Assembly (NCBI GenBank): GCA_022820365.1
Contig: JAJEFO010000021.1
Span: 1-47,587 of the forward strand
Source: Silicimonas sp.
GTDB lineage: Bacteria; Pseudomonadota; Alphaproteobacteria; Rhodobacterales; Rhodobacteraceae
Direction of reading: 5' to 3'
Length of the DNA stretch: 47,587 nt
Positions 1-47,587 of this stretch are shown here, piece after piece. The notes under the pieces are model-generated. The model did no database searches. It was not told where the DNA came from and saw nothing but the letters and a program-made list of their open reading frames with translations. The position numbers and the translations under genes were made by a program. Numbering within the stretch: position 1 is the first letter of the stretch; each line of letters opens with the position of its first letter.

Positions 1-538
1 CTGTCGGGAAGGGAAGTACGCGGCCGAAACGCAACCCGTCCCTGAATGACCAGCAATGTCGGAAGACCGTGGGAAGAAACACCCAATCCCGCACGAAACA
101 ATCCGGGAAATCCGCAACGGATCAATCAGAAATACAACACCTGCCTGGAACCGTCGGGGGATCCATCGGGTCGAGGCCTGGTCCGATGCGCACGCCGCGA
201 CCAGGAGGCGAGCGGGATGCCCGGAGCCTACCCCGTCGATCTTCGCAGGCGTGTCGTCGCGGCCGTGCGGCCAATGCGTCAGGACTCGCGCAGGGCGGCG
301 GAACCCGCCGCCTTGCGGCGACCGGCCTACACATCGCCACCCCCGGTCGCCAGGATACGGAACAGCCCTCCCGGGATCCGGTTCCGCGATCCCGGCAAGG
401 CCGGCCGGCTCCAGGCCGCCTTCAAAGTCTCGGGGAACGGCTCCGAGAAAGGGCGCGAGCCCCTTTCGGGATCACCGCCGGGGAGTTGCCGGCGCGCGGC
501 AAGAGTTTCGGCGCGGGAGCGGCGTTGCCGGGCCCGCG
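1..538. other. Non-coding stretch downstream of the kinase gene
   Basis: I recognise no gene here. Open frames on both strands give low-complexity Arg/Pro/Ala-rich products typical of GC-rich non-coding DNA. Two inverted repeats are visible. One is a perfect 9-bp pair, GGCGACCGG at 317-325 and CCGGTCGCC at 343-351. The other is a 7-bp pair, GAAAGGG at 447-453 and CCCTTTC at 461-467. The second lies about 70 bp past the stop of the minus-strand kinase gene and could be its terminator, but no T-run follows it in that direction. Confidence 0.5.
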
Positions 539-2887
539 CTACTCGTCCGGTCCCGGCACGCGGTAGCCGATGCCGCGCTCGTTCTGGATCCAGGCAGGCC
601 GGGTCGGGTCGTCGCCGAGCTTGCGCCGCAGCTGCTTGACGAAAGTGCGGACACGGTCCGGGTCGGCGCTTTCCGAACCGTTCCAGAGCTGGCGGATCAG
701 ATACTCATAGGTCGTGATCCGGCCCGCGTTCAGGGTGAGCAGGCGCAGGAGCGCGAACTCGGTGGCGGTCAGCTTGACCGGACGGCCGCCCACGGTGACC
801 CGGCGGGCGTCATAATCGACGGCTAGATCGCCGAGCACGAAGGTTTCCGGCCCCGCGTTCTTGCGCAGCGCGGCCTGAATCCGCGCCGTCAGTTCGGTCG
901 CCGAGAAGGGCTTGACGAGGTAGTCGGCGGCACCTTTCTCCAGCGCCTTGGCGATGGTCTCGTCGCGCCCGTAGGCGGAGATGAATATGACCGGGACGTC
1001 GGCGAGTTCGGGGAGCGTCTCCATGAGCGCGATGCCGTCGGCACCGGGCAGCATCAGGTCGAGCAGGACCAGGCAGGGGGCCTCGGTCCTGACGATCCCG
1101 GGCAGCTCGTCAGGATCGGCCGTGGCGAGCGGCGCGTAGCCGGCTTGCGCGAGCGCGTCGCGGACGAAGCGCAGCGTCCGCGGGTCGTCGTCCACGACCA
1201 GGACGGGAAGCGGCTCGCGGTTCCGTGCGGTCGCGAGGGAACCGTCGCGGGCGGCGCCGGGCCTGCGGACGGCGTCTTCCGCAACCGGCAAGGTGAACGT
1301 GAAGCTTGCGCCTCGGCCCGGTCCGCCGCTGTCGGCCCGGATGCGGCCGCCATGGGCCTCGACCAGGCCCTTGCAGATGGCGAGCCCAAGACCGAATCCC
1401 CGCGGGTCGCGCCCGCCTTCCCCGCCGGGACCGGCGTATTTTTGGAACAGGCGCGGCAGTTGCTCCGCCGAAAATCCCCTGCCCCTGTCCGAAACCGAGA
1501 TCGCGACATGCTGGCCGTCATGCTCTGCGGAGACCTGCACGGGAGACGAGGCGGGCGAGTGCCGGGCGGCATTGGACAGGAGGTTGCTGAGCACCTGCAC
1601 GATGCGCGGGCCGTCTGCCAGGACCCCGGGCAGGTCCAGCGGCAGGTCAACGACGACGGTGTGCGTGCTGCCGCCGTTGACGAACGCGGTTCTCGCCTGT
1701 TCCACCAGCGTTCGCACGTCCGTCGCCACGGGCGAGACCGACAGCATCCCCGCCTCGATGCGGCCCGCATCCAGCAGGTCGCGGATGAGGCTCCGCATCT
1801 GGTCGGCCTGCTCGTCGACGACACGGAAGAACTGCTGCATCTCCACCGGGTCGAGCGTCGGCGAAGCATCCAGGACAGCGGATGTCGAGCCCTTGATGGC
1901 CGCAAGCGGCGTGCGCAGCTCGTGGCTCACCATGTTCAGGAACTCCGAGCGCAGGCGGTCGAGCTCCTCCAGCGGCGCGAGGTCCTGCATGGTGACGACC
2001 ACGGAGGCCACCTTGCCGTCCACGCCCTGGATCGGCGTCGCGTTGATCAGCATAGAGACGCTTCGACCGCCGGGCGCCGAGAGCGCGACCTCTTGGGCAC
2101 GCACCGTCCCGGCGGCTGTCAGGGCCGCCGCCAGCGCCGCCTCGTCCAGCGCGATCTCAGGCCCGTCACCGAACCGGCAGGTCACGTTTTCCGGCAGCGT
2201 CAGGGCCGGGGCGCCCGGCGTGCGGAGGGGTGCGAAGATGCGGTCGGCCTCCCGGTTGGACGACACCGGCCGACCGCTGTGGGCGTCGATGACCAAGACG
2301 CCGACCGGAGTGGTCTCGATCAGGGCCTCGAGGTCGGCCCGTGCGCGCTGCTCCTGCTGGTGAGTCTTCGCGTTTACGATCGCGGCCGCCGCCTGCGAGG
2401 CGAACAACATCAACATTTCCTCGTCTGCGGCAATAAAGTCGGGCCGGTCCACTTTCCCGGCCAAGAAGAAATTGCCGACCTGCATGCCGCGGTGGCGCAT
2501 GGGCATGCCGAGCAGCGTCTTCGTGCGCACCAACTCGTCGGAAAAGCCAAGCGCACGGATATATTTGGACAGATCGTCGAGCTTGAACGGTCCAGGCAGG
2601 TCTCGGAGATTGGCGAACAGCTCCGGGCCGTCGGGCCACTCGGCGAGCTCGCGGTGCTCGTCGGGCGTAAGGCCGGAAGTCACGAACTCGCGCGGTTTGC
2701 CGGAGTCGTCGATGGTGACGATGAGGCTGTAGTGGGCGCCGGTGAGCGCGCGGGCGCTGTCGGCGGCCTCCTGCAGCACGGTGTCGAGATCGAGGCTCGA
2801 GCCGAGGCGCAGCACCGCCGCGCTCAGCTTGGAGATGCGCTCTCCCAGGACCTCGACTTCCCGCTCAAGCTCGTTGCGGCTCTTCAA
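539..2887 (-). CDS. Hybrid histidine kinase fused to an OmpR-type response regulator
   Basis: A 782-residue protein carrying a whole two-component pathway. It has a short N-terminal helix, a GAF-like sensor (about 25-175) and a PAS-like segment (about 185-305). HisKA follows with phospho-acceptor His322 in SHELRTP, then HATPase (N box about 434-442, G boxes SDRGRGF and GFGLGLAI). The receiver (about 561-676) has acidic pocket VVDDD, acceptor Asp610 in LLDLMLPG and Lys659 in the KPF motif. The C-terminal winged helix (about 683-780) ends GIGYRVP. No membrane segment is visible, so the sensor should be cytosolic. The start is TTG, chosen because a strong GGGAGGG ribosome site lies just upstream. 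Kinase-plus-receiver hybrids are common; a DNA-binding output domain on the same chain is much less so. Ligand and targets are unknown. Confidence 0.9.
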   Translation of the reverse strand: MKSRNELEREVEVLGERISKLSAAVLRLGSSLDLDTVLQEAADSARALTGAHYSLIVTIDDSGKPREFVTSGLTPDEHRELAEWPDGPELFANLRDLPGPFKLDDLSKYIRALGFSDELVRTKTLLGMPMRHRGMQVGNFFLAGKVDRPDFIAADEEMLMLFASQAAAAIVNAKTHQQEQRARADLEALIETTPVGVLVIDAHSGRPVSSNREADRIFAPLRTPGAPALTLPENVTCRFGDGPEIALDEAALAAALTAAGTVRAQEVALSAPGGRSVSMLINATPIQGVDGKVASVVVTMQDLAPLEELDRLRSEFLNMVSHELRTPLAAIKGSTSAVLDASPTLDPVEMQQFFRVVDEQADQMRSLIRDLLDAGRIEAGMLSVSPVATDVRTLVEQARTAFVNGGSTHTVVVDLPLDLPGVLADGPRIVQVLSNLLSNAARHSPASSPVQVSAEHDGQHVAISVSDRGRGFSAEQLPRLFQKYAGPGGEGGRDPRGFGLGLAICKGLVEAHGGRIRADSGGPGRGASFTFTLPVAEDAVRRPGAARDGSLATARNREPLPVLVVDDDPRTLRFVRDALAQAGYAPLATADPDELPGIVRTEAPCLVLLDLMLPGADGIALMETLPELADVPVIFISAYGRDETIAKALEKGAADYLVKPFSATELTARIQAALRKNAGPETFVLGDLAVDYDARRVTVGGRPVKLTATEFALLRLLTLNAGRITTYEYLIRQLWNGSESADPDRVRTFVKQLRRKLGDDPTRPAWIQNERGIGYRVPGPDE

Positions 2888-3019
2888 GCGACCCTCCCCG
2901 ACTGCGGCTTGCGGCGCGTGCCGTCACCGGCGGCCGAAGTCGGCGACGCTTGCGCGGACGCCTGTCGCCGAAAGCCCGAGGCGGCGCGACGCGCGGCGTT
3001 TCGCGGATCCGGAGCTGGC

Positions 3020-3252
3020 GGGGTTCCGGGGCGAATCAGCGGTACCGTCCGCGCATGCCCGTGCGAAACACCCGAAATCCTCACCATTCTTGCATTTCCC
3101 ACACGAAAACAGTTCCTGCACGGCAGAAGAGTTACGGAACATTCCACCTGTCCGACCCGCACTTCACACGACGAGGCAACTGATGCAACTGCAAAGTCTG
3201 AATCCGACGCGCCTCATCTCACCCCTCGTCGCAGCTGCTCTTCGGGCCGGCG
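3020..3252. repeat. Dispersed intergenic repeat, copy A
   Basis: This segment is partly identical to about 7676-7908. The best-conserved core is 3055-3084 against 7711-7740: 30 bp with one mismatch, including GCGAAACACCCGAAATCCTC in both copies. Shorter blocks downstream keep the same order and nearly the same spacing (CACACGAAAA, GAGGCAAC/AAGGCAAC, GATGCAACT). Read on the minus strand, both copies encode a similar peptide with the core EDFGCFARA, so it may be a decayed coding element. No terminal inverted repeats were seen. Confidence 0.65.
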
Positions 3253-3406
3253 GAGGGAGCAGTTGAGGATCCGGGTTGAAGCCGCGCGGGCGAAGGAGGG
3301 CAAGGACCCGTCGCTGGACTTCGCGGTGACGCTTGATGCCAATTTCGCCGCCGCACGGTCAATTATGACCGCCAGCACCTTGCCCAAATCTGCATCTTGC
3401 CGGTCT

Positions 3407-3419
3407 GAGGCCAAGCCTC
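3407..3419 (-). terminator. Possible hairpin terminator after the porin gene
   Basis: GAGGC-CAA-GCCTC forms a 5-bp hairpin directly after the porin stop codon, which occupies 3421-3423 on the minus strand. No T-run follows, so this is a weak call. Confidence 0.3.
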
Positions 3420-3420
3420 G

Positions 3421-4461
3421 CTAGAAGCTGTACCTGAGAGAGAACAACGCCTTGGTGTCGCTGGAATGCAGGAACTTTATGTCGCCCAACACGACCTGCG
3501 CGTCCTCGTAGCTCAGGCCGAGATTCGCGGACAGGCCCCTTGCCAGGTCGTACTGAATGCCCAGTGCCACTGAGACCTCCTCCTGTCCCTCGATTTGGCC
3601 GTAATGTCCTTCGAGAGACAATCCCCAAACCATGATCTTTCGGCGAATTCCTGACGAAATGTACCAGCGCGTGGCGTTCACGCTGGAGGAAGAAAAGCTC
3701 TCTTGCCCCAAGCCAACGTCAAGCAACGTGCTGCCATAAACGACCTCCCCGACCACGCTGTATCCACGGCTCTTGAACAGGAGCGATTCGTCTGCGGCTT
3801 CGTATGCACCTTGGCCGGCACGAAACGTGAAACGATAGTCTCTGCTTCCGTTGCCTATCGGTCGCTGGAATGTCAGTCCCAAGTCTATGTTGCTGTCCTC
3901 GTCCACCACACCGCTCGCCACGAACGGGCCAACGCGACCCGCATATCCTGCGCTCCTGTCGGAGAGCTCGCCGTGGAAATCATCAAATTCCAACGTCGCA
4001 TTGCCGAAGCCTCGCCTCCGGCGGGTCTGATCGCGCACTGTGTCCGAAACATTGCCAAGCAACACGGTGCCCCAGACGCCCCCTACCGACAACGCCGCAT
4101 CATCCGTGTATTTCTCATTTTCCTCGGGTGACAGGGCTTCGTCAGAGACGAGTTGACCGGCATAGCCCAGCTCGACTCGCCACCGGTTCGGAAGCTGGAT
4201 CTTGGCAACCGTCTCCAGGCTGCCGATCAGCCCTGGTCCGTTGTCCTCGTCGTCATCAGCTCCGGTCGTGTACCGGGCTTCGGTCGCTCCGGTCAGCGTC
4301 AGCGTCACGTCACCGATCTCCATCGCGACCGCTTTTTCAAGCGGCGAATGGCGGTCAGGATTCGGCAGACCGCCCTGCGACACTGCAGGGCCGGCGTCCA
4401 CAATTCCAGTCAGGGCGAGTGCCGCAACGAGTCCGGAATGCCGGAAGGCTATCGCGCCCAT
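3421..4461 (-). CDS. Gram-negative porin
   Basis: A 346-residue outer-membrane beta-barrel protein. The N-terminus has a hydrophobic stretch (LVAALALTGIVDAGPAVS) that can serve as a signal peptide. The mature chain alternates short amphipathic strands with acidic, glycine-rich loops and ends LFSLRYSF, the aromatic last strand typical of barrel proteins recognised by BamA. The length fits the general porin family of alphaproteobacteria. I chose the ATG at 4461 because it removes an arginine-rich leader and places the start 4 bp after the stop of the haloperoxidase-like gene, so the two are probably cotranscribed. The permeant solute cannot be read from the sequence. Confidence 0.8.
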   Translation of the reverse strand: MGAIAFRHSGLVAALALTGIVDAGPAVSQGGLPNPDRHSPLEKAVAMEIGDVTLTLTGATEARYTTGADDDEDNGPGLIGSLETVAKIQLPNRWRVELGYAGQLVSDEALSPEENEKYTDDAALSVGGVWGTVLLGNVSDTVRDQTRRRRGFGNATLEFDDFHGELSDRSAGYAGRVGPFVASGVVDEDSNIDLGLTFQRPIGNGSRDYRFTFRAGQGAYEAADESLLFKSRGYSVVGEVVYGSTLLDVGLGQESFSSSSVNATRWYISSGIRRKIMVWGLSLEGHYGQIEGQEEVSVALGIQYDLARGLSANLGLSYEDAQVVLGDIKFLHSSDTKALFSLRYSF

Positions 4462-4465
4462 TGCC

Positions 4466-5959
4466 TCAGCTCCGCTTCGGGAAGGTCGAGCGGAAGGCAT
4501 GGCGGGCAATGGCGCGCCCCGCAGCGAGACCCTGAACATGGTCGATCGCCCAGTGGACCCCGCCATAGATCCTGCTCATGCCGTTTTCCTCGGCCATGTG
4601 ACTGAGACTTGTCCAGTGCCGCGTGACGCCCTGCAGCTGCGGCCACAACACCATGTCAGGCGACCTGCCGGAGAACGCGATGTCATCCCGGCCATGGATC
4701 AGGGCTATCATTTCCGCGGCGGCGGCGCCAAAGGTCGAATGGCCGGCCGTGTACGACGGGAATTCCGGCGTGGGAATGTAGCTGCGCCAGCCGGCGTGTA
4801 CGTCCACCCTGTTGTCCGGATTGCCGAATTCCGACGCCCGCGCACGGATGGCCGTTTCGGGACGGAGCACATCGTAGTGGTACTTGCTGTCCCAGGAAGA
4901 GATCGACGCATCGCACTGCGTCATGCCAACCAAGGCCATCGCCCGGGCGAGCTCAAGGAAACCAAGGTCGCGATCCTGGAGGAGCTGCATCGCGATGTAC
5001 ATGAAGTGGCCAGGATTCGTCACTCCCCAGGGCCCGTCTTCCCAGAACATGGCCATTTCCGACTGGTCAGCCGTGCGGGTCGTGCTGTCGTTGCCGCCCA
5101 GCGTGCGGATCATGTCGAACTCTTCCGCAAATTCCGGACTCCTGGGGTCGTGGAAGCCGGAGGCCCGGAACTGCGATCCCGTCTTCATCGTCCATGGCGT
5201 GATCATCCCTTGGCCGGGGTAGAGGCCGCGCTCAAATGACGGGAAGGACGGTCCCGGCGAGGCGCCGTAGAACGGACCGGTCGGGCTCCACTGCAGGGTA
5301 TCCCCGCGCCGTCCGTAACGTCCGAGATAGTAGTTGACCTCGCTCGGTTCCGAGCCGTCGTCAGTTCGCAGGTCGAGCACGGTCATTGCGGCCCTGCGGC
5401 CCCATTCCACGCCTAGGGACTTGGCTTCGCTGCCAGGAAAGCGCCTCAGAAACGCGATGCGTTCGAAGAGGAACGGTTGCTGGAATGCCTCAGCTGCGGC
5501 GAGCGAGAAGGCAACTCCATAGGCGACCTCGGGATCCGCGTCAGGAGGTCCGTTTCCGATCCCGAACGGCTCGCCATAGGTCCTCGCGATGCCGTTGGCG
5601 GCAAGAAACCCCGCCGCCGTGGCCAGTCCTAGGTTGTACGCCGCCCTAGGTGCAAGAACCCGCTGGTCCCGGACCTGCTGCAAGGCCGCGTCCACCCAGT
5701 GGAACACGGGGTTCCACCTGCCCGGCTCGAGGATCTGGCTGGCATAGGACATGCCGTGTGCCCGCGTGATGGTGCCGGCGCCTATACCTCCGGCGAGGGG
5801 AACGGCGGCGACTGCAGCGCCAAGCGATTTCACGAGCTGACGCCTCGACAGGGAATACCGAGGACATGAACCTTTCACAGGCTCGTGGAGTCTTGGGTGG
5901 GACGAGGATGCCGATGAAAGACGGCCGGTCGAGCTGATCGAGATCAATGTTTCCTCCAT
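4466..5959 (-). CDS. Tat-exported vanadium haloperoxidase / PAP2-family enzyme
   Basis: A 497-residue protein of the vanadium haloperoxidase and acid phosphatase superfamily. All three signature motifs are present, numbered from the chosen ATG: Lys359 and Arg366-Pro367 in KYHYDVLRP, the PSYTAGHS block with His407, and Arg463, His469 and Asp473 in SRIYGGVHWAID. In the family these bind vanadate or phosphate, and the last His carries the metal or forms the phospho-enzyme. Residues 38-60 (SRRQLVKSLGAAVA and following) form a twin-arginine export signal, so the enzyme should act folded in the periplasm. The ATG at 5959 was preferred over a GTG at 6142, which would add 61 low-complexity residues. 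It could halogenate organics or be a phosphatase; the motifs do not decide between these. Confidence 0.8.
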   Translation of the reverse strand: MEETLISISSTGRLSSASSSHPRLHEPVKGSCPRYSLSRRQLVKSLGAAVAAVPLAGGIGAGTITRAHGMSYASQILEPGRWNPVFHWVDAALQQVRDQRVLAPRAAYNLGLATAAGFLAANGIARTYGEPFGIGNGPPDADPEVAYGVAFSLAAAEAFQQPFLFERIAFLRRFPGSEAKSLGVEWGRRAAMTVLDLRTDDGSEPSEVNYYLGRYGRRGDTLQWSPTGPFYGASPGPSFPSFERGLYPGQGMITPWTMKTGSQFRASGFHDPRSPEFAEEFDMIRTLGGNDSTTRTADQSEMAMFWEDGPWGVTNPGHFMYIAMQLLQDRDLGFLELARAMALVGMTQCDASISSWDSKYHYDVLRPETAIRARASEFGNPDNRVDVHAGWRSYIPTPEFPSYTAGHSTFGAAAAEMIALIHGRDDIAFSGRSPDMVLWPQLQGVTRHWTSLSHMAEENGMSRIYGGVHWAIDHVQGLAAGRAIARHAFRSTFPKRS

Positions 5960-6829
5960 GTGTTTCCGGGAAGTTGGACTGACCCAATGCCGTTGCCGTG
6001 CCTTGGTTTGGCGCAGCCTGGCGATGCACGCCGCAGCGGCTTCAACCGGATTGATTTCGGGGACCGGAAGTGCCGACCACTCCGTGCCGCTGTGCGAATA
6101 GCTGTCGCTCCACGATGTCGTTCCGGTCTCCCGGTATTGCACACCTTAGCCGGTGACCGATGCGGCGCGCGCGTGTCCGAATGGTCATCTGTGTAGTCGC
6201 GCCGCCGGACCTCGTAACCGAATTGAATGCGGTAAACGTCAGCGATGAACGGCTGCCCCTCCGGGCACAGGGCGCAGTTCATGCCGCTTGGCCGCTTGGC
6301 CGCTTGGCCGCTTGTACAAGTGCGGGCCCGGGGCGATGTCAAGTGACAATTCGCGATTCACAAGGCTTAAGGACAGGCAGGAACCTAAACACAGCGGCGG
6401 ATGCGCATATGCCATTCCTGCGGGAGACGTTACGAACTGTTCGGCGCCCGTCAATCTAGCTTCAGCAATATACATCAGGCGTTCACACTGCTCGCAACTG
6501 GAGCGGTCTCATCCCACAACACGCTAAAGATTCTACCTGGCATGGCGACCGGCAGGGAAAAGTCACGCTCGGGGAAACCGCTCAACTTGTCCGGGACGCT
6601 CTATAGCAGAGGTATCGCGAGTTTCTTGTGTATGAAATTCGAAAAATGGTGAGCATTTTGTGAGATTTTCGCAGGAATTGTTCGATGGAACCGACATTAC
6701 GCCGTAACGACGTCCAGCCAGGGCACTTGCCGCGAATCAGCCTGGATCGCCACTCCCGGCAAGGTCGGCCTGTCGTCGTCATCCGCCCTGGCCTCAGCAC
6801 ACCCAGCGATTCCGACGACGAGCCTCCCT
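5960..6829. other. Gene-poor stretch upstream of the haloperoxidase-like gene
   Basis: No convincing gene. An alternative GTG start for the downstream enzyme lies at 6142. A perfect four-unit octamer repeat sits at 6283-6314. From about 6830 the sequence becomes recognisable as transposase remnant. Confidence 0.5.
6283..6314. repeat. GCCGCTTG x4 tandem repeat
   Basis: Four perfect head-to-tail copies of the octamer GCCGCTTG, in the non-coding region upstream of the haloperoxidase-like gene. An 8-bp unit would shift frame if coding and is prone to slippage. Confidence 0.9.
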
Positions 6830-7108
6830 CCGCACCGTCGCCAGCTCTAGCGTCACGGCTCTTTCGGATCCATGAGCCGTTACGGCAATTCGCATGACAA
6901 CGCCCAAGCCAAGAGCTTCATCAAGATTCGGAAGGTCGAGGCCGTCTACTTCGGCGATCAAGAGACATTCGAAGATGTGGGCGCAGACTTGCCGACATTC
7001 ATCGAAGACACCTACAATGCAACTCGCCTGCATTCAGCGCTCGGTTATCTGAGCCCTAACACGTTCGAGAAGATCAACGCCCCGGATGGGACCAAAAGTG
7101 CCGAATAA
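6830..7108 (+). pseudogene. IS3-family transposase remnant (C-terminal end)
   Basis: The frame starting MSRYGNSHDNAQAKSF and continuing ALGYLSPNTFE matches the C-terminal end of the IS3-type OrfB transposase (usual pattern MSR.GN.HDNA.AESF ... RLHSALGY.SP..F). Upstream in the same frame, HRRQL-stop-RHGSFGS continues the family pattern but is broken by a TAG at 6848-6850. The catalytic Glu of the DDE triad in NAQAESF is Lys here, so the protein would be inactive even if expressed. The N-terminal three quarters and OrfA are missing, and I could not see matching IS ends. Confidence 0.8.
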
Positions 7109-8067
7109 CCTGTCCATCCACAGGGGCGCACTCCAGTGGCTCGGTCAGGCTGTGCAAGGTTCTCAGACCCGGTGGCGCATCTATTGCATGCGTGACCCGG
7201 CGCTCGTCTGCCGGTGCATATGTGCAATTGAAGTGGCGCACCCATCGAGTCGATGCGGAAACGGCTGTCGGCTGGTTCCGGAGATGCGGAATTCGCGGTG
7301 TTCGTGCTGTTCCCCTGGATCGCGGCGGGTCTCCCCGCCGGTTCAGCTGTGGCTACGTAGGACGCAAGGCACATGAAGACCTCGCTCGCAAAGGCCGGGC
7401 GGACACCAGAGTTCACCACTGTCCCGTTAAGATTCAACTACCTCACCTATAAGATTTTGATTCTCTGAACGTGCGAAGGGCACCTGCCCCAAGCCCTCAG
7501 CCAATTCGAGCGCAATGAATCGGAGTCCCGGCAGAAATCCTGAAGACTTTCAGCCCGTGTTTCCGCCCCGGAACCCGAACGGATTCAGCTTGTTGGCGAG
7601 GTCGAAGTTCGAGCCGTGGCGCAACACGAACGCACCGCGCAAGGCGAATCGCGGGTCCGGCCTTGCCGGGACGCCACGATGCTGGGGCGAAATGGCGGAC
7701 CCATCAGAGAATGCCCGCGCGAAACACCCGAAATCCTCACGATTCTCTCGATTTCCACACGAAAAACCGCTTTTTCCCGGCTGAAGGGTGTCGGAAGCTG
7801 CCGCCTGCCCGGCCCGCAAATCCCGCAGCAAGGCAACCGATGCAACTTCAGGCTCAGAACGCGGCGCACGCCTTCACGGCATTCCCGGCGTCTCTTCAGG
7901 ACGGCGGAATCGAGGGAAGCCGCGAGGGTCAGCCATCGGAGATCCTCGCTGTCAACGCCCCCGGGCGGCATGTGGATCGGAACCTGACACCGTCGGCGGG
8001 TCCGCACGTGGACAACGAAGCGAGCGGCCAGCGGCATCATCGAAACCAGCATGGACAGAGGATTGGA
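7109..8067. other. Gene-poor stretch between IS remnant and amino-acid transporter
   Basis: No gene could be supported. The minus-strand frame at 7045-7437 has no recognisable family and overlaps the transposase remnant. From about 7676 the second copy of the dispersed repeat occupies the region up to about 160 bp before the transporter operon, so the operon promoter must lie within or just after the repeat. Confidence 0.5.
7676..7908. repeat. Dispersed intergenic repeat, copy B
   Basis: Second copy of the element at about 3020-3252. The core at 7711-7740 differs from 3055-3084 at one position. Similarity also covers the following blocks up to GGACGGCGG near 7907. On the minus strand it encodes FSCGNRENREDFGCFARA, which parallels FSCGKCKNGEDFGCFARA in copy A. 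The minus-strand frame continues through SNFDLANKLNPFGFRGG in this copy only, so copy B may be the less eroded one. Confidence 0.65.
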
Positions 8068-8919
8068 ATGTTGACCAGATTCACGTTAATTCGAACGATC
8101 GCCATCGCGGCGGCCTTTGCGGCCGGCCTCGGATTTTCCAGCAGTTCGGCCAGCGGGGATCTCTTGGCCGAGATCAAGGAGCGGGGCGAGTTCATCGTCG
8201 GAACCGAGGCCCGCTTCCCGCCCTTCGAGTTCGTCAAGGACGGCGAGATCGTCGGCTACTCGACCGACATCATGACGCACATCATGAAGGCGTTGCCGGG
8301 CGTGAAGCTGACCCGGCTCGATCTTCCCTGGCAGGGCATCCTGCCCGGCCTGGCGGCGGCCAAGTTCGACTACGTCGTCACCTCGGTGACGGTGACAAAG
8401 GAGCGCTACCAGAAATACGCGCTGAGCCTGCCGATCGCGGACGCGACCATGGCGCTGGTCAAGCGCAAGGGAGACGAGTCCATCAACGCGCCCGGCGACA
8501 TCGTCGGCCACGCGGTCGGCTCGCAGGCGGGATCGGCGCAGCTGCAGGCGCTAGAAGCGTTCGCCGAGGAACTCCCGGGCGAGGGAGTCAAGGAGATCAA
8601 GACCTACGTCGACTTCAACGAGGCCTTCGCCGACCTGGCGGCAGGAAGAATCAGCGCCGTGTGCAACAGCCTGCCTAACCTGCTTGAGCTCGTCCGCACG
8701 CGGCCCGATACGTTCGAGCTGGTGCTGCCGACCTTCGGTCCCAAGAAATACTTCAGCTGGGCCGGGCGCAATGACGCGGACAGCGCTACGCTCGTCGCCT
8801 TCATCGACGAACAGCTCGCCGAGCTGAACAGGTCAGGCGTGCTGGCCGAACTGCAGGAGAAGTGGTTCGGCGGGCCCATGGATTTGCCGTCCGATATGCT
8901 GCCGGCGCCATCTGAATAG
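8068..8919 (+). CDS. Polar amino-acid ABC transporter substrate-binding protein
   Basis: A 283-residue periplasmic binding protein of family 3 (SBP_bac_3). The N-terminal segment TLIRTIAIAAAFAAGLGF is a signal peptide. The mature protein opens with LAEIKERGEFIVGTEARFPP, the standard first strand and ligand-binding lip of the family, and GYSTDIMTHI follows. I used the ATG at 8068, preceded by AGAGGA, because the longer open frame upstream is repeat sequence. It is first in a four-gene operon with two permeases and an ATPase and should deliver its ligand to them. The exact amino acid cannot be told. Confidence 0.88.
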   Translation: MLTRFTLIRTIAIAAAFAAGLGFSSSSASGDLLAEIKERGEFIVGTEARFPPFEFVKDGEIVGYSTDIMTHIMKALPGVKLTRLDLPWQGILPGLAAAKFDYVVTSVTVTKERYQKYALSLPIADATMALVKRKGDESINAPGDIVGHAVGSQAGSAQLQALEAFAEELPGEGVKEIKTYVDFNEAFADLAAGRISAVCNSLPNLLELVRTRPDTFELVLPTFGPKKYFSWAGRNDADSATLVAFIDEQLAELNRSGVLAELQEKWFGGPMDLPSDMLPAPSE

Positions 8920-8998
8920 AGGCGTCCCGCCGTTCCCGCCCGATCGTGTGCCTCCTCCAGGCAGGCGGCGAGAGGGCGGGGATTGACGGGGCTCGCCG

Positions 8999-9658
8999 GT
9001 GGACTTTCTCGGCATCATATCGAACCACCACAACGCGTTCCTTGCCGGGGCGACGATGACCGCCGTGGTCTCGGCGGTCTCCATCGCGCTCGGCATGGTC
9101 CTCGGGCTCTGGCTCGCGTTCGGCTTGATCTCGCCGAACCGGCTGATCCGCCGTGCCTCGGCCGTGTACCGCAGCGCCTGGCGCGGGACGCCCATCCTGG
9201 TCCAGCTCCTGATCGTCTTCTACCTGCTCCCGGAAATCGGCCTTGACGTGCCGCCGGTCGCCGCCGCAATCATCGCGCTCACCATGAACACTGCGGCGTT
9301 TCAGGCCGAGATCTTCCGGGGCGGGCTACTCACCATCCCGCCAGGCCAGGTCGAAGCCGCGCGCATGCTCGGGTTGGGCGTCCTGCACATCCGGGTCAGG
9401 ATCCTGGTTCCGCAGATGTTGCGCCTCGTTCTACCGGCACTCGTCAACGAGACGATCAGCATCCTCAAGAACTCGTCCCTGATTTCGGTGATCGCGGTGA
9501 CCGAGCTCATGCGCACCAGCCAGCAGGTGGTCTCCGTCACCTACCGTCCTCTGGAGACCTACATGATCGCGGCGGTCGTCTATCTCGCAATGAATCTCGT
9601 CCTCGCCCGCGCCGGGGCATGGTTCGAGAGGCGCCAGGCGCCTGCTGCAGCGCGCTGA
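8999..9658 (+). CDS. Polar amino-acid ABC transporter permease (first)
   Basis: A 219-residue inner-membrane permease of the His/Glu/Gln/Arg family with about five hydrophobic segments. The ATPase-contacting EAA loop is clear: GQVEAARMLGLGVLHIRVRI. RGTPILVQLLIVFY is the typical motif near the third membrane segment. The start is GTG at 8999, about 80 bp after the binding-protein stop, and fits the family N-terminus without extension. It pairs with the next gene to form the membrane heterodimer. Confidence 0.88.
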   Translation: MDFLGIISNHHNAFLAGATMTAVVSAVSIALGMVLGLWLAFGLISPNRLIRRASAVYRSAWRGTPILVQLLIVFYLLPEIGLDVPPVAAAIIALTMNTAAFQAEIFRGGLLTIPPGQVEAARMLGLGVLHIRVRILVPQMLRLVLPALVNETISILKNSSLISVIAVTELMRTSQQVVSVTYRPLETYMIAAVVYLAMNLVLARAGAWFERRQAPAAAR

Positions 9659-9675
9659 CCAACTGGGGAAACGCC

Positions 9676-10332
9676 ATGTCATTCGACATCGACATCGTGG
9701 TCCGTTACGGCCCCCTGCTGTTGTCGGGATTGTGGACGACGGTCTACATCTGCGCACTGGCCTCGATCCTGGCCGTTGCCGCCGGTCTTGCCGCCGCGCT
9801 GCTCTACGGCCTTCCGCTCCGCTTCGCGAAGCTCCTGTGCCGCGTCTATATCGAGGTCATGCGCGGGACCCCGATCCTGATCCTCCTGTTCATCCTTTAC
9901 TACGGAGGCCCCTCGATCGGCCTCACGCTCGAGGCCGAGACGGTCGGGATCCTCGGTCTCGGATTCTATGGCGGCGGCTACTTCGCGGAGATTTTCAGGG
10001 CCGGGTTCCAGTCCATCCCGCCTGGGCAGATCGAAGCCGCGCGCATGCTCGGCATCCCGCGCCGCATGATCGTCGCCCGAATCCAGATCCCGCAGATGCT
10101 GACGCTGATCATTCCGCCATCGACCAACCAAGTGATCATCCTGACCAAGGAATCGGCCCTGCTTTCGATCATCACCGTGGCCGAGCTGACCAAGAACACG
10201 ACGCAGATGGTCAACGAGACCTTCGCCGTGGTCGAGCCCTATGTTGCGGTCGCCTTGCTCTATTGGCTGATCATCGAGGGGATCGCATTGGCCGGCGGGG
10301 CGCTTGAACGCCGGTTCGGCCACGCATCGTGA
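9676..10332 (+). CDS. Polar amino-acid ABC transporter permease (second)
   Basis: A 218-residue partner permease. It has the [16 protein letters not shown] motif and the EAA loop [20 protein letters not shown], then a C-terminal membrane segment ([20 protein letters not shown]). The ATG at 9676 follows GGGGAAACGCC and begins 17 bp after the first permease ends, so the genes are cotranscribed. Similarity to the first permease suggests old duplication, as is usual in this transporter class. Confidence 0.88.
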
Positions 10333-10355
10333 ACGGCAGGAGGAAAGACAGAGCT

Positions 10356-11135
10356 ATGGACGAAAAACCCGTGGTCCTTGTCGAGGGCCTTCACAAGCAC
10401 TTCGGCGCAGCGCACGTGCTCAAGGGAATCGACCTCGCGGTCGACAGTTCGCGCGTGGTCTGCGTCATCGGCCCATCCGGTTCCGGCAAAAGCACGCTGC
10501 TGCGCAGCATGGCGTTTCTCGACCCGTACGACGAGGGACGGGTGTTCATCGAGGGGCGGCTGCTCGGCTACCGAGAAACAGACGGGAAACGCGTGCGCGA
10601 CAGCGACCGCAACATCGACAGCGTGCGAAGCGTCATCGGCATGGTCTTCCAGCATTACAACCTCTGGCCGCACAAGACCGCTCTCGGCAACGTGACCGAG
10701 GCACTGCGCGTCGTCAGGAAGCTCGGTCGCCGGGAGGCGGAGCGGATCGGCGTGGAGATGCTGGCCAAGGTCGGCGTCGGCGACAAGGCGCACGACTTCC
10801 CGGCCCGTCTCTCGGGCGGACAGCAGCAGCGCACCGCGATCGCCCGGGCGCTCGCGATGCGCCCGCACGTGATGTACTTCGACGAGCCGACCTCAGCGCT
10901 TGACCCGGAACTCGTGGGCGAGGTGCTCCAGGTCATGCAGGAGCTTGCGGGCGAGGGCATGACCATGGTTGTCGTCACCCACGAAATGGGTTTCGCCGCG
11001 CATGTCGCCGACGAGGTCGTGTTCATGGACGGGGGCGAGGTCATCGAGCGCGGTCCGCCCGACGACATCTTCAAGCGGCCGCGAAGCGGCCGTCTCCGGG
11101 AATTCCTCGACACCTGGCGATCGCGCACGATTTAG
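10356..11135 (+). CDS. Polar amino-acid ABC transporter ATP-binding protein
   Basis: A 259-residue ATPase that drives the two preceding permeases. It has Walker [11 protein letters not shown]-loop FQHYNLWPH, signature LSGGQQQR, Walker [12 protein letters not shown] and switch His in VVVTHE, so all catalytic elements look intact. The pattern matches the GlnQ/HisP group. The start at 10356 has an AGGAGG site 11-17 bp upstream, in the short gap after the second permease. It closes the operon; only remnants follow for 1.3 kb. Confidence 0.9.
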
Positions 11136-11200
11136 CGATTCGGCATCCGTCGAGGCTTCGCGTTGGTCCGGAAGGCGCCCTGTCCAAATCGCAATTCGTT

Positions 11201-11397
11201 TCCATGGCCGCGCTGCGCCTCAACGGCGTGGCGGCCGGCGCACTCAATTCGGCGACGCCTCAAGCGGACGCCGCGGAGACGCACCGCCAGCTGCGCAGCG
11301 GTCGGTTGCGCCTGCTCTACATCTCGCCCGAGCGGCTCATGCGGCCAGAGGTGCTGGAAGGCCTTGCCCGCCTTGGCCCTGCGCGATTCGCACTCTA
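11201..11397 (+). pseudogene. RecQ-type DNA helicase fragment
   Basis: About 65 residues match the RecQ helicase core between motifs Ia and II: AALRLNGVAAGALNSATP, then GRLRLLYISPERLMRPEVLE and ARFAL. RecQ would continue here with a DEAH box, but the sequence switches abruptly to YHFNKPLLFSE. Upstream, the Walker A region and the SPLIALMQDQV motif are absent. This is an internal piece of a gene with both ends lost, and it cannot encode a helicase. Confidence 0.75.
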
Positions 11398-11709
11398 CCA
11401 TTTCAACAAACCTCTCCTTTTTTCAGAAACATTGTCGATGCGAGAACAGAACCGCGAGTACACGACAAGCAACGATCGACTGTCGCGGCGCACTAACTGA
11501 ACCGCCCACCGCGGTGCCAATGACGGCACTTAGCAATGCAGTCGGTATGTTGTTACGCAGAGTGATCTAGAACTTTGCGTGGTCTATCTTTCTGAGATGC
11601 TGCTGGAGAGCATCAGGGTCGCCGAAACCAGCGCTCATCGTTGAAGCAATCGACCTCTCAAGGTCGTCCTCCAGCTTACTGATGGAATTCGCGCAAGATC
11701 GCTACGGCA

Positions 11710-11963
11710 TCAGCCCCCTGCAAGCATCCAGCCGACCGCAGCGATTACGGCCGCGGCAGCGACGGAGTTCAAGGCGAGGCCAACAATGACAATGCGCCAC
11801 GTCAGTCGTGTCTCCAGCTCCGCCAATTCGGCCTTGGTCGCCACTCCACCGGTCACGCCAGTGTCCGCACAGCCTCGGTGATCGCCTCAGCCTGGTCGGA
11901 ATCAAAGCCCTTTGCCTTGAGTTGGCGCGCCACCGCCAAAGTATCAAAGGATGCGTCGGACAT
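11710..11963 (-). pseudogene. Frameshifted DUF1640-like membrane coiled-coil gene
   Basis: The minus strand reads MSDASFDTLAVARQLKAKGF and on to EAITEAV, then meets a TGA. Shifting frame by one base continues as GVTGGVATKAELAELETRL, followed by the membrane segment TWRIVIVGLALNSVAAAAVI. Together this has the layout of short DUF1640-type proteins: an N-terminal helix predicted to bind, a coiled coil, and one C-terminal transmembrane helix. The length of 254 bases is not a multiple of three, as expected for a frameshift. Similar small genes often occur next to mobile or phage DNA. Confidence 0.7.
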
Positions 11964-12300
11964 ACCTTCGGATATGCGCCCGCACGCAGCGCCGGTCAAG
12001 CCATTGGCGGGGTGTCAGGCTGATGCCCTGAGGACCGTCATCAGACACATCTGCAAGCCATGCATTTCCGGGTGGTGCGGACAGGATGCCTGGGCCTTCG
12101 TGTTCATGATCACGAATCACGACCGCTCGATAGACAAACGTGCAGCGGACGGTTTAATCACGGAATCCTGACCGCGTGAAACAAGGCCGGAACGCGTCTC
12201 AATTGCTTGGTACGATAAAGTTGCAATAGCAAGACGCATTCGTACGGTCCGGCCATTGCAAACAAGATCGGATTCGCCCGCTACCATGATGATATTGGGT

Positions 12301-12364
12301 GGCTACGTTGGGTGACATTGACCGGCTACTTTGGCTGACATTCGGATGGTACGTTGGTGAAATT
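12301..12364. repeat. Three 23-bp direct repeats, IS21-like end
   Basis: Imperfect repeats start at 12301, 12324 and 12347: GGCTACGTTGGGTGACATT, GGCTACTTTGGCTGACATT and a more decayed TGGTACGTTGGTGAAATT. Multiple short direct repeats near the tip are typical of IS21-family ends, where IstA binds. No istA or istB coding sequence is in the window, so this would be an orphan end. The family assignment is by general resemblance only. Confidence 0.5.
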
Positions 12365-12478
12365 TCGCAATGCATCTGCCCGGACCCTTTGGATCGGCTG
12401 TCCCGGCTAGGTTCCGGTCGTCTCACTGCGTTGCCCATGAATGCGATCCGCATCGCATCTTCGTGCCCCTGCACACGA

Positions 12479-13294
12479 TCATTTCAGGCCACCGCTGAAC
12501 CCGCGCGTCAGGCCCTTCTGCACCGCCCCCACCATCACGAGGATCGGAAGCGATGCCAGCAGCCCGACGGCCGAAAGCTTGCCCCAGAACGTCTCGTCTT
12601 CCGTGATCAGCGTGGCGATGAAAGTGGGCAGCGTGAACTTGTCGGGAGACTGGATGAACAGGAGCGCGTACGCGAACTCGTTCCAGCTGAGGATCGCCAC
12701 GAAGATCGAGGTCGCGATCAGGCCGGGCGCCATTAGCGGCAGCACGATCGAGCCCAGGCGCCGAAGCAGGGATGCGCCGTCGATCATGGCCGCCTCCTCG
12801 TATTCCACCGGGACGTCGCGCACGAACCCGAGAAGCATCCAGATCGCGAATGGGAGCGCGTAGACCTGGTAGACGATGATCAGGCCGAGAAGCGTGTCGA
12901 GCAGCCCCAGCGAACGGAGCACCTGGTAGAGCGGGATCGCCAGCGAAATCGGCGGCGTCAGCTTGACCAGCAGCACGAACATCAGGAACGCGAGATCCAG
13001 CTTCCTGGGAAAGCGGATACGCACCAGCGCATAAGCGGCCGGAAATCCAGCCGCCAGCGCCAGGGCCATCGTGCCGACGGCCACGACGAGGCTGTTCCAC
13101 GCCTTGCCGAGCACGTCGCCCCGGATCAATTCGCGGTAGTGCTCCAGCGTCACCAGCGACGGGATCAGCGAGATGGAATCCGACACGTATTCAAGCGGCG
13201 GACGCACTGACGTCGTCAGCATCCAGACTATGGGCACAAGGAGGATCGCCGTCACGGCGTAGACCGCAGCCGCGCGGGCGATTCGCTTGCGCAT
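12479..13294 (-). CDS. Carbohydrate ABC transporter permease, MalG type
   Basis: A 271-residue inner-membrane permease. It has six hydrophobic segments, the N-terminal LVPIVWMLTTSVRP pattern of MalG-type proteins, and the EAA loop EYEEAAMIDGASLLRRLGSI. The C-terminus LTRGFSGGLK is the normal family end, so this gene is complete. The ATG at 13294 lies 5 bp after the stop of the partner permease, giving tight coupling. The matching ATPase gene is not in the window, so function would need an ATPase from elsewhere. Confidence 0.88.
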   Translation of the reverse strand: MRKRIARAAAVYAVTAILLVPIVWMLTTSVRPPLEYVSDSISLIPSLVTLEHYRELIRGDVLGKAWNSLVVAVGTMALALAAGFPAAYALVRIRFPRKLDLAFLMFVLLVKLTPPISLAIPLYQVLRSLGLLDTLLGLIIVYQVYALPFAIWMLLGFVRDVPVEYEEAAMIDGASLLRRLGSIVLPLMAPGLIATSIFVAILSWNEFAYALLFIQSPDKFTLPTFIATLITEDETFWGKLSAVGLLASLPILVMVGAVQKGLTRGFSGGLK

Positions 13295-13299
13295 GACCC

Positions 13300-14166
13300 T
13301 CACTCCTTCCTGTCCAGCAGCCTGGAGGCGTAGACCAGGGCCAGCAGCCCGGAAATCACGACCATTATGATTGCGGCGGCGGAGGCGCCGCCCACGTCGA
13401 AGAAGCGGAATCCCAGGCGGTAGACGTACATCGACAGCGTTTCGGTCGCCTGTCCCGGTCCGCCGCCGGTCAGTGCGTACACCTTGTCGAAGATCTTGAA
13501 CGCGTCGACCGAACGCAGCAGCGCGCAAAGGAACAGGTAAGGTGTCAGCAACGGCAGCGTGATGTGAAGGAACACCGGCACCGCCCCCGCGCCGTCGACG
13601 CTGGCCGCCTCGTAGAGTTCGTCGGGCACCGCCTGCAGGCCGGCGAGGATGATCAGGAAGGCCAGCGGCGCGGTCTGCCAGGCGTCGACAAGGACGAGCG
13701 AGAGCATCGCGATGTCGGGATCGAAGAGCCACTCCACCGCGGGCAGGCCGGTCGCGCGCAGCACATTGTTCAGGTAACCGAAGTCATAGTGAAACCATGC
13801 GCGCCATATCGCCGTGACCACCATGGTCGAGAGCACGTAGGGCATCAGCAGGGCAGGAACCACGAACCGGCCGCCCGGGATCCGGCCGGACACGAGAAGC
13901 GCCAGCACCAGCCCGATGCCGACCTCGCTGAGCGTCGCGAGAATCGCGAACACCAGCGTGTTCCACGCCGCCGTGCGGAAGAACCTGTGCTGGACGAGGT
14001 CCACATAGTTCTCGGTCCCGACGAACAGCGCGTCCTCGAAGCCGTAATCGGTCGCGAAGAGCGACAGCGCGAACACGCGCGCCAAGGGGTAGATCGTGAG
14101 CGCGAGGAACAGGACGAGCGACGGGGCCAGAAGCGCCAACGCCAGCGATGTGCTGTTCCTGTGCAT
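13300..14166 (-). CDS. Carbohydrate ABC transporter permease, MalF type
   Basis: A 288-residue permease partner. It opens with a hydrophobic segment (LALALLAPSLVLFLALTIYP), the usual UgpA/MalF N-terminus, and has the EAA loop ELYEAASVDGAGAVPVFLHI about 90 residues from the end. The ATG at 14166 is preferred over a TTG at 14187 because it gives the standard short N-terminus. It lies between the binding-protein fragment and the MalG-type gene in the usual order of such operons. Confidence 0.88.
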   Translation of the reverse strand: MHRNSTSLALALLAPSLVLFLALTIYPLARVFALSLFATDYGFEDALFVGTENYVDLVQHRFFRTAAWNTLVFAILATLSEVGIGLVLALLVSGRIPGGRFVVPALLMPYVLSTMVVTAIWRAWFHYDFGYLNNVLRATGLPAVEWLFDPDIAMLSLVLVDAWQTAPLAFLIILAGLQAVPDELYEAASVDGAGAVPVFLHITLPLLTPYLFLCALLRSVDAFKIFDKVYALTGGGPGQATETLSMYVYRLGFRFFDVGGASAAAIIMVVISGLLALVYASRLLDRKE

Positions 14167-14242
14167 GATGCATGTGCCGATCTGCAATGTCCGGCGCCCG
14201 CACAGGGAGAATGCGGGCCCCGGTACTCCAGTCGTTCATATA

Positions 14243-14761
14243 TCAGCGGCGAAGCGCTTTTTCGATCTGGTCGTTGGCCTCTTCGAGCGCGATGGCGGCG
14301 TCCAGTTCGCCGATCAGGGCGAGCTGCAGGTAGTCGCCGAGAATTGCTTCCACCCTGGACCATTGCCGGATGCGCGGGCGCGGGGTCGCGTTTTCAAGCG
14401 CTTCCAGCTGGTTCGGATACCAGCGATACTTCGCGATCACGTCCGCATCCCCGTAGACGGACGCTCTCGTGGGCGGCTGGCCGATTTCGAGCGCCAGCCT
14501 CTTCTGGAAGTCCGCCGACGTCACGAAGTCGATGAAGGCGCGCGCCAGTTCCGGGTTCGGCGCGTCAGCCGGCACCGCGAGCAGCCACGCCCCGAGCATC
14601 GGGCTGGATCCCACGTTCTGCCCCGGCGCGGCAACGACCTCGATCTTTCCCGGAACGCGGGACTTTTCCGGATCGTCAAGCGATGGCGCCCATGACGGCC
14701 ACAGCTCGATCGACATCGCCGTCGTTCCCTGCATCAGCGCATCGCGGACTTCCGACGACAT
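14243..14761 (-). pseudogene. C-terminal part of a carbohydrate-binding protein gene, cut by the RIT element
   Basis: About 172 residues matching the C-terminal half of extracellular solute-binding protein family 1: LMQGTTAMSIELWPSWAP, then SPMLGAWLLAVPADAPNPEL, AFIDFVTSADFQKRLALEIG and GQPPTRASVY. The signal peptide and the first lobe (roughly 230 residues) are missing. The frame runs straight into the terminal inverted repeat of the RIT element, and the other half is not on the far side of the element. It cannot be an exported binding protein as it stands, which should disable the importer unless another binding protein serves it. Confidence 0.85.
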
Positions 14762-14843
14762 GCCGCTAACCGGATTATGCCGCGTTCGCGTCCCAAGGAA
14801 CTGATTTTCCTTTCCTTTCCACCGTCGTTTTCGGCATAATCAC
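14756..14843. repeat. RIT left terminal inverted repeat (88 bp)
   Basis: The reverse complement of this segment matches 18208-18295 with only a few mismatches. Inside it is a smaller perfect inverted pair: GATTATGCCG at 14773-14782 and CGGCATAATC at 14832-14841. They flank a central part with the duplicated AAAGG/CCTTT motif and the palindrome CGCGTTCGCG. The stop codon of the third recombinase (14840-14842) lies within the repeat. Confidence 0.92.
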
Positions 14844-15844
14844 AGCGACTTCAGGAAGGCCAGCAGGGTGTCGTCGGGCTTGAACCGGCCGGACTTGACG
14901 TCGACCGGACGGGTCCTCTCCATGGCCTTTTCCTTGAGGCGGAGATCCTCATGCAGGTAGATCTGCGTCGTCTCGACCGATTCATGGCCGAGCCAGAGGG
15001 CGATCACCGTGCAGCCGACACCTTCGTGCAGCAGCGCCATGGCCGCACCGTGCCGAAGGCTGTGCGGGGTGACCTTCTTCTCCCCGAGCGACGGGCAGGT
15101 CTTCGAAGCTGTGCGGCAATGCCGGGCGACCAGGCGCTCGACCGCGTCGCGGCTGAGCGGCCCGCCGCGGTTGCTGGGGAACAGCGGAGCGTTTTCCGGA
15201 CCGCCCCGTTCGTCGATCCAGGCTTCGAGGATCTTCACTGTGTCGCTGCGCAGAGGCGTCGCGCGGTCCTTGCGTCCCTTGCCGTGGCAACGCACGTGGG
15301 CACCGGTCCCGAGCTCGACGTCCCGGATCCTGAGGCCGGTCAGTTCCGACACGCGAAGGCCGGCCTGGGCGGCAAGCGCCAGCAGCGCCCGGTCGCGCCG
15401 TCCGTACCAGGTGGCGAGGTCGGGCGCGGCAACGAGCGCCTTGATCTCGTCCTCCGTGAGCCAGGTCACGGTGGCCTTGTCGTGACGCTTTCCGGGCAGC
15501 TGCAGGATCTTCTGGCAATGGTGCAGGACCTGGGGCTCGCTGGCGGCGACATGGCCGAAGAAGGAACGGATGGCGGCAAGGCGCAGGTTGCGGCTCTGGA
15601 CACTGTTGCCGCGTTCGGTCTCGAGGTGTTCGAGAAAGTCCGCGACCAGGTCGATGTCGATGTCCGCCACGTCCATGTCCTCCGGCGCCTTTCCGCACCG
15701 CGCCTCGGCGAAGTTGACGAGCAGCCGGAAGCTGTCCCGGTAGCTTGCGATCGTGTTGGCGCTGGCTCCGAGCTGGCCGGCGAGCCGTTTGGTGAAGAAC
15801 CGCTGCACGAGCGGCGCCAGCGGCGTCGGCAAGGTTCCGGTCAT
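14840..15844 (-). CDS. RIT tyrosine recombinase, third gene
   Basis: A 334-residue tyrosine recombinase with an N-terminal SAM-like DNA-binding domain (about 15-105) and a C-terminal catalytic domain. Catalytic residues are all visible: Arg in AGLRVSEL, Lys in GKGRKDR, His and Arg in PHSLRHG, His in LGHESVETT and Tyr in QIYLHEDL. Its ATG overlaps the TGA of the preceding recombinase as ATGA, so translation is coupled. It is the smallest and most XerC-like of the trio, and its stop codon falls inside the terminal inverted repeat. Confidence 0.92.
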   Translation of the reverse strand: MTGTLPTPLAPLVQRFFTKRLAGQLGASANTIASYRDSFRLLVNFAEARCGKAPEDMDVADIDIDLVADFLEHLETERGNSVQSRNLRLAAIRSFFGHVAASEPQVLHHCQKILQLPGKRHDKATVTWLTEDEIKALVAAPDLATWYGRRDRALLALAAQAGLRVSELTGLRIRDVELGTGAHVRCHGKGRKDRATPLRSDTVKILEAWIDERGGPENAPLFPSNRGGPLSRDAVERLVARHCRTASKTCPSLGEKKVTPHSLRHGAAMALLHEGVGCTVIALWLGHESVETTQIYLHEDLRLKEKAMERTRPVDVKSGRFKPDDTLLAFLKSL

Positions 15845-16779
15845 GACGCGCCTCCGTCCCCGAGGGTCCGCAGCCCGCGTTCGCTGGCCAAGGCCAGCAG
15901 TTCCGGCACGGCCTCGATGTAGTAGTAGGTGCCGGACGGTCTCGCGTGCCCCAGGTATGCGCTGAGCTTGTACATCTCCGCGTCCACGTCACGCCCCTGC
16001 CGGAACCAGTCGAGGATCGTTCTGGAGGCCATCGCGTGGCGCAGATCGTGGATGCGTGGCCCGCGGCCCGGCGGGAGTGGGCGCAGGCCGATCGCCTGAG
16101 TGACCTCGAGGAAGTTCCCTTGAGCTGCCCTGATGCCTGCACGCCTGCCGCTGTCGACCCGAAAGAGCGCGCCGCTTCCGGCATGGGCGACGGCCCGGTC
16201 ACGGAACCCCTGGTATTCCTGCAGCTTGTCGACCACGCACCGGGTGACCGGAATGACTCGGCTTCTCCCGTTCTTGCCGCACCTGACGGCAAGGGTGGCG
16301 TCCCCGGCATTGAGGTCCCGGTCATCGAGACCGATCGCCTCGCCGATCCGCAGGCCGGTGACCGCGATCAGGCCGAACAGGGTCGAGCAGGTCGCGCCGC
16401 GCAGCCCCGACGGTGACGGCAGAGCCGATGCCGCGGCCACGATCTGCCTGATCTCCGCCTCGCTGTAGATCCATGGTCGCGGACGTGTGCAGCGCTTCCG
16501 AACCAGCCGCTTGGGCGGAATTTCGTGCCGGCCGTCAATGCCTTGCAGCCAGGTTGCAAAGCTGCGCACGGCGCCGAGCCGGATGGCCCACGTGTTCGGG
16601 CCGGCCGATCCGAACGCGGCCCTCCAGCGCAGGAACAGGTCCGTCGTGACCCGTTCGACGCCCTCGGCGTCGGCAAAGGCGACGAACGGCTTGAGGACCT
16701 TGCCGACCGACGCCATGTCGGCGCCGAAGCGGCGGCGATGGTCGAGATACTCGGAGAGCAAGGTGGAGAGCGACGTCAT
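15841..16779 (-). CDS. RIT tyrosine recombinase, second gene
   Basis: A 312-residue tyrosine recombinase. The catalytic residues are Arg in TGLRIGEAIGL, Lys in CGKNGRSR, His and Arg in IHDLRHAMA, His in YLGHARPSGT and Tyr in the following TYYYIEAVPEL. The start at 16779 forms an ATGA overlap with the first recombinase. The Tyr-rich run TYYY leaves it unclear which Tyr is the nucleophile. The reason RIT elements keep three different recombinases is not established. Confidence 0.9.
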   Translation of the reverse strand: MTSLSTLLSEYLDHRRRFGADMASVGKVLKPFVAFADAEGVERVTTDLFLRWRAAFGSAGPNTWAIRLGAVRSFATWLQGIDGRHEIPPKRLVRKRCTRPRPWIYSEAEIRQIVAAASALPSPSGLRGATCSTLFGLIAVTGLRIGEAIGLDDRDLNAGDATLAVRCGKNGRSRVIPVTRCVVDKLQEYQGFRDRAVAHAGSGALFRVDSGRRAGIRAAQGNFLEVTQAIGLRPLPPGRGPRIHDLRHAMASRTILDWFRQGRDVDAEMYKLSAYLGHARPSGTYYYIEAVPELLALASERGLRTLGDGGAS

Positions 16780-18050
16780 GATCCGGCCTCCGCGGCGGGC
16801 TGCGGCACGGGCCAGGGACGCGCAAGCGGGCGCAGGGCCTCGATGTCGTGCCGGGCGTAGACCGTCGTCGTCCTCGCCGAGTCGTGGCGCAGCATGTTGC
16901 CGATGTCGGCCAGTGGCATTCCGTCCTGAAGCAGGGCCATGCCCAGGGAATGCCGGAAGACATGGCAGCGAACCCTGCCTCCGGGCGGCGCGACACCGGA
17001 TGCCGCATGGGCCTTGCGCAGCGCCTTCCTGACCGGCGCGGCGGACGTGAATCCCGGGAAGGGCGGCCGGACGCTGACGAAGAGATGCCGCGAGCGTCCC
17101 GTTCGCCCGTGGCGGATCCAGTCCACGATGGCCTCGCCCACGTCGACGGGAAGCGGCATGGCCGCCTGCCGCCCGCACTTGCCGCGGACCAGGATCTCGC
17201 CGGCATCCCAGTCGATGTCGTCGAGCCGGATGGCGATGACCTCCTGGCCGCGCAGGCCGAGCCGGGCCATCGCCAGAAGCATCGCATGGTCGCGGCGGGC
17301 GACGGCGCTGTCTCCCTTGGCGGCCGTCAGGACACGCTCGACCTCTTCACGCGAAAGGTGCCAGGTCGGTGCGGGCGACCGGGGAGCGGGAACGCTTGGG
17401 ACGCAGGGAACCAGGTTCCGCTCGATCCGGCCTGTCGCGAACAGGAACCGGAACAGCGATCGCAGGGCTGTGGCCGTGATTCTTGCGCCGGCAGGACCCG
17501 TTTCGCCGACTGTTCCGAAATGCGCGACGATGTCGGCACGGGTGATGGCGTTCAGGTCGCCGGGCGCCGAATCGCCGAACCGGAAGGCCAGGAAGCGGCG
17601 GGCCACGCCTTGACGCGACCTGATCGTGCCGGGCGCCAACCCGCACCGGGTGCGCAGCCAGGCCCTGTAGTCCGTCATCAATGCCTCGTGGACTGTCTGC
17701 GCCGGTTCGGGCGGTTGCGGCGCGACCGCGACGGCGTTCTCCTTGACGAGCCAGGCGATGAACCGGCCCAGGACCGAGGCCCATATGCGTCCGCTGCGAA
17801 CCGAGAGCCGCGCCGGCAGCGGCTCCAGGACCTGCGCAAGAACCGACCCGTCAACGCCGTCCGGCGTCGTCAGCCCTCTGCGCCCCGCTTCGGCGCAAAG
17901 CCAATCGACGGCAGGAGCGTAGTCCCTGACGGTGCCGGTCTTCAGGCCGCGCGACAGAAGCGAGGCCAGGAATGCAGTGCGCAGGGGAAGCAGCCAGTCC
18001 GGCATCTCCTCCCTCGGCAGCGGGACTCCGGATGAGTCTGATTGCACCAT
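16776..18050 (-). CDS. RIT tyrosine recombinase, first gene
   Basis: A 424-residue tyrosine recombinase, the largest of the trio, with about 110 extra N-terminal residues before a SAM-like core-binding domain (about 115-210). The catalytic set is Arg in LGLRGQEV, Lys in RGKCGRQ, His and Arg in CHVFRHSLG, His in LRHDSARTT and Tyr in VYARHD. The promoter should lie between 18051 and the right inverted repeat (about 157 bp). As first gene it sets the level of the coupled trio. Confidence 0.9.
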   Translation of the reverse strand: MVQSDSSGVPLPREEMPDWLLPLRTAFLASLLSRGLKTGTVRDYAPAVDWLCAEAGRRGLTTPDGVDGSVLAQVLEPLPARLSVRSGRIWASVLGRFIAWLVKENAVAVAPQPPEPAQTVHEALMTDYRAWLRTRCGLAPGTIRSRQGVARRFLAFRFGDSAPGDLNAITRADIVAHFGTVGETGPAGARITATALRSLFRFLFATGRIERNLVPCVPSVPAPRSPAPTWHLSREEVERVLTAAKGDSAVARRDHAMLLAMARLGLRGQEVIAIRLDDIDWDAGEILVRGKCGRQAAMPLPVDVGEAIVDWIRHGRTGRSRHLFVSVRPPFPGFTSAAPVRKALRKAHAASGVAPPGGRVRCHVFRHSLGMALLQDGMPLADIGNMLRHDSARTTTVYARHDIEALRPLARPWPVPQPAAEAGS

Positions 18051-18207
18051 TGTCGTTCCTCCATTGTTGAAAGCTGGAACGGACAGGATTGCACGATTTG
18101 GGCGGATGTCTGCGGGCCGGACGCCGAAACGATCCTGCGGCCCGTCGAAACCGTGCCGCCGACCCGCTCAGGCGTGGGCGCAGAGGGAATGAAGATCCGG
18201 CGGGCAG

Positions 18208-18295
18208 GTGATTATGCCGAAAACGGCGGCAGAAAGGAAAGGAAAATCAAATCCTTGGGCCGCGAACGCGGCATAATCCGGTTAGCGGCATGTCG
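18208..18295. repeat. RIT right terminal inverted repeat (88 bp)
   Basis: Mirror image of 14756-14843. It carries the same internal inverted decamers, GATTATGCCG at 18210-18219 and CGGCATAATC at 18269-18278, and the same GAAAGGAAAGGAAAATCA tract. The outer limit is the last base shared by both ends (TGTCG). Weak similarity continues about 20 bp further, so the true tip could be slightly different. Confidence 0.92.
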
Positions 18296-18854
18296 GCCGA
18301 AGCCCGTGCTTCGCGCGTCATGTGGTCACTTCCGAGTAGGGTGTTGGGGACAGGGCGTTGTCCGCGCGCTCCCGAACATTACACAGGCGGAACAAAACCG
18401 CAACACTTTTCTGACCGATGGTTAGGCAAGTTTGTAATCCCACAAAGTTGCAAGGCCCAACCGCTTCGCCCGTTCGAGGAGGGGCTTGACCGATGATGAG
18501 TGCCAAGACGTGCGTCCACGAGGCGTCGGTGCTCGCATCGATTCGAGCATGTCGCACATTTCAATTAGGTCACGTCAGGACGTACCGTTTGCTAAGGCCA
18601 ATTGGATCACGCCGTCTTTTTGCAAGCGTGACACGAATTTGACATCGAATCCGAACAACTCCGGCGCACGCCTTTATGATTCGGCGAATCAGTTGTGAGA
18701 GTGCGGACGTGGATCTTTCGGAGGTGTCGGTCGACATCGTCGCGGAATCAGACGAGGCGCGCCTCCGAGAGCTGACGCACGACTGCCTCGGCGCCCTCCA
18801 GCCCCGTCGGCGAAACCGTGCGCTACGTCGCGCACTGCCCATCGAGTCGGATTC
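18296..18854. other. Non-coding flank right of the RIT element
   Basis: No gene is supported. In particular, the minus strand does not encode the missing N-terminal half of the binding protein interrupted at the left end. The first bases outside the repeat (ATGTCGGCCGAAGCCCG) weakly resemble those outside the left end (ATGTCGTCGGAAGTCCG, minus strand). The rest gives short frames without recognisable families. Confidence 0.55.
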
Positions 18855-19871
18855 TCAGTTGGAGACGACTTCGGATTCGCTTGGCGGCGCCACCTGCAAA
18901 TCGGCAAGCGCTGCGTCCAGGGCAGCGTCGTCGTCCATTTCCAGCCGCACCGGTAAGGTCAGGACGCCTTGGCGGGATGCGGATGGCAGGCGCACTGCAT
19001 CCTTCTCCGTCGTCACAAGTTGTGCCGACATCGAACGCGCATCTCGTTCCAAGCGCGCAATCAATGCATCGCCCAGAGGCTGGTGGTCATCCAGAGCCTC
19101 GGTTCGCACAACCTCCGCACCGAGGTTCCTGAGCGTCGCGAAGAATTTCCCCGGACGTCCGATACCGGCAAACGCAAGAACCCGCAGATCCTTCCAGTCC
19201 ATGCCGGTCGGCAGAACCTCGAGACTTCCTGTCGCATGGGGCACTGAAATTGCATCGCCCCACATCCGCCGGAACCTCAACTGCGCATCAGGGTCGCCAA
19301 TTGACAGCACCAGATTGGCGCGCGCAAGACCAGCCGCCACCGGTTCGCGCAAGGGACCGGCCGGAATGACGCGTCCGTTGCCGAACCCCGTTTCCGCGTC
19401 GACCACGACGATGTTCAGGTCTTTGGCAACACTTGGATTCTGCATCCCGTCATCCATGACGATCACGCGTGCCCCGGCAGCTTCGGCCGCCCGCACGGCC
19501 GCGGCGCGGTCAGGGGCAACCCAAGTGGGCGCAAATGCAGAAGTCAGGAGGGGTTCGTCGCCGACATCATCTGCCCTGTGACGTCGTTCATCGACACGCA
19601 ATGGACCTCTTTCGCTTCCCCCGTAGCCTCGCGCAACCACATGCGTCCCCGCTCCCAAGCGTTCGGCCAACGCGATGACGGTCGGTGTCTTGCCAGTGCC
19701 CCCAACGTTGATGTTGCCCACACAGATTACAGGGACACCGGCCCGGTGACCCGTCCCACGTGCGATCCGGCGCGCCGCGACACGTGCCCAGATTGCGGCC
19801 AAGGGTGCCAGCAGTCGGGCCTGCCATCCCGGTCTGTCGGGCGGGTTGGCCCAGAAAGACGGCGGTCGCAT
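18855..19871 (-). CDS. lpxK: Tetraacyldisaccharide 4'-kinase LpxK
   Basis: A 338-residue inner-membrane kinase that phosphorylates the 4'-position of the lipid A disaccharide, making lipid IVA. The N-terminal [15 protein letters not shown] is the usual LpxK opening, followed by a hydrophobic stretch ([13 protein letters not shown]). The P-loop [12 protein letters not shown] and the VARGYGG and VMDDGMQN motifs are the family hallmarks. The ATG at 19871 overlaps the TAA of the small upstream ORF as TAATG, which supports this start. The expected neighbour waaA (Kdo transferase) is not present. Confidence 0.93.
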
Positions 19872-20044
19872 TACGCCGTCTCCAACACCATGCGGGCCAG
19901 ACGGGCAAACCTCGCCAGTCGTCCTGCCATCGCGGCTGTGTCTTCCGATGCGGATTCCCGGGCGGTTGGCCTGCGCATCTTGACATGGCCATGCGTCATG
20001 CGTGACCGGCCGCCGTCGTCCGACATTCCGAGCAGGTACCGCAT
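19871..20044 (-). CDS. Small basic ORF coupled to lpxK, unknown
   Basis: A 57-residue frame (from the ATG at 20044) rich in Arg, ending [17 protein letters not shown] do not recognise a family. The reason to list it is its TAA, which overlaps the lpxK ATG as TAATG, a common sign of translational coupling. The same frame stays open upstream to 20248 without a convincing start, so it could be longer or be the tail of an eroded gene. In related genomes I would expect waaA at this position. Confidence 0.35.
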
Positions 20045-20360
20045 GGCACGGCGCCGACGCGACTTTTTCTTGCTGCAAGGAAGAATCAGCTCGGGAATTT
20101 CTTGCGTGACTGCACTATTCGCATCGCGGGTGGCGATTGGGACTGACGCTCGACCGACTGGGCGGACTGGCGGCTCGCCGAAATGCCGAATTCTGCCATC
20201 GCGTGGCCTTGGCCAAGCCAAAGATCCCGAAATCAATTGGCGATGCATGAAGAGGCGTCCGGGTCAGGGGCATCCCCAAGACGAGGTGCGACTGCGTTGG
20301 CAACCCCGACGACCCGCAAAATCGATGCGTCCTGCTGTTCAGTCACGAGCGTGAGTCCCG

Positions 20361-20606
20361 TCACTTGCCCAGTTCCTCGGTGAATGACTCCTCAGTGTCT
20401 TCGTCCCGAAGCCGGTGCAGGTGTGCAATGAAATACCGCATATGCGCATTGTCCACGGTTCGCTGCGCCTCGGCTTTCCATGCGTTGTAGGCCGCTTGAT
20501 AGTTCGGGAAAATCCCCACGACGTGGATGTCGTCGACGTTCCGGAAAACGCTCTTTGCCGGGTCGACAAGTTCGCCGCCAAAGACGAGATGCAACCGTTG
20601 AGCCAT
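20361..20606 (-). CDS. DUF4170 domain protein
   Basis: An 81-residue cytosolic protein matching DUF4170: QRLHLVFGGELVDP, then IHVVGIFPNYQAAYNAWKA and MRYFIAHLHRL. Function unknown. A very strong ribosome site, GGAGGAGGAG, lies just before the ATG at 20606. In alphaproteobacteria this gene usually sits in the lipid A region near waaA and lpxK, and it does so here, separated from lpxK by about 490 bp. Confidence 0.88.
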   Translation of the reverse strand: MAQRLHLVFGGELVDPAKSVFRNVDDIHVVGIFPNYQAAYNAWKAEAQRTVDNAHMRYFIAHLHRLRDEDTEESFTEELGK

Positions 20607-20695
20607 TGCGCTCCTCCTCCAAGTGTCATTCCAAAGCTAGTCCGCACCGGTCAGTCGTCAAGCACTGGACCGAATGCCGTGCCGGAAACCCTCAT

Positions 20696-21430
20696 CTAGC
20701 GCACAGTTAGCCTCTCGCGGCCACGCGTACTCAGCAAATGGCATTCACCTCCGTCAAACACGACGGGGACAATGGGGCGTCCCATGGCTGCGCCGGCATC
20801 AATATTTACGCGATTGCCATAATGCGTGGGCGCATGTACCGGCGTGTGTCCGTGCACGATCAGCGCCTCGTGGTCATCGCGATGCCAGTGGAACTCTTCC
20901 CGGATCCACACTAGGTCGTCCTCGTCCTGCTCGTCCATGGGAATGCCCGGCCGAATGCCCGCATGAACGAAAATCATCCCGTCTTCGCGGTGCCAGAACG
21001 GAAGCGCCGCAAGAAAGTCGCGATGCGAGTCAGGCACAAGGGGCCGCGCCCGTGCGAAGAGAGACGCCGTGTCCTCCGGAACGTCGCGCCCCAGTCCATA
21101 GGATGCAAGCGTCGCCAGCCCTCCCATGCCCGTGCTTAGCCAGAACCAGGCATTCTGGATGCCTTCAATGGAATTGGAATCGCACGACAGAAACTCGGCG
21201 AAACACCGGTCGTGGTTCCCGCAGAGCACGATCCAGTCCTCGCCGTGCGCGACGCCGTCGATCAGGAACTGGATGACGCCTCTTGCATCCGGCCCCCGAT
21301 CCACGAGATCGCCGACATGCACGATCCTCCCGGCAGCGCCACCTGCACGTGCACGATCCTCGGCAATCAGTGCATGCGCCGCTTTCAAACGGTCGAGATG
21401 TCCGTGGATGTCTCCAATGGCGTAGATCAT
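20696..21430 (-). CDS. Calcineurin-like metallophosphoesterase
   Basis: A 244-residue phosphatase of the PrpA/ApaH-like group. The metal-binding motifs appear in order: GDIHG (residues 6-10), GDLVDRG (about 42-48), GNHD (about 72-75), then His in FVHAGIRPG and in IVHGHTPV. It should dephosphorylate phosphoproteins or cleave small phospho-compounds such as diadenosine tetraphosphate. The ATG at 21430 has GGAAGTGAG upstream and begins 7 bp after the aquaporin stop, so it is probably in the serC-serA-aquaporin transcript. Confidence 0.88.
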   Translation of the reverse strand: MIYAIGDIHGHLDRLKAAHALIAEDRARAGGAAGRIVHVGDLVDRGPDARGVIQFLIDGVAHGEDWIVLCGNHDRCFAEFLSCDSNSIEGIQNAWFWLSTGMGGLATLASYGLGRDVPEDTASLFARARPLVPDSHRDFLAALPFWHREDGMIFVHAGIRPGIPMDEQDEDDLVWIREEFHWHRDDHEALIVHGHTPVHAPTHYGNRVNIDAGAAMGRPIVPVVFDGGECHLLSTRGRERLTVR

Positions 21431-21437
21431 TGCGCGC

Positions 21438-22115
21438 TCACTTCCTGGCCGATGCATTGTCTCTCTCGAAGAGCCAGCGTGCAAACAGGGAGGCCGCAAC
21501 GGCCCCGATCAGTTCCGCTGCAACGAAGCCCGGAACGTCCACGGGGCGAATGCCCGAAAAGCTGTCCGTGAACCCCCGTGCAATCGCAACGGCGGGATTG
21601 GCGAACGAAGTCGACGAAGTGAACCAATAGGCGGCGCCGATGAAAAGGCCGACAAGCCAGGGCACGGCTTCAGGTCGCTGTCGAATGCCTGCGAGGATGA
21701 CCAGCACCAATCCAAATGCCGCCACCGCTTCCGCAAGCCACATCGCGCCTCCCGTTCGCACCGTCGTTGAGGCCTGGATGACCGGCTGCCCGTACATCAG
21801 GTGCGCAAGGAACGTGCCCGCCACGCCACCAGCGACCTGGGCGGCCGCAAACGCCAGGGCACGAATGCCGGAAATCTCGCGCCTGATCAGGAAAGCGAGC
21901 GTGACGGCTGGATTGAAATGCGCACCGGAGACAGGACCAAGAGTCGTGATCAGAACGACCAGAATGGCCCCGGTGGGAAGGGCATTGCAGAGGAGCTGAA
22001 GCGCAACGTCGTCCGTCAGCCGTTCGGCCATGATGCCCGAACCGACAACGGTCGCGACCAGAAGCCCTGTGCCCAAAGTCTCTGATGCAAGATGCCGGAT
22101 CGGAATCCCTGTCAT
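21438..22115 (-). CDS. Aquaporin / MIP-family channel
   Basis: A 225-residue six-helix membrane channel with both half-helix motifs: HFNPAVTL (first NPA) and FANPAVAIAR (second NPA, followed by the selectivity-filter Arg). It resembles the AqpS-type proteins found near arsenic genes, but no ars gene is in the window, so it may carry water, glycerol or another small neutral solute. The ATG at 22115 overlaps the serA stop as TGATG. Translational coupling of a channel to serA is unusual. Confidence 0.87.
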   Translation of the reverse strand: MTGIPIRHLASETLGTGLLVATVVGSGIMAERLTDDVALQLLCNALPTGAILVVLITTLGPVSGAHFNPAVTLAFLIRREISGIRALAFAAAQVAGGVAGTFLAHLMYGQPVIQASTTVRTGGAMWLAEAVAAFGLVLVILAGIRQRPEAVPWLVGLFIGAAYWFTSSTSFANPAVAIARGFTDSFSGIRPVDVPGFVAAELIGAVAASLFARWLFERDNASARK

Positions 22116-23710
22116 CACGCCACGTCAAATTGCAGAGGGCGAACCTGGCCAAAGATTCCGGTATCGCGCAACTGGTTCAGCGCCACATCGGGCACAGGCT
22201 CATCGACATAGAGAAGCGCGATCGCATCGCCTTTCTTCTCGGACCGGCCCAGCGTGAAGTTCGCGATGTTGACGCCGTTCGAACCGAGGGTGTTGCCGAG
22301 GGTTCCGATGATTCCCGGGACGTCTTCGTTGGTCGTGTAGACCATGTGCGCTCCGACCTCCGCGTCGATGTTGATGCCCTTGATCTGGATGAACCTGGGC
22401 TTGCCGTCGCTGAACACCGTTCCCGCGATTGAGCGCTCCCGGTCATCGGTGACCATTGTCAGCTTGATGTAGGCATCAAAGACGCCAGACTTGGCCTGCG
22501 TCGTGGTAGAGCACTTGATGCCCCGGTCCTTCGCAATCACCGGTGCCGAAACCATGTTCACGTCCGAGTTGGACGCCTTCAGGATTCCCGCCATCGCAGC
22601 TGCGTGCAGGGCATCCGTGTTCATGCTGGCCACTTCCCCGTCAAACAGCAGGTTGATGGCCCGGATCGGCTCGTCGGTCAGCTGCCCGACAAAGGTGCCG
22701 AGATGATCTGCGAGTTTCACCCAGGGACCCATGACCTTGGCTTCCTCTCCGGTGATCGAAGGCATGTTGATTGCGTTGGTCACGGCGCCCGTCAGCAGGA
22801 AGTCCGACATCTGCTCGGCCACCTGGATGGCCACGTTCTCCTGCGCCTCCGTCGTCGAGGCGCCCAGATGCGGCGTCACGACGACGTTCGGCAGGTTGAA
22901 TAGCGGAGAACTGGTCGCGGGTTCCTCGGCAAACACGTCAAACGCCGCGCCTGCCACATGTCCCGATTCGAGCGCCTCGGCCAGCGCGGCCTCGTCGACC
23001 AGTCCGCCGCGCGCGCAGTTGATCACGCGCATTCCGGGCTTCATCCTCTTTATCGCGTCAGCGGAAAGGATGTTCCGCGTCTTGTCGGTCAGCGGCACAT
23101 GAAGCGTGATGAAGTCGGACCGGGCCAGCAGCGTGTCCAGATCGACCTTCTCGACTCCAAGCTTCTCGGCACGCTCCTCGGTAAGAAACGGATCATGTGC
23201 GATCACCTTCATCCGCAGCCCGCACGCGCGCGCGATGACGATCGAGCCGATGTTGCCGGCGCCGATCACGCCAAGCGTCTTGGCTGTCAACTCCACCCCG
23301 AGGAAACGCGACTTTTCCCAATTGCCGGCGTGCGTCGAGACGTTTGCCGCCGGGATCTGGCGGGCGACCGCGAACATCAGGGCAATCGCATGCTCGGCGG
23401 TGGTGATCGAATTGCCGAACGGCGTGTTCATCACGATCACGCCCTTCTTGGACGCGGCGGGGACATCCACGTTGTCGACGCCAATTCCTGCGCGACCTAC
23501 AACGGTGAGCCTGGATGCCGCGTCGAGGAGTTTCGCGGTCACCTTGGTCGCCGACCGTATGGCCAGCCCGTCGTACTCGCCGACCGCTTCAAGCAGTTGA
23601 TCCTTGTCCTTTCCCAACTCCGGCTCGAACGTGACGTCCACGCCCCTGTTCTTGAATATTCGGACCGCTGCCTCGGAAAGATTGTCGCTTACCAGTACCC
23701 TTGGTGTCAT
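22115..23710 (-). CDS. serA: D-3-phosphoglycerate dehydrogenase SerA
   Basis: A 531-residue enzyme that oxidises 3-phosphoglycerate to 3-phosphohydroxypyruvate with NAD, the first step of serine synthesis. The nucleotide-binding motif is GVIGAGNIGSIV (about 145-156). Catalytic Arg lies in NCARGGLVDE, Glu in FAEEPA and His in TPHLGAST. The long form is present: an allosteric substrate-binding domain (about 320-445) and a C-terminal ACT domain (about 455-531, YTTNEDVPGIIGTLGNTLG) that usually binds serine. The ATG at 23710 follows GAGAGGAACAG. It lies 89 bp downstream of serC. Confidence 0.95.
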   Translation of the reverse strand: MTPRVLVSDNLSEAAVRIFKNRGVDVTFEPELGKDKDQLLEAVGEYDGLAIRSATKVTAKLLDAASRLTVVGRAGIGVDNVDVPAASKKGVIVMNTPFGNSITTAEHAIALMFAVARQIPAANVSTHAGNWEKSRFLGVELTAKTLGVIGAGNIGSIVIARACGLRMKVIAHDPFLTEERAEKLGVEKVDLDTLLARSDFITLHVPLTDKTRNILSADAIKRMKPGMRVINCARGGLVDEAALAEALESGHVAGAAFDVFAEEPATSSPLFNLPNVVVTPHLGASTTEAQENVAIQVAEQMSDFLLTGAVTNAINMPSITGEEAKVMGPWVKLADHLGTFVGQLTDEPIRAINLLFDGEVASMNTDALHAAAMAGILKASNSDVNMVSAPVIAKDRGIKCSTTTQAKSGVFDAYIKLTMVTDDRERSIAGTVFSDGKPRFIQIKGINIDAEVGAHMVYTTNEDVPGIIGTLGNTLGSNGVNIANFTLGRSEKKGDAIALLYVDEPVPDVALNQLRDTGIFGQVRPLQFDVA

Positions 23711-23799
23711 TGCTGCCTGTTCCTCTCTCGTCTCCACATGCAACGCGGTTGCCGGCCCGGTGCGTCGCCATGGCCCGCAACTTGCGCGAAGTTCCGGCC

Positions 23800-24963
23800 T
23801 CAGGCCTCCTCGGCGGGCGCGGAAGACTCACGGATTTCGGATTCGAATGCCCAGTCCAGCCATGGGCACAGCGCCTTCAGGTCGTCTTGCTCGACGGTTC
23901 CGCCGCACCAGATCCTGAGACCCGGAGGGGCATCACGATAGGATCCGATGTCATAGGCAACATTCTGCGTTTCAAGCCGCCTTGCGACCGCCTTGGCAAA
24001 GGCCCGGCCATCCTGGATCCGGTCGTCATCGAACCTGAGGCACACGCTCGTGTTCGACCACGTGTCGGGATCCGTTGCCAGATTCTCGATCCAGTCCCGC
24101 GCGGCGCAAAATTCGTGAAGCACACCTGCATTGGCATCGGCTCTTCGGATCAGGCCCTTCAGGCCACCAACGCTGACCGCCCAGTCGAGCGCCTTGAGAT
24201 AGTCCTCGACGGCCAGCATCGACGGCGTGTTGATCGTGACACCCTCGAAGATGCCGCCGATCAGCTTGCCGCTCTTGGTCAGGCGGAAGATCTTTGGGAG
24301 CGGCCACGGCGGCGTCCACGTTTCGAGGCGCTCTACTGCACGCGGCCCGAGCGCAAGCATTCCGTGCCCGGCCTCCCCTCCCAGCACCTTCTGCCAGGAG
24401 AAGGTTGCCGCATCCAGCCGATCCCACGGCAGATCCTGCGCAAAAGCGGCACTCGTCGCATCGCAGATCGTCAGGCCTTCGCGCGAGGCAGGAATCTCGA
24501 AACTGTCCGGAACCCGCACGCCTGACGTGGTGCCATTCCACGTGAAGACCACGTCAGCATCCCAGTCGACCCGTTTCAGATCGACGATCTCGCCGTAGTC
24601 CGCGGATGTCACCTTCGCGCCCAGTTTCAACTGGCCGATCACGTCTGAAGCCCATCCAGCGCCGAAGCTCTCCCAGGCAAGAACCTCGACGGGACGGGCA
24701 CCCAAGAGGTTCCACATCGCCATTTCCACCGCACCGGTGTCCGAGGCCGGCACGATGCCCAAGAGGTAATCTGCGGGGATTCCCAGAATGCCCCTGGTTC
24801 GCTCGATCGCGTCTTTCAGCTTGGCCTTGCCGATTGCAGCCCGGTGCGATCTGCCTAAGGCCGCATCACCGAGCTGTTCCAGGGAAAACGTGGGAGGCTT
24901 GGCGCAGGGTCCCGACGAAAAGCGCGGATTGCCCGGTCGCGCAGCCGGTTTCACTAAGTCCAT
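23800..24963 (-). CDS. serC: Phosphoserine aminotransferase SerC
   Basis: A 387-residue PLP enzyme that converts phosphohydroxypyruvate and glutamate to phosphoserine. It begins [20 protein letters not shown], the standard opening of the alphaproteobacterial SerC type. The PLP Lys is in [15 protein letters not shown], and the cofactor Asp is in ICDATSAAF. The ATG at 24963 is preceded by GGAAGGA, placed inside a hairpin of the leader RNA. It is first in the serC-serA unit and divergent from serB. Confidence 0.94.
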
Positions 24964-25010
24964 TTTCGATATCCTTCCAGATATGCGCTCCTCGTTGGGG
25001 AGGAGTGTCC
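24964..25010 (-). ncRNA. serC leader RNA (putative attenuator)
   Basis: Two adjacent hairpins lie directly before serC. On the minus strand, CTCCTC-CCCAAC-GAGGAG (plus positions 24988-25005) has a perfect 6-bp stem. ATATC-TGGAAG-GATAT (24969-24984) has a 5-bp stem with the ribosome site in its loop. This matches what I recall of the serC motif, a candidate cis-regulatory RNA described upstream of serC-serA in alphaproteobacteria. The ligand, if any, is not known. Confidence 0.6.
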
Positions 25011-25106
25011 CAGGCTCGCGAATAAGGGCGCGCGGACCCTTTCGCAAGGCGCAAATTGCCGCTAGAGCCGCTGCACCTGAAACAACGCTGCTCGGTTGCC
25101 CAACCC

Positions 25107-25964
25107 ATGCCCGTCATTTCCCTGATCGCGCCTCGCGGCCGTCTGGACCCGGCCCTGGTCTCGTCGCTTCTGGGCGCGTTCGGCACGACCGGGGACGCAG
25201 TATGGCTCGCTCCTGACGAAGCCGCGGAGTTTCCTGTTGCCGCGCGGCCCGGCAATCTCGACGAGGTGCGAGGAGGAATTGCCAATCAGGGGGTCGACCT
25301 GAACTTCATCGATGACGACGATCGCAGGAAGTCCCTTCTGATCGCCGACATGGACATGACCATGATCGGGCAGGAGTGCATCGACGAACTCGCCGCCGAA
25401 GCCGGTGTCGGCGAGGAGGTTGCAAGCATCACTGCCCGAGCCATGAACGGCGAGCTGGAATTTACCGAAGCGGTCGCCGAACGGGTTGGTTTGATGAAGG
25501 GTCTGTCGGTCCGTGCAATCGAGCGTGTCCTCGAGACCCGTATCACCCTCGCCTCGGGCGGCAGGACACTGGTGCAGACAATGAAGGCACATGGCGCCCG
25601 CACGGCCCTGGTCTCCGGCGGATTTGTCCAGTTCGCCGCGCGCGTCAGCGAACTGCTCGGTTTCGATGACGTCCATGCAAATGCACTTCTCGTCGAGAAC
25701 GGCCGCCTCACCGGAGACGTGAAGCGGCCCGTTCTCGGCCAAGACGCCAAGGTGGAGGTGCTGACCAGGCTTTCGCCCGATGCTTCCCGCGCGATCGCGA
25801 TCGGAGACGGGGCAAACGATCTTGGCATGATCACCCGCGCAGGCATGGGGGTTGCCATGCACGCCAAGCCGGTCGTCGCAAACGCTGCACCCCTGAGGAT
25901 CGATCACTCGGACCTGACCGCCTGCCTCTTTCTGCAAGGCTATTCGATCGAGGAGTTCTCCTGA
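25107..25964 (+). CDS. serB: Phosphoserine phosphatase SerB
   Basis: A 285-residue HAD-family phosphatase that releases serine from phosphoserine. Motif I is DMDMT in [13 protein letters not shown] (DxDxT with nucleophile Asp; most relatives have DMDST). Motif II is ALVSGGF, and motif III is [10 protein letters not shown] with the metal-binding Asp. The N-terminal about 75 residues form the regulatory domain seen in longer SerB proteins. The ATG at 25107 gives the usual MPVISLIAP start. Divergent from serC, it completes the pathway. Confidence 0.93.
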
Positions 25965-26023
25965 CTGGTCCGCGCAAAGGGCATTGCAAACGAATTTCCG
26001 GACACCCCGCGGCGACTCGTCCG

Positions 26024-26710
26024 TCACGCAAGGTAGCGCGCCAGCGCGTCATGCGGATTCGCGAACAGATCGCCGGTGTCCTCCGCCGGCCCAAGCTGCC
26101 CATCTTCCATGAACATCGTCTGCCGGGCCACGCGCCTGGCGTCTTCGGGATCGTGCGTCACCATCAGCACGGTCTTGTCTGCAAGCAGCGACTTGACGAG
26201 AGTCAGCATCTCCAGCCGAAGCGCAGGACCCAGGGCGGAAAACGCCTCGTCCATCAGCACGACGGGACGATCCGTCAGGAAGGCGCGTGCCAGCGCCACC
26301 CGGCTCTGCTGTCCGCCCGAAAGCTCTCCCGGCATGCGCGTGCCCATTCCGTCGAGGCCAACTGCCGAGAGCGCTTCTGCGGCACGAGCCCTTGCAGCTG
26401 GCAGAGGCCGGGCGCGAGGCGATGCGCCAAGCGCGACATTGGTGGCCGCATCCAGATGCGGAAAGAGGTTGTTGTCCTGGAAGAGCACCGCCACCGGTCT
26501 CTGACCAGGCGCGAGTTCAGTCATGTCGGTTCCGTTCCAGCACACGCGCCCCTCGTCCGGCAGTTCGAACCCGGCAATCAGCGACATCAGCGTGGACTTG
26601 CCGCCCCCGGAAGGGCCAATAACCGCGAAGATGCCCGACCCCACGACCGACCCGTCCGCGTGCAGCACGAAGTCTTCGCGTCTGAAGACGATCCGCTCAA
26701 GCGTCAGCAC
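26024..26710 (-). CDS. thiQ: Thiamine ABC transporter ATP-binding protein ThiQ
   Basis: A 228-residue ATPase energising the ThiP permease. It has Walker A IGPSGGGKST, Q-loop LFQDNNLFPHL, signature LSGGQQSR, Walker B VVLMDEAFSAL and switch His in MVTHD. The D-loop reads SALG where almost all relatives have SALD, a change at a residue that helps the two ATPase subunits communicate. The start at 26710 overlaps the end of thiP by 14 bp. It is last of three genes under the TPP riboswitch. Confidence 0.92.
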   Translation of the reverse strand: MLTLERIVFRREDFVLHADGSVVGSGIFAVIGPSGGGKSTLMSLIAGFELPDEGRVCWNGTDMTELAPGQRPVAVLFQDNNLFPHLDAATNVALGASPRARPLPAARARAAEALSAVGLDGMGTRMPGELSGGQQSRVALARAFLTDRPVVLMDEAFSALGPALRLEMLTLVKSLLADKTVLMVTHDPEDARRVARQTMFMEDGQLGPAEDTGDLFANPHDALARYLA

Positions 26711-28262
26711 GCCGTGCTCCCCTGTCCAGAATCCAGAACACCCCGAAACTCAGCGCGAGGAGCAAGACGGCGGCTCCGCCGGCCTCTTCCATCCGATATG
26801 CGCCCATGAGGCGATAGACCTGCAGCGGCAGTGTCGCCGTATCGGGATCGGCAAAGAGCGCAATCACGCCAAGATCCCCCATCGACAGCGCGGCCGCCAG
26901 GCCGGCAGAGAACCCGAGCGGCCGCCTGAGGCGTGGCAAAACAACGAGCCTCAGGCGCGCCCATCCCTGCATGCCAAGCGAATCCGCCAGGCGACCGAAT
27001 TCCGACTCGATGGTCCGGCAGGCCGGCACGAGCGAGCGAAGCGCGAATGGCAGCGTCACGAACGCGTTCACGAGTGCCGTAACTGGCAGCGCCAGCGCCT
27101 CGGGATTGGCAACGGGATGTATGAGCACGAAGAGCCCGGTGCCAAGCACGAGGGGAGACGCCGCCAGTGCCGTCAGGCCTGCCGTTTCGATCCAGCCGCC
27201 CTGACCCTTGAGCCGCGTCGCTGCCAGAGCCATCATTATCGAAAACACGACCACGAGCACGGTTGACGCGCCAGCCACGCAGATTGAACGAAGGGCCGAC
27301 ACCCAGACGACCTGCGGAAGTCCCGCGACTTCAGGCAGGCCACGAAGCACGGCGGACGCGATCGGCACAAGGAGAAACAAGGCCGCGAACAGAATCAGGA
27401 TCCCGTCAAGGAGCCTGAGGGCAGGTGTGCGCCCGTCCCAGCGAAGCAAGGGGCGATCAAGCCCGTGCGAGAATCCCTGATGGCGCAGGACCCGGTATGC
27501 CAGCAGTGCCAGGAACACCGTGATTGCGAGCTGGATGAGCGACAGGAACGCGGCGCGGTCGAGGTCGAACTCGAACCGAAGCGCCTGATATATCGCCAGC
27601 TCCACGGTGGTCGCGCGTGGCCCGCCGCCAAGCGTGAGGGCAACCGCAAAGCTCATGGTGCAGATCACGAAGATCACCAGCGCGGCACCCGGCACCACTT
27701 GCCGCAGCATCGGCCATTCGAGATGCCGGTTCACGGCGCCCGCATCCATGCCGAGGCTCGCCGCTAGGCGAAAGCGCTCGGACGGGATTTCCTGCCAGCC
27801 CTGCAGGATGAGCCGCGTCGCCAGCGGAAGGTTGAAGAAGACATGAGCCAGGACGACGCCATGGAGCCCGTAGATCGAAATCTGCGGCAGCCCCAGCATT
27901 CCAAGCCCTGAATTGACAAGTCCTCCCCGGCCAAAGACAGCCAGCAGCCCGAAGATGGCGACGATCACCGGCAGAAGAAAGGGCGCGCCGAGGAGCGTGA
28001 CGAGAGCTCCGCGGCCCGGAAACCGCCTTCGCGCCAGCGCCCGGGCCACCGGCACCGCGAGCGCAACGCTGAACGCGGCCGACAGAAATGCCTGCCACAG
28101 GGTGAACCGGATTGCGGCCCAGTCCGCCTGCGTCAGGCCGCCGCCCGGCTCCGCGACACGGATGATTGCAACGGTCGCCAGCAGGATCAGCAACGGGATC
28201 GCCGCCGCAGCGACGATCCCGATGACGCCCGCCGCCCCTAGCGGCTGAGCGCGTTCAGCCAT
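26697..28262 (-). CDS. thiP: Thiamine ABC transporter permease ThiP
   Basis: A 521-residue double-length permease with about 12 membrane segments, made of two fused halves each with an EAA-type loop (IPSERFRLAASLGMDAG in the first, IESEFGRLADSLGMQGW in the second). The ATG at 28262 overlaps the end of thiB by 25 bp. The length and two-halved design are specific to the ThiP/FbpB group. Position between thiB and thiQ and the riboswitch upstream fix the role as thiamine or thiamine-phosphate uptake. Confidence 0.92.
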   Translation of the reverse strand: MAERAQPLGAAGVIGIVAAAAIPLLILLATVAIIRVAEPGGGLTQADWAAIRFTLWQAFLSAAFSVALAVPVARALARRRFPGRGALVTLLGAPFLLPVIVAIFGLLAVFGRGGLVNSGLGMLGLPQISIYGLHGVVLAHVFFNLPLATRLILQGWQEIPSERFRLAASLGMDAGAVNRHLEWPMLRQVVPGAALVIFVICTMSFAVALTLGGGPRATTVELAIYQALRFEFDLDRAAFLSLIQLAITVFLALLAYRVLRHQGFSHGLDRPLLRWDGRTPALRLLDGILILFAALFLLVPIASAVLRGLPEVAGLPQVVWVSALRSICVAGASTVLVVVFSIMMALAATRLKGQGGWIETAGLTALAASPLVLGTGLFVLIHPVANPEALALPVTALVNAFVTLPFALRSLVPACRTIESEFGRLADSLGMQGWARLRLVVLPRLRRPLGFSAGLAAALSMGDLGVIALFADPDTATLPLQVYRLMGAYRMEEAGGAAVLLLALSFGVFWILDRGARRADA

Positions 28263-29227
28263 TCATCCAGCGCAGGGCCACGGGCAGCGCGCGCCTCCGC
28301 TGCCGACAAGAGCAATGGCTTCGCAGGCCGGATCAACGTCTCGAACCCGTCCGGCAGGCCGTCGCCAGGAATGACTGCAGGGTACATCCAGTTCGTTGTC
28401 GGAATGATTGACTGGAACGCGTCGGTCAGCATGAACGCCAGAAACCGGTCCGCCAGTTCCGATTGATCAGTCGACGCCAGCTTGCCGGCAACCTCGACCT
28501 GCATGTAGTGGCCTTCAGAGAACGGGGCCGCGGCCTTGCTTGCATCGCCTTCCGCGATCAGGTGATAGGCGGGCGAGGTCGTGTAGGACAGGACCATGTC
28601 GGCTTCGCCCTCCAGGAACATGCCATAGGCCTCGGACCAGCCCGGCGTGACGGTCACGACATTGTCGGCAAGCGCGCTCCAGATTTCCGGCGCGTGATCT
28701 CCGTAGGCGGTCTTGACCCACAGGAGGAGTCCGAGTCCAGGCGTGGACGAGCGCGGATCCTGGATGACGATGGACACGTCGCCTGCGGCAAGTTCCTCGA
28801 AGCTTTGCGGGACGCTTTCGAGACTGGCGTCATGCACGAACGCGAAGTAGCCCCAGTCATACGGCAGGAAGGTCTCGTCTTCCCAAGCGACCGGCACGTC
28901 CAGGTCAGTGACGGTACCGCCATGAGGCGCAAAGAGCCCGGTAGCCGCAGCCTCGGCCGTCAGGTTGGTATCGATCCCGAGCACGATGTCGGCCTCGCTC
29001 CGTTCGCCTTCCAGCTTGACGCGCGCCAGAAGCGCCGCGCCATCGCCTGCGGCGACAAAATTGAGATCACACTCGCACGTCTCTTCGAAGGCGGCCTCGA
29101 CGGCAGGGCCTGGGCCCCAATCCGACACGAAGCTGTCATAGGTGATGACGGTGAGTTCTGGCAGGTTCCCGGCCGTGGCAGCGCCAGCTGCCAGGACAAG
29201 TCCTGCACCAAGGGACGGAATTCGCAT
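28238..29227 (-). CDS. thiB: Thiamine-binding periplasmic protein ThiB
   Basis: A 329-residue periplasmic binding protein. The first 19 residues (LGAGLVLAAGAATA) are a signal peptide. The mature chain begins LPELTVITYDSF, the ThiB pattern. GIDTNLTAEA, PYDWGYFAFVHD and LSYTTSPAYH are family blocks that line the thiamine pocket. AAGGAG lies a short distance before the ATG at 29227. It is first gene of the thiBPQ operon, directly downstream of a TPP riboswitch. Confidence 0.93.
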   Translation of the reverse strand: MRIPSLGAGLVLAAGAATAGNLPELTVITYDSFVSDWGPGPAVEAAFEETCECDLNFVAAGDGAALLARVKLEGERSEADIVLGIDTNLTAEAAATGLFAPHGGTVTDLDVPVAWEDETFLPYDWGYFAFVHDASLESVPQSFEELAAGDVSIVIQDPRSSTPGLGLLLWVKTAYGDHAPEIWSALADNVVTVTPGWSEAYGMFLEGEADMVLSYTTSPAYHLIAEGDASKAAAPFSEGHYMQVEVAGKLASTDQSELADRFLAFMLTDAFQSIIPTTNWMYPAVIPGDGLPDGFETLIRPAKPLLLSAAEARAARGPALDEWLNALSR

Positions 29228-29267
29228 CTCTCACTCCTTGTTTCAGGACGGGGGAAAGGATGAGGAT

Positions 29268-29357
29268 GCTCGACCTTCCCTCCGCCGGCGTTATCCGGTT
29301 CAGGTTCAACGGGTTCGCGGAATTGCATCTCAGCCTTGGAAGGCACCCCGAGGTATT
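29268..29357 (-). ncRNA. TPP riboswitch (THI element)
   Basis: The minus strand shows the conserved THI-box blocks in order: CTCGGGGTGCC, GGCTGAGATG (complement of 29326-29335), ACCCGTTGAACCTGAACCGG and GGATAACGCCGGCGGAGGGA. These build the P2-P3 pyrimidine-binding arm and the P4-P5 pyrophosphate arm of the thiamine-pyrophosphate aptamer. It ends about 40 bp before thiB, close enough to the ribosome site to act on translation. No strong terminator hairpin with a T-run is seen. Confidence 0.95.
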
Positions 29358-29648
29358 GTGTTCATAGCGGCCTCTCTTGTTCGCGGCAACCCTCACATCA
29401 GCCCTTTCTCGGGCATTCGCACAGACCGCCACTCGATAGCCGCTGCAGCATCCTCGACCTCGCTACTGGGCAGGTGCGAATCACGGGAACCCGTGCAGAC
29501 GACGAGGTGACCCACCGGGTTGGTGTGGTGTTGGACCGCTCTGCAGTGAACAAGGCCGTGTCGGACTCGATTGCACGAGCATTGCGTCCGCCCCGCCTTC
29601 CCCTGAGCAGGGAGAGCGGATAATAGGTCTGCAGCATGGAGCTGCATC

Positions 29649-30749
29649 ATGAGCGTCAACACCTACGGACATCTCTTCCGGGTCACAACCTGGGGTGAAA
29701 GCCACGGGCCCGCACTTGGCGCGACGGTTGACGGCTGCCCGCCCGGCATCCCGCTTGGGCCTGCGGAAATCCAGGTCTGGCTCGACAGGCGCAGGCCCGG
29801 CCAAAGCCGCTACACCTCGCAGCGACGCGAAGCGGACGAAGTCGAGATCCTGTCCGGCACTTTCGAGGGAAAAACCACCGGCACTCCGATCCAGCTCATG
29901 ATCCGGAATACCGACCAGCGTTCGAAGGACTACAGCGATATCGCGGAAAAGTTCCGCCCGGGTCATGCCGACATCACCTATTGGCAGAAATACGGCATCC
30001 GGGACTACCGGGGAGGCGGTCGCTCGTCAGCCCGCGAGACGGCCGCGCGCGTCGCTGCAGGCGGGGTCGCGCGCGCTGCGCTCCAACAGCTCGTTCCGGG
30101 CCTTTTGATCAAGGGCTACATGGTCGCGATGGGCGACAGGGAAATCGATCGCGACCGCTTCGACTGGGAAGAAATCGATCGTAACCCGTTCTGGACGCCC
30201 GACGCGAAGTCGGCCGAGGACTGGGGACCCTATCTCGACGGCCTTCGCAAGTCCGGCTCTTCGATCGGCGCAATCATCGAGGTGACGGTCCAGGGATGTC
30301 CGCCGGGGCTGGGGGCGCCAGTCTACGGCAAGCTCGACACGGACCTTGCGGCAGCAATGATGAGCATAAACGCTGTCAAGGGCGTGGAAATCGGCGAAGG
30401 CATGGCGGCCGCACGACTTGCAGGCGCAGAAAACGCGGACGAGATATCAATGGGAACGGACGGCCCTGAATTTGATTCGAACCATGCCGGCGGCATTCTC
30501 GGCGGAATCTCGACCGGCCAGGACATCGTGGTCCGGTTCGCGGTCAAGCCGACGTCGTCGATCCTGACGCCTCGAAAGACCATAACCAAGGCCGGCGAAG
30601 CGACCGAGATCGTGACCAAGGGCCGGCACGACCCCTGCGTCGGCATCCGCGCAGCGCCCGTGGCTGAAGCCATGGCGGCCAGCGTCATCCTCGACCACTT
30701 CCTCCTTGACCGTGCGCAGACCGGCAGTACGCGCGGACGGATCGGCTGA
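29649..30749 (+). CDS. aroC: Chorismate synthase AroC
   Basis: A 366-residue enzyme that makes chorismate from 5-enolpyruvylshikimate 3-phosphate using reduced FMN, the last shared step to aromatic amino acids. Family signatures are seen in [18 protein letters not shown] (16-33), the basic segment [35 protein letters not shown] and [15 protein letters not shown]. The ATG at 29649 with GGAG nearby gives the normal [11 protein letters not shown] start. It diverges from the thi operon; rnhB faces it from the other side. Confidence 0.95.
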
Positions 30750-30773
30750 CACCTGGAATGTCACCGGCCGCGA

Positions 30774-30800
30774 GCCCAGGTTTCGCGGAAAGTCCTGGGC
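30774..30800. terminator. Hairpin between aroC and rnhB
   Basis: GCCCAGG (30774-30780) and CCTGGGC (30794-30800) form a 7-bp stem in the short gap between the convergent aroC and rnhB genes. An outer pair, CTGACACC (30746-30753) and GGTGTCAG (30806-30813), could extend it. Being symmetric, it could end transcription from both sides, but no clear T-run follows. Confidence 0.45.
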
Positions 30801-30809
30801 AAGCTGGTG

Positions 30810-31451
30810 TCAGAGCAGTTCCCGGACGGTCCTGAAAGAACGCCTGTGGTGCGGAGTGACCCCGAGATTTGCGAGGGCCTCCCGATGGGCCTTCGTGGGG
30901 TATCCGGCGTTTCTTTCCCAGCCGTAGCCTGGAAACTCCCGCGCCAGGTCCTCCATGATCCGGTCGCGGGTCACCTTGGCCAAGATGGACGCCGCTGCAA
31001 TCGACAGGCTGCGGGCATCCCCCTTCACCAGGGCCGTCGCATCGCAGCCAAGACAGCGAGGCACCATGTTGCCGTCGATCAGCACATGGCACGGCGTACG
31101 ACGCAGGCCCGCCACGGCACGCTCCATGGCGAGAAGCGACGCATGAAGAATGTTCAATCTGTCGATTTCCTCGACGGAGGCATGCGCCACGGAAACTTGC
31201 GCATCGGCGATGATCTTCTTGAGGAGACGGACGCGCGCCTTTGGCGCGAGCTTCTTCGAATCGTTGATCCCGGAAGGAAGGGCCTTGGCGTCAAGCACGA
31301 CGGCAGCGGCTGTCACGGGTCCCGCCAAGGGACCCCGTCCCGCCTCGTCCACTCCGGCGACTGCTCGGGCCCCGCCCGCATGGAGCATCCTTTCCACCGA
31401 GTAGTCCGGCATGTCCGGCAAAATGTCGATGGCGGACGGAACAACCGGCAT
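30810..31451 (-). CDS. rnhB: Ribonuclease HII
   Basis: A 213-residue nuclease that cuts the RNA strand of RNA-DNA hybrids and removes misincorporated ribonucleotides. The catalytic acidic residues are Asp and Glu in [14 protein letters not shown], Asp in VLIDGN and Asp in [10 protein letters not shown]. The C-terminus [10 protein letters not shown] ... HHRRSF is typical. The ATG at 31451 gives a normal length; an upstream ATG at 31496 would overlap the NfeD gene by 20 bp and a downstream one at 31412 is also possible. Confidence 0.92.
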
Positions 31452-31476
31452 TGAAGGGCCGCGCCCGTCGGGGCTT

Positions 31477-31758
31477 TCAGTCCTCGTTGATATCATGGTC
31501 GAAGTGCTTCACCTGCCCTTTCCGAATGCCCATCAAGCGACGCACAAGCACCCATGCAATGAGCGACGCGACTGCGAATGCCAGGGCAAGAGCCGACAGG
31601 GAGCCGGCCAGACCGGGGATGCCGGCCAGCAAGGCGAGTCCGACCAGGGCCGCACCGATCGCGAAGCCGAGAAACACCTGGGCGGGTACCAGGACTTCAA
31701 GGATTGCCAGGATCAGCGCACCGATCATCCAGACCCACCAAATCGACCAGAAGGTCAT
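31477..31758 (-). CDS. NfeD-like short membrane protein
   Basis: A 93-residue protein with two or three membrane segments ([20 protein letters not shown] and [17 protein letters not shown]) and a short charged tail. It fits the truncated NfeD group, which partners SPFH proteins. Its ATG overlaps the stop of the upstream stomatin gene by 4 bp (ATGA), so the two proteins are translated together. The soluble OB-fold domain of longer NfeD proteins appears missing or very short. Confidence 0.83.
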
Positions 31759-32648
31759 TGCGTCTTCCCCTTCAGCATCTTGAAGGCATCGCCGAAGGCC
31801 TCGACCGCATTGGCGGGCAAGACAATCGTGTTCGACCCTTCGCGACCGCCGAGAGCGTTCAGCGCTTCGACCTGCTTGAGCGCGACCTGGTAGCGTGCGG
31901 CCTCCAGCCCGTTGTCCTGGATCGCCTTCGCGACAACGCCGGTCGCGTATGCTTCCGCGTCCGCCTGCACGCGACGCGCCTTGGCCGCCTGCTCCGCAGC
32001 ATAGAGTTCGGCATCGGCCGCCAGTTCCACCGCGCGCTTCTCGCCTTCCGCGAGCGTCACCTGGGCGCGCCGCTCCCGTTCGGCATTCAACTGCTGCAGC
32101 ATGGCGTCGCGGGTGGCCTGGTCGAGATCCACATCCAGGATTTCGGCGCGGGTCACCTCGATCCCCCAGGCCTCTACGGCGTCTTCCACGCTGTCCTTGA
32201 TGGTGGAGATCAGGGCCGCGCGGTTTGCCTGCACCTCGTCCAGCTCCATCCTGCCGATTTCGGCACGGACTATGCCCGCAACGGTCGTGGCTATGGCGCC
32301 ATCTACGTCGCGGATGCGATACACCGTCCTCTCGGGCGCTATGATCCGGTAAAATACGCTGGTTTCGACCTGCACCAGCACGTTGTCTGCCGTAATCGCA
32401 TCCTGGCTGGCATTGGGAAGCTGCCGCTCGAGGATCGAGATCTTGTGCCGAATCTTGTCAAGAAAGGGCACGATCAAGTTGATACCTGGCCCGAGGACCG
32501 TGCGAAGGCGCCCAAAGCGCTCGACCACATGCTTCTCCGACTGGGGCACGATCCGGATACCCAGATAGACGCAAAGCAGTATGAATACCGCCAGTAAGAG
32601 CACGGTAGCGCCGCCGCCGGACAAGGAGATGGTATCAAGGATGTCCAT
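31755..32648 (-). CDS. SPFH / Band 7 protein (stomatin, QmcA type)
   Basis: A 297-residue membrane-anchored scaffold. It has an N-terminal transmembrane helix (VLLLAVFILLCVYLG, about 16-30), then the Band 7 domain (about 35-195, with VPQSEKHVVERFGR and GPGINLIVPFLD). A coiled-coil region rich in Ala, Glu and Arg follows, and a C-terminal segment NTIVLPAN. These proteins form large membrane rings and often act with NfeD and FtsH-type proteases. The ATG at 32648 removes a Trp- and Cys-rich leader that does not fit the family. Confidence 0.9.
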   Translation of the reverse strand: MDILDTISLSGGGATVLLLAVFILLCVYLGIRIVPQSEKHVVERFGRLRTVLGPGINLIVPFLDKIRHKISILERQLPNASQDAITADNVLVQVETSVFYRIIAPERTVYRIRDVDGAIATTVAGIVRAEIGRMELDEVQANRAALISTIKDSVEDAVEAWGIEVTRAEILDVDLDQATRDAMLQQLNAERERRAQVTLAEGEKRAVELAADAELYAAEQAAKARRVQADAEAYATGVVAKAIQDNGLEAARYQVALKQVEALNALGGREGSNTIVLPANAVEAFGDAFKMLKGKTQ

Positions 32649-32915
32649 TTTCGTTCCTTCACATTCGCTGCGTTGCCACGAAGCTATGCAGTTTGTGTCC
32701 CAGCGTCCAAGGACATGGGAAAGCGGGCGAAGGAAGCCATGCACGCGCCAAGGGCGAGTCTGGTTCTTCCGGTTTCCGGACGCTTCGTGAGAAATCCGGG
32801 TGCAGGCATGCCGCTACTACGGATCGTGCCGTGAAAAAAGTTCTTTCGCCCGGATTCGGCAATCCGTGCCAAAATCGTCCTGTCACTGGTCAAGGCAATT
32901 CGGTATCTTCCGAAC

Positions 32916-34169
32916 ATGCCTGCGCTCTGCCGCGATTGCCTGGCAAGGTTCGAATCCGGCCCCCGCTGCCCGGACTGTGGCCGGCCACGGATCATCGAGC
33001 ATCCCGAACTCTTCGAATTGTCGATCGCGCACATGGATTGCGACGCGTTTTACGCCAGCGTGGAGAAACGGGAAAACCCGGACTTGAACGACAAGCCTGT
33101 CATCATCGGCGGCGGCAAGAGAGGCGTGGTGTCGACGGCCTGCTATATCGCGCGCATTCGGGGGGTTCGGTCAGCGATGCCAATGTTCCAGGCGCTGAAA
33201 CTGTGCCCGGACGCCGTGGTGCTGAGAGGACGAATGGCCGTCTACGTCGAAGTCAGCCGCAAGATTCGCGCGATGATGGAAGACCTGACGCCAGCGGTCG
33301 AGCCGCTGTCGCTGGATGAAGCGTTCATGGACCTGACCGGAACGGAGCGACTGCACGGCGAACCGCCGGCGGTCCTGCTGGCCGGTCTCGTGAAGCGCAT
33401 GGAAGATGAGCTCGGCCTCTCCGGCTCGATCGGCCTCAGCCACAACAAGTTCCTGGCCAAGGTGGCATCCGACCGGGACAAGCCCAGGGGATTCTCAGTG
33501 ATAGGTCGCGCCGAAACGGCCAGCTTCCTGAGCGAGCAGCGGGTAAGCCTCATCTGGGGGGTCGGTCTACAGGCGCAGGCTTCGCTGGAAAGGGCTGGAA
33601 TACGGACGTTCTCCGACCTGCTCCGCTGGGACAAGCGGGAGCTGATTGCGCGCTTTGGAAGCTTCGGCGAGCGTCTTTATCACCTTGCGCGCGGGGAAGA
33701 CCGCAGGCCCGTTTCGTCGAGGACTCCGGTCAAGTCGATTTCGAATGAGACGACGTTCGGGGAAGACACTGGAAATCCCGACATCCTTGACGGCCACATA
33801 TGGCGTCTCGCCGAAAAGGTGTCGGACCGGGCAAAGGCCAAGGATCTCGCCGGACGCACGGTGACGCTGAAGCTGAAGCGCGCAAATCACCGTTTGCTGA
33901 CCCGCCAGTCCGGCCTTCCGGAGCCCACGCAGATTGCGGACCGGATCTATCGTACTGCACGGACGCTCTTCGACCAGGTTGGCGAAAACGGCCCTTACCG
34001 GCTGCTCGGCGTCGGCCTTTCCCATCTCGAGAGGGCGGCGGACGCGGACGCGGGAAGTGATCTTCTGGATCCAGGATCACGCATCCGGGCTGCGGCCGAG
34101 CGCGCATCCGACAGGATACGCGAGAAGTTCGGGCCCGACGCGATCATGAAAGGTCGGTCGCTGCGCTAA
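32916..34169 (+). CDS. dinB: DNA polymerase IV (DinB) with N-terminal zinc-ribbon
   Basis: A 417-residue Y-family translesion polymerase. Catalytic acids are in AHMDCDAFYASVE and in SLDEAFMD; PKRG-like KRGVVSTACYIAR and the little-finger domain (about 275-385) are present. The first 24 residues hold CRDC and CPDC, a four-cysteine set that looks like a small zinc ribbon before the palm domain; Escherichia coli DinB lacks it. No canonical beta-clamp motif is obvious at the C-terminus. I saw no clear alphaproteobacterial LexA box (GTTC-N7-GTTC) upstream. Confidence 0.92.
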   Translation: MPALCRDCLARFESGPRCPDCGRPRIIEHPELFELSIAHMDCDAFYASVEKRENPDLNDKPVIIGGGKRGVVSTACYIARIRGVRSAMPMFQALKLCPDAVVLRGRMAVYVEVSRKIRAMMEDLTPAVEPLSLDEAFMDLTGTERLHGEPPAVLLAGLVKRMEDELGLSGSIGLSHNKFLAKVASDRDKPRGFSVIGRAETASFLSEQRVSLIWGVGLQAQASLERAGIRTFSDLLRWDKRELIARFGSFGERLYHLARGEDRRPVSSRTPVKSISNETTFGEDTGNPDILDGHIWRLAEKVSDRAKAKDLAGRTVTLKLKRANHRLLTRQSGLPEPTQIADRIYRTARTLFDQVGENGPYRLLGVGLSHLERAADADAGSDLLDPGSRIRAAAERASDRIREKFGPDAIMKGRSLR

Positions 34170-34209
34170 ACATCTGCGGCGGCGCATCGCGCGATTGCGG
34201 CCCAGCGTC

Positions 34210-36222
34210 TCAGTCGGTCAGGGGCGATGGCCTGAGTCGCGGCCGAACCGCTGTCCAACCGGACCATCCGCTCTGAACGGCCCGTTCATGCCCCTGCCAG
34301 CTCGCAATCTCCCGGCTCAAGGAAACAGGACCGAATCGTCCACCAAGCCTGGCTCGATATATCAGCGCGCCCTCGGCAACCCGCATCACGTAGTTTCGCG
34401 TTTCGCTGTAGGGAATGTGCTCGATCCAGTCGACCATGTCGCTCCGCTTTGGATCTCCCAGGGAATCAATCCAGCGGTCCGCGCGGCCCGGCCCGGCGTT
34501 GTATGCCGCGGCGACCAGAACGACGTTGCCGTCATACTTTTCCAGCAGTTCGTCCAGATAGGCCGTTCCCAGCCGCGTGTTGTAGTATGTATCCGAGAGC
34601 ATCCGGCTGCTGCTGTAGGGCATATCCAGATATGCGGCGACCTCCCTGGCGGTATCGGGCATCAATTGCATGATGCCCAACGCACCCACGCGGCTCCGGA
34701 CAGCGGGATCGAATTCGCTTTCCTGCCTCGTGATGGCCAGCACGAGCTCCCTCGGGATCGGGAAATTGGAGACACCCATTTGCGCGACCGGAAAGTAGAA
34801 TTTTGGCAGCACGATTCCTCGCCTTGCCGCCTGCTTCGCAATGGCCACCGAGAGATGCGGCTCGTTCACTGCCAGCACGTATTCCCCGAGGCTTCCGAGC
34901 TCGTCGCGTGACAGGGTCTCCGCCATGTGGCTGACGAACTGTTCAGCCTGGTCGCGCTCACCCGACGCAATGAAGAATCGTACGGCCGTGAAGACCGAAC
35001 TCTTCGGCAAGGTGGTACTCGTCCACTGGGGAAACGTCTCCTCGCCTCTCAGTCTCGGATCCAGGGGAATGCCCGCTCTTTCGGCCGCCAGCAGGCCGTA
35101 GAAGCTCGTCTGATGCCTTGCACCGAGGGCATAGGCGCGCCTCGCGCTTGCCATGTCTCCCAGCAATTCGTGCGCTCGCCCTTCCCAATAGCCTGCCCTG
35201 CCGAGTGAGATCGGCCTTTCGACCGCATCCCGGAATCGCTTGAAGTGGTGCAGCGCGAGCTGTCCTTCTTTCCTGTAGGTCAGCGCCAGGTACCCGGAAA
35301 GCCACTCCAGGTCGGCATAGCTCGTCCCCTCATGCAGCCCGTGCCGGGACGCAAGCCGATAAGCCAGTTTGGCCTTGCCGTCGCGCATCAAGCGACGTGC
35401 CAGCGACCTTCTCCAGCCCGCCCATCGCTCTGGGAGACCGAGCCCGTCCTCGTCCGCATCGAAAAAGAAGGCCGCCGCTTCCAGGTTATCGCCGTTTCGC
35501 GCCCGCCACTGCATTCTCTCGAAGGCCAGGCCGGGATGATCGCGATGGCTTCCGGGCACCTTGCCGATAAGCGCATCGACGCCAGACCCGGTCCCGCGCC
35601 TGGCCAGCCGCGCCCTTCCAAGAGCCACCCAGCCCTTGCTGACGAGCGGGTACATCCGCTCGGCGTTCTGCCTCGCGCCTTGCCAAAGCGCCATGTCGAG
35701 CCGGGCTTCATGATGTTCTCTGAGGACATTTCCGAATTCCCGGAGAAGCGCGTCGTGATCCTCCTGCTCAATGAGCATCGTCTGCCAGACGCGCACCGCC
35801 TCTGCTTCGGCCTTGGCGTCAAGGCCCCTTGAACGGTAGGCGGCAATCAGGGCGCGCGCACCGGCACCCGTCTGAGGCGGCTGACTGGAGAAAAAGTCGA
35901 TGACCTCCAGCGGGCGGCTTCCGATGGGAACGTTGACTTCGGACCTGCGCCGCAGGAGCTTCAGTCCGGGCCAGTCGGCGCGACGGTCCAAGAACTTCCG
36001 AACCGAACCGAAGTCACCCTCGCTCGCCCGAAACCGCCGCCACTCGATGATGTCGAGTCCGACGGGTCCTGCGCGCCGCGCTTCGGCGCGCGCCGTATCC
36101 CAGTCGCCTTCCTTCATGGCCCCGACCGCGCGCTTGTAGCTAGCGATCTCAGCACTTGTCTGGGCAAGTCCGGCCGTTGTCCATCCGCTCAGGAGAATTG
36201 CCGCAATCAGGGCTTTGTACAT
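34210..36222 (-). CDS. Soluble lytic murein transglycosylase (Slt type)
   Basis: A 670-residue periplasmic enzyme that cleaves peptidoglycan, forming 1,6-anhydro muropeptides. The first 20 residues (LIAAILLSGWTTAGLAQ) are a signal peptide. The long middle is an alpha-helical superhelix, and the catalytic domain lies near the C-terminus (about 500-650). Catalytic Glu is in ITRQESEFDPAVRS, followed by GALGIMQLMPDTA and AAYNAGPGR. The ATG at 36222 was chosen because it puts the signal peptide at the start. The gene diverges from dapA. Confidence 0.92.
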   Translation of the reverse strand: MYKALIAAILLSGWTTAGLAQTSAEIASYKRAVGAMKEGDWDTARAEARRAGPVGLDIIEWRRFRASEGDFGSVRKFLDRRADWPGLKLLRRRSEVNVPIGSRPLEVIDFFSSQPPQTGAGARALIAAYRSRGLDAKAEAEAVRVWQTMLIEQEDHDALLREFGNVLREHHEARLDMALWQGARQNAERMYPLVSKGWVALGRARLARRGTGSGVDALIGKVPGSHRDHPGLAFERMQWRARNGDNLEAAAFFFDADEDGLGLPERWAGWRRSLARRLMRDGKAKLAYRLASRHGLHEGTSYADLEWLSGYLALTYRKEGQLALHHFKRFRDAVERPISLGRAGYWEGRAHELLGDMASARRAYALGARHQTSFYGLLAAERAGIPLDPRLRGEETFPQWTSTTLPKSSVFTAVRFFIASGERDQAEQFVSHMAETLSRDELGSLGEYVLAVNEPHLSVAIAKQAARRGIVLPKFYFPVAQMGVSNFPIPRELVLAITRQESEFDPAVRSRVGALGIMQLMPDTAREVAAYLDMPYSSSRMLSDTYYNTRLGTAYLDELLEKYDGNVVLVAAAYNAGPGRADRWIDSLGDPKRSDMVDWIEHIPYSETRNYVMRVAEGALIYRARLGGRFGPVSLSREIASWQGHERAVQSGWSGWTAVRPRLRPSPLTD

Positions 36223-36359
36223 ACACTTAGTCCGCTTTCTCGTGCCCCCCGGCAGCATCAACATGAAAGCACGTCCGGACTGCCTTGGCAATTCCCCTGA
36301 CGGACTATAAGTTGTGCGGGTCACGCAAAGCCCATGCCGTGACGTGGCGGAGAAAATCC

Positions 36360-37235
36360 ATGATCCAAGGCTCGATCCCGGCACTCGTGACCCCGTTCAA
36401 GGATGGCGCGCTGGACATCGAAGCGCTCAAGTCGCTTGTCGAATGGCAGATCGAGAGCGGCTCGACCGGCCTGGTTGCCGTCGGCACGACAGGCGAGAGC
36501 CCGACGCTTTCGCACGAAGAGCATGAAGCGGTGGTCGAAGAGGTCGTGAGAGCGGCGAACGGCCGGGTCCCGGTGATTGCCGGCACGGGTTCGAACAACA
36601 CGGCAGAGGGCATCCGCCTCACGCAGCATGCCGCAAGGGTTGGCGCAGACGCGGCGCTTGTCGTGACGCCCTATTACAACAAGCCGTCACAGGAAGGCCT
36701 CTACCAGCATTTCAAGGACTTGCACGATTCAGCCGATGTGCCGATCCTGATCTACAACATTCCCGGTCGCTCGGCCATCGACATGTCGGTGGAGACCATG
36801 GCGAGGCTGTCGAAGCTGCCGCGCATAGTTGGCGTCAAGGACGCCACAGGCGACTTGTCTCGCGTGCCGAAGCAGCGCATCGCCAGCGGCAAGGATTTCG
36901 TGCAGATTTCAGGCGAGGATGCGACCGCACTTGGATTCAATGCGCACGGCGGAACGGGCTGCATCAGCGTGACGGCGAACGTGGCGCCGGAGCTCTGCGC
37001 GAAAATGCAGGCGGCCACCCGTTCAGGCGACTACGAGAACGCACTCGAGATCACCGACCGGCTCATGCCGCTTCACATTTCGATCTTCATGGAGCCTGGA
37101 CTGGCGGGCGCAAAATACGGGCTCTCGCTGCTGGGCCGATGCAGCGACGAGGTTCGCCTGCCGCTCGTGACACCCGGCGAAGCGACCAAGAACGCGATTC
37201 GCGAGGCCATGGATCGGGCAGGCATTCTGCAATAG
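36360..37235 (+). CDS. dapA: 4-hydroxy-tetrahydrodipicolinate synthase DapA
   Basis: A 291-residue TIM-barrel lyase condensing pyruvate with aspartate semialdehyde in lysine and diaminopimelate synthesis. The Schiff-base Lys is in [11 protein letters not shown], the catalytic Tyr in VTPYYNKP, and the substrate-binding GTTGE block in [11 protein letters not shown]. The start ATG at 36360 gives the canonical [13 protein letters not shown] opening. The pairing with Slt across a shared promoter region places two cell-wall genes together. Confidence 0.95.
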
Positions 37236-37249
37236 GACGTTTCCGTCCT
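37234..37249 (+). terminator. Hairpin at the end of dapA
   Basis: AGGACG-TTTC-CGTCCT forms a 6-bp stem that includes the dapA stop codon. No T-run follows, so the terminator call is weak. Confidence 0.35.
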
Positions 37250-37548
37250 GCGTCATTCAAGACTTGGACAGACCCGCGCGATCGCGCAAGGTCGTCCGTT
37301 GCCGCGGACGCGCCACGCAGATCCATCGCGCCGGTCGCCTGCGCTTCGTGACCGCATCGCTGCCAATGCGGGTCTCGGTGCGAGTGGCATAGGCATGAAA
37401 CACACGACGGCCATCAGGATCGGCGGGCGATTGGGCGTGCGACTTTCTGCTAGCATAAGTTCCAATATGGTTGCAGAGTTGATAATTGGCTCTAATTCGA
37501 CGGGCGGCGAGTCCGCCGGAAAGCATTGTCAACGCATGGGAGGAAAAC
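37250..37548. other. Intergenic region before the Liv-type operon
   Basis: About 300 bp with no supported gene. The last 100 bp are less GC-rich and should hold the promoter. A loose candidate is TTGCAG near 37473 with an AT-rich stretch after it, but I cannot assign boxes with confidence. GGGAGGAAAAC just before 37549 is a good ribosome site. Confidence 0.4.
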
Positions 37549-38757
37549 ATGTTGCACAGAAGTCTCGTTAAGCTGGCCTCCGCCGGCGCGGTGGCGGTCG
37601 GCCTTATGACGGCGGGCACCGCGCTTGCCCAAGATGTCATCAAGGTTGGCGCCATCGCCCCCAAGACCGGTCCCCTCGCGGGCGGCGCAGTCGTCACGCA
37701 ATGGCCGAACATTCGTTTGTGGGTTGAGCAGGTCAATTCACGCGGCGGGCTCGATGTCGCTGGCAAGAAAATGCCCATCGAGCTGATCGAATACGACGAC
37801 AAGACCAATCCCGGAGAGCACATCAAGCTGGCTCAGCGTCTTGCGGAACAGGACAAGGTGGATTTCGTCGTGGCGCCTTACGGCACCGGGTTCAACATTG
37901 CCGCCGCGCCGATTTACGGTCGCTACGGCTACCCGATGGTCGCCGTCTCGGCCATCACCGACAAGATGGAGGAGCTCACGGCCCGGTACCCGAACCTCTT
38001 CTTCACGCTTGGAACGACGACGGCATTCGTCGAGGGCGTGAGGGACATCCTGGTGGAACAGCGCGAAGCGGGCGCAATCGGGAACGAGGTCGCAATGGTC
38101 AACGTCGCCGACGCCTTCGGGATCGAATTGGCGGACCGTGCGCGGGAACTCTTCGGCGAAGCGGGATTCGAGCTTGTCTATGACAAGTCCTACCCCCTTG
38201 GCACGCCGGACCTGAGCCCGGTGATGAAGGGCGCAAAGGCCTCTGGCGCGAAGGCGTTCGTGGCTTGGTCCTACCCGCCCGACAGCTTTGGCCTGGCTGA
38301 ACAGGCGATTGTCGAAGACCTGAACGTGGCAGTTTACTATTCGGCGGTTGCCACCAGCTTCCCGTCTTTCAGCGGCGCTTTTGGCAACAAGATCAACAAC
38401 GTGCTTGGTGCAGGCGGCACCAACGTGGATGACCCGGCCATCGCGGAGTACCGCACGGCCCACATGGATATCACCGGAGAGGTGGCGGACTACTGGGCAT
38501 CTGCCAATACCTATGCAGCGCTGCAGATCCTGGAACAGGCGATTGTCGGGGCGGGCACGCTCGACCGCGCCGTGGTGACCCAGTACATCAAGGACAACAG
38601 CTTTGACACGGTGATGGGCACGCTCAGCTTCGAGAACAACTTCTCCAACACCTTCTGGTCCGTGGGCCAGTGGCAGGACGGAGTGTTCCGCGGCGTCAAG
38701 GGCTCCAACGTCGAAGGGGCGGTGCCGGTGCGTCTGAAAGACGGCTGGGCCGAGTAA
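37549..38757 (+). CDS. Liv-type ABC transporter substrate-binding protein
   Basis: A 402-residue periplasmic binding protein of the branched-chain amino-acid class (family 6 / LivJ-like). Signal peptide LVKLASAGAVAVGLMTAGTALAQ, then DVIKVGAIAPKTGPLAGGAV, the standard first strand. The family also includes binders of aromatic acids, urea, amides and other small molecules, so the name does not fix the ligand. It opens a seven-gene plus-strand cluster, followed by a strong hairpin that may set its expression above that of the membrane genes. Confidence 0.88.
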   Translation: MLHRSLVKLASAGAVAVGLMTAGTALAQDVIKVGAIAPKTGPLAGGAVVTQWPNIRLWVEQVNSRGGLDVAGKKMPIELIEYDDKTNPGEHIKLAQRLAEQDKVDFVVAPYGTGFNIAAAPIYGRYGYPMVAVSAITDKMEELTARYPNLFFTLGTTTAFVEGVRDILVEQREAGAIGNEVAMVNVADAFGIELADRARELFGEAGFELVYDKSYPLGTPDLSPVMKGAKASGAKAFVAWSYPPDSFGLAEQAIVEDLNVAVYYSAVATSFPSFSGAFGNKINNVLGAGGTNVDDPAIAEYRTAHMDITGEVADYWASANTYAALQILEQAIVGAGTLDRAVVTQYIKDNSFDTVMGTLSFENNFSNTFWSVGQWQDGVFRGVKGSNVEGAVPVRLKDGWAE

Positions 38758-38770
38758 TCCCCGACACTGT

Positions 38771-38794
38771 CGCCCGGCGCGGATGCGCCGGGCG
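38771..38794 (+). promoter_or_regulatory. Perfect 10-bp hairpin between binding protein and permease
   Basis: CGCCCGGCGC-GGAT-GCGCCGGGCG is a perfect 10-bp stem with a 4-base loop, 13 bp after the binding-protein stop, followed by ATCGTTT. It can act as a partial terminator or as a 3' RNA-stabilising structure, a common way to make more binding protein than permease. Confidence 0.65.
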
Positions 38795-38814
38795 ATCGTT
38801 TGCGGAAACCGAAG

Positions 38815-39681
38815 ATGCTGGACATCCTGGTCTCTGGCCTGTTGCTGTCAGGCACCTACGCCCTGGTCGCAATGGGCCTGAACTTGCAATACGGCGTGGC
38901 CCGGATCATGAACCTCGCGAATGGCGAGGTGCTGGTGCTGGGCGCGTTGGCGGCATTCTGGCTTTACACCACTGCGCTGGTCAGCCCGCTCCTGACCGTG
39001 ATCCTCGTGATCCCCGTGAGCTTCGTCGGCAACTGGCTGGTCTATCGCTTTCTGCTGACGCCACTCGTGCGCCGGGCCGGTTCGCAAGGGGCGCTGGAAG
39101 TGGATTCGATCCTCGCCACCTTTGGAATGTCGTTCATCATCATCGGCCTGATGATCTCGGTCGAGGGCGGGTTCTTTGCCTACAACTATCTCAGCGAGCC
39201 CGTCTCGATCATTGGTTCGACAACTTCGCTGAACCGGGTGCTGGCCTTTGCAATTGCCGTGCTGATCGGAGCGGCCCTGTACTTGTGGCTCAACCTGAGC
39301 CGGCCCGGCGTTGCGGTTCGGGCGGTTTCGGTTTCGACCGAGGCGTCTGGACTGGTCGGCATCAACGTCCCGCGCGTTTCGGCACTGGCCTTCGCGCTCG
39401 GCGGCGCGATCACCGCCGTGGGCGGAGCGCTGATCTCGACATTCATCACCCTTGACGCCTCAATCGGCGTGGTCTTCACCATGAAGGCGCTGATCATCGT
39501 GATCATGGGCGGTGTCGGCGACATCCGCGGTGCCATCGTGGCCGCCGTCATCCTCGGCGTCGTGGAAACGGCGGTCGCCAGCCTCGTCGACCCGGGGCTT
39601 ACGCTTGCGGCCGCCTACCTGATCTTCGTACTGATCCTCCTCTTCCGCCCGCAGGGCCTGTTTGGAAGGCGGCCCGCATGA
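38815..39681 (+). CDS. Liv-type ABC transporter permease (LivH-like)
   Basis: A 288-residue inner-membrane permease with about eight hydrophobic segments. The opening MLDILVSGLLLSGTYALVAMG and the motif GLNLQYGVARIMNLANGE are typical of LivH proteins. ALGGAITAVGGAL and the end LILLFRPQGLFGRR are also standard. The ATG at 38815 was preferred over an upstream TTG because it yields the family start. Its stop overlaps the next start by 4 bp. Confidence 0.9.
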   Translation: MLDILVSGLLLSGTYALVAMGLNLQYGVARIMNLANGEVLVLGALAAFWLYTTALVSPLLTVILVIPVSFVGNWLVYRFLLTPLVRRAGSQGALEVDSILATFGMSFIIIGLMISVEGGFFAYNYLSEPVSIIGSTTSLNRVLAFAIAVLIGAALYLWLNLSRPGVAVRAVSVSTEASGLVGINVPRVSALAFALGGAITAVGGALISTFITLDASIGVVFTMKALIIVIMGGVGDIRGAIVAAVILGVVETAVASLVDPGLTLAAAYLIFVLILLFRPQGLFGRRPA

Positions 39682-40610
39682 AGTCTGCGAGCTGGACAGA
39701 GCTTTTGTGCGCGGCCATTCTCGTGGCGCTTGCTGCGCTCTTTCCCCTGGGCGCGAACGGCTACTGGCTGTCCATCGGCGTGACGGCGATGATGTATGTG
39801 GCGCTGGCCACCTCCTGGGCGCTGTTTTCCGGTCCGACGCACTACATCTCGCTCGCCACCGGCGCGTTTTTTGGCGTGGGCGGATACATCGTCGGCACGG
39901 GGATGAGCGACTACGCCCAGCCCTTCTGGCTCATGGCCGCGATTTCACCGATTGTCGGAGCGATCCTCGCAGCGCTGATCGGCTTCGCCACACTGCGCCT
40001 GTCGGGCGTCTACTTCGTGATCTTCACCCTCGGCTTGGCGGAGATGATCCGCAACGTCGTCAGCTGGGTGCAGAACAACTTCCTGGGCAGCCGCGGGCTC
40101 TACGTGCTGACGGACCTGCGCGACCACCACATCTTCTGGATGCTGCTGGCCGTCGCCGCCGTGGTCTACCTGCTTGGCTGGTGGGTCAGCCGATCCCGCA
40201 TCGGCTTTGCGCTTCGCATCATCGGCGGCGATGAAACCGTCGCGCGCCACGTGGGCATCAACACCGCGACGGCCAAGGTCATCCTGTTCACCACCACCGG
40301 CTTTTTTGCAGCACTGGTCGGCGCCCTGATCGCGCCGAGGTGGAGCTACATCGAGCCGAACCAGGTCTTCTCCCCCCAATTGAGCTTCCTCGTCGTCATC
40401 ATGGCGCTCTTGGGCGGGTCCGGCAGGCTGTGGGGGCCGCTGGTCGGCGTGATCCCCTTCACGATCATCTGGGAGTGGGTCGCGATCCAGTTCCCCAATC
40501 AATCGACGCTGTTTCTCGGCGTCTGCTTCCTGCTGATTGTCTACGTCCTGCCCAACGGCGTCGTCGGGCGGATCGGAGAGTTGCACGCGCGGATCAGGGG
40601 TCGGACGTGA
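39678..40610 (+). CDS. Liv-type ABC transporter permease (LivM-like)
   Basis: A 310-residue partner permease. Family features are ALATSWALFSGPTHYISLATGAFFGVG near the N-terminus (the usual LivM pattern has LNLLLGYAGQ...LGHAAF), GFATLRLSGVYFVIFTLGLA, and the loop RIIGGDETVARHVGIN that contacts the ATPase. The ATG overlaps the LivH-like stop (ATGA) and the stop overlaps the LivG-like GTG start (GTGA), so all three are translationally coupled. Confidence 0.9.
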   Translation: MKSASWTELLCAAILVALAALFPLGANGYWLSIGVTAMMYVALATSWALFSGPTHYISLATGAFFGVGGYIVGTGMSDYAQPFWLMAAISPIVGAILAALIGFATLRLSGVYFVIFTLGLAEMIRNVVSWVQNNFLGSRGLYVLTDLRDHHIFWMLLAVAAVVYLLGWWVSRSRIGFALRIIGGDETVARHVGINTATAKVILFTTTGFFAALVGALIAPRWSYIEPNQVFSPQLSFLVVIMALLGGSGRLWGPLVGVIPFTIIWEWVAIQFPNQSTLFLGVCFLLIVYVLPNGVVGRIGELHARIRGRT

Positions 40611-41344
40611 GACAGTCGGGTGCAGTCCTGTCCGTGAAAGGCGTGACCAAGCGCTTCGGCGGGCTTGTCGCGGTGTCGAACATGTCCTTCGATGTGGCGG
40701 AGCATCAGATGGTGGGCGTCATTGGCCCCAACGGCTCCGGCAAGACCACGGTCCTGAACATGATTTCCGGCGCGTTGAAGCCGACCGAGGGCCGAATTTC
40801 GATGCGTGGGCGCAACATTTCAGACCTGCCTGCGCAAAAAATCGCGCGTGAAGGCGTGGGCCGGACATTCCAGCTGGTGCGACTCTTGCCGGGCCTGACC
40901 GTGCTGGAGAACGTGATCGCCGGCGCCGTGTACGGCCACCGTCGCCGCTGGGGCCGCGATGCGGAGGATTTCGCCCATGACCTTCTCGACCGCGTGGGCA
41001 TGGACGCGATGAGCCATGTGCCAATTTCGTCACTCACCTACATCGACCAGAAGCGGGTGGAACTCGCCCGCACGCTCGCCGGGGAACCACAGGTGCTGCT
41101 GCTTGACGAATGGCTGGCAGGGTTGAACCCGTCCGAGCTGGAAACTGGAATCGAGCTGATTCACGCCTTGCGTGAAGAGGGCCGCACCGTTGTGGTGGTC
41201 GAACACGTGATGGACGCGATCCGCTCGCTCTGCGACCGCTGCGTCGTGATGTCGTCGGGCACCAAGATTGCCGAAGGCAGCCCGGATGAAGTACTCAGCG
41301 ACCAAGACGTCATCCGGGCCTACTTGGGGGACGACGATGCTTGA
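40607..41344 (+). CDS. Liv-type ABC transporter ATPase (LivG-like) with altered signature
   Basis: A 245-residue ATPase. Walker A is GPNGSGKTT (40-48), Walker B LLLDE and switch His is in VVVEHV, all intact. The ABC signature, normally LSYGQQ, reads LTYIDQK, and the residue after the catalytic Glu is Trp (DEWLAGLNP) instead of Pro or Ala. Such changes are known in some Liv-type ATPases of non-amino-acid importers, to my knowledge. The start is GTG at 40607, overlapping the previous stop. Confidence 0.88.
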   Translation: MRQSGAVLSVKGVTKRFGGLVAVSNMSFDVAEHQMVGVIGPNGSGKTTVLNMISGALKPTEGRISMRGRNISDLPAQKIAREGVGRTFQLVRLLPGLTVLENVIAGAVYGHRRRWGRDAEDFAHDLLDRVGMDAMSHVPISSLTYIDQKRVELARTLAGEPQVLLLDEWLAGLNPSELETGIELIHALREEGRTVVVVEHVMDAIRSLCDRCVVMSSGTKIAEGSPDEVLSDQDVIRAYLGDDDA

Positions 41345-42467
41345 GGTGAAAGGCCTTTCCGCCGCCTACGGCCAGCACCCGTCCCTGAACGAAGTGTCGC
41401 TTTCGATTGCGCCGGGCGAGATTGTCGTGATCCTCGGTGCAAACGGCGCAGGCAAGTCGACGCTCCTGCGCGCGATAGCCGGGATCTGCGAGGGCAAGGT
41501 TTCTGGCGAAGTGCGGCTGGGGCCTGACGCGCTGACCGAACTGAACCCGGATGAGATCGTCGAGAAGGGCGTGGTTCTCGTGCCCGAGGGGCGCGGGATC
41601 TTCGGCGATCTGTCAGTGAAGGAGAACCTCTTGCTGGGGGCCTATCCTGCCCGCGCCAGGGATGGCGAACGGGAGAATCTTGGTCGCGTGCTCGACCTCT
41701 TCCCGACGCTGCGGGAACGTCAAGGCCAAGTCGCGCGGACGATGTCCGGCGGCGAACAGCAGATGCTGGCCATCGGGCGCGCGATGATGTCGGCGCCAGA
41801 AATCCTGATGCTCGATGAACCATCGCTCGGCCTGTCGCCTCTGCTTTGCAAGGAGCTGTTCCAGAACCTCGCCCAAGTAAAGTCGCTCGGAATCGGAGTG
41901 CTGCTTGTCGAGCAAAACGCAAAGCAGAGCCTGGCAATCGCGGATCGGGGATACCTCTTGGAAAACACCCGGATCACCCATGAGGACACGGCGACCCGGC
42001 TTGCCGGCGATCCGGCGGTGCAAAAGGCGTATCTCGGTGCCGGCAGGCAAAGGTCTTCGGCGCCGGCAACCTCCGCACCTGAACATTCACCCATGCCTGC
42101 CGCACCTGCCATTGCCGCTCGCCCACAACCTCAGCGCAGCGCGGAGCAGCAGGCGGGGCTGTCGATCACCGACCTGGTGGCGAAGGCTGCCCACCAATCC
42201 GCCAGCGCACCCCGGCAGGCTCCTGCTGACGTGAGCGCCGCCGCCAACCGGCTGGCAAACGATCGGCTGACGGTCGTGATGAAAGACATTGAAGAATCCG
42301 CAAGGGCCGCCCGACATCGATTGACGCGCGCCGTGAATCCCGCACCCGCGCGACCCCAGGCACCCCGCCCGCAACAAACCGCGCGCCCGCCCGTGATAGA
42401 GGTATACCGACGCCCACGGGTTGAGGTCTATCGCCGCCGCCCATCGGGCGAATTTGAGAGGGAATGA
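41337..42467 (+). CDS. Liv-type ABC transporter ATPase (LivF-like) with long C-terminal tail
   Basis: A 376-residue protein. Residues 1-235 are a normal LivF ATPase: Walker A GANGAGKST, signature MSGGEQQ, Walker B ILMLDEPSLGL and VEQNAKQSLA. It then continues about 140 residues, where standard LivF stops. The tail is rich in Ala, Pro, Arg and Gln, includes one possible helical piece (about 275-330, ITDLVAKAAHQSA ... VMKDIEESARAARHRL), and ends with a duplicated motif: VIEVYRRPRVEVYRRRP. The function of the tail is unknown. The start overlaps the LivG-like end by 8 bp; the next gene begins after 1 bp. Confidence 0.88.
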   Translation: MLEVKGLSAAYGQHPSLNEVSLSIAPGEIVVILGANGAGKSTLLRAIAGICEGKVSGEVRLGPDALTELNPDEIVEKGVVLVPEGRGIFGDLSVKENLLLGAYPARARDGERENLGRVLDLFPTLRERQGQVARTMSGGEQQMLAIGRAMMSAPEILMLDEPSLGLSPLLCKELFQNLAQVKSLGIGVLLVEQNAKQSLAIADRGYLLENTRITHEDTATRLAGDPAVQKAYLGAGRQRSSAPATSAPEHSPMPAAPAIAARPQPQRSAEQQAGLSITDLVAKAAHQSASAPRQAPADVSAAANRLANDRLTVVMKDIEESARAARHRLTRAVNPAPARPQAPRPQQTARPPVIEVYRRPRVEVYRRRPSGEFERE

Positions 42468-42468
42468 C

Positions 42469-43944
42469 ATGCTCGACCAGGCAAGTGCCGCCCCAGACAT
42501 CAAGGGAATCTACATCAACGGCCAGTGGCAACAGACCGCTGGGCAGTTCGACGACATCAACCCGTCGGACGGAAGCGTTTGGGCACGCGTACCCGACGCG
42601 GGCGCGGCAGAGACCCGTGCCGCGATCGAGGCCGCTCAGGGAGCCTTTCACGATTGGTCGAACCGGCCGTTTCAGGACCGTGCGCACCTGCTGACGAAAG
42701 TCGCAGAAGTCTGGGAAGGGCGCGTTCCCTGTTTCGTGGCGGCAGTGCAGCACGAAGGGGGCGGTCACTACGGCAAGGGAATGTTCGAAGCGGGCCACGT
42801 TGCCGAGACCTTTCGTGCGGCGGCCGCTCTCTGCTACACGGCGATCGGGGAGGTATTGCCCTCGCACCATGGAAAGGTATCCACCGCAGTGAGGGTGCCC
42901 ATGGGCGTGATCGGCGTAATCAGTCCGTGGAACGTGCCGGGCATCCTGACGTCGCGTGGAATTGCATTCGCGCTCGGCGCAGGCAACACCATCGTGCTGA
43001 AACCGTCCGAGGAAACTCCCTACGCAGGCGGCCTGATCTTTGCCGAGGTGCTGGAGGAAGCAGGCGTGCCGCCGGGCGTCTTCAACGTCATCACCGCGTC
43101 CCGCGACAGCACGCCTTCAGTTGGGGACGAGCTGATCGACAATCCGGCGGTGAAAGGGATTTCCTTCACCGGCTCCACTGCCGTCGGCCGCATGATCGCG
43201 GCCAAGTGCGGGGCGCACCTCAAGAAGTGCTGCATCGAGCTTGGCGGCAAGGACAGCCTGATCGTGCTCGAAGACGCGGACATGGAGCGTGCAACCTCAT
43301 CAGCGAGCTTTGGATCGTTCATGCACCAGGGCCAGATCTGCATGAGCGTCGAAAAGGTGCTCGTCCAAGAAGACGTCTACGCCGAATTCCTGCAGAAATT
43401 CATCGCGCGCAGCGCCAAGCTGAAGACCGGCAACGTTGCCGACAAGTCCGTCACGATCGGCCCGCTGATCAACGACCGCCAGGTCGCCCGCGTTGCCGCG
43501 CAGATCGACGACGCCGTGGCAAAGGGCGCGAAAGTGGCGCTGGGCGGCACAGTAAACGGGCGCTTCGTGGAACCGACGATCCTGACGGACGTGACACCGC
43601 AAATGGACGTCTGGAACGACGAGACTTTCGGTCCGCTCGCCGTCGTCGTGCCCTTCCGCACGGACGCGGATGCGATCGCCATGTCAAACGACACGGAATA
43701 CGGGCTGTCGGCCGGCATCATCTCGCGCAACGAAGATCGGGCGATGGCCATCGCCCGACAGCTGGAAACCGGCATGGCGCATGTCAACTGTTCGTCCATC
43801 AACGATGAATGCCATGCACCCTTTGGCGGCACCAAGGCCAGCGGTGTGGGCCGCCACGGGGGCAGATGGGCGATGGAAACGTTCACGGAAACCCGCTGGA
43901 TCACGATCGACAAAGGGGGCCGGCCGTACCCGCCGGCGTTTTAG
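42469..43944 (+). CDS. Aldehyde dehydrogenase (NAD(P)-dependent)
   Basis: A 491-residue enzyme that oxidises an aldehyde to the acid. The catalytic Cys is in HQGQICMS, the general-base Glu in IELGGKDS, and the Asn that holds the oxyanion in SPWNVPG. FTGSTAVGR binds the cofactor. It resembles the vanillin / benzaldehyde / salicylaldehyde branch more than the betaine branch, which is only a by-eye impression. Together with the following alcohol dehydrogenase it would complete an alcohol-to-acid route. Confidence 0.88.
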   Translation: MLDQASAAPDIKGIYINGQWQQTAGQFDDINPSDGSVWARVPDAGAAETRAAIEAAQGAFHDWSNRPFQDRAHLLTKVAEVWEGRVPCFVAAVQHEGGGHYGKGMFEAGHVAETFRAAAALCYTAIGEVLPSHHGKVSTAVRVPMGVIGVISPWNVPGILTSRGIAFALGAGNTIVLKPSEETPYAGGLIFAEVLEEAGVPPGVFNVITASRDSTPSVGDELIDNPAVKGISFTGSTAVGRMIAAKCGAHLKKCCIELGGKDSLIVLEDADMERATSSASFGSFMHQGQICMSVEKVLVQEDVYAEFLQKFIARSAKLKTGNVADKSVTIGPLINDRQVARVAAQIDDAVAKGAKVALGGTVNGRFVEPTILTDVTPQMDVWNDETFGPLAVVVPFRTDADAIAMSNDTEYGLSAGIISRNEDRAMAIARQLETGMAHVNCSSINDECHAPFGGTKASGVGRHGGRWAMETFTETRWITIDKGGRPYPPAF

Positions 43945-43947
43945 GCC

Positions 43948-44736
43948 ATGAGAGACCTCGTCAAAGGCAAGCGCATTGTCGTCACTGGCTCGTCGTCGGG
44001 CATTGGCTGGGAAACCGCGCGCGTCCTGTCCGAACAAGGGGCGGAAGTTCTGGGCGTGGACCTCAACAAGAACTTCGACCACGTGGAGGAGTTTTACCGC
44101 GCCGACCTGTCGGACGAGGCAACGATCGACGCATTGGCGGACGTGTTGCCTGACGCAATTGACGGGCTGGTGAACAATGCAGGCCTGCCGCCTACGAAAG
44201 AGGCAGGCCTGTTGCTGAAGGTGAACCTGATCGGGCTGAAGCACCTGACGTTGCGGCTGATCCCGAAACTCAACGACGGCGCCAGCATCGTGAATGTCGC
44301 CTCGCTGGCCGGGTTTGGCTGGCCGCAGGCGGTCGATGCGATCAAGGCGTCGGACACGCTGGATTTTCACAACGTGGACGAATTCATCGAACGCTGGAAA
44401 GTGTCGAACGAGGGTGGGCGCAGCTACTTCTTTTCCAAGGAAGCGCTGGTCGTCTGGACAATGCGGAACCGCTGGACCTGGCGCGACCGAGGCATCCGCA
44501 TGAACTCGGTCAGCCCCGGACCGGTGGACACCCCGATCCTTGGGGACTTTCTGCAGACGCTTGGAGCGCGGGCCGAAGAGGACAACAGGATCATGGATCG
44601 GCCCGGCACCACTGAAGACATCGCTCCGGTGATCATGTTCCTGCTGTCGGACATGACGACCTGGATCAGGGGCACGAACATCCCCGCAGACGGGGGCATG
44701 TCGTCCAACATCCTGTGCGGCATGCACGGTCTATAG
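43948..44736 (+). CDS. Short-chain dehydrogenase, coniferyl-alcohol dehydrogenase-like
   Basis: A 262-residue NAD-dependent oxidoreductase. The cofactor motif is TGSSSGIG (13-20), NNAG is in LVNNAGLPP, and the catalytic pair is Tyr and Lys in SYFFSKEA. The layout, including the short ADLSDEATIDAL segment, resembles the coniferyl-alcohol dehydrogenase and 3-alpha-hydroxysteroid dehydrogenase group. It starts 3 bp after the aldehyde dehydrogenase. The substrate is therefore an alcohol whose aldehyde is passed on; an aromatic alcohol is plausible, not shown. Confidence 0.82.
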   Translation: MRDLVKGKRIVVTGSSSGIGWETARVLSEQGAEVLGVDLNKNFDHVEEFYRADLSDEATIDALADVLPDAIDGLVNNAGLPPTKEAGLLLKVNLIGLKHLTLRLIPKLNDGASIVNVASLAGFGWPQAVDAIKASDTLDFHNVDEFIERWKVSNEGGRSYFFSKEALVVWTMRNRWTWRDRGIRMNSVSPGPVDTPILGDFLQTLGARAEEDNRIMDRPGTTEDIAPVIMFLLSDMTTWIRGTNIPADGGMSSNILCGMHGL

Positions 44737-44749
44737 AGGAGAAGGGAAG

Positions 44750-46273
44750 ATGGGCACGGTAGGCTGGATCATTCTCGTAGTCGTCGTTCTTGCGGTCGTC
44801 ATTGCATTGGCGGCGTGGTGGTACAAGCGTGCCACGAACGAGATCTCGCTCTTGCGCACCGGCATCGGCGGCCGGCGCGTGGTTATCGACGGCGGGGTGC
44901 TGGCGATCCCTTATTTCCACGAAATCAGTCCGGTGAACATGCAGACGCTCCGCCTGGACGTGGATCGGCGCGGGGAGTCCTCGCTCATCACGCAGGACCG
45001 GCTCCGCGTGGATGTGGGGGCGGAGTTCTACGTCTCGGTCATGCCGGATGCAGAGGCGATCACGCGGGCGGCACAGACGCTCGGCAAACGGACGTTCCAG
45101 CGCGACGAACTGCGCGACCTGATCGACGGGATGCTGGTCGATGCGCTGCGGTCTGTGGCAGCGCGCATGACGATGGATGAACTGCACGAGAACCGCGCGC
45201 AGTTCGTGGCAGACGTACGCGACATGCTGAAGGACACGCTCTCGCGCTACGGCCTTCAGCTCGACAGCGTTTCGCTGACGGGGCTCGACCAGACACCGTT
45301 CTCGGCGCTCGACGAAAACAATGCCTTCAACGCGGTTGGCATGCGCAAGCTGGCGGAAGTGATTGCCAAGTCGAAGAAGGAGCGGGCGGAAATCGATGCG
45401 GACAGCGAGGTGTCCGTGCGTCGTGCAGCCATGGAGGCATCACGCAAGCGCCTGGAGATCGATCTCGAGGAGCGCCGGGCCGAGATCGCCCAGCAGCAGG
45501 AGATCGAGACACTTGCTGCCGCCCAGATTGCCGAGGTCGCCAGGCGCAAGGCCGACAGCGAACGGGAGGCAACCGAGGCCAAGATCGAGATGGAGCGCAG
45601 CATTCAGGCCGCGGAGGTGGAGCGCGAACAGGCGCTGACAATTGCCGAGCAAGACCGGCAGATTGCTATAGCAGGCAAGAGCCAGGAAGAAAGCCGCGCA
45701 CAGATGGAAGCGGACGCCGCACGGGCCGAGGCCGTGAAAGCTGCTGAGGCGGTGGAAACCGTCCGCGCCTTGGCAGATGCAGAACGCCGTGCGGAACTTG
45801 CACGCGTTGCCGCCGAGGCGGAGGCCACGACCGCCGCGTCAAGGGCAGCCATCGAGGCCGAGAGCGACAAGGCCACTGCCAAGGACAAGGCAGCCGCCCG
45901 GCGCGAGGCTGCTGAGGCCGAGAAGGCCGTCAAGCTTGCAGAGGCGGAGGCTGATCGCGCACGGATAGAGGCGGAGAACGCCCGCACCGACGCGCTCGTG
46001 GCCATGGAACTCGAAAAGGCGCGGCTCGAAGCAATGCCCAAGATCGTCGGCGAAATGGTCAAACCCGCTGAGAAGATCAATTCGATCAACGTCAATCACG
46101 TGACTGGCCTCGGCAGCCAGGGCGGCGAAGGCTCTTCGCGAACACCCGTGGCCTCGGCCATGGACGCCATCATGGACATGGCGGTTCAGTTGCCGCTTCT
46201 GAAAAAGGTCGGCGATCAGATGGGCGTATCCTTCGACGAGGCCGCCGGTAACGACGCCAAGAAAGACAAGTGA
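44750..46273 (+). CDS. Flotillin-type SPFH protein
   Basis: A 507-residue membrane scaffold of the flotillin/YqiK type. It has an N-terminal transmembrane helix (WIILVVVVLAVVIALAAWW, 6-24), a Band 7 domain (about 35-210), and a very long Ala/Glu/Arg coiled coil (about 205-430). The C-terminal part is short, with a DAIMDMAVQLPLLKKV helix. GAGGAGAAGGGAAG before the ATG is a strong ribosome site. Only 13 bp separate it from the dehydrogenase gene, so it belongs to the uptake and oxidation cluster and may organise the membrane parts. Confidence 0.9.
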   Translation: MGTVGWIILVVVVLAVVIALAAWWYKRATNEISLLRTGIGGRRVVIDGGVLAIPYFHEISPVNMQTLRLDVDRRGESSLITQDRLRVDVGAEFYVSVMPDAEAITRAAQTLGKRTFQRDELRDLIDGMLVDALRSVAARMTMDELHENRAQFVADVRDMLKDTLSRYGLQLDSVSLTGLDQTPFSALDENNAFNAVGMRKLAEVIAKSKKERAEIDADSEVSVRRAAMEASRKRLEIDLEERRAEIAQQQEIETLAAAQIAEVARRKADSEREATEAKIEMERSIQAAEVEREQALTIAEQDRQIAIAGKSQEESRAQMEADAARAEAVKAAEAVETVRALADAERRAELARVAAEAEATTAASRAAIEAESDKATAKDKAAARREAAEAEKAVKLAEAEADRARIEAENARTDALVAMELEKARLEAMPKIVGEMVKPAEKINSINVNHVTGLGSQGGEGSSRTPVASAMDAIMDMAVQLPLLKKVGDQMGVSFDEAAGNDAKKDK

Positions 46274-46418
46274 AGCCGAGCGGCATCGGAGTGTTCGCAC
46301 GGTGCCTGAGCCGGGAGATGCCAGGTGCAATTGACGGCTTTTCGCTGATGCGCTGAGGACAACAAAGGGTGGCAACCACAGCAAATTGGCGCAGCCCTGA
46401 CATGAAGCGACTCCTCCG

Positions 46419-46946
46419 TCAGCTGGTCGAACGGGACATTGAAGTCAGACAGGGATGCTCCTGGGCGGGGAGCTGCCAGTTCCTGAAGAGCTCTATATAT
46501 TCGTCGAAAACAAACAATCGGTTCCGGCGTCCGCCGGTGATTTCGACCAGGACGCCATGGGCAACCATGTCCATGATCAGGGCATTGGCCGTGTTCGTCG
46601 TGGCCTCAATGATCCGGGCCGCCTCGTTTATGTCCACCACGGGACGCGCATAAAGGCGGCGCATCAGCGCCTGCGCGTTGTCCTGACGTCGAATGCTGAA
46701 GCGCGGCAGTATGTTGCGCTCGACCCACTCATTGATGGCGAGGATGCCGCGGAACACATTCGCAGAGGCGCGCGCGGTTTCCTCCACGCCGTGCAGGAAG
46801 AAGATCAGCCATTCGCGCAGATGATTGCCTTGCCGGACCGCCATCAAGTGATCGACATATGCCGTCATGTTGCGATCGAAATAGTCCGAGAGATACAGTG
46901 CGGGCTTTACCAACAGTCCCTCGGACGCCAGATAGAGCGATATCAT
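46419..46946 (-). pseudogene. Truncated Fic-family protein (C-terminal part)
   Basis: About 175 residues match the C-terminal half of Fic-family proteins: MISLYLASEGLLVKPALYLSDYF ... HLREWLIFFLHGVEETA, followed by a winged-helix segment (INEAARIIEATTNTANALIMDMV, then FVFDEY). The Fic motif HPFxDGNGR, which should lie just upstream, is absent, and an in-frame TAA occurs about 9 bases before the first ATG. The AMP-transfer activity must be lost. A short transcript from the AT-rich stretch TATATAA upstream could still make the helix-turn-helix part. Confidence 0.75.
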
Positions 46947-47462
46947 CGGGAATTATATACAAAAGTCACATGGTTCGATTCTGGCATTGCGCTCATGGTG
47001 GAAGCGCGGCAAAAGGACCGTGCATGAGGGTGAGGCGTTGCCTTTTCGATCTCGGCAACAGAGTTTGAGGGCCACGGCCCTGCTGAACCGCCCCGCTGAA
47101 GGGGCAAACATGACGCAGCGTCCGGGATTGGCGCAAATGTTGCACGTAACATCTTGGCGCATCTGCACGGCGAGGAGCGTTGGCGTTGGCCACTTCGATG
47201 ACCCGTGAAATCAATGTGAAGCCACGATGTGACTTTGGTAAGTAATTCCCAAACAAGGGGCGGGCGCCGGGCTTGACCGGCCCGAGACGCGACGACGCTC
47301 AGCCAGTGATCGACCGCTGCAACACGTGCGCGTGACTTGGCGGCGGCAGCCAGCCTCCGCCCCGGGGTCAGGGCGGGCAATGCCTCCGGAACTGCGTGCG
47401 GACCGAGGGAATTCAGCAAGATTTGGGTCGCTTCCGACGGTTCAGGCGGATAGGCGGCCCTC
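46947..47462. other. Intergenic region before the EamA gene
   Basis: No gene is supported. A minus-strand open frame spans 46943-47464, but its start overlaps the EamA start on the opposite strand, it runs through low-complexity sequence, and I know no family for it. The AT-rich part near 46949-46960 is next to the truncated Fic start. Confidence 0.45.
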
Positions 47463-47587
47463 ATGACCGAGAACCGGATTCCCGTCCGTGCATGGATTGA
47501 CCTCGTACTGCTCGCCCTACTCTGGGGCGGCTCGTTTCTCGCGATTCGCGAGGCGCTCGACGAAATCGGCTTCCTCTCTTCGGTCGC
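47463..47587 (+). CDS. EamA-family (DMT) transporter, N-terminal part, runs off the window
   Basis: Only 41 codons are in the window: MTENRIPVRAWIDLVLLALL, then WGGSFLAIREAL. The first hydrophobic helix with the WG-x-SF motif is characteristic of EamA/DMT permeases, which have 10 membrane segments and usually export metabolites. The gene is cut by the window edge, and the substrate cannot be guessed. Confidence 0.75.
   Translation, partial: MTENRIPVRAWIDLVLLALLWGGSFLAIREALDEIGFLSSV

Follow-up and report, generated by a model that had tools for sequence, protein, structure and literature searches.

How does a short element that codes for three tyrosine recombinases move, and what does its copy in this contig represent? 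The window, the whole stretch of 47,587 nucleotides from Silicimonas sp. analyzed here, raises this question. Recombinase-in-trio (RIT) elements carry ritA, ritB and ritC, tyrosine-recombinase genes that lie side by side in this order with short overlaps, and why they need three recombinases has been called hard to understand (PMC3414803). As of 2023, no RIT transposition had been reproduced (PMC10214605). An additional palindrome, usually present on one side only of an inserted copy, offers a clue to the way in which these poorly understood elements may be mobilized.

The recombinase trio and its ends

The preliminary description of the locus had reported three overlapping tyrosine-recombinase genes between 88-bp inverted ends, without cargo; open reading frames, Pfam profiles and a comparison of the ends confirm this arrangement (Table 1). 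The element is 3,540 bp long. The crossover core takes up three of these 88 bp (TCG), which places the element proper at approximately 14759–18292. The trio occupies 14840–18050 and leaves no room for cargo, and the ORF list of the window contains no fourth conserved gene (GinD or Srap) inside the element. The ritA/ritB and ritB/ritC overlaps comprise 4 bp each (ATGA). For ritB, the ATG at 16779 was chosen as the start, while the program-made ORF list gives a GTG at 17178. The genes are named after the published RIT order (PMC3414803, PMC8138268, PMC2864759).

Catalytic residues had likewise been ascribed to all three proteins. The alignments of RitA and RitC with XerD (1a0p) span R, K, HxxR, H and Y, in agreement with this assignment. 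The aligned region of RitB with an XerC-like protein and XerD reaches R and K only, and its HDLRH and LGH...Y motifs were picked out by eye in the sequence. R, K, HxxR, H and Y are taken here as the catalytic positions of XerD. The integrase domain recognized by Pfam starts at residue 232 in RitA, 107 in RitB and 128 in RitC. RitA has been described as having two core-binding domains, and RitC as having an extra C-terminal helix (PMC8138268).

Judged by its sequence, the segment 14756–18295 is a RIT element of a known kind, and nothing sets it apart as an element. This identification follows from the best matches of RitA, RitB and RitC, each of which is the same-position gene of related trios, together with the ATGA overlaps, which are as described for RITs (PMC2864759). 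The assignment to the RIT class in the preliminary description is therefore supported, the proteins matching RIT trios and the ends being shared with other copies. The ends published for RITs measure 28-9 or 34 bp (PMC3414803, PMC10214605), compared with 88 bp in the window.

Table 1. Features of the RIT element and its flanks in the window
Feature	Position	Strand	Details
Second half of an ABC-transporter solute-binding-protein gene	14243..14761	-	SBP_bac_1 profile 219-306 here, 7-218 on C37
6-bp core, left junction	14753..14758	-	Minus-strand TCGTCG; brings the disrupted transporter gene back into frame
Inverted end, ritC side	14756..14843	+	93% identity with the ritA-side end over 88 bp; overlaps the ritC stop region with its final bases
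ritC, 334 aa tyrosine recombinase	14840..15844	-	Pfam Phage_integrase 1.2e-35; XerD alignment
ritB, 312 aa tyrosine recombinase	15841..16779	-	Pfam Phage_integrase 2.4e-14; XerC-like and XerD alignments
ritA (first in the trio), tyrosine recombinase of 424 aa	16776..18050	-	ORF; Pfam Phage_integrase 4.8e-25; XerD alignment
Inverted end, ritA side	18208..18295	-	88 bp, 93% identical to the other end
6-bp core, right junction	18293..18298	+	TCGGCC; same bases in empty repeat copies, e.g. L046, L047
Repeat, right half; empty at other places in the genus	18293..18420	+	Left half on C3; flank comparison

Copies of the element and the order of the window contig

The genome comprises 4.71 Mb in 135 contigs. 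Matches of 100% identity to the ritC-side end stand at the start of both C83 and C3, over 136 bp in each case; the ritA-side end is matched at 100% over 113 bp at the end of contig C37. With the window junctions included, three ritC-end flanks and two ritA-end flanks indicate at least three RIT copies in the genome. C3 and C83 have exactly their first 141 bases in common, and the last 141 bases of C37 start at the palindrome described below; overlaps of 141 bases at RIT ends are expected where an assembly with k=141 breaks at a repeat. The element recurs, identical over 3539 bases (100%), in locus L044, a contig from another metagenome bin, where it is joined to the C37 flank (100% over 1199 bp). 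A RitA scan of genome contigs gave this single locus. L044 was rejected as an independent insertion; it equals G400:C76 and bears the C37 flank. That contig is filed in the bin of another family, perhaps through misbinning. A DNA search of 61 genomes yielded no second full-length copy, the matches in genus relatives being partial or diverged. The copies with identical ends suggest that the element is mobile. The earlier claim of recent activity holds insofar as further copies with identical ends exist in the genome; the likeness of the two ends of the element as such does not bear it out.

The repeat whose right half lies at 18293–18420 is more than 130 bp long and is present in several copies in the genus (G000 contigs C83, C98, C38 and C31, and genus genomes). 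RITs of this genome occupy at least two copies of it, and other copies are empty. In addition, L011 (G000:C22) contains a tandem pair of RIT trios at 347–5460, the second with a short RitA match only.

The window locus probably consists of two RIT copies, one in the transporter gene and the other in the repeat beside lpxK, joined by assembly. On contig C37, the first half of the transporter gene runs up to a RIT copy at the contig end, and C37 and the left part of the window form one reading frame when joined without the element. Beyond the right-hand half repeat lies lpxK. In all four relatives fetched (the genus set has seven), the genes of C3, the contig that starts at another RIT junction, lie beyond lpxK, and none of the genes from the left of the element is found beside lpxK. 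A chimera is proposed because the halves of one gene lie on C37 and on the left of the window, and because lpxK adjoins the C3 genes in the relatives; the true loci are likely C37-RIT-window-left and C3-RIT-window-right. Two RIT copies might instead have recombined in the strain and exchanged their flanks, which would make the order real. The contig as delivered has this order, and 3.5-kb repeats are able to recombine. We nevertheless consider this unlikely, given that the ritA end joins the first half of the transporter gene on both C37 and L044, that lpxK keeps its C3 neighbors in relatives, and that the contigs break with 141-base overlaps at RIT ends, as for an unresolved repeat. The locus had been taken for an intact copy. 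Its genes are intact; the locus itself is most likely a fusion of two different copies via the repeat, and the one-sided palindrome is missing. The palindrome is absent on both sides of the element in the window, the flanks of which probably stem from two insertions. Caution is warranted in any use of the flanks of this likely misjoined locus.

The palindrome at one end

In this genome, the palindrome TTATGCCGATATCGGCATAA adjoins one RIT end only. On C37, GTTATGCCGATATCGGCATAAC lies between the target and the ritA end, and on C3 it lies between the target and the ritC end. The element is oriented oppositely in these two placed copies, and in each of them the palindrome is on the side away from GAAG. 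Even when up to 3 mismatches are allowed, the genome contains it at the C37 and C3 sites only, and the C83 junction lacks it. Among 385 genomes of the class, the palindrome pattern (18 fixed bases) is present in two, this one and G400, in each at a RIT; in G400 it is on the contig that matches L044 identically. A generic palindrome search of the other RITs of the genome and genus revealed none that stood clearly outside an end. L011 has a palindrome of 39 bp at 216–254, near ritA.

A BLAST search with the palindrome returned 85 plasmid records. Among the 60 matches listed, 27 are exact over the whole 20-mer, and all 27 of these lie near RIT genes or remnants. Twelve of the exact matches were fetched, three fell within loci fetched by RitB, and twelve were placed by their coordinates relative to the ritB match, from which they are 1.1 to 6.2 kb away. 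One further match with an inexact flank likewise contains the palindrome. In several plasmid RITs, the palindrome lies beyond passenger genes. Such genes were observed between an end and the trio in L114, L115, L119, L120 and L147, and include those for a DMT transporter, a sensor kinase and regulator, a DEAD/DEAH helicase and an alkene reductase set. In L117, a second palindrome of the same type stands next to another RIT remnant.

RitB relatives occur in 588 of 72,556 plasmid records, at least one of them being a chromosomal-type XerC. Fifteen of the 588 records were sampled, nine chosen and six fixed beforehand (every fifth row of part of the list). A palindrome adjoins one end in 12 of these 15 RITs: six from the top of the list, including the S. 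fredii element, three distant ones (Salmonella, Streptomyces and Rhodococcus), and L157, L158 and L160, which belong to the six fixed beforehand. It is absent from the other three of the sample, namely L155 and L156, in which RitA is cut or was not found, and L159, whose trio looks whole. The letters of the palindrome in the distant RITs differ from TTATGCCGATATCGGCATAA. The Rhodococcus palindrome reads TAATCCCGA, and the ends of that element show the changed half-site as TTATCCCGA. As a control, 120 stretches of 1.26 kb were simply shuffled, and none of them contained a palindrome with arms of at least 12; this comparison understates the hairpins of real DNA. Other palindromes with arms of 12–16 bp are located inside L130 and L158 and in or near L156 and L160. 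The opposite end was unmatched for L124 and L044 in an end search of 21 loci, and also for L160. On pHG1, a 40-bp palindrome lies outside the ritA end of one trio, for which the opposite end was not found. The Methylocystis RIT L158 has almost identical inverted ends of 98 bp at 3311–3408 and 6986–7083. The palindrome also shows where a RIT truly ends, even when the element carries cargo.

Target sites, a possible mechanism and known systems

A natural target of RITs is the HExxH codons of ardC, a plasmid anti-restriction gene. The ardC gene carries a RIT on Phaeobacter pP13_h and is free of one on a Sulfitobacter plasmid (L099 versus L127). The flanks of the filled and empty genes agree by 98.8% over 995 bp and by 100% over 1504 bp, and the two alignments share four bases, CCCA. 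At the junction without the palindrome, GACCCA equals the empty gene, and the palindrome junction reads GGCCCA. In the transporter gene, the palindrome-free junction TCGTCG restores the frame, and the other junction is TCGGCC. In these two cases of a known target, and in these only, the palindrome-free junction retains the core bases of the target and the other junction those of the element; the left-junction core of the window, which restores the transporter frame, is taken to belong to the target. Removal of the element, the palindrome and 5–6 bp recreates the uninterrupted target gene. When the flanks are joined with 5 bp dropped, the HExxH motif of ArdC reappears in the same register in 15 of 16 plasmid loci; the remaining one, L120, is inserted in another gene. 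The two core 5-mers of one insertion are equal in 4 of the 15, and several insertions have an inner core that differs from both. A plain 5-bp target duplication was rejected on the grounds that the junction cores are equal in only these four.

The palindrome is located downstream of HExxH in all 15 ardC insertions, adjoining the ritA end in eight and the ritC end in seven. Its side is therefore fixed with respect to the target, which would also be expected if the palindrome were part of the target and RITs preferred to insert beside a pre-existing one. The empty ardC allele without a palindrome refutes this for ardC. The empty copies of the genus repeat that were compared also lack it, and its occurrences in this genome and in the two of the 385 class genomes are all at RITs, making a pre-existing palindrome highly improbable. 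If the palindrome were instead a fixed part of one element end, as ordinary end asymmetry, a single palindrome per insertion would be accounted for, and related elements might well keep it on the same side. The eight-to-seven division between the ends in ardC contradicts this, and the two copies of this genome with identical ends, on C37 and C3, bear it at different ends; we regard such asymmetry as an improbable explanation.

We consider probable an explanation that combines a RIT, a one-sided palindrome on a fixed side of the target, a circle with a double-core joint and a chimeric window. The palindrome is built of the same kind of half-site as the element ends, and half-site motifs flank 5–6 bp on either side of it. 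This arrangement implies that a circle joint would contain two mirror-image core sites. The element may leave as a circle whose joint would comprise the ritC end, a 5–6-bp core, the palindrome, another 5–6-bp core and the ritA end, giving a nearly mirror-symmetric double site. Insertion would proceed by a crossover between either core of the joint and the core of the target. The choice of core would set the orientation of the element, and the palindrome would stay on the same side of the target either way. A crossover with two possible cores and a polar target would thus explain the free orientation, the fixed side of the palindrome and the exchange of core bases. The circle, the part played by each recombinase and the sequence of strand exchanges are inferences. 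It is possible, though we propose it only tentatively, that either core of a mirror-symmetric double joint is reactive and that the element retains three recombinases to bind half-sites of different kinds, those of the ends, the palindrome and the target. A defined joint, the cores and a natural target make both RIT movement and the need for three recombinases testable.

The closest known systems are the RITs of Van Houdt (2009 and 2012) and Ricker (2013). The overlapping A, B, C trio, the length of about 3.5 kb and the inverted ends are common among RITs, as are insertion into genes and several identical copies per genome (PMC3414803, PMC2864759). An inverted repeat with an "overlapping palindromic sequence" was reported in 2012, unexplained and unlike known sites (PMC3414803). 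Neither a one-sided palindrome nor a target rule appears in the passages of the RIT literature searched (PMC3414803, PMC10214605, PMC2864759, PMC8138268, PMC5385486). Within this literature, the novelty lies in the end structure, namely the one-sided palindrome and the target rule.

Strand-biased circularizing integrative elements (SEs) and GInts likewise carry several tyrosine recombinases, and the SE circle takes 6 bp of one flank and deposits them at one junction (PMC10214605). These properties, including the 6-bp fingerprint left by SEs, might suggest that the present element is an island of the GInt or SE type. We see virtually no likelihood of this, as the fourth gene is missing and three full recombinases stand in RIT order. 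SEs and GInts differ in having four conserved genes, a larger size and cargo, and the sections of PMC10214605 consulted mention no palindrome for them. The Tn554 family, which differs in its set of TnpA, TnpB and TnpC, with TnpC described as the counterpart of Srap/GinD, also has more than one tyrosine recombinase and leaves a 6-bp footprint from the donor site (PMC10214605).
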